Part shown: piece by piece, positions 1 to 40,612 of the stretch
Position numbering within the stretch: the stretch's first letter is position 1
How the letters are laid out: every line of letters starts with the position of its first letter
Source of the DNA: Bacillota bacterium
Lineage (GTDB): Bacteria; Bacillota; Clostridia; Christensenellales; Aristaeellaceae
Assembly: GCA_029548395.1 (NCBI GenBank)
Contig: JAKPNM010000115.1
Location: 1 to 40,612, forward strand
DNA length: 40,612 bases
Direction: 5' to 3'
Program-made: the position numbers and the translations under genes
Notes under the pieces: model-generated
What the model was told of the DNA's origin: nothing
Database searches by the model: none
What the model saw: only the letters and a program-made list of their open reading frames with translations

Positions 1-431
1 TGCTGCTGGCCGCCGGAGAGCTGGTTGGGGTAGCGATCCTTGTAGCGCCCCAGGTGCACGATGCCCAGCGCCCTGTCCGCCCTCTCCCGGATGCTGGCTT
101 TGTTCAGCTTCTGGATGGTAAGGGGATAGGCCACATTCTGAAAGACATCCATATGCGGCCAGACGGCATAGCTTTGAAACACCATGCCCACGCCCCGCTT
201 TTCCGGGGGCAGAAAAACCTTGTCCGAGGATACTAGGGTGTCGTCGATATAGATCTCCCCGCTAGTGGGCTTCTCAAAGCCGGCGATCATGCGCAGCATG
301 GTGGTCTTGCCGCAGCCAGAGGGCCCCAGGAGGGTGACAAACTCGCCGTCCCTGAATACCTCGTTAAAGCAGCTCAGCACCTGAGTGGTGCCAAAGGATT
401 TGGTGACATCGCGAATGGTGACGCTGGACAT
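1..431 (-). CDS. ABC transporter ATP-binding protein, Fbp/Pot type (partial, runs off window)
   Basis: This is the ATPase of the importer encoded by the next two genes. It powers uptake by binding and hydrolysing ATP at the cytoplasmic face of the permease. The frame is open from an ATG at 431 to the window edge, about 143 residues, and was missed by the ORF track because it has no stop here. Walker A reads GPSGCGKTT (about residues 36-44), the Q-loop region reads GMVFQSYAVWPHM, and the ABC signature LSGGQQ lies at the very edge. Walker B and any C-terminal TOBE domain are outside the window. GGGAGG precedes the ATG and the gene starts 11 bp after the permease stop, so it is the last visible gene of an SBP-permease-ATPase operon. 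The N-terminal wording resembles FbpC/PotA-like proteins, but the substrate cannot be read from it. Confidence 0.93.
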   Translation of the reverse strand, partial: MSSVTIRDVTKSFGTTQVLSCFNEVFRDGEFVTLLGPSGCGKTTMLRMIAGFEKPTSGEIYIDDTLVSSDKVFLPPEKRGVGMVFQSYAVWPHMDVFQNVAYPLTIQKLNKASIRERADRALGIVHLGRYKDRYPNQLSGGQQ

Positions 432-442
432 AGTAGCCTCCC

Positions 443-3400
443 TTAGATGGTGAAAGAGCCACGGGTCAGGCGGCTGAGCAGCTGATTGATGAGGATGACA
501 ATGAGCAGAATGCCAAAGGCCAGGGCGCTGGCCTGGGGCTGGCTGGTATAGGTCCAGTACTCATACAGCTGAAAACCGATGGTCTTGGTGGTGTTGGAAT
601 AAAGAAGAGTTGTCATGGACAGCTCATAAAAGCAGGGGATAAAAATCAAAAACCAGCCAGCTGCGATAGAGGGGAAGATCAGAGGCCCTGTGATCCGGCG
701 CATGGTGGTAAGCCAGGAAGCGCCGGATACTTGGGAGGACTCTTCCAGGGAGACGTGGATCTGGCTGATGGCGCTGGTGACCGTGCGCATGCCCATCATC
801 ATGTATTTGATAAGGTAAGCTACGATAATAATGTAGGCAGTGTTATAGATGTTGATCCCAAAGCGTCCCTGCATGGTCATGATGAGGCCCAGGGCGATGA
901 CAACCGAAGGAGAGCCTGAGCCCAGGGTAATCAAAAAATCCGGCAGTTTTCGGCCACGGATGCGGGTGCGCTGCATGAGGTAACTCATGGTAATAGCCAC
1001 CAGGATTCCCACAGTGGCGGCCACTGTGGCGAAAATTAAGCTGTTTTTGAGGGAATCAATGGTTTCTGAACGGGAAAAGATGGTGGTCCACTGGTTCAGA
1101 GTGAAGTTCCCCGCCTCCAGCACCGACTTGCCCACATCGATCTTCAGGCTGGTGGTGAGGATGGTAAAGAAGGGCAGAATCACAATAAAGAGCGCGAAGA
1201 GGATGACCAGGATGGTGAGGGGCAGACGCCAGGAGCGCAGGTCCACGATGTTGGGACGGGTGGATTTGCCGGATACGGTGATGTATTGTTTCCTGGCCAC
1301 CACAAAATCTGAGAGATAGAGAATTAAAATGGCCATGACCATCAGGAACACCGCAAGGCCTGTAGCATCGTTGAGGCCCTGGGTGCCCCGGCCATAGTAC
1401 TCAATGATGCGGGTGGTTACCGTGTGTACCCGGCCCGGCGCGCCAATGATAGAGGGAATGCCATAGCAGGAAGCCGCACTCACAAAAACAAGGAGTGCAC
1501 CGGCGATCAGGGAAGGGGTCATGATCGGCAGGGTAACCTTGATCAGGGTGATAAAGGGGGAGGCGCCGGAGACCCTGGATGCCTCTTCCAGAGAGGGGTC
1601 CATCTTCTCCATGGCACGGGAAATGGTGATGAAAGCATAGGGATAATAGAAGGTAGTCAGCACCCAGACCAGACCGCCCAGGCTGTAGATGTTGATAGGC
1701 CCCGCAGTGCTGCCCAGGCCAAAGAAGCCCCTCAGAAACTGATTGATGGTGCCCACGTTGGGGTTGAGCAGGCGCAGCCAGGCCATGGCACCCACGTAGG
1801 GAGGGACCATATAGGTAAGCACAAAGAGACTCCTGAAGAACTTTTTGCCGTACAGGTTGGTGCGCCCCACCAACCAAGCCAGCGGAAAAGCCAGCAGCGT
1901 CCCTAAAACCATGGCGGACAAGCCGCCTACAATGGTATTGTACAAAGCGCTGCGGTTCATGTTGTAGGAAAAGAGGCGGCCAAAGGTGACAAAGGACAGG
2001 CTACCGGATGGCGTAAGGGCACGGTATAGCAGGAAAAGCAGGGGCAACACCTGGACGACCAACAAGAAATCTACAATCAAAAGCACCAGCAGCCATTTAA
2101 TATCCAGACGCCACTCCCGGCTCTGGCGCATAAAGAAATACAGCAGCAGGACGTCGATCAGCAGCACAGCGCCCAGCAAGGCCAGCTGCTTGCCCTGGCT
2201 GGCGATGAGGCTCTGCAGGAAACCGCCCCCGCCCCTGGCAATGGCCAGGGATGCACTGACCCGGGGCGCGTTCTGGCGGATGGCCAGGCGAAGCCCAAGG
2301 GCCGTCTGCTCCTGCGGGGGGACGGCCAGGCCTAAGGCCTGGAGCAGCTGGGGAAGTTGATCCGCCGCTTCCGTGGCCTTATCCAAATCCAGCAGCAGAA
2401 GGGCTGCTTCCTCTCCGCTCAAAGAGGTCTCAGGCGCCGGGCGCTGGAGAAAGGCGTCCAGAGCAAAGAGCAGCCTGGCCTTGGTGACAAGGGCGTTGTC
2501 CATGGGCAAATCCGCAAGGTATTGACTGATGCGCCGGTCGGTGTCGCTGTCCCGCTGCAAAATGAGCCGCGCAGCCAGGTCATTCTCCAGCTGCGGCACG
2601 GGCTGCCCCTGAGCCAGGGCAGAGAGGACTTGGCTCAGCTCCGCGTCCCCGGTCCGGGCGCTTGTTGCCGCTTCTCCCAAAAGCGGCAGCAAGCGCTGGT
2701 TCCAGGCCCTAGCCTGGAGCAGATCAGTCTTCAGGCGCAGCTCCTGCGCGTATTCGGCCTCCATGCTGTCGGCAATCAGATTCAAAAGCTGGGCCTGGTG
2801 GTCATCCAGGGCCTGGGGCGCTGCCTCAAGCAGACGCTCATACAGGGCGCGGTTCAAGGCAATCAGCCGGGCGCCGGACATGGCGCCGGGATCAATGCCG
2901 GCAAGCACAGCGGACATGGCCTCCTCCGCGGGCAGGGCAAACAGATCCTCATAGGCTGCCGCGTCCCTTGGCACCTGGCGCAGCAGCTCCAGGAAGGGGG
3001 CCCAGTCTTCCCCCGGGCTGGCATCCATCAAAAGCTCCGCAAGCGCCCGGGTGAGGAGCAGGAGGTCCTGGCCGCCATGCAGATAGCGGGACAACCTGCG
3101 CTCTGCCACGGCTTCACCCAAAAGAGCACGTCCTTCAGCAAGAGCCATCTCTTCCACCGCCACTGATTGCTCAGTCTTTACAGCATTCAGGCTGGCGCGC
3201 AAATCCTTCCCCTGAGCCTCCGGCAGCAGGTCTGCCACCCGGAGAATCAACCGCTCCACCGCCGGAACGCCATCCTGATCCATCTGGTCGTCCATCAGCA
3301 GCAGGGCTGAGGCGGCGCCGCCGAGTTTGAGGCTGTCCTCCTCCCTGAGCAGGCTTTGAAGGGTCTGGGCCCGTAAAGCGCTGTCCGCCCGCTCAAAATC

Positions 3401-3706
3401 CCGGATGGTCTCGCCCCTGAAGCGCAATTCCCGCCAGCGCTCAGCCAACTGGCTATCCAACAGTAACGCAAGCGCCTCCTGCTGGAATGGCTGCAGCTGA
3501 ACCTTCTCCCCTGTGTCCGCAGTTTCCCTGCTGGCTTTCCGGATATAAGCAAAACCGGCCGCGTCATCATAGCCGGAAGCCTGATGCTGGCGGATACCGT
3601 GAATTCCAAGGCCCAACATAAGCAGCGCCAGGACTGTTGCCAGCGCCAGCGCCGCCCTTGCCCGCCTTTTTTCCTTTTGGTCAAAACCCGCGTGCGATGT
3701 GTTCAT
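443..3706 (-). CDS. Fused double ABC permease with a very large N-terminal extracytoplasmic domain
   Basis: This is a membrane permease with two tandem binding-protein-dependent transport (BPD) domains in one chain, as in FbpB-type importers. The track start (3718) is a TTG. I prefer the ATG at 3706, which has GAGGG six bases upstream, giving 1087 residues. A first membrane helix (about residues 15-35) is followed by roughly 460 Ala/Leu/Glu-rich, apparently all-helical residues, then further helices from about residue 505. The two permease cores each carry an EAA-like loop: SLEEASRVSGASPFITLIKV near residue 720 and SLEESSQVSGASWLTTMRRI near residue 1000. From general knowledge, FbpB-like permeases are about 500-600 residues, so the N-terminal half is extra. 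Topology suggests it lies outside the membrane, where it could contact the binding protein; that role is inference. No known domain was recognised in it. Confidence 0.9.
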   Translation of the reverse strand: MNTSHAGFDQKEKRRARAALALATVLALLMLGLGIHGIRQHQASGYDDAAGFAYIRKASRETADTGEKVQLQPFQQEALALLLDSQLAERWRELRFRGETIRDFERADSALRAQTLQSLLREEDSLKLGGAASALLLMDDQMDQDGVPAVERLILRVADLLPEAQGKDLRASLNAVKTEQSVAVEEMALAEGRALLGEAVAERRLSRYLHGGQDLLLLTRALAELLMDASPGEDWAPFLELLRQVPRDAAAYEDLFALPAEEAMSAVLAGIDPGAMSGARLIALNRALYERLLEAAPQALDDHQAQLLNLIADSMEAEYAQELRLKTDLLQARAWNQRLLPLLGEAATSARTGDAELSQVLSALAQGQPVPQLENDLAARLILQRDSDTDRRISQYLADLPMDNALVTKARLLFALDAFLQRPAPETSLSGEEAALLLLDLDKATEAADQLPQLLQALGLAVPPQEQTALGLRLAIRQNAPRVSASLAIARGGGGFLQSLIASQGKQLALLGAVLLIDVLLLYFFMRQSREWRLDIKWLLVLLIVDFLLVVQVLPLLFLLYRALTPSGSLSFVTFGRLFSYNMNRSALYNTIVGGLSAMVLGTLLAFPLAWLVGRTNLYGKKFFRSLFVLTYMVPPYVGAMAWLRLLNPNVGTINQFLRGFFGLGSTAGPINIYSLGGLVWVLTTFYYPYAFITISRAMEKMDPSLEEASRVSGASPFITLIKVTLPIMTPSLIAGALLVFVSAASCYGIPSIIGAPGRVHTVTTRIIEYYGRGTQGLNDATGLAVFLMVMAILILYLSDFVVARKQYITVSGKSTRPNIVDLRSWRLPLTILVILFALFIVILPFFTILTTSLKIDVGKSVLEAGNFTLNQWTTIFSRSETIDSLKNSLIFATVAATVGILVAITMSYLMQRTRIRGRKLPDFLITLGSGSPSVVIALGLIMTMQGRFGINIYNTAYIIIVAYLIKYMMMGMRTVTSAISQIHVSLEESSQVSGASWLTTMRRITGPLIFPSIAAGWFLIFIPCFYELSMTTLLYSNTTKTIGFQLYEYWTYTSQPQASALAFGILLIVILINQLLSRLTRGSFTI

Positions 3707-3736
3707 GTGTTCCCTCAAACCAAGCCAGGGGAGACC

Positions 3737-3771
3737 AGGCCTGCCGGCCTCCCCTGACCTGTCTCACAGGT
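3737..3771 (-). promoter_or_regulatory. Two adjacent stem-loops between SBP and permease genes
   Basis: The 86-bp gap between the binding-protein stop and the permease start holds two perfect inverted repeats: ACCTGT-CTC-ACAGGT (3757-3771) and AGGCC-TGCC-GGCCT (3737-3750). Neither is followed by a T-run, so they are not ordinary terminators. In importer operons, hairpins after the binding-protein gene often stabilise the upstream message or partly attenuate the downstream one. That role is inferred here. Confidence 0.5.
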
Positions 3772-3792
3772 GCCCATGAGGTGGTGTCCGCC

Positions 3793-4818
3793 TTACTTGG
3801 AAATGGTGACAGCCTGCTGGAATGCCTGCTGGATTTCATTGCGTTGGGTATAGGTGCGCACCCAGTCCACACCGATGTCCTTGGCAATGAGCTCCTCGGT
3901 GTCGATGGAGTCAAAGGGAATGTCTGTTGAGCCCTTGAAGACTGAGTGCATGTAGCCCGCGATGACAAACTTTTGGCCGGCCTCGGAAAGCAGCCAGTCA
4001 GTGATGGCCTCGGCAGCCTTGACGTTCATGTTGGCGCTACGGTCCTCCGCCACAGACATGACGGTAGAAGGAATCAGGATAACGCCGTCCTCGGGGTAGA
4101 TCACAGCCAGCTTGCTGCCATCTTCCTTGCGCTTTTTAAGGACGGACTCCTCCAGGATCATGATGGCCTTGCACTCGCCGGTCTCAAGCTTGGTCAGGGC
4201 CACGGAGCCTGACTCGATCATGACATTGTTCTTGCCGAGGGCCTCAAAATACTCATAGCCATACAGGTCGCTCAGGGCGGCTACGCTGGCCATGGTGGTG
4301 CCGGAGGTCAGCGGGTTGCCCATGGAGATCAGCCCCTTGAGGCTCTCGTCAAAGGCAAACCCCTCAAAGCTCTTGGGCAGGTCCTCGGGCTGGTAAAGCT
4401 CAGGGTTATAGGCCAGAACCATGTTGCATACCCGGACCGGGTACCAGTAGCCTTCCTCATCGTAGGGGAAGCGAAGCAGGTCCTGTGCGCCCTCGATGAC
4501 GTAGGGATGCAGCCAGCCGCCCTCCTTGAGCTCCAGGGAATAGGCGGGTTCAGCCACCAGCATCATGTCGCAGCCCAGCTTGCCAGTCTCAATCTCGCCC
4601 GCCAGCTTTTGTTGCAGGGCGCCGGTGCCGCCGTAGAAGAACTCGACGTCCAGATTGGGAAACTCCTCCTCCATGGCAGCGTCCATCATGTCGATGACAA
4701 ACTGATACATAGAGGTGTAAATGACAATTTTTCCGGTCACTCCCTCATTGGCTGCCTGGGCGCTGAAAAGACCCAGGAGCATCAGCAAACACAGCAACAG
4801 GGCAATCAACTTCTTCAT
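3793..4818 (-). CDS. Extracellular solute-binding protein, family 1 (FbpA/AfuA-like)
   Basis: This is the substrate-capturing protein of the importer. The track starts at 4893, but the ATG at 4818 has GGGAGGG upstream and opens a typical signal peptide (MKKLIALLLCLLMLLGLFSA, then QAA as a likely signal peptidase I site), giving 341 residues. The mature part begins with the type 1 binding-protein pattern GKIVIYTSMYQFVIDMM. It continues with features common to Fe(III)/2-aminoethylphosphonate/polyamine-type binding proteins (GGTGALQQKL, NPLTSGTTMASV). The Cys in the signal peptide lies inside the hydrophobic core and does not form an L-x-G-C lipobox, so lipid anchoring is not evident. I do not see the paired tyrosines typical of ferric-binding FbpA, so an iron substrate is unproven. 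First gene of the transporter operon. Confidence 0.88.
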   Translation of the reverse strand: MKKLIALLLCLLMLLGLFSAQAANEGVTGKIVIYTSMYQFVIDMMDAAMEEEFPNLDVEFFYGGTGALQQKLAGEIETGKLGCDMMLVAEPAYSLELKEGGWLHPYVIEGAQDLLRFPYDEEGYWYPVRVCNMVLAYNPELYQPEDLPKSFEGFAFDESLKGLISMGNPLTSGTTMASVAALSDLYGYEYFEALGKNNVMIESGSVALTKLETGECKAIMILEESVLKKRKEDGSKLAVIYPEDGVILIPSTVMSVAEDRSANMNVKAAEAITDWLLSEAGQKFVIAGYMHSVFKGSTDIPFDSIDTEELIAKDIGVDWVRTYTQRNEIQQAFQQAVTISK

Positions 4819-4869
4819 GGATAATCCCTCCCATATTATTCCGGGCCCAACGGCCCATGATTTATCTGT

Positions 4870-4898
4870 ACGATAACATACACAGGAACCCATGGCAA
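4870..4898 (-). promoter_or_regulatory. Candidate sigma-A promoter of the SBP-permease-ATPase operon
   Basis: On the minus strand TTGCCA (4898-4893) and TATCGT (4875-4870) are separated by 17 bp, about 50 bp upstream of the SBP start codon. A second -10-like TATAAT lies at 4937-4932 but its -35 is weak. The 5' leader contains a GGGCC-type dyad just before the ribosome-binding site. Confidence 0.5.
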
Positions 4899-5034
4899 GG
4901 GCGCAAGCGGTCGTTTCAGTACCGACAGGGGATTATACATGCCGCTACATCCCAGGTAACAGCCTGCCAAGGCGGAAAAGCGAAAAAGAGAATATTCACC
5001 GCGAATCATATTGTTATTACTGGATATTCCAATC

Positions 5035-6156
5035 TTAATGTGTTATTGCAAAGAGGGGCACCAACATCTCCCGCGCGGTCAGCCCGGCGTGCATGCCCAG
5101 CATTTTGCAGTGCTCCCTTTTCATAAACAAGGCCTTGTCCGAAATGGCCAGCGCCAGGTAATCCCCGACATAGCTTTCCAGGTCCTGCCGGCTGACTCCG
5201 GGGCCGAACAGTCCGCGTAATAAGGCTTCCCGGCTGTCAAGCAGCAGAAAATCGCCGCCAAAGGCTTGTGAAAATGCTTCAGGAAAAGCGTGATGATGCC
5301 GGGGCTTGACATAAAAGGCGCAAGCGCGCGGCTCCAGGACGCCGGGGCGCAAGAGCATCTCGCTCAAACGTGGATGCTCCTCAATCACCGCCGGCTCAGC
5401 GTCAATGAGCCCATGATCCGCCGTGGCAAGCAGCAGCACATCCCCGGGAAGCGCCATTGCAAGCGCCTGCAAGCGCCGGTCTATCTCCCGCAGGGTTCTC
5501 CTGACAGGCAGGCTGTCCACGCCGTGGGTATGCATGTCCGCGTCCGGCTGATTGGTGTAGGCATATACATATTGCCTGCCCGGGCCCTGAACAAGCGTGA
5601 GAATATGGTCGCATAGCTGTTCAAAGTCGTCCGCATGCAGCTCATCATACCTGGAAACAGCAAAGCCAGCCGCCAGACCGGCCTTGTGAAGACGTTTCTC
5701 CAGCGGAGTATACGGCAAAAAGGTATTGGCAGCGTGCGGGAAAGGAGCCGGTTGCTGTGTGAACTGAACCTGATTGCTGAACACGTCCACGCTGGTGCCG
5801 TTTTGCGGAAAAAACATCGTCCAGCCCAGCCAGCCGTGCTCATTGGGATACAGCCCGCTGCGCAGCGAAGTAGTGGCAGCCACGGTAGTGGAAGGATACA
5901 CAGCGCTCAGGTCCATCATGCGCCGACCGGGCAGAAAGGCCTCATCTGGAAACAGTTCCTCCAGGCTGACACTGCCCAGGCCATCAAGCACCAGCAGCAC
6001 AACGCTGCGCCAAGCGCCGCGGGACAACAGGTTGTCAACCTCCGGAATGCCCGGATGCATGTCCGGCATCCCCAAATATGCCGCGATGCTGCCGACCAGG
6101 TTGACACCGCAGCAGCGGTAGTCCGGCCAGTGCTGCTTATTTCCCGAAGCGATCAA
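5035..6156 (-). CDS. Alkaline phosphatase superfamily protein (type I phosphodiesterase/nucleotide pyrophosphatase-like)
   Basis: This is a probable metal-dependent phosphohydrolase; the substrate is unknown. Visible signs are the N-terminal metal site VLLVLDGLG, the nucleophile region YPSTTVAATTSLRSGLYPNE with the usual Thr/Ser, the second metal cluster QPDADMHTHG, and TADHGLID near the C-terminus. The track start at 6270 reads through the upstream gene in another frame. A TTG at 6156 preceded by GGGGAA gives 373 residues and places the characteristic N-terminus (PDY..C.VNL..SIA.YLG) a few residues in, so I chose it. No signal peptide is seen, which suggests a cytoplasmic enzyme. It overlaps the upstream dehydrogenase-like gene by 20 bp and is probably translationally coupled to it. 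The fold call is confident; the start is less so. Confidence 0.82.
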   Translation of the reverse strand: MIASGNKQHWPDYRCCGVNLVGSIAAYLGMPDMHPGIPEVDNLLSRGAWRSVVLLVLDGLGSVSLEELFPDEAFLPGRRMMDLSAVYPSTTVAATTSLRSGLYPNEHGWLGWTMFFPQNGTSVDVFSNQVQFTQQPAPFPHAANTFLPYTPLEKRLHKAGLAAGFAVSRYDELHADDFEQLCDHILTLVQGPGRQYVYAYTNQPDADMHTHGVDSLPVRRTLREIDRRLQALAMALPGDVLLLATADHGLIDAEPAVIEEHPRLSEMLLRPGVLEPRACAFYVKPRHHHAFPEAFSQAFGGDFLLLDSREALLRGLFGPGVSRQDLESYVGDYLALAISDKALFMKREHCKMLGMHAGLTAREMLVPLFAITH

Positions 6157-7063
6157 GCAATTCCCCGGCCAGCCTGATTTGCTGGTTGATCCTCTCCATG
6201 ATCTCTTCCGTGGAAATATCCTGTTCCTCCTCTTCGGATGCGCTCGTACACCAGCAGGAAGCGAACACATTATCCACTGCGCTCCGCAGGCAATCGCCCT
6301 CAGGATCCATATTCAGGGCAGACTTGAGCATGGCCTGCGTTGCGTACAGCACTGAAAACAAAGGCGCTTCTTCCTGTTTTGCCCTTGTAACACCATAAAA
6401 CTGCCCGTTGTCAGACAGCAGCATGGTATAGGCCAGCAGCTCAGTGCCATTCAGGTAGTGCAGCAGCCCGGCTGCCAGCGCGGCATCCTTTGGGGCAGCC
6501 ATCACCAGCTGCGCCGGCATGATATGCCTGAGCGCTGATATCAAGAAACTATCCAGGGACATTGACCGTGGCGCGGGCAGGGCGGCATACATGGCAGCCT
6601 TGTTGAGCGCACCGGAATAATCCGCCCCATCCTCGGGCGCGACATACAGCACATCCGCTGCATTCCTGTACGCCAGCGAACAGGCGCTTACCGCGGTTTT
6701 GCCAATGGCGGACGCGCTGTCCGCAAGCGGCCATATCAGATCCAGATCTGCCAGCGGCCCGGCTTTGAGACGGGTTAGGTGCTGAATGTCCGCGTGCTTC
6801 TGATATGTCAGGCAGCCGGCGTGGCAGCCTAACATCAGCCCGATCTCCTGCAGAAAACTCGCACTGCCCGCCAGCATCGCCGCATCGTGCTGCTGCGCGA
6901 TCTCCGCCACATCCCTTGCGTCGCCGTGCTCGCCAGTCACAAACTCACGCATCGCAAAGCTGTGCGAAAACGCCAGCGCCACCTCGCTGAGCACGTTTTG
7001 CGCCAGGCGCAAGGCATCCCGATGGGGTTCATCCTGGGCAACAAGCAATATTTTTGCGCGCAT
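6137..7063 (-). CDS. Degenerate isopropylmalate/isocitrate dehydrogenase-like protein (probably non-catalytic)
   Basis: A 308-residue protein with no clear catalytic motif. By eye it follows the outline of the LeuB/Icd family. The N-terminus resembles the first Rossmann-like strand. An LKAGPLADLDLIWPLAD stretch sits where the family has its SPLK..VDLVIVRE segment. The C-terminal helix FSVLYATQAMLKSALNMDPE matches the ILSAAMMLRYSLGLEEEA pattern, and it ends with a family-like ISTEEIMERI. The hallmark residues are missing: no GDGIGPE, no R..LGLYANxRP arginines, no GDILSD aspartates, no HGSAPDIAG. If the family call is right it has lost catalysis and may be regulatory or structural. It starts 1 bp after the CapA stop and overlaps the phosphatase start, so it is tightly coupled to both. 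The alternative is an unrelated alpha/beta protein. Confidence 0.5.
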   Translation of the reverse strand: MRAKILLVAQDEPHRDALRLAQNVLSEVALAFSHSFAMREFVTGEHGDARDVAEIAQQHDAAMLAGSASFLQEIGLMLGCHAGCLTYQKHADIQHLTRLKAGPLADLDLIWPLADSASAIGKTAVSACSLAYRNAADVLYVAPEDGADYSGALNKAAMYAALPAPRSMSLDSFLISALRHIMPAQLVMAAPKDAALAAGLLHYLNGTELLAYTMLLSDNGQFYGVTRAKQEEAPLFSVLYATQAMLKSALNMDPEGDCLRSAVDNVFASCWCTSASEEEEQDISTEEIMERINQQIRLAGELLDRFGK

Positions 7064-7064
7064 C

Positions 7065-8225
7065 TTACTCCCAGTCTACCGGATAACGATCCACGGCATA
7101 TTCCAAACCCTTGCTGTTCTTCAATAGCATATCAACAACATTGTTAATCAGGTACTGGTCTGTAAACGGCGTAGGAGCAAAGTCGTTGTAATCCTTCCGT
7201 GAGGAAATCCGGCAGGGTATGATGCGAAATGAGTCCGGTTCGATTGAGTTTTGCTTCACATTAAACCTGATTTGAAACAGAAAGGTGCTCATATCGCTTG
7301 GCTTGTTATTGCCGGCAAAGCTGAAGTTCCCCAGAGAATAGACAATATAGCGTCCCTTGTAAAACTCAATCGGATTGATGCGGTGGCTGTGGTGCCCCAG
7401 CACCAGGTCGGCTCCGGCGTCAATGGTGGCGCGCCCCAGCTCGATCTGGTTGCTGTTGGGCTTATAATCCAGTTCGGCACCCCAGTGAAAGCTGACGATC
7501 ACGATGTCATGCAGCGCCTTGGCATTTTGTACATCCTGCGGCACTTTGATAAGCAGCTCCGCAACCTGCTCGCGGTACTGCTGGTAAGTCAGCATCGCGA
7601 TGGACACGCCATTGATCTCGTACACGCCTTTGTTCTGCGCGTCGCTCCATACGATGCCAGCGCTTTCCAGCGCGGCCTTGGTATCCTTCAGCCCTGTCTC
7701 GCCGTGATCCATGACATGGTTGTTCTGCAGCGCCACCGCCTCAATACCGCCATCCCTGAGGATGCTCACATACTCCGGCGGTGCAGAAAATACAAACTGA
7801 TTGTTGGTTTTGTACACCGGGGCGGTGGTCAGCGTCCCTTCAAAATTGACGATGGTCAGGTCATCCGCGAGCAGGATGTCGCGCACGTTGCGGGTGAGAA
7901 AATTCAAATCCCCGCCCTGCTTTTTAAGCTCCCGCTCAAAAAGGGAATCGCCGCGCTTGCGCACATCGCCGCCAATGGTCATGTCGCCACCTGCGGTAAT
8001 CACCAGCTGAAAGCTTCCATCCTTGAACTGCCGCTCAGGCTGCACGGTGGCAGGCGGCTGCAGGGTGGGTTCCGCAGAATAAGTATTCGCCGGGGGCGGC
8101 TCAGGCGTAGCCAGCAGGGAGGGGTCCAGATCATAGATGGAAATCTCCTCGTCTGCCAACGCCATGCCTGTGGACAAGGCGCACAGCAGGGTAACTGCCA
8201 AGAGCAATAAACTGGTCCGTTTCAC
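7065..8225 (-). CDS. CapA-family protein (poly-gamma-glutamate/capsule-type metallophosphatase fold)
   Basis: An exported protein of the CapA/PgsA family, whose fold is calcineurin-like. Members take part in poly-gamma-glutamate or cell-surface polymer production, although many have no defined role. The track start at 8366 lies inside the upstream aminotransferase. A GTG at 8225 with AGGAGAG upstream begins a proper signal peptide (KRTSLLLLAVTLLCALSTGM, then ALAD), giving 386 residues. Family motifs are AGGDMTIGGD, NFEGTLTT, LQNNHVMDHGETGL, SFHWGAELD, LGHHSHRINPIEFYKGR and YSLGNF. No PgsB/PgsC partners are visible nearby, so polyglutamate synthesis is not supported. It starts 10 bp after the aminotransferase stop and is followed 1 bp later by the dehydrogenase-like gene. 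Confidence 0.88.
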   Translation of the reverse strand: MKRTSLLLLAVTLLCALSTGMALADEEISIYDLDPSLLATPEPPPANTYSAEPTLQPPATVQPERQFKDGSFQLVITAGGDMTIGGDVRKRGDSLFERELKKQGGDLNFLTRNVRDILLADDLTIVNFEGTLTTAPVYKTNNQFVFSAPPEYVSILRDGGIEAVALQNNHVMDHGETGLKDTKAALESAGIVWSDAQNKGVYEINGVSIAMLTYQQYREQVAELLIKVPQDVQNAKALHDIVIVSFHWGAELDYKPNSNQIELGRATIDAGADLVLGHHSHRINPIEFYKGRYIVYSLGNFSFAGNNKPSDMSTFLFQIRFNVKQNSIEPDSFRIIPCRISSRKDYNDFAPTPFTDQYLINNVVDMLLKNSKGLEYAVDRYPVDWE

Positions 8226-8235
8226 AAAATCTCTC

Positions 8236-9411
8236 CTATAAGCCGGCCAGGAAGGCCTTGATCCGTTCAAAGGCCACCAGCAAGCTGTCCGTCGCCGTCG
8301 CATAGCAGCAGCGAATGTGCCCTTCCCCACTGGGACCAAAGGCGCTGCCGGGTACACACACCACATGCTGCTCCTTGAGAAGACGCTCGCAAAACTGCTC
8401 GCTGTTCAGTCCGGTATGGCGGATGTCGGGGAAGGCATAAAACGCGCCTTTGGGCTCAAAGCATGGAAGCCCCATCTCATTGAAGGCTTTGACCATCAGC
8501 CGCCTGCGGCGGTCATAGCTCTCACGCATCCTGCTCACTTCGGCATAATCGGTCTCACGCCCCTGGCGCAGCGCATTCCAGGCAGCCACCTGGCTTTGCC
8601 GGCTGGCACACATGATGGTGTATTGATGAATGCGCGCACAGGCCCTGACAATTTCAGCCGGCGCACACAGGTAGCCCAGACGAAAGCCGGTCATCGCAAA
8701 GGCCTTGGAAAAGCCGCTGACGACCATGCTGCGCTCACGCATGCCCGGCAGCGAGGCAATGGAAGGCTGCCGGAATCCATCATAGCATAATTCCGCATAG
8801 ATTTCGTCACATACCACGAACAGGTCATGGCGTATAGCAAGTTCTGCAATACGCTCCAGACGCTCCCTGGGCATGACCGCACCGGTTGGATTGCTGGGAT
8901 AACTCAAAACCAGCACACGGCTTTGGGGCGTGATCCGGGCTTCCAGATCCTCAGGAAGCAGCTCAAAGTTGTTCTGCGCATGCGTGGGCACATTGACCGG
9001 CACGCCAAGGGCGAACCGGGTGCAGGCCTGGTAACTGATATAACAGGGTTCCGGGATGAGCACCTCATCCCCCGGGCGTACCAGGACCCGCAAAGCGATG
9101 TCAATCGCCTCGCTGGCACCGACCGTCACCAGCACTTCACTGTCAGGCGCGTAGCTCACTTCAAAGCGTGTTTGCAAATAATGGACGATCTCTTCTCTCA
9201 GGGGAAGAATGCCCGCATTGGTGGTGTACTGGGTTTCTCCGTCCAGCAGGCTGTCAATCGCGGTATTGCGCACAGCAAAAGGCGTAACAAAGTCCGGCTC
9301 CCCTACGCCAAGGGAAATGACATCCTTCATGGTGCCGGCAATGTCAAAAAAGCGTCGGATTGCGCTGGGCGGCACGGCCGCAATGGCCGGGTTGACAAAA
9401 CGACTGCTCAT
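8236..9411 (-). CDS. Class I/II PLP-dependent aminotransferase (aspartate aminotransferase-like)
   Basis: Transfers amino groups between an amino acid and a 2-oxo acid using pyridoxal phosphate in the cytoplasm. The 391 residues fit fold-type I aminotransferases. Visible markers are the early GVGEPDF, TVGASEAID at the cofactor phosphate site, SYPSNPTGAV, VCDEIYAEL with the PLP-ring Asp, the Schiff-base lysine in SGFSKAFAMTGFRLGY, and the C-terminal carboxylate-binding HIRCCYA arginine region. The ATG overlaps the stop of the Lrp/AsnC gene by 4 bp, so the regulator and enzyme are translationally coupled. This pairing is common in Clostridia and suggests the regulator senses the enzyme's amino acid. 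Substrate specificity (Asp, aromatic or Ala) cannot be assigned from sequence alone. Confidence 0.93.
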   Translation of the reverse strand: MSSRFVNPAIAAVPPSAIRRFFDIAGTMKDVISLGVGEPDFVTPFAVRNTAIDSLLDGETQYTTNAGILPLREEIVHYLQTRFEVSYAPDSEVLVTVGASEAIDIALRVLVRPGDEVLIPEPCYISYQACTRFALGVPVNVPTHAQNNFELLPEDLEARITPQSRVLVLSYPSNPTGAVMPRERLERIAELAIRHDLFVVCDEIYAELCYDGFRQPSIASLPGMRERSMVVSGFSKAFAMTGFRLGYLCAPAEIVRACARIHQYTIMCASRQSQVAAWNALRQGRETDYAEVSRMRESYDRRRRLMVKAFNEMGLPCFEPKGAFYAFPDIRHTGLNSEQFCERLLKEQHVVCVPGSAFGPSGEGHIRCCYATATDSLLVAFERIKAFLAGL

Positions 9412-9899
9412 GGCGAGACCGATAGCCTCCTGTCCTCCTCCTGACGGTCAAAAACCACGCCATCCTGCTTATAGCGTTTCAGCACGAAGCTGGTGCTGGT
9501 GCCGGTCACGGTTTCCAGGGGGCTGAGACGTTCGGAAACAAACTGCGCCAGCTCCTTGAGGGTAGGAGCCGCCACCTGGATCAGCAGGTCATAGGTACCG
9601 CTCATCAGGTATAATCCCCGCACCTCCTCAAAGTTGTTGATTCGCCTGGCAACCGCGTCGAAACCAAAGTCGCGCTGCGGCGTCACCTTCACTTCAATCA
9701 TGGCCTCAACCATGTTGCGTTCGGCCTTGTCCCAGTTGATAATAGGGCGGTAGCTCAGAATAATGCCATCTTTTTCCAATGTATCAATGATTCCGGCAAC
9801 TTCCTGGATGTCCATGCCCAGCATCACCGCCATTTGTTCCAGCGGAATACGGCAATTCTCATTGAGCAGGTCCAGCACACGCTTTTGGTGTCCGTTCAT
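9408..9899 (-). CDS. Lrp/AsnC family transcriptional regulator
   Basis: A DNA-binding feast/famine regulator of 163 residues. The N-terminal helix-turn-helix (about residues 1-60, RVLDLLNENCRIPLEQMAVM...) is followed by an alpha/beta RAM ligand-binding domain (about residues 70-145) containing VRGLYLMSGTYDLLIQV, typical of Lrp/AsnC proteins that bind amino acids and form octamers. It starts 25 bp downstream of fhs with AGGAGAG upstream of the ATG, and overlaps the aminotransferase start. It probably controls this cluster in response to an amino acid, though no operator of its own was recognised. Confidence 0.92.
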   Translation of the reverse strand: MNGHQKRVLDLLNENCRIPLEQMAVMLGMDIQEVAGIIDTLEKDGIILSYRPIINWDKAERNMVEAMIEVKVTPQRDFGFDAVARRINNFEEVRGLYLMSGTYDLLIQVAAPTLKELAQFVSERLSPLETVTGTSTSFVLKRYKQDGVVFDRQEEDRRLSVSP

Positions 9900-9924
9900 G
9901 TATCTCTCCTTTCAGGGGCTGATG

Positions 9925-11592
9925 CTAAAATATCCCGCTGATCACGCCATCATTGTCCACATCAATGTTCAGCGCCGCAGGTTGTTTGGGCAGTCCGGGC
10001 ATGGCAATGATATCCCCGGCAAAGGCAACGACAAAGCCCGCGCCACCGGACAGCCGCGCATCACGGATGGTCAGCTCATACCCACTGGGCGCCCCCAGCA
10101 AAGCTGCGTTATCGCTGAAGGAATATTGGGTCTTGGCGATGCACACAGGGTAATTGCCAAAGCCATCCTCTGTCAGTTGCGCCAGAATCTTCCTGGCCTG
10201 GGCAGAAAAGTTGACGCTGCCGGCATGATAAACCTTGCTGGCGACGGCTTCAATCTTTTGGGTTAATGAAGCCTCATCCTCATAGGTGAAGCGCATCTGG
10301 CTGCCCAAACCCTGGTCAGCCAGGCCGGCTACAGCCTGCGCCAGCTCCTTGGCGCCCTGACCGCCTTTGGCCCAGCCATCGCTGAAGCGGCACGGCACCT
10401 GCTCGGCATCCATGGCTGCCTGCAAGGTTTCAATCTCCAGCTGGGTGTCGCTGACAAAGTGATTGATGGCCACCACGACCGGCAAATTCCACACGGTCTT
10501 CACGTTGCGGATATGTGCAAGCAGGTTTTCCATCCCAGCCTTGAGCGCCGGTATGTTTTCCAGGTTCAACTCAGCTTTCTGCACACCGCCGTGGTGCTTG
10601 AGCGCCCGGATGGTGGCCACCAGCACCACAACATCCGGCCGCAAGCCACTGGTGCGGCACTTGATGTCGATGAATTTCTCTGCGCCCAGGTCGGCGCCGA
10701 AGCCTGCCTCGGTCACCACATAGTCGGCCATCTTCATTGCAAGGCGCGTGGCGGCGATCGAGTTGCAGCCATGAGCGATGTTGGCAAAAGGGCCCCCATG
10801 AATCAACGCCGGGGTATGGTCAATGGTCTGTACCAGGTTGGGCATCATGGCGTCGCGCAGCATCGCCGCCATCGCGCCTTGCGCGCCAATCTGCGAACAG
10901 GTAATGTTCTTGCCCTCGCGCGTGCGGGCTACTACAATGTTGCCCAGTCGCTTTTTCAGGTCGTTGAGGTCGGCCGCCATGCAAAAGGAGGCCATGACCT
11001 CGCTGGCTGCGGTGATGTCAAAGCCATCCTCGCGCGGACTGCCGTTGCCGGTGCCGCCCAGACCACCCACGATGTTGCGCAGCTGACGGTCATTCATGTC
11101 CATGCAGCGGCGCACACGCACCTGGCGCAGATCTATGCCCAGCTGATTACCCTGCTGGATGTGGTTGTCCACCATGGCGCACAAAAGGTTGTTGGCGCTG
11201 GTGATGGCGTGAAAATCCCCTGTAAAGTGAAGGTTGATGTTTTCCATCGGCAGCACTTGGGCGTGGCCGCCACCGGTCGCCCCTCCCTTCATGCCGAACA
11301 CCGGGCCCATGGAGGGCTCGCGCAGCACCAGCATCGAACGCTTGCCAATGGCACGCAGACCGTCCGCCAGGCTGATGGACACCGTGGTCTTTCCCTCGCC
11401 CGCTGTGGTGGGTGTGATCGCGCTGACCAGAATCAGCCTCCCCTTTTCGGGCATCTCCCGCAGCTTGACCGGATTGACCTTGGCAATCAGCGGGCCATAG
11501 GTCATCAAGGCATCCTCGGGGATGCCATTCTCACGCGCGATCTCAACAATGGGCTTGGGGCTGGCGGCCTGGGCAATCTGTATATCGTTCAT
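9925..11592 (-). CDS. fhs: Formate--tetrahydrofolate ligase
   Basis: ATP-dependent ligation of formate to tetrahydrofolate to make 10-formyl-THF, which feeds purine synthesis and, in acetogens, the methyl branch of the Wood-Ljungdahl pathway. The 555 residues match the family length. Signature stretches are the P-loop-like TPTTAGEGKTTVSISLADGL, LREPSMGPVFGMKGGATGGG, HLTGDFHAI-like FTGDFHAITSANNL, GPFANIAHGCNSI and VTEAGFGADLGAEKF. The ATG follows GGAGGG. A promoter and dyad lie directly upstream, after the GntR gene. The Lrp/AsnC gene follows after 25 bp. Folate-cycle partners (folD, fchA, metF) are not in the window, so a role in acetogenesis cannot be judged. Confidence 0.98.
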   Translation of the reverse strand: MNDIQIAQAASPKPIVEIARENGIPEDALMTYGPLIAKVNPVKLREMPEKGRLILVSAITPTTAGEGKTTVSISLADGLRAIGKRSMLVLREPSMGPVFGMKGGATGGGHAQVLPMENINLHFTGDFHAITSANNLLCAMVDNHIQQGNQLGIDLRQVRVRRCMDMNDRQLRNIVGGLGGTGNGSPREDGFDITAASEVMASFCMAADLNDLKKRLGNIVVARTREGKNITCSQIGAQGAMAAMLRDAMMPNLVQTIDHTPALIHGGPFANIAHGCNSIAATRLAMKMADYVVTEAGFGADLGAEKFIDIKCRTSGLRPDVVVLVATIRALKHHGGVQKAELNLENIPALKAGMENLLAHIRNVKTVWNLPVVVAINHFVSDTQLEIETLQAAMDAEQVPCRFSDGWAKGGQGAKELAQAVAGLADQGLGSQMRFTYEDEASLTQKIEAVASKVYHAGSVNFSAQARKILAQLTEDGFGNYPVCIAKTQYSFSDNAALLGAPSGYELTIRDARLSGGAGFVVAFAGDIIAMPGLPKQPAALNIDVDNDGVISGIF

Positions 11593-11618
11593 TGTTCCCT
11601 CCTGTCGCTTGTCAATCT

Positions 11619-11650
11619 ATTATACAACAACAGCATGTATGTTACATGCT
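11619..11650 (-). promoter_or_regulatory. fhs promoter with overlapping palindromic operator candidate
   Basis: The 85-bp gap between the GntR-family gene and fhs carries a perfect TATAAT (11624-11619 on the minus strand) about 27 bp before the fhs ATG. No good -35 is present. In its place is an inverted repeat AGCATGT-N5-ACATGCT (11632-11650). This suggests a factor-dependent or repressed promoter, with the adjacent GntR protein as the first candidate ligand. Confidence 0.55.
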
Positions 11651-11677
11651 GCCAAGATTTTTACCGTTTCATCAGCT

Positions 11678-12367
11678 TTAATCCTCAGGCTGCTTGCGGC
11701 GCAGGGAAACAGCCGAGAGGCAGGTCAACATGCTCTCCTTGAGATGGCTTTCCATCAGCGTGGCAAAACCTTCCTCATCGCCCTTTGAGAGCATTTCCAG
11801 AAGCTGATGGTGCTCCTTATGCGCGTTGGAGCGGCGCACAATGCTGGCAATCGCGATGTGGGAAAAGCGGATGATATACTCCTCCTGGCTGTCAATTACA
11901 CGCAAAATACGCTTTTTATCAGAAATATGCTCAATCGTGCGGTGGAAATCACGGTTGTATACAGCCAGTTCATCCGCGTTCTCTTCCTGCTGACTGATAT
12001 CCATTTTATCCAGGATGGCTTGCAGCGCGTCCAAATGCTCCTTTTTGACGTTTTTAAAGATGGAAGGAATGATCAGCATCATCAACGCGTTGCGGATGGT
12101 AAAGGTCTCTTCAATGTCCTCCATGGTAAAGGCGCGAACAATCACTCCCTTGCGCTCCACATACTCTACCAGGCCATCCAGCTCCAGTTTTCGGAAGGCT
12201 TCGCGAAGCGGCGTACGGGAAATGTGAAGCTGCTCGGCATAAACTGTCTCGATTAAACGTGAACCAGCCGGGATATCCCCCATAATAATCGCGTGCTTGA
12301 GCGTTTCATAGGTGGTTTCACGAATCGGTTTGTTCAATTCAATCCTATCAAGGCCAAACTGCTCCAC
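11678..12367 (-). CDS. GntR family transcriptional regulator, FadR/FCD subfamily
   Basis: A one-component regulator of about 229 residues. The N-terminal winged helix (about residues 10-75: ETTYETLKHAIIMGDIPAGS, then the recognition helix region ISRTPLREAFRKLELDGLV) is followed by a helical FCD ligand-binding domain with its metal-site-like acidic/His positions (NRDFHRTIEHIS, NAHKEHHQLLEML). The track start is a GTG at 12382 lying within the ribosome-binding region. The GTG at 12367 with GGAGGGA at good distance is more likely. It precedes fhs in the same direction with a separate promoter in between. FCD members usually sense small organic acids; here the ligand is unknown. Control of fhs and of itself is suggested by palindromes at both promoters. 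Confidence 0.9.
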   Translation of the reverse strand: MEQFGLDRIELNKPIRETTYETLKHAIIMGDIPAGSRLIETVYAEQLHISRTPLREAFRKLELDGLVEYVERKGVIVRAFTMEDIEETFTIRNALMMLIIPSIFKNVKKEHLDALQAILDKMDISQQEENADELAVYNRDFHRTIEHISDKKRILRVIDSQEEYIIRFSHIAIASIVRRSNAHKEHHQLLEMLSKGDEEGFATLMESHLKESMLTCLSAVSLRRKQPED

Positions 12368-12390
12368 CTGTGATCCCTCCACTTAATGAT

Positions 12391-12437
12391 AAGGGTAATA
12401 TTACAGTTTCAGCCAACTGCTGTCAAGAACTACCCTT
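12391..12437 (-). promoter_or_regulatory. Promoter of the GntR gene with flanking inverted repeat
   Basis: On the minus strand TTGACA (12426-12421) and TAATAT (12403-12398) are 17 bp apart, about 30 bp before the chosen start. The -10 sits inside a perfect 10-bp palindrome GTAATATTAC (12395-12404). The whole promoter is bracketed by AAGGGTA/TACCCTT (12391-12397 and 12431-12437). This arrangement is typical of an autoregulated repressor gene; that reading is inference. Confidence 0.72.
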
Positions 12438-12500
12438 AAAACAGCAAGGAAAACAGCAGGGTTTTGCGCTTGTGTGTTTATTTGCCGCATGACAACATGC

Positions 12501-13418
12501 TTAATCAAACGGTGCTGACGGCACATAAAGCATCGTTATCAAGCGAAACATGCTGCCTTCGATTTGGTAAATCCCCAACAGGTCCTTTCCGGCAAACAAA
12601 CACACCCTGGCGCCCTCATGCACTGTCTCGCCCACCTGTACCATGTGTCGCGACAAGCTGGCCCCATTGACGGCCAGGTGGCGATACTCAGGCAATACGC
12701 TCATTCGCTTGTAGTTGTCAAGGATGGAAGCAAGGCCAGCAAACCATCTTTGTCCTGTCTTGAAACCAGTCCTCCGCCAATCCAGCAAATCCTCCGGAGT
12801 GGCTGAGGAGCGCAGCGACAGTCCCCCGCATTCCTCACGCAAAAGGAAGCGCATGTGCGCGCAGCCTCCCAACGCATGGCCCAGGTCATGGCAGAGCGTG
12901 CGGATATAGGCGCCTTTGCCGCAGCGCACCCTCAACAAGGCGCCATTTCGCGCTGTCAGGCGTATAATATCAATCTCATAAAAATCAACCGGGCGTGGCG
13001 AAAGCCGCGCTGCCTTGCCCTCCCGCGCCAGCTGATAGGCTGTTTTTCCTGCGACCTTGAGCGCTGAGTACTGCGGCGGCACCTGTATCCCCCTGCCAAC
13101 AAATTGCGCGGCTGCCTGCCGAACCTGTTCCAGGCCTGGATGGAGCTCACAGCGCTCCAGCACCTTGCCCTGGGCATCCTGGGTATCTGTGGCGCTTCCA
13201 AAAGCCACCTCTGCCAGATACTGCTTGGGACGGCCCATCAGCTCATCGCAAACGCGCGTCGCCTTGCCAAGCAGCAGCGGCAACACGCCGGCCGCCTCAG
13301 GATCCAGAGTGCCGGCGTGCCCGGTCTTTTCCCCGGTCAGGCGCTTGACGAAAGCAACCGCCTGGGCAGAGGTCATGCCAGGCGGCTTATAAAAATTGAG
13401 AACACCATTCAGGGACAT
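12501..13418 (-). CDS. truB: tRNA pseudouridine(55) synthase
   Basis: Makes pseudouridine 55 in the T-loop of tRNAs. The 305 residues show the TruB motif GHAGTLDPEAAGVLPLLLG with the catalytic Asp at about residue 40, then YSALKVAGKTAYQLAREG and the RVRCGKGAYIRTLCHDLG motif. The C-terminal ~60 residues correspond to the small PUA-like tail of bacterial TruB. The ATG overlaps the nrnA stop by 10 bp. This is the last gene of the conserved rimP-to-truB operon; ribF and rpsO, often next in Firmicutes, do not follow. Confidence 0.97.
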   Translation of the reverse strand: MSLNGVLNFYKPPGMTSAQAVAFVKRLTGEKTGHAGTLDPEAAGVLPLLLGKATRVCDELMGRPKQYLAEVAFGSATDTQDAQGKVLERCELHPGLEQVRQAAAQFVGRGIQVPPQYSALKVAGKTAYQLAREGKAARLSPRPVDFYEIDIIRLTARNGALLRVRCGKGAYIRTLCHDLGHALGGCAHMRFLLREECGGLSLRSSATPEDLLDWRRTGFKTGQRWFAGLASILDNYKRMSVLPEYRHLAVNGASLSRHMVQVGETVHEGARVCLFAGKDLLGIYQIEGSMFRLITMLYVPSAPFD

Positions 13419-14383
13419 AGGCTTTTTATCATCCGCGCCTTAACCCTGTCAATCGCTTCATCAAGCGGCAGGTCCAGGGTGAAGCCGGCAGCCAGCACAT
13501 GGCCGCCCCCACCCATCTCCTTTGCAATTACCGCTACATTGTGCGGCGCCAGGGCGCGCAAACTGAATTTGGTTTGCGAAGCTTCTACCTGGGTAGCCAG
13601 GAAACACATCTGAACTCCCGGGATGTTGAGCGCATAATTCACCAGACCTTCGACCAAATCCTGCGTGGTGTCGGTCTGTTGAAAATCAGCATCACTCAGC
13701 CGCATCATGCTCAGACGCCCGCCACACTCAAAACTCAACGAATCAAGACAGCGGCCCAGCAAACGATAGAAACTCAGATCCTTGACCAAATGCAGCACCC
13801 TGGAGTAATGTGAGATGTCCAGACCGGCGCGCATCAGTTTGCTCATTTGCAGAAAAAACTCCTCATCCATCTGTCCGAAGCTGAAATTGCCGGTATCAGT
13901 GGAGATCGCGGCATACAGCAGCGCGGCGATATCCGCATTCATGGGCGCTTCCAGCTGCTCATACAAACGGAACACCAGGTTGCCTGTCGCAGCCACCTGA
14001 CTGTCGATGTAATTGTCCATGCCAAAGCAGATGTTCGAGGCATGATGGTCGATCACCAGCGTGTACGGGCAGGCAGAAAACAATTGGCCGCCATCCCCCA
14101 GGCGCGCCAGGTCGGAGGCGTCCAAAGAGCAGGCCAAATCAAAATCCCGCGTTGTGACTTCTGCGGGCTTTTTGATTTGCTCCCATCCGGGCAGAACGCG
14201 CAGATTTTTAGGCACCGCATCGTGGCAGACTGCAGTGACCTCCTTGCCAAGGGCTTCAAGCAGGGCGCTTGCCGCCAGCAAGGAGCCAACGGCATCCCCG
14301 TCGGGCTGCAAGTGCGTCAGCAGCACAACACGCCGCGATCGCCTGAGAACTTCAGCGGTCTGTGCCAGGTCAATGATCTTCAT
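13409..14383 (-). CDS. nrnA: DHH-family oligoribonuclease/pAp phosphatase NrnA
   Basis: A bifunctional enzyme that degrades nanoRNAs (and pGpG/pApA) and removes the 3' phosphate of pAp. The track start at 14497 lies in rbfA. The ATG at 14383 begins MKIIDLAQTAEVL and gives 324 residues, the normal size. DHH motifs are THLQPDGDAVGS (Asp-rich metal site I), CSLDASDLARLGD, VIDHHAS (the name-giving motif) and LYAAISTDTGNF. The C-terminal DHHA1 domain carries GGGGHVLAAGF for substrate binding. The start overlaps the rbfA end by 14 bp and the end overlaps truB, so it is coupled within the operon, its usual Firmicutes position. Confidence 0.95.
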   Translation of the reverse strand: MKIIDLAQTAEVLRRSRRVVLLTHLQPDGDAVGSLLAASALLEALGKEVTAVCHDAVPKNLRVLPGWEQIKKPAEVTTRDFDLACSLDASDLARLGDGGQLFSACPYTLVIDHHASNICFGMDNYIDSQVAATGNLVFRLYEQLEAPMNADIAALLYAAISTDTGNFSFGQMDEEFFLQMSKLMRAGLDISHYSRVLHLVKDLSFYRLLGRCLDSLSFECGGRLSMMRLSDADFQQTDTTQDLVEGLVNYALNIPGVQMCFLATQVEASQTKFSLRALAPHNVAVIAKEMGGGGHVLAAGFTLDLPLDEAIDRVKARMIKSLCP

Positions 14384-14744
14384 GATTGCTGTCTTGTCCC
14401 CCATCGCCAAGCACTTGCCTGAGCACATCCGCAATGTGCATGCCATAGGCGATATTGCGGTCCGGCAGGAAGATGAGTTCCGGCGTGTGGCGTACACTCA
14501 GCCTGGCACCCAGCGCGTGGCGCAACAGGCCGGACGCGCCCTTGAGCGCCTTGATCATATCTTCCAGCCCTTCCTCCTCCAGCACGCTGATATATACCTT
14601 TGCGATGCGAAGATCCCTTGTGGGCTCTACCCTGGTGATGCTGAACGTGCCGCACACGCGCGGGTCGCGCAGCTCCTCCCGAATAATCCTGTCCAGATTC
14701 TTTTTTATTTCTTCAGCGATACGGTTTTGCCGATATTGTGCCAC
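14370..14744 (-). CDS. rbfA: 30S ribosome-binding factor RbfA
   Basis: A small KH-like protein needed for late 30S maturation and 16S rRNA processing, important in cold. The 124 residues start with a GTG at 14744 preceded by AAGGAG. Family wording includes RIAEEIKKNLDRIIREELRDPR, then ITRVEPTRDLRIAKVYISVL, and the C-terminal LSVRHTPELIFLPDRNIAYG, matching the RbfA pattern ending in the PEL.F..D segment. It lies 9 bp after infB and overlaps nrnA. Confidence 0.96.
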   Translation of the reverse strand: MAQYRQNRIAEEIKKNLDRIIREELRDPRVCGTFSITRVEPTRDLRIAKVYISVLEEEGLEDMIKALKGASGLLRHALGARLSVRHTPELIFLPDRNIAYGMHIADVLRQVLGDGGQDSNHEDH

Positions 14745-14753
14745 GCTTTCTCC

Positions 14754-17441
14754 TTAACGCTCGACTTCTTCCATCATGAAGCATTCGATGACATCCTTTT
14801 CCTTGATGTCATTGTAGTTCTCCAGGCCGATTCCGCATTCATAACCACTGGCTACCTCGCGCACATCATCCTTGAAGCGGCGCAGAGAAGACAGCTTGCC
14901 TTCAAAGACCACCACATTATCCCGCAACAGGCGTACCGGCTGATTACGCTGCATTTTGCCATCGGTCACATAACAGCCGGCAATGGTGCCGGAACCCGTA
15001 ATCTTGAACACATTGCGCACCTCCGCGTGTCCCAGGAGGACCTCCTTGAACTCGGGTGCCAGCAAGCCTTTCATCGCCTTTTCAATGTCCTCGATGGCCT
15101 GATAAATCACGCGGTACAGACGGATATCGATGTTTTCCCTGGCGGCTACCTCGCGCGCATTGTTGTCCGGGCGAATGTTGAAACCGATGATAGTGGCATT
15201 GGCGGTCGCAGCCAGGTTGACGTCATCCTTGGTAATGGCTCCTACGCCGGCATGCAGTACGTTGATTTTGACCTGGTCATTGTTCAGTTTCTCCAGAGAC
15301 TGGCGCACCGCCTCGGTGGAGCCCTGGACATCCGCTTTAATGAGGATGTTCAGCGTGAGCTGCTCACCTTCCTTGATGTTCTGGAACAGGTTGTCCAGCG
15401 TTACTGTAGAGGCGGCCACGCGCTGCTCCTTTATGCGGTCCTCGCGCTCTTTGGCTACCTGGCGTACCAGCTTGTCATCATCGACAGCAATCATCTCATC
15501 CCCGGCTTGCGGCACAGAGTCAAAGCCGGAGATCTCAACCGGCATGGAGGGCCCGGCTTCACGCACGCTCTCCCCCTTGTCATTGAGCAGCGCGCGCACG
15601 CGGCCGGCAGCCATACCGGCAATCACATTGTCGCCCACACGCAGTGTCCCGTTTTTCAGCAATACCGTAGCCACAGGACCGCGGCTCTTGTCCAGCTTGG
15701 CCTCAATGATGATACCGCGGGCAAGGCGGTCAGGATTGGCGCGCAGCTGCAGCACCTCGGCCTGCAGCAGAATCATTTCCAGCAGATTGTCCACACCCTC
15801 CCCGGTCTTGGCGGATACGGGCACCATTATGGTATCCCCACCCCATTCCTCGGACACCAGATTGTGGGCGGTCAGGTCCTGCTTAATGCGCTCGGGATTG
15901 GCCTCGGGTTTATCCATTTTATTGATGGCCACAATAATAGGCACCTTAGCAGCCTTTGCGTGATTGATGGCCTCCACTGTCTGGGGCATCACGCCGTCAT
16001 CGGCAGCAACCACCAGCACCGCAATGTCCGTGGACTGCGCGCCACGCGCACGCATGGCGGTAAAGGCCTCGTGGCCAGGGGTATCCAGGAAAGTGATGGT
16101 CTGACCATCCAAATCCACAGAATAAGCGCCGATATGCTGGGTGATGCCGCCGGCCTCGCCGCGGGTCACATGTGTGTCACGTATGTAGTCCAGCAAAGAG
16201 GTCTTGCCATGGTCAACATGGCCCATGATCGTGATGACCGGCGGACGCGGCTTGAGATCTTTCTCATTGTCCTCCACATCCGCGGTTTCGACCAGTTGAT
16301 CCTCCGCCGTGCGCTCCAGACGCAGGATCAATTCCACATCAAATTCAGAGCACACCAGGGAAGCCGTATCATAATCCAGCTCGCTGTTGATGGTGGCGAT
16401 ATTGCCCAACAACAGCAGCTTCTTGAGGATTTCTCCCGCCGGTTTGCCGATGCGCTCGGTCAGATCCTTGACGGTGATGGTCTCCTGGGTCATGTAGGCG
16501 GTCTCGATCTTGATGGGCGCCATCAGTTGCTGTGCTGAAGGTTTCTTGGGGCGTGCACGACGGCCGCCGCGCACAACTTCATCATCCAGTCCATAACGAG
16601 GCTGCGACTTGCGCGCGTTTTGCTTGCGCTGCTTGCTGACATGCTCCGGGTCCGGCTTGCGGCTATAACTCTTTTTATTGGGATCATAGTTGCTGACGCG
16701 CTCCTTCTCCAAGGGCACCAGCAACTCATCTACCGGGACACGCATCGCGGCAGACCTGCCTGTCCCACGTGCCGCGCCGGGCGCAGGGCGGCCATATTGC
16801 TGGGCGCCGGGCGCAGGACGGCTATCCTGCTGGGCGCCGGGCGCCGGACGGCCATACCGCTGAGCGCCGGGCGCAGGACGGCCATACCGCTGAGCAGTAC
16901 GCGTCACCGGCTGACCAGTCGCAAACCTACCTTGAATCGTTGCAGGTTCTGCCGCAGCCGCTGACTTCTCAGCAGCCGGAGCCGGAGCCGGGGCTTGGGT
17001 TTGCTCGGGAGCCGGCTGCTCCGGCTTGACAGGCGCGGGTGCAGGCTCGGAAACGGATACAGCCTGAGCTTGAGGTTCGTCGGACACAGCCTCCAGTATC
17101 TCAGGTCCCTCCTGAACTACCGGTACAGCAGGCGTTGCAGGTTCAGGTTGATCCGCAGCCTGCGCCTGTTGCTGCGCGGCTTCAGCGGCATCAAGAATCG
17201 CCTGTTCATCCTCATCAGGCATGGTCCAGGCCTTTGTCTGCGTCTGGAGCATTTGCTGTTGCTGCTCGTGCTTTATGCGCTGACGTTCCTCTTCCTCCTG
17301 GCGCAAAAAAACTGCTTCCTGTTGCTTAAGCATCTGCAGCATAATGTCCGCATTGCGCTTGACCCGCTCAGTTTCAGACAGGATCACGCCTGTTTTTTGA
17401 TTCAGGTTCTTGATGGTGTCTCTGAGACCGACTTTTGACAT
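14754..17441 (-). CDS. infB: Translation initiation factor IF-2
   Basis: The GTPase that brings initiator fMet-tRNA to the 30S subunit and promotes subunit joining. The 895 residues comprise a long variable N-terminal region (to about residue 310), the IF2N-type segment [20 protein letters not shown], the G domain from about residue 395 with [12 protein letters not shown] (G1), [17 protein letters not shown] (G3) and [10 protein letters not shown] (G4), then domains II-IV (the C-terminal [16 protein letters not shown] region). The N-terminal part is rich in Pro, Ala and Gln and contains four copies of a 10-residue repeat (see repeat entry). The ATG directly follows the ylxQ stop with no gap. 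The conserved core is intact. Confidence 0.98.
16773..16892 (-). repeat. Four 30-bp tandem repeats inside infB
   Basis: Four consecutive 30-bp units of the type GCGCCGGGCGCAGGACGGCC... encode [10 protein letters not shown]-like decapeptides in the disordered N-terminal region of IF-2. The units differ by a few bases (one reads [10 protein letters not shown]). The in-frame period of 30 allows length changes by slippage without frameshift. Confidence 0.9.
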
Positions 17442-17789
17442 TCAGCCCTTGTCCTCCATAATAGTTTCAATTTCAGCGGCTTCCGGGCGCCCGGTTTTCT
17501 CATGGTGAATGGCCAGCAGCCTGTCCGCCAGCCCGCAGGGTTTGACAGCACCTGCCGCCATGCCGGGTCGCCCACAGGCCCTTCCCAGCACACCCTCATC
17601 CAACAGCATAACCTGTACCCGATGATGATTGCAAGCATTCTGCACTTTCTTTACTGTATTGGCGCTGGCCGTTTCATCCAGCAGTGCCAGCGCGGCCTTG
17701 CCATCGCGAATCAGTGTCAGCGTCATTTGAGCGCCGGGTACCAGCTTCCCTGCACGAAAAGCCAGCCCAAGCAAGCCGCTAACAGCCAC
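17442..17789 (-). CDS. ylxQ: L7Ae/L30e-family RNA-binding protein YlxQ
   Basis: A small protein of the L7Ae/L30e/S12e kink-turn-binding superfamily, usually found between rnpM and infB; its exact role is not settled. The track start at 17873 is inside rnpM. A GTG at 17789 with GGGGGA upstream gives 115 residues, beginning VAVSGLLGLAFRAGKLVPGA, which fits the family N-terminus. The central part (GKAALALLDETASANTVKKV) matches the L7Ae pattern in which a strand is followed by a D.S.NT-KK helix. It overlaps rnpM by 11 bp and abuts infB. Confidence 0.88.
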   Translation of the reverse strand: MAVSGLLGLAFRAGKLVPGAQMTLTLIRDGKAALALLDETASANTVKKVQNACNHHRVQVMLLDEGVLGRACGRPGMAAGAVKPCGLADRLLAIHHEKTGRPEAAEIETIMEDKG

Positions 17790-18069
17790 GCGCTTCCCCC
17801 TTGAGCTTGCTGGCAGCAATCTGTCCCGCAAGCTGTTGTGTGATCTCAGGAGAAATGGTGCGGTCCAGCGCACGGTCTAGCTGGCGCAGTTTGACTGCCC
17901 GGTTTAGGCAGCCCTCCTCAGGACACACGTAAGCGCCGCGCCCAGACTTCTTCCCGGTAAAATCGATGAGGATCGTGTCCTCCGGCGTGCGCACCACACG
18001 CAGCAGCTCTCTCTTGGGCTTCATTTCCCTGCAGCCAACGCACATGCGCATGGGGATTTTTTTTGGCAT
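17779..18069 (-). CDS. rnpM: RNase P modulator RnpM (YlxR family)
   Basis: A 96-residue basic protein of the YlxR/DUF448 family. Members of this family in Bacillus bind RNase P RNA and modulate its activity. The hallmark N-terminus MRMCVGCREMKPKRELLRVV with the CxxC pair is present, followed by TGKKSGRGAYVCPEEGCLNRAVK. It sits in the standard position between nusA and ylxQ, 16 bp after nusA. Confidence 0.95.
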   Translation of the reverse strand: MPKKIPMRMCVGCREMKPKRELLRVVRTPEDTILIDFTGKKSGRGAYVCPEEGCLNRAVKLRQLDRALDRTISPEITQQLAGQIAASKLKGEARGC

Positions 18070-18085
18070 TCGGCGTCCTTCCTGT

Positions 18086-19246
18086 TTAGTCGTTCAGTCT
18101 GCCGTCATCCATGGGATAGCCCTCATCAAGGAAAGCTTGATCCATCATGGCTTGATCCTGATAAGCCTGCTGCTGAATAAGCTCATCAAACTGGCTCTGG
18201 GACTTGATGTCAATCTTCCATCCGGTCAGCTTGGCGGCCAGGCGGGCATTTTGTCCCTCCTTGCCGATGGCCAGGGACAACTGCATATCAGGCACCACCA
18301 CCCGGCATATCTTCTCTTCATCGGAAATAAACACGCTGACCACATGGGCGGGATTGAGCGCATTGGCGACAAATTCAGCCGGATCAGGCGACCACTTGAT
18401 GATGTCGATCTTCTCGTTTCGCAGCTCGCTGACCACCTTCTCCACCCTTGAGCCGCGGGGGCCCACGCAGGCGCCCACAGGATCGATCATCGGATCCATC
18501 GAATACACGGCAATCTTGGTACGGCTGCCAGCCTCGCGCGCAGTGGAACGAATCTGTACTACACCAGTGGCGATTTCAGGCACTTCCATTTCAAACAAAC
18601 GACGCACCAAACCCGGATGGATACGGCTGACATACACCTGGGGCGCGCGCTGGTAATCGCTGCCGGAACGGCGTACCTTGAGCACATAAACCTTCAAATG
18701 ATCGCCATCACGATAGCTTTCCCCGGGGATGTATTCACTGCTTTCCATAATGCCTTCTGTGCGGCCCAGTTCCAGGTAGGTGGCCTTGGGCTCTACGCGC
18801 TGAACGATGCCGGTGAGAATCTCGTTTTCCTTTTCAATGTACTCATCATAAATCTTGCCGCGTTCGGCTTCGCGAATTTTTTGCACCAGCATCTGCTTGG
18901 CAGTCTGTGCGGCTACACGGCCAAAGTTGTCCGGCGTGACATCAATCTCCACAATGTCGCCCACATGATAATTAGGGTTGATGGCCAGCGCCTTCTCCAG
19001 CGAAATCTGCATATCCGGCTCCTCAACTTCATCAGCGACCACCTTGCGCAGGAAAACCTGAGCACCCTCCTTGCGGGACAACCGCACCACCAGGTTCTGG
19101 ATCACCGCGCCGCTTTGGCGGTTGTTGCGTCTATAGGCAGCCTTCAGCGCCTCCTCGATGGTGTCGATCAGCACTTCTTCATTCATGTCCTTTTCACGTG
19201 CCAGCAGTGAAATGGCCTCCATAAGGTCTATCTTGGGCTCACTCAT
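18086..19246 (-). CDS. nusA: Transcription termination/antitermination factor NusA
   Basis: Binds RNA polymerase and nascent RNA, affecting pausing, termination and antitermination. The 386 residues contain the N-terminal polymerase-binding domain (to about residue 125, KIREAERGKIYDEY), an S1 domain (about 130-200, GIVQRVEPKATYLELGRTEG) and two KH domains with DPVGACVGPRGSRVEKVV and LSLAIGKEGQNARLAAKL. It lacks the acidic repeats of proteobacterial NusA, as expected for Firmicutes. GGAGGAAAG precedes the ATG, and the start overlaps the rimP stop by 8 bp. Confidence 0.98.
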   Translation of the reverse strand: MSEPKIDLMEAISLLAREKDMNEEVLIDTIEEALKAAYRRNNRQSGAVIQNLVVRLSRKEGAQVFLRKVVADEVEEPDMQISLEKALAINPNYHVGDIVEIDVTPDNFGRVAAQTAKQMLVQKIREAERGKIYDEYIEKENEILTGIVQRVEPKATYLELGRTEGIMESSEYIPGESYRDGDHLKVYVLKVRRSGSDYQRAPQVYVSRIHPGLVRRLFEMEVPEIATGVVQIRSTAREAGSRTKIAVYSMDPMIDPVGACVGPRGSRVEKVVSELRNEKIDIIKWSPDPAEFVANALNPAHVVSVFISDEEKICRVVVPDMQLSLAIGKEGQNARLAAKLTGWKIDIKSQSQFDELIQQQAYQDQAMMDQAFLDEGYPMDDGRLND

Positions 19247-19739
19247 GTCTTTCCTCCTCCTGATATGTGCCGGTTTCCTCCAGCATGCTCAAATCCACAC
19301 TGCGGCGCATCAGCGCCACTTCCTTGCGCAAGAACCGTTTTTCTCCCTGTGCTGTCTGCACGACCCAGGCATCCGCGTCCAGCCGTAGCAAAATGCCAGT
19401 GAACTCCTTTCGCCCATCCTGGGCACGAAACAGCTTGACCTCCACCGTCTGACCGGCTGCCTTTTCCGCATCGCGCTCGTTCCTGATCGGCCGGTCAAGC
19501 CCGGCGGAGCAAACCTCCAGAAAATCATAATTGATCTTCTCAAACAGCGGCATCACAGCGCGGTGAAAGGCCTCACAGTCATCCAGCGTGATACCGCCGG
19601 GCTTGTCCAGGTAAACACGCAGGTACATGCCTGTCGCTTCCTTTTCAAATGCGGTTTCCAGGTGTTCATAGCCCATGGATTCCGCCAGCATCCGGCTGAT
19701 GCGTTTTGCCTGTTCTACCGGACGGGTCTTCTTCGCCAT
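19239..19739 (-). CDS. rimP: Ribosome maturation factor RimP
   Basis: Assists 30S subunit assembly. The track start at 19820 reads into the leader. Two adjacent ATGs (19742, 19739) follow GGGGAG; spacing favours 19739, giving 166 residues. Family features are an N-terminal alpha/beta domain (VYLDKPGGITLDDCEAFHRA), the conserved YDFLEVCSAGLDRPIRNERD (the V-S-S/C-PG-LDRPL-like motif) and a C-terminal SH3-like domain (LRLDADAWVVQ...). First gene of the rimP-nusA-infB operon. Confidence 0.95.
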   Translation of the reverse strand: MAKKTRPVEQAKRISRMLAESMGYEHLETAFEKEATGMYLRVYLDKPGGITLDDCEAFHRAVMPLFEKINYDFLEVCSAGLDRPIRNERDAEKAAGQTVEVKLFRAQDGRKEFTGILLRLDADAWVVQTAQGEKRFLRKEVALMRRSVDLSMLEETGTYQEEERHE

Positions 19740-19751
19740 CATTGCTCCCCG

Positions 19752-19840
19752 TAAAATAAAAAACTGGGTTATGCCGCGTTTTTGCAAGGGCGAAAGCAAG
19801 CACAGCCTCGCGATTTGCACAACGCGTCACCCACTTTTCT
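19752..19840 (-). ncRNA. Structured rimP leader (rimP-leader-like attenuator candidate)
   Basis: The minus-strand 5' region before rimP folds into a long-range stem: AAAAGTGGGT near 19838-19829 pairs with ACCCAG-TTTTTT near 19769-19758. Further CGCG/CGCG, TGCAA/TTGCA and GCGA/TCGC pairs lie inside it, and it ends in TTTTTTATTTT. It resembles an intrinsic terminator in the mRNA leader, which is the general design of rimP-leader RNAs reported in Firmicutes. A covariance-model match was not tested. Confidence 0.45.
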
Positions 19841-19886
19841 TCGTTACGTACCCCTCTTTCGCGGTTGCAGTATCAGTTGCTGTATC

Positions 19887-19915
19887 ACTATACCATGGAG
19901 TGCACGCAAAGACAA
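19887..19915 (-). promoter_or_regulatory. Candidate promoter of the rimP-truB operon
   Basis: In the 404-bp gap between rimP and tyrS, the minus strand has TTGTCT (19915-19910) and TATAGT (19892-19887) with 17-bp spacing, about 140 bp upstream of rimP. An isolated TATAAT at 19935-19930 has no matching -35. The rest of this gap holds the rimP leader and the tyrS promoter; between about 19940 and 20070 I see nothing else. Confidence 0.5.
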
Positions 19916-20073
19916 GTAAAATACTACAAATTATAGCAATTATCGGCAATGATTATCGGCAGTGTCTTGGCAATACCGGGTTGATCGGTATCTGATCATA
20001 CCGAATTTTGCTTGTCGTTTTCTCTTAGCTGGATGAGCAATCTCAGGGGGGCAATCTCAAGCCCGCTCTTTCC

Positions 20074-20103
20074 TTGACAGTTTCATGTCATGGATTCTAT
20101 AAT
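20074..20103 (+). promoter_or_regulatory. tyrS promoter
   Basis: Perfect TTGACA (20074-20079) and perfect TATAAT (20098-20103) separated by 18 bp. The predicted leader is only about 35 nt, too short for a T-box riboswitch. Confidence 0.85.
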
Positions 20104-20143
20104 CATGCAGAATAAACACTTATCAACAGATCGGAGGCGCCCC

Positions 20144-21370
20144 ATGCATATCCTGGATTCCCTGAAAGAGCGCGGCCTGATTGCTCAGACCACTTTTGAA
20201 GAGGAGCTCTACGAGCAACTGGAGCGCGAACCCACCACATTTTATGTCGGTTTTGACCCAACAGCGCCAAGCCTGCATTTCGGCCATTTTATTCCGGTCA
20301 TTGCCATGCGCCACATGCAGCAAGCCGGCCATATCCCCATTGCCCTGGTGGGCGGGGGCACGGTGCAGGTAGCTGACCCCACCGGCAAGACAGAGCTTCG
20401 CCAAATGCTCTCACTTGAAACCATCGCCTACAATGCTGAAAAAATCCGTCAGCAGTTGTCGCGCTTTATCTGTTTTGATGATGACAAGGCGCTGATGGTC
20501 AACAACGCAGACTGGCTGGTTCCTTTGCAATACCTGCCTTTCCTGCGCGAGATCGGTCCCCTGTTTTCCGTCAACCGCATGCTGACAGCCGAGGCTTACC
20601 GCCTGCGCATGGAAAAAGGCCTGACCTTTCTGGAATTCAACTATATGATTATGCAGGCTTATGACTTCCTTGAGCTGTTCCGCCGCTACGGATGCCGTCT
20701 GCAAATGGGCGGGGATGACCAGTGGAGCAACATTCTGGCCGGCGCGGATCTGATTCGCCGCAAGGAGCAGGAAGCCGCCTTTGCCTGTACCCTTACCCTG
20801 CTGCTCAACTCCGAAGGCCAGAAAATGGGGAAAACTGAACGCGGCGCCCTGTGGCTGGATGCCGACATGTGTTCTCCATATGAATTTTACCAGTACTGGC
20901 GGAACATTGCTGACAGCGATGTGGAAAAATCCCTGGCCATGCTTACCTTTCTGCCCATGGACGAGGTGCGCCGCCTGGGCGCGCTGGAAGGCGCCGCCAT
21001 CAACGAGGCCAAGACGATCCTGGCATATGAAACCACAAAGCTTGTGCACGGCGAGAAGGAAGCGCAAAAAGCGCAACTGGCTTCCGCCGCGCTGTTTGCC
21101 GGCGGGCAGGTCATGGACGATGTGCCAACCTATGAGCTGAGCATTTCCAAGTTGGAAGAGGACAACCGGCTGACTACCTTGTTGTTCCTGTGCGGATTGT
21201 GCCAAAGCCGTTCCCAGGCGAGGCAGATGGTGTCCCAGGGCGCCGTCACCGTGGGTGATCAAAAAGCGCAAAGCGTGGATCAGAGCCTGCTGGCAGAGGA
21301 CTTCCCGGCAGATGGTCTGCTGCTGCGCCGCGGCAAGAAAAACCACTGCCGCATCGTCCTCAAGCAATGA
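20144..21370 (+). CDS. tyrS: Tyrosine--tRNA ligase
   Basis: Charges tRNA-Tyr with tyrosine. The track start at 20090 overlaps the promoter; the ATG at 20144 with GGAGG upstream gives 408 residues. The class I HIGH motif appears as PSLHFGHF, the tyrosine pocket includes YVGFDPTAPS and YMIMQAYDFLELF, GGDDQWSNILAG is characteristic of TyrRS, and the KMSKS loop reads KMGKT. The C-terminal ~70 residues form an S4 RNA-binding domain (LCQSRSQARQMVSQGAVTVG). The unusually short leader means no T-box control. The stop overlaps the next gene by 4 bp. Confidence 0.98.
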   Translation: MHILDSLKERGLIAQTTFEEELYEQLEREPTTFYVGFDPTAPSLHFGHFIPVIAMRHMQQAGHIPIALVGGGTVQVADPTGKTELRQMLSLETIAYNAEKIRQQLSRFICFDDDKALMVNNADWLVPLQYLPFLREIGPLFSVNRMLTAEAYRLRMEKGLTFLEFNYMIMQAYDFLELFRRYGCRLQMGGDDQWSNILAGADLIRRKEQEAAFACTLTLLLNSEGQKMGKTERGALWLDADMCSPYEFYQYWRNIADSDVEKSLAMLTFLPMDEVRRLGALEGAAINEAKTILAYETTKLVHGEKEAQKAQLASAALFAGGQVMDDVPTYELSISKLEEDNRLTTLLFLCGLCQSRSQARQMVSQGAVTVGDQKAQSVDQSLLAEDFPADGLLLRRGKKNHCRIVLKQ

Positions 21371-22026
21371 GTATCACCGGCGATTATTTCACCCTGGCCG
21401 CCCCGGGAATCCATGAATTTATCGTGCGCAAAAGCCGCTTCATCGGCCAGGCTGCACCGGTCGAAAGTGAGGAAGCCGCGCTTTCTTTCCTGCGCGACAT
21501 CAGGGAGGGGCACAAAACAGCCACCCACCACTGCTTTGCCTATATCATTGGCGCCAATGCCGGGCTGATGCGCTATCAGGATGATGGAGAGCCACAGGGA
21601 ACAGCCGGTATCCCTATTTTAGAAGTTCTCAAGAAAAACAGCCTTGTTAACTGCGCATGTATGGTCACGCGCTATTTTGGCGGCGTGTTGCTGGGCGCAG
21701 GCGGACTGACGCGCGCCTACAGCGCGGGCGCGGCAGGCGCTGTCAAAGCAGCCGGCGTTGTCACAGCCCAGGTATCACAGCGCCTGAATACACGGATTGC
21801 TTACCCTTATTGGGATGTGATCAACTACACCCTCGGCAGGCTTCCGGTGTGCGCGGTAACGCCTTCGTTTAGCGATCAGGTCGATTTACAGCTGATTGTG
21901 CGCGAACGGGACGCGCAGGGGGTAGTCAAAGAACTGACTGCCCTGAGCGAGGGCAGCGCGCGCTTTACCCTGTCCGATCCCTTCCACCACTTATGGGAAC
22001 TTCCGGATAATCGGGCTGAGGTTTAG
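21367..22026 (+). CDS. YigZ/IMPACT family protein
   Basis: A 219-residue member of the UPF0029/IMPACT family. The N-terminal domain (about 1-125) carries KSRFIGQAAPVESEE, HHCFAYIIG and DDGEPQGTAGIPIL followed by MVTRYFGGVLLGAGGL, all diagnostic. The C-terminal domain is the EF-G-V-like DUF1949 type. Eukaryotic IMPACT inhibits Gcn2; the bacterial role is not established. Its ATG overlaps the tyrS stop (ATGA), so the two are translationally coupled. Confidence 0.95.
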   Translation: MSITGDYFTLAAPGIHEFIVRKSRFIGQAAPVESEEAALSFLRDIREGHKTATHHCFAYIIGANAGLMRYQDDGEPQGTAGIPILEVLKKNSLVNCACMVTRYFGGVLLGAGGLTRAYSAGAAGAVKAAGVVTAQVSQRLNTRIAYPYWDVINYTLGRLPVCAVTPSFSDQVDLQLIVRERDAQGVVKELTALSEGSARFTLSDPFHHLWELPDNRAEV

Positions 22027-22042
22027 GGCGTTTCTGCCTTCA

Positions 22043-22076
22043 ACAAAACAGCAAGCCGGCTCTGTGGCCAGCTTTT
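22043..22076 (-). terminator. Terminator between convergent yigZ and HAD genes
   Basis: On the minus strand AAGCTGGC-CACAGA-GCCGGCTT forms an 8-bp stem (one G-T pair) followed by GCTGTTTTGTT, ending the HAD transcript. On the plus strand the stem has one mismatch and a short T-run, so it may act weakly in both directions. Confidence 0.5.
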
Positions 22077-22094
22077 GCATCAGACAACGCGCCT

Positions 22095-22937
22095 TCATGT
22101 TTCATCAAAGCAGTATTTGGCAATCGCGCGGCCCACGCCATCCTCGCTATTGGATGTGGTGATCGCATCGGCCTGGCGTTTGATGTCCTCCCCGGCATTG
22201 CTCATGGCAATTCCCAGACCAGCCCAGCGCAGCATGGGCAAATCGTTGCTGTGATCGCCAAGCGCCATTGTCTTTTCCTGCGGGATACCCAGCTTGCGTG
22301 CCAGCACAGCCAGGCCGAGACCTTTATTGGCCTGGTTGGACATAATTTCCAGGTTGTGACGTCCGGACTGGGACACCTCAATGCCCGGGATACGATCAAA
22401 ACATTCCCGGCCGATCTGCAGAACATTATCCATATTCTCAGGGAAAAATGCGAAAAACTTGTAAATAGACCGCGTCAGCGCCGCACGGCAGGCATCTTCC
22501 CCATAAGAATATATGACCCTCCTCTTCTTCAGCTTGCTCAAATGCTCTTCGTCAGCTTCGGAGATGTGGTGGCGGTCATTCTCCCGCCGTGTGTCTACCG
22601 TGCCCGGTCCAAAGATATAATAACCAACGTCCAGCGCCTCCAGCCGTTCAAACACCGCGCGTGCCGTATCCTTTTCCATTATGACTTCATGGACGCGCTC
22701 GCCGTAGGGCGAAAGCTCCACCACCGCGCCATTGGCGCTGATAATCGGACAGACAATGCCGTTGTCCAGCATCATCTGCGAAGCGTTCTCGGGAAAGCGT
22801 CCAGTCGCGGCAGCAAACACGAGCCCGGAAGCCTGCGCCTTATGGATCATCTGAAGGTTGTAGGGCGAAATGGATCCGTCAGGGCTGAACAGGGTGCCGT
22901 CAAAATCCGCGGCAATTAGACAAATGTCCTGTTTCAT
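22095..22937 (-). CDS. Cof-type HAD-superfamily phosphatase
   Basis: A cytoplasmic HAD hydrolase of the Cof (IIB cap) type acting on small phosphorylated metabolites such as sugar phosphates or flavin/PLP-type compounds. The ATG at 22937 (with AGGAG) replaces the track start at 22964 and gives 280 residues. Motif I is AADFDGTLFS with the nucleophile Asp, motif II lies in AAATGRF, the cap follows, and motifs III/IV are KGLGLAVLARKLG and ALGDHSNDLPMLRWAG. All catalytic residues are present. It lies 13 bp downstream of the broken rluA, same strand. Confidence 0.93.
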   Translation of the reverse strand: MKQDICLIAADFDGTLFSPDGSISPYNLQMIHKAQASGLVFAAATGRFPENASQMMLDNGIVCPIISANGAVVELSPYGERVHEVIMEKDTARAVFERLEALDVGYYIFGPGTVDTRRENDRHHISEADEEHLSKLKKRRVIYSYGEDACRAALTRSIYKFFAFFPENMDNVLQIGRECFDRIPGIEVSQSGRHNLEIMSNQANKGLGLAVLARKLGIPQEKTMALGDHSNDLPMLRWAGLGIAMSNAGEDIKRQADAITTSNSEDGVGRAIAKYCFDET

Positions 22938-22950
22938 TGGCAAACTCCTT

Positions 22951-23854
22951 TCAAAACGGCGCATCTATTTCAAAACGCCTGCCTCGCAGGCCAACGAGGG
23001 GACAGTCATCACGAAACCCCAGCGCGCTGGCACACAGCTTCAAACCCCTGGCACAATGCGCGCGGTTGGCTGCGCGGTCGCCATAGGCGTCATCCCCCAG
23101 CACCGGGGTGCCCGCAAAGGCCATGTGTGCGCGGATCTGGTGGGTACGGCCAGTATGGAGTGTGATGCGCAGGCGGCTGACCTCTCCGGGCGCCAATGTC
23201 TCATACTCTGTTGCAATCCGCCGGCTGCCGGGCCTTTCCCTGTCATAGATTTTCACCCGCGCCGCGGCTGCGTCCTTGACCAGCCAGGCGGTCAAAATGG
23301 AAGCGGGCGGCTGAGGCCTGCCCAAAACCAGGGCGGTATACTCCCTGTCTGCCCCGCCATGGCGAAACACCTCCGCAAGGGCATCCTGCGCCTGAGGATT
23401 CTGGGCCAGTATGACCAGGCCGCATGTCCGGTTGTCCAGACGGTGCACCAGACAAGGCGCTGTTCCCCCCTGCGCGCGCGTACGCGCCAGGCACTTGGCA
23501 CACCATCCAGCATTTCTTTAGTGTTCCCCCCTGCGCGCGCGTACGCGCCCATGCGATCAGGGATGCATGGGAGCTCGCGTTATCATCGGTATTCAATCCG
23601 GCGGGTTTGTTGACGACCAGGCAGTCTGCATCCTCATACACAACCGGTACTTCCTGCATTTGCACGCTGGTGAACACCGCCAGCTCATCCCCCGGCCGGA
23701 CCTGCACATTGCTGCTGACACGCAAGCCATTCAAACGGATGTCCCGCTGTTTGAGCGCCCGGTGAAGCGCTGCTCCCGGCAGCAGCGGCAACTCCCTGCC
23801 CAGGACGCCCAGCACGCTGCCGGCCTGCCTGGCGATCACACAAATCCTGCGCAT
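22951..23854 (-). pseudogene. RluA-family pseudouridine synthase, disrupted by a 61-bp insertion
   Basis: A large-subunit-rRNA-type pseudouridine synthase gene in two frames. The first part starts at ATG 23854 (GGAGG upstream) with an S4-like N-terminus (GAALHRALKQRDIRLNGLRV) and VVYEDADCLVVNKPAGLN. The second part continues at about 23460 with the catalytic HRLDNRTCGLV (Asp present) and GRTHQIRAHMAFAG. Between them a 28-bp segment occurs twice, 61 bp apart. Deleting 61 bp restores one frame of 280 codons that reads ARTRAQGGTAPCLVHRLD across the junction, a normal RluA sequence. As written, translation from the start stays in the wrong frame and loses the catalytic half. It may be a true mutation, a switchable state or an assembly error. 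Confidence 0.85.
23461..23549. repeat. 28-bp direct repeat flanking a 33-bp insert inside rluA
   Basis: The 28-bp sequence beginning TGTTCCCCCCTGCGCG occurs at 23461-23488 and 23522-23549, separated by 33 bp of unrelated sequence. Each copy contains the perfect 12-bp palindrome GCGCGTACGCGC and a run of six C. The period of 61 is not a multiple of three and causes the frameshift. Confidence 0.95.
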
Positions 23855-24062
23855 GCGCCCCTCCTTGACATCATACAGCTTGCATGAGTGTACGAGGCTG
23901 TTGCGCGGATGTCAAGAATGTATATTATTATCACATTTGTTTCATCATTCCATACAAAAACAATGAAAATACAGTAATGCGCTTGTATAAAATATCAATC
24001 ACCCCTACTATTTATTTCATATTCGCGTTCGCGCGATGTAAAAAAAAGGAGGTCAGGATGTC

Positions 24063-25193
24063 ATGAAAAAACGCTCACTGTTCACAATGTTGGTTGCGGC
24101 CGCCCTGCTGCTAAGCACCTTTGTCCCAGGCTTAGCGGAAGATGTTATCAAGATCGGCGGGATCGGCGTCCTGTCTGGGAAATATGGCATGTATGGACTG
24201 GCGGTCAAGGAAGGCGTCGACCTGTACGTCAAGCAGGTCAACGCCGCGGGCGGCGTGCTGGGCAAACAGGTGGAGGTTTATTGGGAAGACACCCAGGGCA
24301 ACGCGTCTGAAGCCATCAACGCCTATTTCAAGCTCAGCGAGCAGGGTATGGTCGCATACATCGGCGCTGTGCTCTCGGGCGAGTCCAAAGCCCTTGCCGA
24401 GGTCACGGCAGAAGACGGAGCTCCCCAGATTTCTCCTTCAGCAACCGACTATGATGTCACCACAGGCCGCCCCAACGTGTTCCGCACCTGTTTCCTGGAT
24501 CCCTTCCAGGCCAAGGCCATGGCGGATTTCATTGCCAACGAGGGTTTAAAATCCGTCGCTGTGCTGTATGACAATTCAAATGACTATTCACTGGGGCTGT
24601 TTGAGGCGTTTAAAGCCCAGTCTGAGAAGAATGGCTTGAGCGTAGTGGCCGCGGAATCCGCCGCCTTTGGCGACACCGATTACAAAACCCAGCTCACCAC
24701 GATCATGAATGCCAAGCCCGAGGCCGTCTTCCTGCCTTATTACGGAGCGGACGCTGCGCTCATCCTGGCGCAGGCCAATGAACTGGGTCTGAATGCCAAG
24801 TTCTTCGGCGCGGATGGCATCGCGGACATTGTCGAGTTGATTTCTGACAAAAATTTACTGACCAGTTTGATTTATACCGATCACTTCTCCGAAGGCGCTC
24901 AAAGCGAAGCTGCTCAGAAGTTTGTAGCGGATTATCAGGCTGAATACGGCAAGCTGCCCAGCATTTCCTTCTCCGCCACCGGCTATGACGCTGCCCAGGT
25001 GCTTTTGAACGCCATTGAGGCTGCCGGTTCCACCGAGCCCGACGCCATTGTCGCCGCGATCAAGGCCACCAACAGCACTGTGGTCTCAGGCAACATCACC
25101 TTCGATGACCACAATGACCCGGTCAAATCAATCTTCTTCCAAACCTTTGATTCTAAAGGCAACAAGCAGTTCATCCTTCAGGTGGATCCATAA
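24063..25193 (+). CDS. livK: ABC importer substrate-binding protein, branched-chain amino acid type
   Basis: A periplasmic-binding-protein type I (Leu/Ile/Val-binding, PF13458-like) protein, 376 residues. The ATG follows AAGGAGG. The signal peptide MKKRSLFTMLVAAALLLSTF ends near GLAED without a Cys, so it looks like a signal peptidase I substrate rather than a lipoprotein. The mature part starts VIKIGGIGVLSGKYGMYG and has AYIGAVLSGESKALAEV and SATDYDVTTGRPNVFRT, where family members bind the amino-acid backbone. It is the first gene of a livK-H-MG-F operon. The ligand could be Leu/Ile/Val, another amino acid, urea or an amide, since the family is broad. The 208-bp upstream region is AT-rich with several -10-like boxes but no convincing promoter. 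Confidence 0.93.
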   Translation: MKKRSLFTMLVAAALLLSTFVPGLAEDVIKIGGIGVLSGKYGMYGLAVKEGVDLYVKQVNAAGGVLGKQVEVYWEDTQGNASEAINAYFKLSEQGMVAYIGAVLSGESKALAEVTAEDGAPQISPSATDYDVTTGRPNVFRTCFLDPFQAKAMADFIANEGLKSVAVLYDNSNDYSLGLFEAFKAQSEKNGLSVVAAESAAFGDTDYKTQLTTIMNAKPEAVFLPYYGADAALILAQANELGLNAKFFGADGIADIVELISDKNLLTSLIYTDHFSEGAQSEAAQKFVADYQAEYGKLPSISFSATGYDAAQVLLNAIEAAGSTEPDAIVAAIKATNSTVVSGNITFDDHNDPVKSIFFQTFDSKGNKQFILQVDP

Positions 25194-25217
25194 GGCATCG
25201 GCATCCCAGCTATGGAA

Positions 25218-25237
25218 GGGGAGGAGTCATCCTCCCC
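25218..25237 (+). terminator. Stem-loop between livK and livH (partial terminator or mRNA stabiliser)
   Basis: GGGGAGGA-GTCA-TCCTCCCC is a perfect 8-bp hairpin 24 bp after the livK stop. It is followed by TGTCCTTGTATT, too T-poor for a strong terminator. It would let livK be expressed above the membrane genes. Confidence 0.45.
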
Positions 25238-25281
25238 TGTCCTTGTATTAATTCGACCATTTTATTAGAAGGGAGAAGAGG

Positions 25282-26160
25282 ATGGATCTACTGGCAAGCC
25301 AGCTGATCAACGGCCTGCACGTTGGCAGCATCTACGCACTGATAGCGTTGGGCTATACCATGGTTTACGGTATCATCAAGCTGATTAATTTCGCCCACGG
25401 CGACATCATCATGGTAGGCGCCTATACAGCGGTGATTACGCTGGTCAGCCTGAACTGGTCGCCTGTAGCCGCCCTGATCGCTGCCATTGTGGTTTGCGTG
25501 CTGTTGGGGCTGACCATAGAACGTGTGGCCTACAAGCCGCTGCGGTCCTCCCCGCGCATCTCTTCCCTCATCACAGCCATTGGCGTCAGCATGCTGCTGC
25601 AGAACGCCGCGCTGCTCCTCTTCGGCGCCCAGCCGCGCCCCTTCCCTATCGTCCTCAAGGTGGAGCCGCTTCGCTTCGGAGGGCTGCAAATCAGCTTCAT
25701 CACCCTGCTGACCCTGGGTGTAACCGCCCTGCTGATGATCAGCCTGCAGACCTTCGTGCACAACAGCAAGCCGGGCAAGGCCATGCGCGCTGCCAGCGAG
25801 GATTACGCGACGGCGCAGCTGATGGGCATCAATGTCAACAACATCATCTCCCTTACCTTTGCCATTGGCAGCGCCCTGGCAGCCATCGGGGCATACCTGT
25901 ATGTCATGGCCTATCCGGCGGTGTCGCCCACCATGGGTTCCCTGCCCGGGCTGAAAGCCTTTATTGCGGCGGTATTGGGCGGGATTGGCATCATTCCGGG
26001 CGCCATGCTGGGCGCTTTTGTCCTGGGCATCGCCGAAAGCCTGGCCAAGGCGTATATCTCCTCACAGATGTCCGACGCCGTGGTCTATTTTATCCTCATC
26101 CTGGTGCTCCTGTTCAAGCCGACCGGCTTAATGGGCAAACCCTCAGGCGAGAAAGTGTAG
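25282..26160 (+). CDS. livH: Branched-chain amino-acid-type ABC permease LivH
   Basis: One of two permease domains of the importer, 292 residues with about eight hydrophobic segments. Family signatures include the N-terminal LINGLHVGSIYALIALGYTM, GIIKLINFAHGDIIMVGAY, RVAYKPLRSSPRISSLITAI and the EAA-like loop region ASEDYATAQLMGINVNNII. The C-terminus ends LLLFKPTGLMGKPSGEKV, as in most LivH proteins. Start ATG with GGGAGAAGAGG upstream. It is followed after 11 bp by the fused livM-livG gene. Confidence 0.96.
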   Translation: MDLLASQLINGLHVGSIYALIALGYTMVYGIIKLINFAHGDIIMVGAYTAVITLVSLNWSPVAALIAAIVVCVLLGLTIERVAYKPLRSSPRISSLITAIGVSMLLQNAALLLFGAQPRPFPIVLKVEPLRFGGLQISFITLLTLGVTALLMISLQTFVHNSKPGKAMRAASEDYATAQLMGINVNNIISLTFAIGSALAAIGAYLYVMAYPAVSPTMGSLPGLKAFIAAVLGGIGIIPGAMLGAFVLGIAESLAKAYISSQMSDAVVYFILILVLLFKPTGLMGKPSGEKV

Positions 26161-26171
26161 GTGGCAGCAGC

Positions 26172-28028
26172 ATGAACAAAAAAACCAAGTCCATCGCACT
26201 CAACATCCTGGGGATCCTGGTCTTGTATGCCGCGCTGTCTACCTTAATTGGCAGCGGCGCCATCAACAATTACCTGTCCAATATCCTCATCACCATCTGC
26301 ATCACCATTATCATGACCGCCAGCCTCAATGTCACCACTGGCCTGCTGGGGCAGCTTGCCCTGGGGCATGCCGGCTTCATGGCCATTGGCGCCTATGTTT
26401 CAGCGCTTCTGACCAAGTCCCTCAGCATCAGCTTCGGCCTCTCCCTGCCCCTCTCACTGATGCTGGGCGGCCTGGCCGCCGCCATGTGCGGCCTGCTCAT
26501 CGGCATTCCCGCCCTGCGCCTCGAAGGTGATTACCTGGCCATCATCACCCTTGGCTTTGGCGAAATCATCCGCGTCATTATCGAAAACCTGTCGATTACC
26601 GGCGGCGCGCGCGGCCTGACCCGCATTACCCGCCTGTCCCGCGCCTTTTCACAGGACCGCACGCTGTCCATGGTCATCGCGTTTACCCTGGTGTTCTTCA
26701 TCACGGTGCTCATCATCAGCAGCATCTTTACCCTGGGCCGCTCCCGTCACGGACGCGCCATCATCTCAATTCGTGAAAACGCCATCGCCGCTGAGGCCAC
26801 GGGCATTCCTACCACGCGCTACAAGCTGCTTGCCTTCGTCTTCGCCGCTTTTTATGCAGGCATTGCAGGCGGATTGTTCGCGCATCAAATCAGCATCATT
26901 GATGCCAAGATGTTTGGCTTCAACAAATCCATTGAGTACCTGGTCATGGTGGTGCTGGGCGGCATGGGTTCAATTACCGGGTCAGTGGTAGCCTCCATCG
27001 TGCTGGTCGCGCTTCCTGAAGTCCTGCGCGGCATGGAGGAATACCGTCTGCTGATCTATTCTTTTTTGCTGATCTTGATGATGCTCTTTCGCCCAAGCGG
27101 CCTGCTGGGCACACGCGAGTTTTCCATGCTGGCCGCCTGGGAGGCGATGGAACGCTTCTGTAGCAGAGTTTTCAAGCGCAAGGACACGCCAACGCGCATG
27201 CCCTTTCAACCCCGCTATGATATCTGGGAGGACAAGCCGGTGCTGGAGACCCGGGATCTCGGCATCGACTTCGGCGGGCTCAAGGCTGCCGAAGACATCA
27301 ATATCCACCTCTCAGACAACGAAATAGTCGGCATGATCGGACCCAACGGCGCAGGAAAGACCACGGTCTTTAACCTGCTGACCGGCGTATACGCGCCTAC
27401 CCGGGGCGAGATCATGCTGCTGGGCAAGTCGATTCATGGCCGAGCTCCTCATCAGATCACCCATGACGGCATCGCGCGCACCTTCCAGAATATCCGCCTG
27501 TTCAATTCCATGTCTGCCCTGGACAATGTCAAGGTGGCTTTTCATTCGCGCATGCGCTACTCCCCGCTCAGCGGCATCCTGCGCAATGCGAGCTGCCTGT
27601 CTGAGGAGCGCGGCATTGACATCCGCGCACGCGAGCTGTTGCGCGTTTTCCAGATGGAATCCGATGCCGATACCATTGCCGGCTCCCTGCCCTATGGCCG
27701 TCAGCGCAAGCTTGAAATTTGCCGCGCGCTGGCTTCCAACCCCAAGGTCTTGCTGCTGGATGAACCGGCTGCCGGCATGAACCCCAGCGAGACCGCCGAG
27801 CTCATGCAGACGATCAAGCTGATCCGCGATCGCTTCTCCGTTGCCATTTTGCTCATAGAGCATGACATGAGGCTGGTCATGGGCATTTGCGAGCGCATTT
27901 ATGTTCTCAACTATGGCCGTATCATCGCTCATGGCAGCCCGGAGGAGATCCGCAGCAATCCCGAGGTCATTGCAGCCTACCTGGGGCAGCCACAATCCGT
28001 TCAGGAGGCCGCGCATGCTGAAAGTTAA
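26172..28028 (+). CDS. livM: Fused LivM permease-LivG ATP-binding protein
   Basis: A single open frame of 618 residues joins the second permease domain to an ATPase. LivM occupies about residues 1-320 (TASLNVTTGLLGQLALGHAG, PALRLEGDYLAIITLGFGEI, the loop IRENAIAAEATGIPTTRYKL and LMMLFRPSGLLG). A charged linker (residues ~325-355) leads to LivG, with Walker A GPNGAGKTT, AGLARTFQNIRLF-like GIARTFQNIRLF, signature SLPYGRQRKLEICRALA, Walker B VLLLDEPAAGMNP and the H-loop IEHDM. The candidate internal ATG at 27199 lacks a well-placed ribosome-binding site, so fusion is preferred over two proteins. The track ORF begins in livH and must be trimmed to the ATG at 26172. It overlaps livF by 14 bp. Confidence 0.92.
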   Translation: MNKKTKSIALNILGILVLYAALSTLIGSGAINNYLSNILITICITIIMTASLNVTTGLLGQLALGHAGFMAIGAYVSALLTKSLSISFGLSLPLSLMLGGLAAAMCGLLIGIPALRLEGDYLAIITLGFGEIIRVIIENLSITGGARGLTRITRLSRAFSQDRTLSMVIAFTLVFFITVLIISSIFTLGRSRHGRAIISIRENAIAAEATGIPTTRYKLLAFVFAAFYAGIAGGLFAHQISIIDAKMFGFNKSIEYLVMVVLGGMGSITGSVVASIVLVALPEVLRGMEEYRLLIYSFLLILMMLFRPSGLLGTREFSMLAAWEAMERFCSRVFKRKDTPTRMPFQPRYDIWEDKPVLETRDLGIDFGGLKAAEDINIHLSDNEIVGMIGPNGAGKTTVFNLLTGVYAPTRGEIMLLGKSIHGRAPHQITHDGIARTFQNIRLFNSMSALDNVKVAFHSRMRYSPLSGILRNASCLSEERGIDIRARELLRVFQMESDADTIAGSLPYGRQRKLEICRALASNPKVLLLDEPAAGMNPSETAELMQTIKLIRDRFSVAILLIEHDMRLVMGICERIYVLNYGRIIAHGSPEEIRSNPEVIAAYLGQPQSVQEAAHAES

Positions 28029-28719
28029 TGAGATCAACCTGTTTTACGGCTCCATTCATACCCTGCGGGACATCAGCTTTCAGGTGTGCGCAGGCGAGAT
28101 CGTCTCGCTCATCGGCGCCAACGGCGCCGGTAAAAGCTCCATCCTCAACGCCATCTCAGGCCTGGTACCCATCGCTTCCGGCGATATCCTCTTTCAGGGA
28201 CAATCCATCCGTAAGACACCTGCCTTTCGTCTGGTGAGCCGGGGACTGGCCCAGGTGCCCGAAGGCAGGCGCGTCTTCGCGCGCATGAGTGTGATGGAGA
28301 ACCTGGAGATGGGCGCCTTCACCAGGCAAGAGGCCAGCGGTATCCGGGATGATCTGGAGATGGTGTTTGATCATTTCCCACGCCTAAAAGAACGCCGCAA
28401 GCAAGCAGCCGGCACGCTGTCAGGCGGCGAGCAGCAAATGCTGGCCATGGGCCGCGCGCTGATGAGCCGTCCCAAACTGCTGATGATGGACGAGCCCTCC
28501 ATGGGGCTTGCGCCCCTGTTGGTCAGCGAGATCTTTGATATCATCCATCAGATCAACCGAGAGGGCACTACCATTCTTCTGGTTGAGCAAAACGCGCAAA
28601 TGGCGCTCTCCCTGGCCAACCGCGCCTATGTGCTGGAGACAGGCAAAATCGTCAAGGAAGGCCTGGGCTCCACACTGCTCGCTGATGAGGATGTGCGCAA
28701 AGCCTACCTGGGCGGCTGA
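28015..28719 (+). CDS. livF: Branched-chain amino-acid-type ABC ATPase LivF
   Basis: The second ATPase of the importer, 234 residues from the ATG at 28015 (AGGAGG upstream), a normal LivF size. Walker A is GANGAGKSS, the Q-loop region follows, the signature reads LSGGEQQMLAMGRALM, Walker B is LLMMDEPSMGLAP, and the H-loop appears as LVEQNAQMA (Gln in place of His, as is typical for LivF). EGRRVFARMSVMENLEMGAF is a LivF hallmark. The start lies inside the 3' end of livM-livG, so translation is coupled. Last gene of the operon, followed by a strong terminator. Confidence 0.96.
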   Translation: MLKVNEINLFYGSIHTLRDISFQVCAGEIVSLIGANGAGKSSILNAISGLVPIASGDILFQGQSIRKTPAFRLVSRGLAQVPEGRRVFARMSVMENLEMGAFTRQEASGIRDDLEMVFDHFPRLKERRKQAAGTLSGGEQQMLAMGRALMSRPKLLMMDEPSMGLAPLLVSEIFDIIHQINREGTTILLVEQNAQMALSLANRAYVLETGKIVKEGLGSTLLADEDVRKAYLGG

Positions 28720-28731
28720 TCAAAAAGGACC

Positions 28732-28785
28732 AATAAGACACGGGACGCTTTCAGGATTCAGCGCCCCGTGTCTTATTTATTCAGG
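28732..28785. terminator. Bidirectional terminator between livF and metK
   Basis: AATAAGACACGGGACGCT (28732-28749) pairs with AGCGCCCCGTGTCTTATT (28760-28777), an 18-bp stem with one mismatch and a 10-nt loop. TTATTTATT follows on the plus strand and TCTTATT on the minus strand, suiting the convergent livF and metK transcripts. Confidence 0.85.
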
Positions 28786-28828
28786 GTTTTATGAATCGTA
28801 TCTGTTTTGCTTGTTTTCTTTTAATGTT

Positions 28829-29998
28829 TTAACGCAACGCCCGAAGCAACGCCTCCGCACGGTCTGTTTTTTCCCAGGGAAGATCCAAATCCAGGCGTCC
28901 AAAATGGCCGTAGGTGGCAGTCTGGCGATAAATGGGGCGGCGCAAATCCAGCGTGCCGATGATGCCGTCGGGAGTAAAGTCCATTATCGCTTGCAGGGCC
29001 TGTTCAATGCGCTCATCAGGCACCTGGCCGGTAGCGTAGGTGTCCACCGTGAAGCTGACCGGCTGCGCGCGGCCGATGGCATAAGCCAGCGCTACCTGGC
29101 AGCGTGTAGCCAGGCCGGCAGCCACAACATTTTTGGCGGCATAGCGCGCCATGTACGCGCCTGAGCGGTCTACCTTGGTGGGATCCTTGCCGGAAAAACA
29201 ACCGCCGCCGTGCGGTACAAAGCCGCCATAGGTATCCACGATGATTTTGCGCCCGGTCAGCCCGCTGTCTCCGGCCAGGCCGCCGATGACGAAACGTCCG
29301 GAAGGATTGACCAGGATCTCTGTGTCCTCAGTGAACAATTCTTCATCGATGGTTTTGCGGATGACTTCCTCAATAACTGCTTCGCGGATTTCTGCCTGGC
29401 TGACTTTGTCGTCATGATGGGCGGAGACTACCACATTGCTGACGGATATGGGCCGGTCTTTCTCATACACCATGCTGACCTGGCTTTTGCCGTCCGGACG
29501 CATCCAGGAAAAGCAGCGGGATTTGCGCACTTCATCCAGGCGCCGGGCCAGGCGGTGGGCCAGCGCAATGGGCATGGGCAGGTATTCCGGGGTCTCATCC
29601 GTCGCATAGCCAAACATCATGCCCTGATCGCCCGCACCGGTTTGCTGCGCGCCGCCTGCGCGGCTTTCCAGCGCATGAGCAACGCCCAGGGCGATGTCCG
29701 GGGATTGTTCATTGACAGCAGTCAGCACCGCACAGGTATGACCGTCAAAGCCAAACTTGGCGCGGTTGTAGCCGATATCAAGCACAACGCCGCGGGCAAT
29801 ATCCTGGATGGGCACATAGGTGGTGGTGGAAATCTCTCCCATGACCAGAATCAGCCCGGTGGTGGCGCAGGTTTCGCACGCAACGCGCGCAACCGGATCC
29901 TCCTTTAGGATGGCGTCCAGCACAGCGTCTGAAATCTGATCGCACATCTTGTCCGGATGCCCGGCGGTAACAGATTCGGCAGTAAACAGTTTTCTCAT
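28829..29998 (-). CDS. metK: S-adenosylmethionine synthetase
   Basis: Makes S-adenosylmethionine from ATP and methionine in the cytoplasm. The 389 residues carry [20 protein letters not shown] at the N-terminus (catalytic His and metal Asp), [12 protein letters not shown] (methionine/ATP site), [20 protein letters not shown] and the P-loop-like [18 protein letters not shown]. The ATG follows AGGAGG. The leader is a SAM-I riboswitch, so the product represses its own synthesis. Single-gene transcript ending at the terminator shared with livF. Confidence 0.98.
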
Positions 29999-30011
29999 GA
30001 ACTTCCTCCTG

Positions 30012-30041
30012 AAAAAATCGGGCGCTTGCGATAAGCGCCCG
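30012..30041 (-). terminator. Riboswitch-controlled terminator of metK
   Basis: On the minus strand CGGGCGCTT-ATCGC-AAGCGCCCG is a perfect 9-bp stem followed by ATTTTTTC, just before the metK ribosome-binding site. Its 5' arm contains CTTATC, the same six bases as the 5' strand of riboswitch stem P1. It can therefore pair with the P1 3' strand (GATAAG) as the antiterminator when SAM is low. Confidence 0.92.
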
Positions 30042-30051
30042 TTCGTGCGAA

Positions 30052-30143
30052 CTTATCTTCCGGCTATCGCCGCTGGATGTGGCACCTTGCGTCTGCAGGC
30101 TGCCGGGCTTCATCGGGCCAGTCCCTCCGCCGCTCTTGATAAG
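30052..30143 (-). promoter_or_regulatory. SAM-I (S-box) riboswitch aptamer
   Basis: The metK leader on the minus strand begins CTTATCAAGAGCGG, continues with GACTGGCCCGATGAA and CCCGGCA, then has GGTGCCA, and closes with GAAGATAAG. These are the conserved S-box elements in order, including the kink-turn and pseudoknot segments. P1 pairs CTTATC with GATAAG. SAM binding would stabilise P1 and release the downstream terminator. Confidence 0.96.
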
Positions 30144-30165
30144 TGTATTCACTTGCCTATACAAT
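30136..30165 (+). promoter_or_regulatory. Candidate promoter of the uridine-kinase-like gene
   Basis: TTGATA (30136-30141) and TACAAT (30160-30165) with an 18-bp spacer point toward the kinase gene 64 bp downstream. The -10 shares its bases with the oppositely directed metK -10, and the -35 lies within the first bases of the riboswitch. Confidence 0.6.
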
Positions 30166-30189
30166 AGGATAAGCCGTGGTGCGCGTCAA
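30161..30189 (-). promoter_or_regulatory. metK promoter
   Basis: TTGACG (30189-30184) and TATTGT (30166-30161) are 17 bp apart on the minus strand. The predicted start is near 30154, about 10 nt before the riboswitch P1 stem. Confidence 0.72.
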
Positions 30190-30228
30190 GCCCCGGACGA
30201 GAAAAATTTATCAATCGGGAGGAAGCTC

Positions 30229-30837
30229 ATGCTTTTTATCGGCATATGCGGCGCGAGCGGTTCAGGCAAGTCCACGCTGTCGGAGGAACTGGTTCGCGCG
30301 GTAGGCGCAGTCTGCACTGTCATCAACCAGGATGCCTATTACTTTGATTATCCGCACCTGAGCTATGAGGAGCGCTGTGCTCTCAATTTTGACGAGCCGC
30401 GCATCTTTGACCACGACACGCTGTTGGAGGATATCATGCAGCTGATGGCCGGCCACAGCATCCCGCGGCGCGCCTACGACTTCACCCGCCACGCGCGTGC
30501 CCAAAGCACCGAGATGATCCACCCCGGAGAGGTGCTGATTCTGGAAGGCATCCACGCCTTTTATGATAAACGCCTGTATGAGAAAATGTTTCTAAAGCTT
30601 TATATCAATGTGGAGCCGGACATTTGCCTTCTCCGCCGCATCAACCGTGACATCAAGGAGCGCGCGCGCAGCATTGACAGCATCTCCGCGCAATATCTGG
30701 CCACTGTCAAGCCCATGTACGACAAATATATCCGCAACTACATCCATCAGGCTGACGTCATTGTGACCCGCGGCGGAAAAAATGCCAGGATTGTGGAAAT
30801 CCTGGCCGGTTACCTGCGCGATTCTCTGGAGAGCTGA
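30229..30837 (+). CDS. udk: Uridine kinase-like protein
   Basis: Phosphorylates uridine/cytidine with a nucleoside triphosphate in pyrimidine salvage, if the family assignment holds at substrate level. The track start at 30079 crosses the riboswitch; the ATG at 30229 with GGGAGG upstream gives 202 residues. Walker A is GASGSGKST, followed by INQDAYYFDYPHL (the nucleoside-binding Asp/Tyr region), NFDEPRIFDHDTLLEDI, PRRAYDFTRHAR, VLILEGIHAFYD and RRINRDIKERARSID (lid Arg residues). This order is that of the uridine kinase/phosphoribulokinase family. Transcribed divergently from metK. Confidence 0.88.
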   Translation: MLFIGICGASGSGKSTLSEELVRAVGAVCTVINQDAYYFDYPHLSYEERCALNFDEPRIFDHDTLLEDIMQLMAGHSIPRRAYDFTRHARAQSTEMIHPGEVLILEGIHAFYDKRLYEKMFLKLYINVEPDICLLRRINRDIKERARSIDSISAQYLATVKPMYDKYIRNYIHQADVIVTRGGKNARIVEILAGYLRDSLES

Positions 30838-30849
30838 TGACAGGACATA

Positions 30850-31413
30850 TCAAGCGATCAGGTGCTCTACCAGGATTTTGATGCCAATCCCGACCAGCGC
30901 GATGCCTCCTATCAATTGCGCCTTGGTATACAGCCTGGCGCCAAAGCGCTTGCCAATGATAAAACCTGCAAAACACAAGACCAGCGTGATCACGCCGATG
31001 TGCGCGACTGCCAGCCAGATGCTGGTGTCCAGCACTGCCAGGGCTACACCCGCCGCCAGCGCGTCGACGCTGGTGGCGATGCTCAATAAAAGCAGCTCAA
31101 CAAAATGCAGCGGTGTGCACACCAGCTCCTCTCCATTGTTTTTGACAGCCTCAAAAACCAGCTTGCCGCCAATAAAGGCCAACAGGCCAAAAGCGATATA
31201 GTGATCGACCGATTCGATATATACCCGGAAACGGCTGCCCAGCAGCCAGCCGATCAAGGGCATCAGCGCCTGGAAAAAACCAAAGGACACCGCGATGGCC
31301 AAGCCCTCTCCCCGGTCCTTTTGCCCGGCAAGACAAGCCCCCTTGCACACAGCCGCCGCGAACGCGTCCATGGACAGCGCCAGCGCAAGGGCGATCATTT
31401 CCGCGTACCTCAT
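30850..31413 (-). CDS. mntP: Manganese efflux pump MntP
   Basis: An integral membrane Mn(II) exporter of 187 residues with about six helices. The track's GTG start at 31419 is replaced by the ATG at 31413, which has GGAGG six bases upstream. Family signatures are LALSMDAFAAAVCKG in helix 1 (metal-binding Asp), FGFFQALMPLIGWLLG, FIGGKLVFEA and ATSVDALAAGVALAVL in helix 4 with its Asp, plus FAGFIIGKRFG. No yybP-ykoY manganese riboswitch fits, because the promoter lies only about 20-30 bp upstream of the start codon. Regulation may therefore be at the promoter (see the dyad). Its 3' end converges with the uridine-kinase-like gene. Confidence 0.95.
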   Translation of the reverse strand: MRYAEMIALALALSMDAFAAAVCKGACLAGQKDRGEGLAIAVSFGFFQALMPLIGWLLGSRFRVYIESVDHYIAFGLLAFIGGKLVFEAVKNNGEELVCTPLHFVELLLLSIATSVDALAAGVALAVLDTSIWLAVAHIGVITLVLCFAGFIIGKRFGARLYTKAQLIGGIALVGIGIKILVEHLIA

Positions 31414-31441
31414 ACGCACCCTCCGTTGTCAATTCCGGCGT

Positions 31442-31470
31442 ATTGTAGCAAAGCATCATAATTGTGTCAA
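31442..31470 (-). promoter_or_regulatory. mntP promoter
   Basis: TTGACA (31470-31465) and TACAAT (31447-31442) on the minus strand with a 17-bp spacer. The -35 touches the dyad described separately. Confidence 0.85.
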
Positions 31471-31495
31471 TTTGATGAAGATTCCTTATCAAATT
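31469..31495. promoter_or_regulatory. Dyad AATTTGAT-N11-ATCAAATT upstream of mntP (operator candidate)
   Basis: Perfect 8-bp inverted repeats separated by 11 bp. The spacer itself contains AAG-ATTC-CTT, extending the symmetry with a one-base offset. It abuts the -35 of mntP and lies about 150 bp upstream of the divergent lipoprotein gene. It could be a site for a metalloregulator, but no regulator gene is in the window. Confidence 0.5.
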
Positions 31496-31641
31496 CATTG
31501 ATTAATGCGAACGGCTGTGGTAAGCTTGCACTGGTGGAGATTAAAAAACCACGCATATGTGGATGAAAGTTTGGTTTCCATCCGTTCAATAAAGTGAAAC
31601 ACGTTCGTACTCAAACAAGTACCGCAAAGAGGATGGTAGGA

Positions 31642-33072
31642 ATGAAGCGCAAACATTTCAAGCAATTCGCCCGGCTGGCAGCCTTGTTGCTGTTTGCTGC
31701 CATCCTGGCAGGCTGCACCGCCACACCCGATAATACCGGCAATAACAGCAGCGGCGCAGGTACCCTGGATGATGACCTCTTCCCGGATTTTCCTGTCCTG
31801 GGAAGCACAACAGCTCCTCCCGCGCCGGAGACCGGTTCCCCGGCCACCACCAGCGGCCTGATGATCAACCTGCCCGAAGGCAAAGAACTGATTGGTCAGG
31901 ATCCCACCACCCAGCCCGGCTGGGGCAATATCCTGACCAGCAATCAGCCCTTTGTTTCTCCCACCGCTCCCGTCTGGGGCGGCATCTCGGTGATCACGAC
32001 CTCTCCGGGCGCGGCAACCCCGTCGCCCACACCGATGATCCTCAAACTGGGCGCCAAGGGGCCTGAGGTCAGCAATCTGCAGCGCAAGCTCAAGGCCCTG
32101 GGCTACAACATCGGCTCTGTGGACGGTGATTTCGGCCCTTCGACTGAGGCCGCGGTCAAAGCCTTCCAGGAGCGCAACAAGCTGTATGTAGACGGCATTG
32201 CCGGCACCTCCACCCTCAACAAGCTCAACTCCTCCTCCGCCCTGCCGCCACGTCCTACCGCAACACCCACTCCGCGCGCAACAGCCACGCCGCGCATCCG
32301 GGACAATGTCTTCCTTAAATTGGGTTCGACCGGTTCTGACGTGCGCAAGCTACAGGAGCGACTGATTGAATTGGGATATCTGATGGGAAAACCCAACGGC
32401 CAGTTTGACCAGATGACTCAGGAGGCGGTCATCGCCTTTCAGAACCGTCATACTTCCTATTCGGACGGCATCGCGGGTCCGGACACGCTGCGCAAGCTTT
32501 ATTCCTCCTCGGCGCGCAAGACAACCAGCGCCGCAGGTATCATCGGCACCTCCATCCAGCGGGGCCTGATGGATTCCCCGGTCGTGCGCCGCATCCAGCA
32601 GAAACTCAAGGATTTGCGTTTTTACACGGGCAGTGTGGACGGCGATTTCGGCGCGTCCACCGAGGCTGCTGTCAAGGCCTTCCAGGCCGCCAACGGCCTG
32701 AGGACGGACGGCAAGGTGGGCAGCAATACCTATGAGGCCTTGTTCTCATCCGGCGCTGCGACCGCGTCGCCTGGCCCCGGTCAGACAACTGCAGCGCCAA
32801 CGCGGATTCCTTTCTATACCAACGTTACCCCCAACCCCGAGGGTGAGGTTGTGACCCTGCGTGAAGGCAACAGCGGAAGTCTGGTGCGCCGCTTGCAGCA
32901 GGCGCTCAAGGATCAGGGGTTCTACAACGGCCCTGTAGATGGTATGTTCGGTTTTGCTACCACTGAGGCAGTCAAAGCCTTCCAGAAATCCAGGGGCCTC
33001 TCCCAGGACGGCGTGGCCGGGCGTGGCACCCAGCAGTACCTCTATCAGGGCAGTTTCCCGCCAGGATCATAA
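31642..33072 (+). CDS. Lipoprotein with four peptidoglycan-binding (PG_binding_1) repeats
   Basis: A cell-surface protein that probably binds peptidoglycan. I chose the ATG at 31642 (AAAGAGG nine bases upstream) over the track start, giving 476 residues. The N-terminus is a lipoprotein signal ending in the lipobox LAGC, followed by a Pro/Thr/Gly-rich low-complexity stretch (to about residue 130). Four PG_binding_1 repeats follow (about residues 132-195, 225-288, 312-375 and 410-472), each with the pattern LQ..L..LG....VDG.FG..T..AV.AFQ....L..DGI.G. Linkers are Pro-Thr-Ala rich. No amidase, transpeptidase or other catalytic domain is present, so it may be a scaffold or a spore/cell-wall attachment protein. 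It is monocistronic. Confidence 0.88.
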   Translation: MKRKHFKQFARLAALLLFAAILAGCTATPDNTGNNSSGAGTLDDDLFPDFPVLGSTTAPPAPETGSPATTSGLMINLPEGKELIGQDPTTQPGWGNILTSNQPFVSPTAPVWGGISVITTSPGAATPSPTPMILKLGAKGPEVSNLQRKLKALGYNIGSVDGDFGPSTEAAVKAFQERNKLYVDGIAGTSTLNKLNSSSALPPRPTATPTPRATATPRIRDNVFLKLGSTGSDVRKLQERLIELGYLMGKPNGQFDQMTQEAVIAFQNRHTSYSDGIAGPDTLRKLYSSSARKTTSAAGIIGTSIQRGLMDSPVVRRIQQKLKDLRFYTGSVDGDFGASTEAAVKAFQAANGLRTDGKVGSNTYEALFSSGAATASPGPGQTTAAPTRIPFYTNVTPNPEGEVVTLREGNSGSLVRRLQQALKDQGFYNGPVDGMFGFATTEAVKAFQKSRGLSQDGVAGRGTQQYLYQGSFPPGS

Positions 33073-33106
33073 TGAATATGAGTCACATGGTATAGATCAT
33101 AAACAG

Positions 33107-33129
33107 CCCGCCGCGTCAGCCGCGGCGGG
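33107..33129. terminator. GC-rich hairpin between convergent lipoprotein and ftsY genes
   Basis: CCCGCCGCG-TCAGC-CGCGGCGGG is a perfect 9-bp stem 35 bp after the lipoprotein stop. The trailing sequence on either strand is only modestly T-rich (TCTTCAT; CTGTTTAT), so termination strength is uncertain. Confidence 0.6.
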
Positions 33130-33180
33130 TCTTCATATGCATAAAAACAAATTACACAAAGACAAAAGAATGACCCTGCA

Positions 33181-34080
33181 TCAGAACAATGCTTCGACAA
33201 ATTCCCGGGCATCAAAGGCCTGCAGATCATCTATGCCCTCGCCTACTCCGATGTACCACACAGGTACGTTCAGCTCCCTGCGGATGGCCAGCGCAATGCC
33301 CCCCTTGGCGGTACCGTCCAATTTGGTGAGGATAATGCCGTTGATGTCGGCCACTTCCTTAAACATCTTAGCCTGATTGAGGCCGTTTTGCCCGGTGGTG
33401 GCGTCCAGCACCAGCATGCTGCGCACAGCAGCCTCAGGATACTCCCGGGCGATGATCCTGCGGATTTTGGCCAGCTCATCCATCAGGTTTTTCTTGTTGT
33501 GCAGCCGCCCGGCGGTGTCCACTATCAGCAGGTCGGTCTTCCGGGCCTTGACAGAGGCAATCGCATCAAACACAACCGCAGCCGGGTCGGCGCCATGCTG
33601 CTGCTTAATCAGCGGCACATCCGCGCGATCAGCCCATACCTGCAGCTGGTCATCAGCCGCTGCGCGGAAGGTGTCCGCGGCCGCCAGGGTGACGCTGCGG
33701 CCTACCTCGCGGAACCGCAGCGCCAGCTTTCCAACCGTGGTCGTCTTGCCAACGCCGTTGACCCCAACCACCAACATGACCATGGGCCATTGAAGCGGCG
33801 GGCGGGGAATATTCATCTCCTCAACCATGATATTCTTGAGCAGTTCCTTGGCCTGGGCGGCATCGCGCACCTTTTGCCCGCGCACCTGCTCCCTGAGCGT
33901 GTCGATGATATGCTCAGACGTGACCACGCCGGCATCCGACAAGACAAGGATATCCAGCAGCTCCTCATAAAAATCTTCATCAATCTTCTGGGCGGCGCTG
34001 GTCAACTGGTCAATCTGACGGCTCATCTGTCCGCGGGTCTTGCTTAAGCCCTGCTTGAGCCGGGCGAAAAATCCTGCCAT
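33181..34080 (-). CDS. ftsY: Signal recognition particle receptor FtsY
   Basis: The membrane-associated GTPase that docks SRP-ribosome complexes for co-translational membrane insertion. The 299 residues hold only the N and G domains, with a short basic N-terminus (FFARLKQGLSKTRGQM) instead of a long acidic A domain, as in many Firmicutes. G-domain motifs are VGVNGVGKTTTVGKLA, DTFRAAADDQL, VDTAGRLHNKKNLMDEL and TKLDGTAKGGIAL. It starts 10 bp after smc in the conserved rnc-smc-ftsY order. The ylxM-ffh pair that often follows is absent. Confidence 0.97.
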   Translation of the reverse strand: MAGFFARLKQGLSKTRGQMSRQIDQLTSAAQKIDEDFYEELLDILVLSDAGVVTSEHIIDTLREQVRGQKVRDAAQAKELLKNIMVEEMNIPRPPLQWPMVMLVVGVNGVGKTTTVGKLALRFREVGRSVTLAAADTFRAAADDQLQVWADRADVPLIKQQHGADPAAVVFDAIASVKARKTDLLIVDTAGRLHNKKNLMDELAKIRRIIAREYPEAAVRSMLVLDATTGQNGLNQAKMFKEVADINGIILTKLDGTAKGGIALAIRRELNVPVWYIGVGEGIDDLQAFDAREFVEALF

Positions 34081-34090
34081 GCTAACCTCC

Positions 34091-37000
34091 TTATGCGGTG
34101 TACTCTTCCAAATTGACGCTGATCATATCCGACACGCCTTTCTCGCGCATGGTGACGCCATACAGGGTGTCACAGCTTTCCATGGTCCCCTTGCGGTGTG
34201 TGATCACAATAAACTGGGTGCTTTTGGCATACTCGCTCAGATACTCGGCAAAACTTTCAATGTTCACGTCATCCAGCGCGGCCTCGATCTCATCCAGTAT
34301 GCAAAAAGGCGCCGGTTTGAGTTTGAGCATGGCAAACAGGATGGCAATGGCCGTCAGGGTCCGCTCACCGCCGGACAGCAAAGACAGCAGCTGCAGCTTC
34401 TTGCCGGGCGGCTGCGCTTTGATGTGGATTTCACACTCCAAAGGCTGGGACGGATCGGCCAGGCTCAGGCTGGCCTGCCCCCCTTTGAACAGACGCTTGA
34501 ACGTCTCGGCGAAGTATTCATTGAGCAGGGCAAACTCCCGCACAAACTGCTTTTCCATCTGCCCCTGCAAACGCTTGATCAAATTCAGCAGGTCTTCACG
34601 CGCCTGGTTCGCATCATCGCGCTGCGCGCTCAGGTCTTCAAAGCGCTCAAGCGTCGCGGCATATTCGTCCAGCGCATGAATATTGATGGCGCCCATTTCT
34701 TTGATGCGTTTGCGAATGTCCATGGCCTCACGCTCAGCGGCGGGCAGCTCAAATCTATCCGGGGTCATCAATTCCTGTGCCAGGGCGTAGGTTAACTCAT
34801 AGGTGTTCCACAGCGTCTGGGCCATGCTGTGCTGCTCTTCCTCAAGGCGTGTCAGGCTGATATCACCCTTGTGCAGACGCTGGCTGTCCTCGCTGTGAAG
34901 ACGATGGACGCGCTCAGCCTGCCCGGAAAGCTGACTTGTCAGCGCCGTGATCTCCCGCCGGGTTTTCTCAGCCTGCCTGGCCTGATCGCGGAGAGCGGCC
35001 AGCGCGCTGTTTTGCTGCTGATGCGCCTGCATCTGTTCATCCAGCTTTGCCTGTTGTAAAACGATGCGCTGCGCCAGCGCGCCCTGTTTGCTTTCCAGCG
35101 CAGCCTTGCGGGCTTCCAGAATGTTCAATTCCTTTTCCACTCGCTGACTGTCACGGCTGAAAATGTCGACCTTGTGAGCCAGCTGGCCGCATGACTGGCG
35201 CTGCGCGGCCAGCGCCTCACGCGCACTGTCCGCCTGCTCCCGCGCCACAGCCAGGGTATGCTTCAACTGCGCCTCCGTCTGCTCCAGCTGTTGCTTGTCC
35301 GCATCAATCATGCGGCTCGCGGCATCAGCCTGATCCAGATCGCGGGTAAGATCCGCCACCATTTCAGAAAGCTGCTCACCGGCAGCCTGCGCCTGTGAAA
35401 GAGCTTCTGCAGCACGCTCCAGACGTTGCGTCGCCTGCTTTTCTTGCTCTTCCTCGCGCGCGATGCCGATCTCCTCATCCTGAGCATGCGCCCTGGCCTT
35501 GGCCACCTGCTCTTCCTGGGCACCGGCTGCCTGCCGTTTTTGCTGCCAGGCGGTATTCATTCCAGCCAGCGCATCAGCCTGGTCGGTCAGGGACTGCGCC
35601 AGCTCCTTCATCTCACGTTCACGCCCCAGCAGGCTGACAGTGCGGCTTTGGATCGAACCGCCGGTCATCGCGCCGCCGGCGCGCATAACATCGCCCTGCA
35701 GAGTGACCACATGAAATGCCTGCCGTCCCGCGCGGGAGATCGCAATGGCGGCGTCCAAGTCCCGCGCCACCACAGTACGCCCCAGCAGGGATTCGACAAT
35801 GCCTTTATATTCATCCGCAAATCTGACCAGCTCACTGGCCAGTCCAAGGCAGCCGGGCAGCGTCAGCGCCTGACGTTCCTGTGTGGTCAGGGTGCGCCCG
35901 CGTACTGCAGAGATGGGCAGGAAGGTTGTCCGTCCCAAATGCTTCTCGCGCAGATGATTGATCATCTCCTGCGCGGTCTCTTCGGTATCGGTCACAATAT
36001 TTTGCAGCGCGTTGCCCAGCACCATCTCTACCGCGGTCTCCAGCTCCCTGGGCACTGTGATCAGCCGCGCGACCACCCCGTGCACGCCGGGCTTGCCCTG
36101 TGCATAAGCCAGCGCCTGCTTGACCGGCTGAAAGAAACCCTCATTGGACTTGGACATTTCTTCCATCGCAAGAAGGCGTGCCCGGTCACGCTGGTAGGTT
36201 TGCCGCGCAGCGTCCAATTGAGTCTGCGCCTCATCCGCAGCCTGACGGGATGCACGCAAATCCTGCTCATCCGCACGCAGCTGCTCATATAGCCGGGCTA
36301 CGGCCCTGCGCGCGCTGTCCAGGCGTGCAGTGGCAGCTTCCGCCTCATCCTGGGCATATTCCAGCTCAGCGCGCAGGCGTCCCTCGTTGTCTGACAGCTC
36401 CTGAAGACGTGCCTGCGCCTGAGCCAGCATGGCCTGTTGCCGGGCGTGCCGTTCGCGCGCGTCCGCGCGGCTGTTGGCAGATTGCAGCATCAGGCTGCGA
36501 TGGGACTCAAGCGCCCGCTCGCTTTTGTCCAGCTCTTCCTCAGCTTCCCGGGTCCGGGCATCCAGCGTAATCAACCGTTCTTCGGCGCGCTTGAGCAATT
36601 CATGGTTTTGTTCGCGGTCGCTTTGCGCGGCTTGCAGTGCTTCCCGTAGGGTTTGCAGCGCACCAAGCGTCGCCTGCTGCTCCTGAAGGTTGGTCTGTGC
36701 TTCATCCTTCGCGTTTTGGAGGGCCTGGGCGCTGCGCTCGGCCAGCACAGCCCGATCGCGCAAAGCGTCCTCCTGGGTTTGCAGCTGCGCATTGAGCGCC
36801 TGGCTGCGCTCCTCCGCGCCTGACAGGCTTTCCTGCGCCGCTTCCCGCCGGCGCTGCAGATCTTTCAGTTCAGCCTCATGGCGGGCAATCAAACCGGCAA
36901 TGCTCTTTTGCGTTTCCTGCAAGGAGGCAATGCGTTTGTCCAGGCGCTCATGCCGGACCAGAAAAATATTGGCGTCCAGGTGCTTGAGCCGCGCGCTGAG

Positions 37001-37651
37001 CGCCAGATACTCCCGGGCCGCCTCGCTTTGCTCACGCAGGGGCTCAAGCCGCCCGGACAGCTCCTCCAACAGGTCGCTCACGCGCAACAGGTGCTCCTGG
37101 GTACGATCGAGTTTTCGCTGGGCATCCTCCTTGCGCGAACGATAACCCGCAATGCCCGCAGCCTCCTCAAAGGCAGCGCGGCGCTCCTCCCCGCGCCCGG
37201 ACAGGATCACATCAATATGCCCCTGGCCAATCATCGCATAGCCTTCCCGCCCGATGCCGGTATCGTGGAAGAGCTCCACAATGTCCTTGAGCCTGCAGGC
37301 CCTGCGGTTGAGGAAGTATTCGCCCTCCCCGCTGCGGTAGGCGCGGCGGGTGACCATGACCTCGGTATGTGGGCTTTTGAGTTTGCGGTCAGCATTGTCA
37401 AAGACCAAAGAAACTTCACAATAGGGCATCAGGCGGCGCTTTTGCGTGCCTGAAAAAATGACATCTTCCATCTTTGCCCCGCGGAGCGCCTTGGCGCTTT
37501 GCTCGCCCAACACCCAGCGCACGGCATCGGCGATATTGCTTTTTCCTGAGCCATTGGGCCCGACAATGCCGGTGATGCCCTCGCCAAAGCGGATATCGGT
37601 ACGCTGCGGAAAGGATTTGAAGCCGAACAGCTCCAGCCGCGTCAGCTTCAT
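34091..37651 (-). CDS. smc: Chromosome segregation protein SMC
   Basis: The condensin-like ATPase that organises and helps segregate the chromosome with ScpA/ScpB. At 1186 residues it is full length. The N-terminal head carries GPNGSGKSNIADAVRWVLGE (Walker A). A long coiled coil follows (about 170-500), then the hinge (about 515-665, GVHGVVARLITVPRELETAV) and a returning coil to about 1015. The C-terminal head has LLSGGERTLTAIAILFAML (signature) and ILDEIEAALDDVN (Walker B). Coil regions are rich in Gln, Glu, Ala and Arg. The ATG overlaps the rnc stop by 4 bp. Confidence 0.98.
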   Translation of the reverse strand: MKLTRLELFGFKSFPQRTDIRFGEGITGIVGPNGSGKSNIADAVRWVLGEQSAKALRGAKMEDVIFSGTQKRRLMPYCEVSLVFDNADRKLKSPHTEVMVTRRAYRSGEGEYFLNRRACRLKDIVELFHDTGIGREGYAMIGQGHIDVILSGRGEERRAAFEEAAGIAGYRSRKEDAQRKLDRTQEHLLRVSDLLEELSGRLEPLREQSEAAREYLALSARLKHLDANIFLVRHERLDKRIASLQETQKSIAGLIARHEAELKDLQRRREAAQESLSGAEERSQALNAQLQTQEDALRDRAVLAERSAQALQNAKDEAQTNLQEQQATLGALQTLREALQAAQSDREQNHELLKRAEERLITLDARTREAEEELDKSERALESHRSLMLQSANSRADARERHARQQAMLAQAQARLQELSDNEGRLRAELEYAQDEAEAATARLDSARRAVARLYEQLRADEQDLRASRQAADEAQTQLDAARQTYQRDRARLLAMEEMSKSNEGFFQPVKQALAYAQGKPGVHGVVARLITVPRELETAVEMVLGNALQNIVTDTEETAQEMINHLREKHLGRTTFLPISAVRGRTLTTQERQALTLPGCLGLASELVRFADEYKGIVESLLGRTVVARDLDAAIAISRAGRQAFHVVTLQGDVMRAGGAMTGGSIQSRTVSLLGREREMKELAQSLTDQADALAGMNTAWQQKRQAAGAQEEQVAKARAHAQDEEIGIAREEEQEKQATQRLERAAEALSQAQAAGEQLSEMVADLTRDLDQADAASRMIDADKQQLEQTEAQLKHTLAVAREQADSAREALAAQRQSCGQLAHKVDIFSRDSQRVEKELNILEARKAALESKQGALAQRIVLQQAKLDEQMQAHQQQNSALAALRDQARQAEKTRREITALTSQLSGQAERVHRLHSEDSQRLHKGDISLTRLEEEQHSMAQTLWNTYELTYALAQELMTPDRFELPAAEREAMDIRKRIKEMGAINIHALDEYAATLERFEDLSAQRDDANQAREDLLNLIKRLQGQMEKQFVREFALLNEYFAETFKRLFKGGQASLSLADPSQPLECEIHIKAQPPGKKLQLLSLLSGGERTLTAIAILFAMLKLKPAPFCILDEIEAALDDVNIESFAEYLSEYAKSTQFIVITHRKGTMESCDTLYGVTMREKGVSDMISVNLEEYTA

Positions 37652-38298
37652 GTCCTGTCCTCTTCCCGCGGCAGTGTATCCAGGGCGGCCTGCGCTGCCT
37701 TTCGCTGTGCGGCGCGCTTGGTGCTGCCGCTGCCGGTAGCCAGCAACTGCCCGTCATGGTATACGCCCATGTTGTATAGTCGCCTGTGCGGCGGTCCTTC
37801 TACCGATTGCTCGCGGTATTCAATTTCACCCTCGCCAAGGGCCTGGAAGTGCGCCTGCAAGGCTCCCTTGGCGTCCAGGCCGGCTTCCGCCTGACGGATG
37901 CCGCCGGCCCAGAGCCGTTGGACCAGATCCATGGCTGCATCAAAGCCGCCATCCAGGTAGACCGCGGCAATCAAGGCTTCCATGGCGTCCGCCAGCACAG
38001 AATCCAGGCCCGCGCCACCCTCTGCCAAAAAGGCTTTGCTCAGCACCAGATGGCTCCCCAGGTCGATGCCGCGCGCGACCTTTGCCAGGGCCTGCTCGTT
38101 CACCAGCCTTTGTCGGCGAAAGGTCAGCTTGCCCTCAGCCTCCCCGCGCCTGGCAAACAGGGCCTGGCTGATCGCCAGCTGCAGCACTGCATCGCCCAGA
38201 AACTCCAGACGCTGGTAATTGTGCACCCCTGCAGACGGGTGGGTCAGCGCGGTATGCAGCAATGATTCATCTTTAAAATGATAAGACAAAACGGACAT
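37648..38298 (-). CDS. rnc: Ribonuclease III
   Basis: A double-strand-specific endoribonuclease for rRNA processing and mRNA decay. The catalytic domain has ALTHPSAG, the signature NYQRLEFLGDAVLQL and the second acidic cluster DSVLADAMEALIAAVYLDGG. A C-terminal dsRNA-binding domain (about residues 140-210) ends GSGSTKRAAQRKAAQAALDTL. The track start, a GTG at 38376 overlapping the acpP stop, would place a strong intrinsic terminator inside the coding region. I therefore prefer the ATG at 38298 (216 residues), although its ribosome-binding site is weak. Start choice is the main uncertainty. Coupled to smc by a 4-bp overlap. Confidence 0.93.
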   Translation of the reverse strand: MSVLSYHFKDESLLHTALTHPSAGVHNYQRLEFLGDAVLQLAISQALFARRGEAEGKLTFRRQRLVNEQALAKVARGIDLGSHLVLSKAFLAEGGAGLDSVLADAMEALIAAVYLDGGFDAAMDLVQRLWAGGIRQAEAGLDAKGALQAHFQALGEGEIEYREQSVEGPPHRRLYNMGVYHDGQLLATGSGSTKRAAQRKAAQAALDTLPREEDRT

Positions 38299-38325
38299 CA
38301 GTCGCTTGTGTCCGCTGCCCTCATG

Positions 38326-38357
38326 AAAAAGGGCTGCCGCTCCCGTCTGCGGCAGCC
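38326..38357 (-). terminator. Intrinsic terminator between acpP and rnc
   Basis: On the minus strand GGCTGCCGC-AGACGGGA-GCGGCAGCC is a perfect 9-bp GC-rich stem followed by CTTTTT, 15 bp after the acpP stop. It has all the features of a Rho-independent terminator, yet it sits inside the conserved plsX-acpP-rnc-smc-ftsY block. Confidence 0.85.
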
Positions 38358-38372
38358 TAAATTGACCTTTGG

Positions 38373-38603
38373 TCACGCCTGGCGCGCTTGGATGTAATCC
38401 GCGACGTCACCGACGGTTTTTAGCGTGGTGATCGCGCTGTCTTCCACCTGCAGATTGAAGCGATCTTCCAGATCCATAATCAGCACCATCACATTGGCGC
38501 TGTCGGCGCCCAGGTCTTCGACCAGACGGGCATCCCGGGTTACCTTCTCCGGGGGCATTTTGAGTTGATTGGCAATCAGAGCCACGACCTGTTCAAATAC
38601 CAT
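38373..38603 (-). CDS. acpP: Acyl carrier protein
   Basis: Carries growing acyl chains on a phosphopantetheine arm in fatty-acid and phospholipid synthesis. The 76 residues match AcpP size and helix pattern. The modification site is DLGADSANVMVLIMDLEDRF, where the Ser after Asp is present; the usual DSL is DSA here. The C-terminal VGDVADYIQ is standard. It lies 12 bp after plsX, whose enzyme uses acyl-ACP, and is followed by a terminator. Confidence 0.95.
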   Translation of the reverse strand: MVFEQVVALIANQLKMPPEKVTRDARLVEDLGADSANVMVLIMDLEDRFNLQVEDSAITTLKTVGDVADYIQARQA

Positions 38604-38615
38604 GGTGATCCTCCG

Positions 38616-39617
38616 TCATACAGATTGTTGTCCGAGTTTTTGTTCGATGGCTTGGGCAACACCTGAACGAATCATAAGTGCAGCCTGCCGAATGGCGCCA
38701 TGAATGGCTTTGGCGTTGCTTGACCCATGCGCCTTCACCACTGTTCCCCGCACACCCAGAAGCGGCGCTCCGCCTATCTCAGTGTAATCCATTTGCTTGC
38801 GTACACGCGAAAAAGCAGGCTTTGCCAGCAAAGCACCCAGCTTGGAGCGGGTATCAGCCATCAGCTCGCGCTTGATGATGCTCATCAGCGCCTGGGCCAC
38901 GCCCTCAGTGTACTTGAGAATGATGTTGCCGTCAAATCCATCACACACAACAACATCGGCCTGGTTGTTCGGGATATCACGGGCCTCCACATTGCCGACA
39001 AAGTGGATGGCTTCCTTCTTGAGCAGCTGGTGTGCCGCGATGTACAGCGCGCTGCCTTTTTCCTCCTCCGCGCCAATGTTGGCCAGACCTACCCGCGGCT
39101 TTGTCAGACCCTGCGTCTTGCGCATAAAGGCGTCACCCATCAGCCCGAACTGGGCAAGATACTCGGGCTTGCTGTCCACGTTGGCGCCGCAGTCTATCAG
39201 CAGAAAATTACCCGCCCTGCCGGGTATCACGGGCGCCAGCGCAGGCCGCTCGATGCCTGGAATACGCCCCAGACGAAGCATGCCGCCAACCAGCACAGCT
39301 CCTGTGGACCCTGCCGATACAAAGCCATCGGCTTCCCCCTCGCGCACCATCAACATGCCGCGCACCACCGCGCTGTTTTTCTTTTGGCGGATGGCCAGCG
39401 CGGCGGATTCATTGTTGGTGATAATGTCGTTCGCTTCCAGCACGCTCAGGCGCCCAAGCAAATCCTCCGCGCCCTTGATATAGGGTTCTATCTGTGCCGG
39501 CACGCCTGCCAGTACGATGGACAGTTCCGGATCTGCCCGCAAGGCAAGCAGCGCGCCTTCACAGGGCGCTTGCGGCGCATGGTCGCCGCCCATCGCATCC
39601 AGTACAATCCTGATCAT
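38616..39617 (-). CDS. plsX: Phosphate acyltransferase PlsX
   Basis: Converts acyl-ACP plus phosphate to acyl-phosphate, the first step of phosphatidic-acid formation in most bacteria. The ATG at 39617 with GGAGG upstream is preferred to the track's 39629, giving 333 residues. Motifs are IRIVLDAMGGDHAPQAPCEG at the N-terminus, GFVSAGSTGAVLVGGMLRLG, LIDCGANVDSKPEYLAQFGLMG, GLANIGAEEEKGSA and the C-terminal GGAPLLGVRGTVVKAHGSSN. First gene of the phospholipid/rnc/smc block. rpmF and fapR are not upstream, unlike the usual arrangement. Confidence 0.97.
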   Translation of the reverse strand: MIRIVLDAMGGDHAPQAPCEGALLALRADPELSIVLAGVPAQIEPYIKGAEDLLGRLSVLEANDIITNNESAALAIRQKKNSAVVRGMLMVREGEADGFVSAGSTGAVLVGGMLRLGRIPGIERPALAPVIPGRAGNFLLIDCGANVDSKPEYLAQFGLMGDAFMRKTQGLTKPRVGLANIGAEEEKGSALYIAAHQLLKKEAIHFVGNVEARDIPNNQADVVVCDGFDGNIILKYTEGVAQALMSIIKRELMADTRSKLGALLAKPAFSRVRKQMDYTEIGGAPLLGVRGTVVKAHGSSNAKAIHGAIRQAALMIRSGVAQAIEQKLGQQSV

Positions 39618-39644
39618 CCCGACCTCCATTCAAACGATGGTGAT

Positions 39645-39677
39645 ATTTTATCATAAAAGAGAAGCTTCTCACAACAA
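39645..39677 (-). promoter_or_regulatory. plsX promoter containing a perfect 12-bp palindrome
   Basis: Two overlapping options exist on the minus strand: TTGTTG-N16-TATGAT (39677-39650) and TTGTGA-N18-TAAAAT (39674-39645). The spacer of both contains GAGAAGCTTCTC (39659-39670), perfectly self-complementary. The start codon is about 28 bp downstream. A repressor site is plausible. Confidence 0.6.
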
Positions 39678-39784
39678 TGAAGCAGCCCCGGGCGTACTTG
39701 CAGGATCTTTTCAAGGATGGCAAGGAAACTCACTACAAATAATACATCCATGATTTTTCTGACTGCCCGGTGATTTCGGAGAAA

Positions 39785-39816
39785 CAAAAAAGGCAGGAAA
39801 CTGCTTGTATCCTGCC
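39785..39816 (-). terminator. Terminator of the small membrane-protein gene
   Basis: GGCAGGA-N11-TCCTGCC followed by TTTTTTG on the minus strand, 22 bp after the stop codon of the upstream small ORF. It separates that gene from plsX. Confidence 0.88.
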
Positions 39817-39838
39817 ATTTCCGCAAAAGAAAACCGGG

Positions 39839-40102
39839 CTACCGGCCGATGTTCTGGCGAATCGCCTGGGTATCGTCAACCAATTGCCCGAAGCCATATA
39901 CCATCAGGCCGCCAACCCATGAAAAAGCAATCCCTCCAATCAGCACAAGGAAACCTGCGGCGACCATACTGCCACTGGCGCTGCTATAGGCATACGACGA
40001 CGCACTCCACACGGCAATCGCCCCGATAACAGAAAAAATAATACCCAAAATTGTTACAAAAGTGGCATATCCTTTGATTTTCCTCCCGGCATTGTTGAAC
40101 AT
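39839..40102 (-). CDS. Small two-helix membrane protein, uncharacterised
   Basis: An 87-residue protein with AAAGGAG before its ATG. Two hydrophobic helices are visible (about 12-33, FVTILGIIFSVIGAIAVW; about 46-74, AAGFLVLIGGIAFSWVGGLM), the second running into YGFGQLVDDTQAIRQN. This C-terminal YGFG-L-D wording recurs, from memory, in small hypothetical proteins of Clostridia; no function is known to me. It has its own promoter and terminator, so it is probably expressed alone. Confidence 0.82.
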   Translation of the reverse strand: MFNNAGRKIKGYATFVTILGIIFSVIGAIAVWSASSYAYSSASGSMVAAGFLVLIGGIAFSWVGGLMVYGFGQLVDDTQAIRQNIGR

Positions 40103-40139
40103 TTTTTCTCCTTTCTTTTCGCGACATCCTGAGATTTTA

Positions 40140-40168
40140 ATATTATTTGCATATTAGCACACACACAA
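40140..40168 (-). promoter_or_regulatory. Candidate promoter of the small membrane-protein gene
   Basis: TTGTGT (40168-40163) and TAATAT (40145-40140) with a 17-bp spacer on the minus strand, about 38 bp before the ATG. Confidence 0.45.
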
Positions 40169-40258
40169 CAGAAACAGACAAATCGCATAAACAGGTACAA
40201 AATTTGAACATCGATTCAGTTCTTCAGCGACAGGCATCTGGCTGTCCCGGTACCGCGC

Positions 40259-40287
40259 TTGTAATTACGCGGCAGATTTTGTATAAT
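40259..40287 (+). promoter_or_regulatory. Promoter of the c-di-AMP receptor gene
   Basis: TTGTAA (40259-40264) and a perfect TATAAT (40282-40287) with a 17-bp spacer, 53 bp before the start codon. Confidence 0.72.
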
Positions 40288-40340
40288 GAATGCGTCAAAA
40301 AGCGGAGCGCCCCTCCGCGCAAGCCAAAGGAGGCCAGCCA

Positions 40341-40612
40341 ATGAAGCTGATTATTGCCATTGTGCAGGATGAAGACGCGGCGCACCTGGTGAGTGAACTG
40401 ATGGAAGACGGCTTTGGCGTAACCAAGCTGGCCACCACCGGCGGCTTTTTGCGCGCAGGAAACACCACCCTGCTGGTGGGCGTTGAGGATGGAAGGTATG
40501 ACGCCTGCATGAGCCTGATAGAGAAAGTCTGCAAAAGCCGCAAGCAGATTGCGACCTCGCCCTCTCCGGTGGCCGGCACGGCGGGCGTGTATGTGCCCTA
40601 TCCCATCGAGGT
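40341..40612 (+). CDS. Cyclic-di-AMP receptor, PstA/DarA family (partial, runs off window)
   Basis: A PII-like cytoplasmic protein that binds cyclic di-AMP. The ATG follows AAAGGAGG. The visible ~90 residues start MKLIIAIVQDEDAAHLVSEL, then GFGVTKLATTGGFLRAGNTT, LLVGVEDGRYDACMSLIEKV and CKSRKQ, which follow the family closely, including the TGGFLRxGNTT segment that contacts the nucleotide. The C-terminal ~20-25 residues are outside the window. In Firmicutes this gene is often next to tmk and holB, which would be expected downstream. Confidence 0.93.
   Translation, partial: MKLIIAIVQDEDAAHLVSELMEDGFGVTKLATTGGFLRAGNTTLLVGVEDGRYDACMSLIEKVCKSRKQIATSPSPVAGTAGVYVPYPIE

Follow-up and report, generated by a model that had tools for sequence, protein, structure and literature searches.

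A fused type I ABC importer permease with an unclassified, predicted all-helical outer domain, possibly a guide for its binding protein

The DNA analyzed here (hereafter, the window; the whole 40,612 bp of contig JAKPNM010000115.1 in assembly GCA_029548395.1, from a Bacillota bacterium of the Aristaeellaceae) carries a three-gene type I ABC importer operon that encodes a binding protein (SBP), a fused double permease, and an ATPase (Table 1). In this class of importers, the SBP hands the substrate to the permease at its outer face, and uptake is powered by the ATPase. The partial ATPase gene of the window corresponds to a complete ~357-aa ATPase that follows the permease in relatives. The SBP, permease, and ATPase genes are the only neighbors conserved across relatives, and nothing else recurs in the gene context as a clue to the substrate. 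Elsewhere in the window, a 308-aa ORF with no Pfam match (6137–7063, minus strand) overlaps a PF01663 phosphodiesterase-like gene (5035–6270) and has a PGA_cap gene (7065–8366) as its other neighbor; the phosphodiesterase-like and PGA_cap genes are not conserved beside the importer in relatives.

Table 1 Features of the importer operon, with positions in the window and the basis of each assignment.
Feature	Position	Strand	Basis
Fused ABC importer permease, 1087 aa	443..3706	-	ATG at 3706; stop ends at 443
TM1, residues 16-38	3593..3661	-	Hydropathy; helix 9-44 in AlphaFold2 model; K/R-rich cytoplasmic segment ahead
Predicted extracytoplasmic helical domain (long form), residues 39-505, ~467 residues	2192..3592	-	AlphaFold2 of insert alone
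Approximate expansion, residues ~93-331, missing from short-form orthologs	2714..3430	-	hhalign of short vs long domain; limits uncertain
TM2, residues 506-529	2120..2191	-	Hydropathy; helix 505-529 in AlphaFold2 model
Permease core 1, residues 532-806	1289..2113	-	PF00528 at 607-803
EAA loop 1, E707-P727	1526..1588	-	Translation; invariant alignment columns
Permease core 2, residues 823-1087	446..1240	-	Second stretch of PF00528 and NCBIfam permease models
EAA loop 2, E988-P1008	683..745	-	Translation; invariant alignment columns
Partner SBP, 341 aa, SBP_bac_6/1/8, Sec signal peptide without lipobox	3793..4818	-	Domain matches; directly upstream of permease, conserved in orthologs
SBP E223-E224-S225, aligned to Tyr pair of ferric-binding protein	4144..4152	-	Alignment; invariant in 74 ortholog SBPs
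ABC ATPase of same operon, cut by contig end	3..431	-	Pfam/NCBIfam match

Based on hydropathy, PF00528 matches, and the translation, the single permease frame (1091 aa if an alternative TTG start at 3718 is used) encodes a TM helix, a long soluble stretch, and a complete two-core permease with both EAA loops, as a preliminary description made from the DNA letters had proposed. The hydropathy profile places TM1 at residues ~15–39, followed by an insert without a membrane segment, TM2 at residues ~504–529, and then the core. PF00528 covers both cores in two stretches (70.6 bits vs. a cut-off of 26.4), and residues 1–534 match no Pfam or NCBIfam family. Two PF00528 cores, two EAA loops, and SBP and ATPase genes alongside characterize a fused double BPD_transp_1 permease, and all of these were found; the protein is the fused double form of a type I ABC importer permease of the Fbp/Pot/Phn type. 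The earlier remark that fused permeases of this kind are about half this size was fair, given that paralogous fused permeases of the relatives have ~550–660 residues, the FbpBC chain has 493, and the TIGR03262 model has 546 positions.

The partner SBP is related to ferric-binding proteins (E-value 1e-8). Neither of two candidate substrate classes is supported. A ferric iron (Fbp) importer would carry the Tyr pair of the iron-binding site, and the residues that align with this pair in the ferric-binding protein 2o69 are E-E-S, invariant in 74 orthologs. With respect to the 2-aminoethylphosphonate importer PhnS2/T2/U2, scores fell below the NCBIfam cut-offs for both the permease (143.7 vs. 593.25) and the SBP (69.7 vs. 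392.75).

The insert between TM1 and TM2 was present in all 83 distinct full-length orthologs from the genome collections (≥50% identity in the best segment). Counted between the end of TM1 and the beginning of TM2, its length has a bimodal distribution among these, with 196–221 residues in 75 orthologs, 263 in one, and 473–515 in seven; two further long forms bring their number to nine. In a profile alignment (hhalign), the short domain aligned with the two ends of the long one, and ~240–300 additional residues of the long domain lay between them. Because hhalign returned no self-match, an origin of the long form by internal duplication was rejected. The domain of the window is ~40 residues shorter than the other long forms, with gaps located mostly near its C-terminal part (residues ~420–465). 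In a tree of the permease core, a branch with SH-aLRT 98 separates the nine long forms from all others; they are nested among short forms and constitute one clade. One lineage, including the window, may thus have expanded the domain by ~240–300 residues, with the direction (expansion vs. contraction) uncertain because the outgroup branches are very long and the root is uncertain.

In 396 genomes sampled across the order, all orthologs with >70% core identity have frames of domain-bearing length, apart from one cut by a contig end, and the fused permeases examined at ~36% identity and below have no insert. A profile of the domain matched only the window's own genome among 399 genomes sampled across the phylum, and within the window's family its low E-value matches were permease orthologs or pieces of them. 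The domain is a feature of the whole permease subfamily, of which the window carries the rarer, expanded form.

Ahead of TM1, the permeases of the window and of nearly all relatives have a net basic segment, and in nearly all of them K/R residues also occur in the short stretch that links TM2 to the first core helix. Because both flanks are K/R-rich and nothing hydrophobic lies between TM1 and TM2, the positive-inside rule places the insert outside the membrane, as originally supposed. AlphaFold2 modeling of the insert alone gave a confident all-helical fold of about 24 helices (mean pLDDT 93.7, pTM 0.86), and in the model of the full-length permease (pLDDT 80.9) the insert mostly exceeded 90; it is strongly predicted to be a folded all-helical domain. 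Searches with the domain, alone or as alignments, against Pfam, NCBIfam, and PDB sequences returned sub-threshold noise only, the best being TPR_21 at 0.0015 in two of 46 domain members and under its curated cut-off. A PDB fold search with the domain alone found nothing at E ≤ 0.001 (best 0.054, TM about 0.1), and a literature search for such a domain returned nothing direct. Conserved motifs in the domain include SGF, GPK, and LKK..R, and conserved residues are concentrated in and near the TM helices of the hairpin.

Taken together, these features point to an extra TM hairpin ahead of the first core helix, whose outside loop has become the folded all-helical domain, an anatomy that we consider highly probable. 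We infer that the domain most likely stands by the outer mouth of the permease, where it would form an accessory platform for loosely guiding or confining the SBP. It is best read as a clade-specific outer accessory domain, possibly one that acts as an SBP guide in the manner of MalF P2, whose contact with MalE is known from the maltose importer (PMC3150292). It would not substitute for a lipid anchor of the SBP. The probability that this anatomy and the guide function hold jointly is, in our estimate, roughly 40%.

Averaged over pairs, sequence identity is 0.32 in the domain, compared with 0.69 in the SBP and 0.79 in the core. The dN/dS of the domain is 0.14–0.31 vs. 0.035–0.065 for the core (three pairs, with synonymous sites near saturation in two of them), and therefore the domain is under selection, but loosely. 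No co-variation between domain and SBP identity was found beyond that of the core (partial rank r = -0.09). Given that the domain evolves fast and tolerated an insertion of ~300 residues, a spacer or a domain for another partner fits at least as well as a guide. The domain could then be a helical stalk or scaffold that stabilizes the permease, keeps it at a distance from the wall, or contacts another surface partner, with its length free to grow; a retained fold under purifying selection despite fast evolution, tolerance of a single large expansion, and the lack of co-variation with the SBP are all consistent with this explanation. However, no partner or wall-binding motif was identified, and the conserved SGF, GPK, and LKK..R motifs suggest more than a passive spacer; we consider a spacer or envelope-contact role somewhat less probable than a guide.

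The preliminary description also held that the partner SBP has no visible lipid anchor, and the window SBP indeed carries a signal peptide of the AxA type, with no lipobox. Lipoboxes were called by pattern and by eye, with small samples outside the window's own genome. The N-terminus could be read in 68 partner SBPs, of which 67 have no strict lipobox; the exception is L065 ('LAGC'), and the SBP of L099 (ASSC; 'SSCG'), one of the 67, falls outside the strict pattern, looks lipoprotein-like by eye, and is probably lipidated. This pattern would agree with the further proposal that the permease, through its domain, holds an otherwise unanchored SBP in place of a lipid anchor. However, the absence of a lipobox is not tied to the domain. 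Within the window's bacterial family, nearly all sampled SBPs have no lipobox, including the other SBPs of its own genome and nearly all of those beside domain-less fused permeases (L134 and L138 are ambiguous), whereas sister families of the order mostly show clear lipoboxes. Moreover, the domain is kept alongside a lipobox SBP in three genomes (L065, L099, and, from a sister family, G424 with 'LTGC'). Because SBPs that partner domain-less permeases are also lipobox-free and those that partner domain-bearing ones are lipidated in lipobox-using genomes, SBP lipidation follows lineage independently of the domain. The proposed tether is thus unsupported and improbable, and it is possible that the domain docks the SBP. 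We also doubt strongly a wider version, in which the domain, with a new helical fold outside the membrane, retains or guides SBPs that are not lipidated, as one of several non-lipid retention devices in a family largely devoid of lipid-anchored SBPs.

Of 60 relatives, Lgt was found in 59 and LspA in 51, and the window's genome has both; Omp85 was found in none of 40. It is a wider puzzle that, with Lgt and LspA present and Omp85 not found, the sampled importer SBPs of this family nearly all lack a lipid anchor, yet sister families keep theirs; a literature search on lipobox-free SBPs in this bacterial group returned nothing direct. The SBPs in G000 (loci L152–L172), G012, G018, G034, G062, and G023 nearly all have AxA-type signal peptides without a lipobox, and L220 in G012 is the one sampled family frame that looks lipidated. 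There are also very large SBPs of ~940–1000 aa (L190, 3526–6468, minus strand; L191, 3283–6096, plus strand; and an SBP frame in L165/L192), in which a long extra region precedes the SBP_bac_1 part; the two that were read have a non-lipid signal peptide.

A sensory or regulatory role, in which a ligand or another protein bound by the outer domain would modulate transport by way of the TM hairpin, would agree with a hairpin that runs straight into the first core helix and with the clustering of conserved residues in and near the TM helices, but sequence and fold searches recognized no ligand-binding fold and no regulator gene is conserved beside the importer in relatives, and we consider such a role unlikely. 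A chance ORF or misassembly is ruled out because 83 distinct full-length orthologs, which come from independent genomes, share the architecture and purifying selection acts on the insert, and the charge pattern puts the loop outside, so that an artefactual fusion or an inner-side domain is very improbable.

The importer is of a known kind with an ordinary core, and what is new is its unclassified helical outer domain. A well-studied importer class gains a confidently predicted outer domain outside current classification, and the long forms suggest that a single lineage can add hundreds of residues to such a domain. The best match of the full-length permease is Thermus thermophilus FbpBC (PDB 9j4r; fold E-value 2.4e-10, TM of target 0.74; sequence E-value 2.1e-22), which also has two permease cores in one chain; however, its 493 residues are too short for a second outer domain, and the match spans the core only (582–1069). 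The partner SBP is related to those of Fbp systems but, unlike ferric-binding proteins, has no Tyr pair at the aligned iron-ligand site. The best NCBIfam match is PhnU2, a putative 2-aminoethylphosphonate permease (TIGR03262; residues 537–1081, E-value 7e-42), and the SBP and ATPase weakly match PhnS2 and PhnT2, but at 143.7 bits vs. a cut-off of 593 the permease is not a member by the curated test. In SBP-fused importers (OpuA, GlnPQ, and the Mycoplasma permease/SBP fusions NF043073), the permease chain also carries additional soluble parts on its outer side. In those systems the outer part is the SBP itself, whereas here the SBP has its own gene and the domain does not resemble an SBP. For the reading of the domain as an SBP guide, a parallel is E. 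coli MalF P2, likewise a large soluble domain that an importer permease exposes on its outer side. MalF P2 spans residues 91–271, follows the first core helix, and has a largely beta fold; the domain described here, which had no P2 match in its fold search, is predicted to be all-helical and precedes the first core helix.
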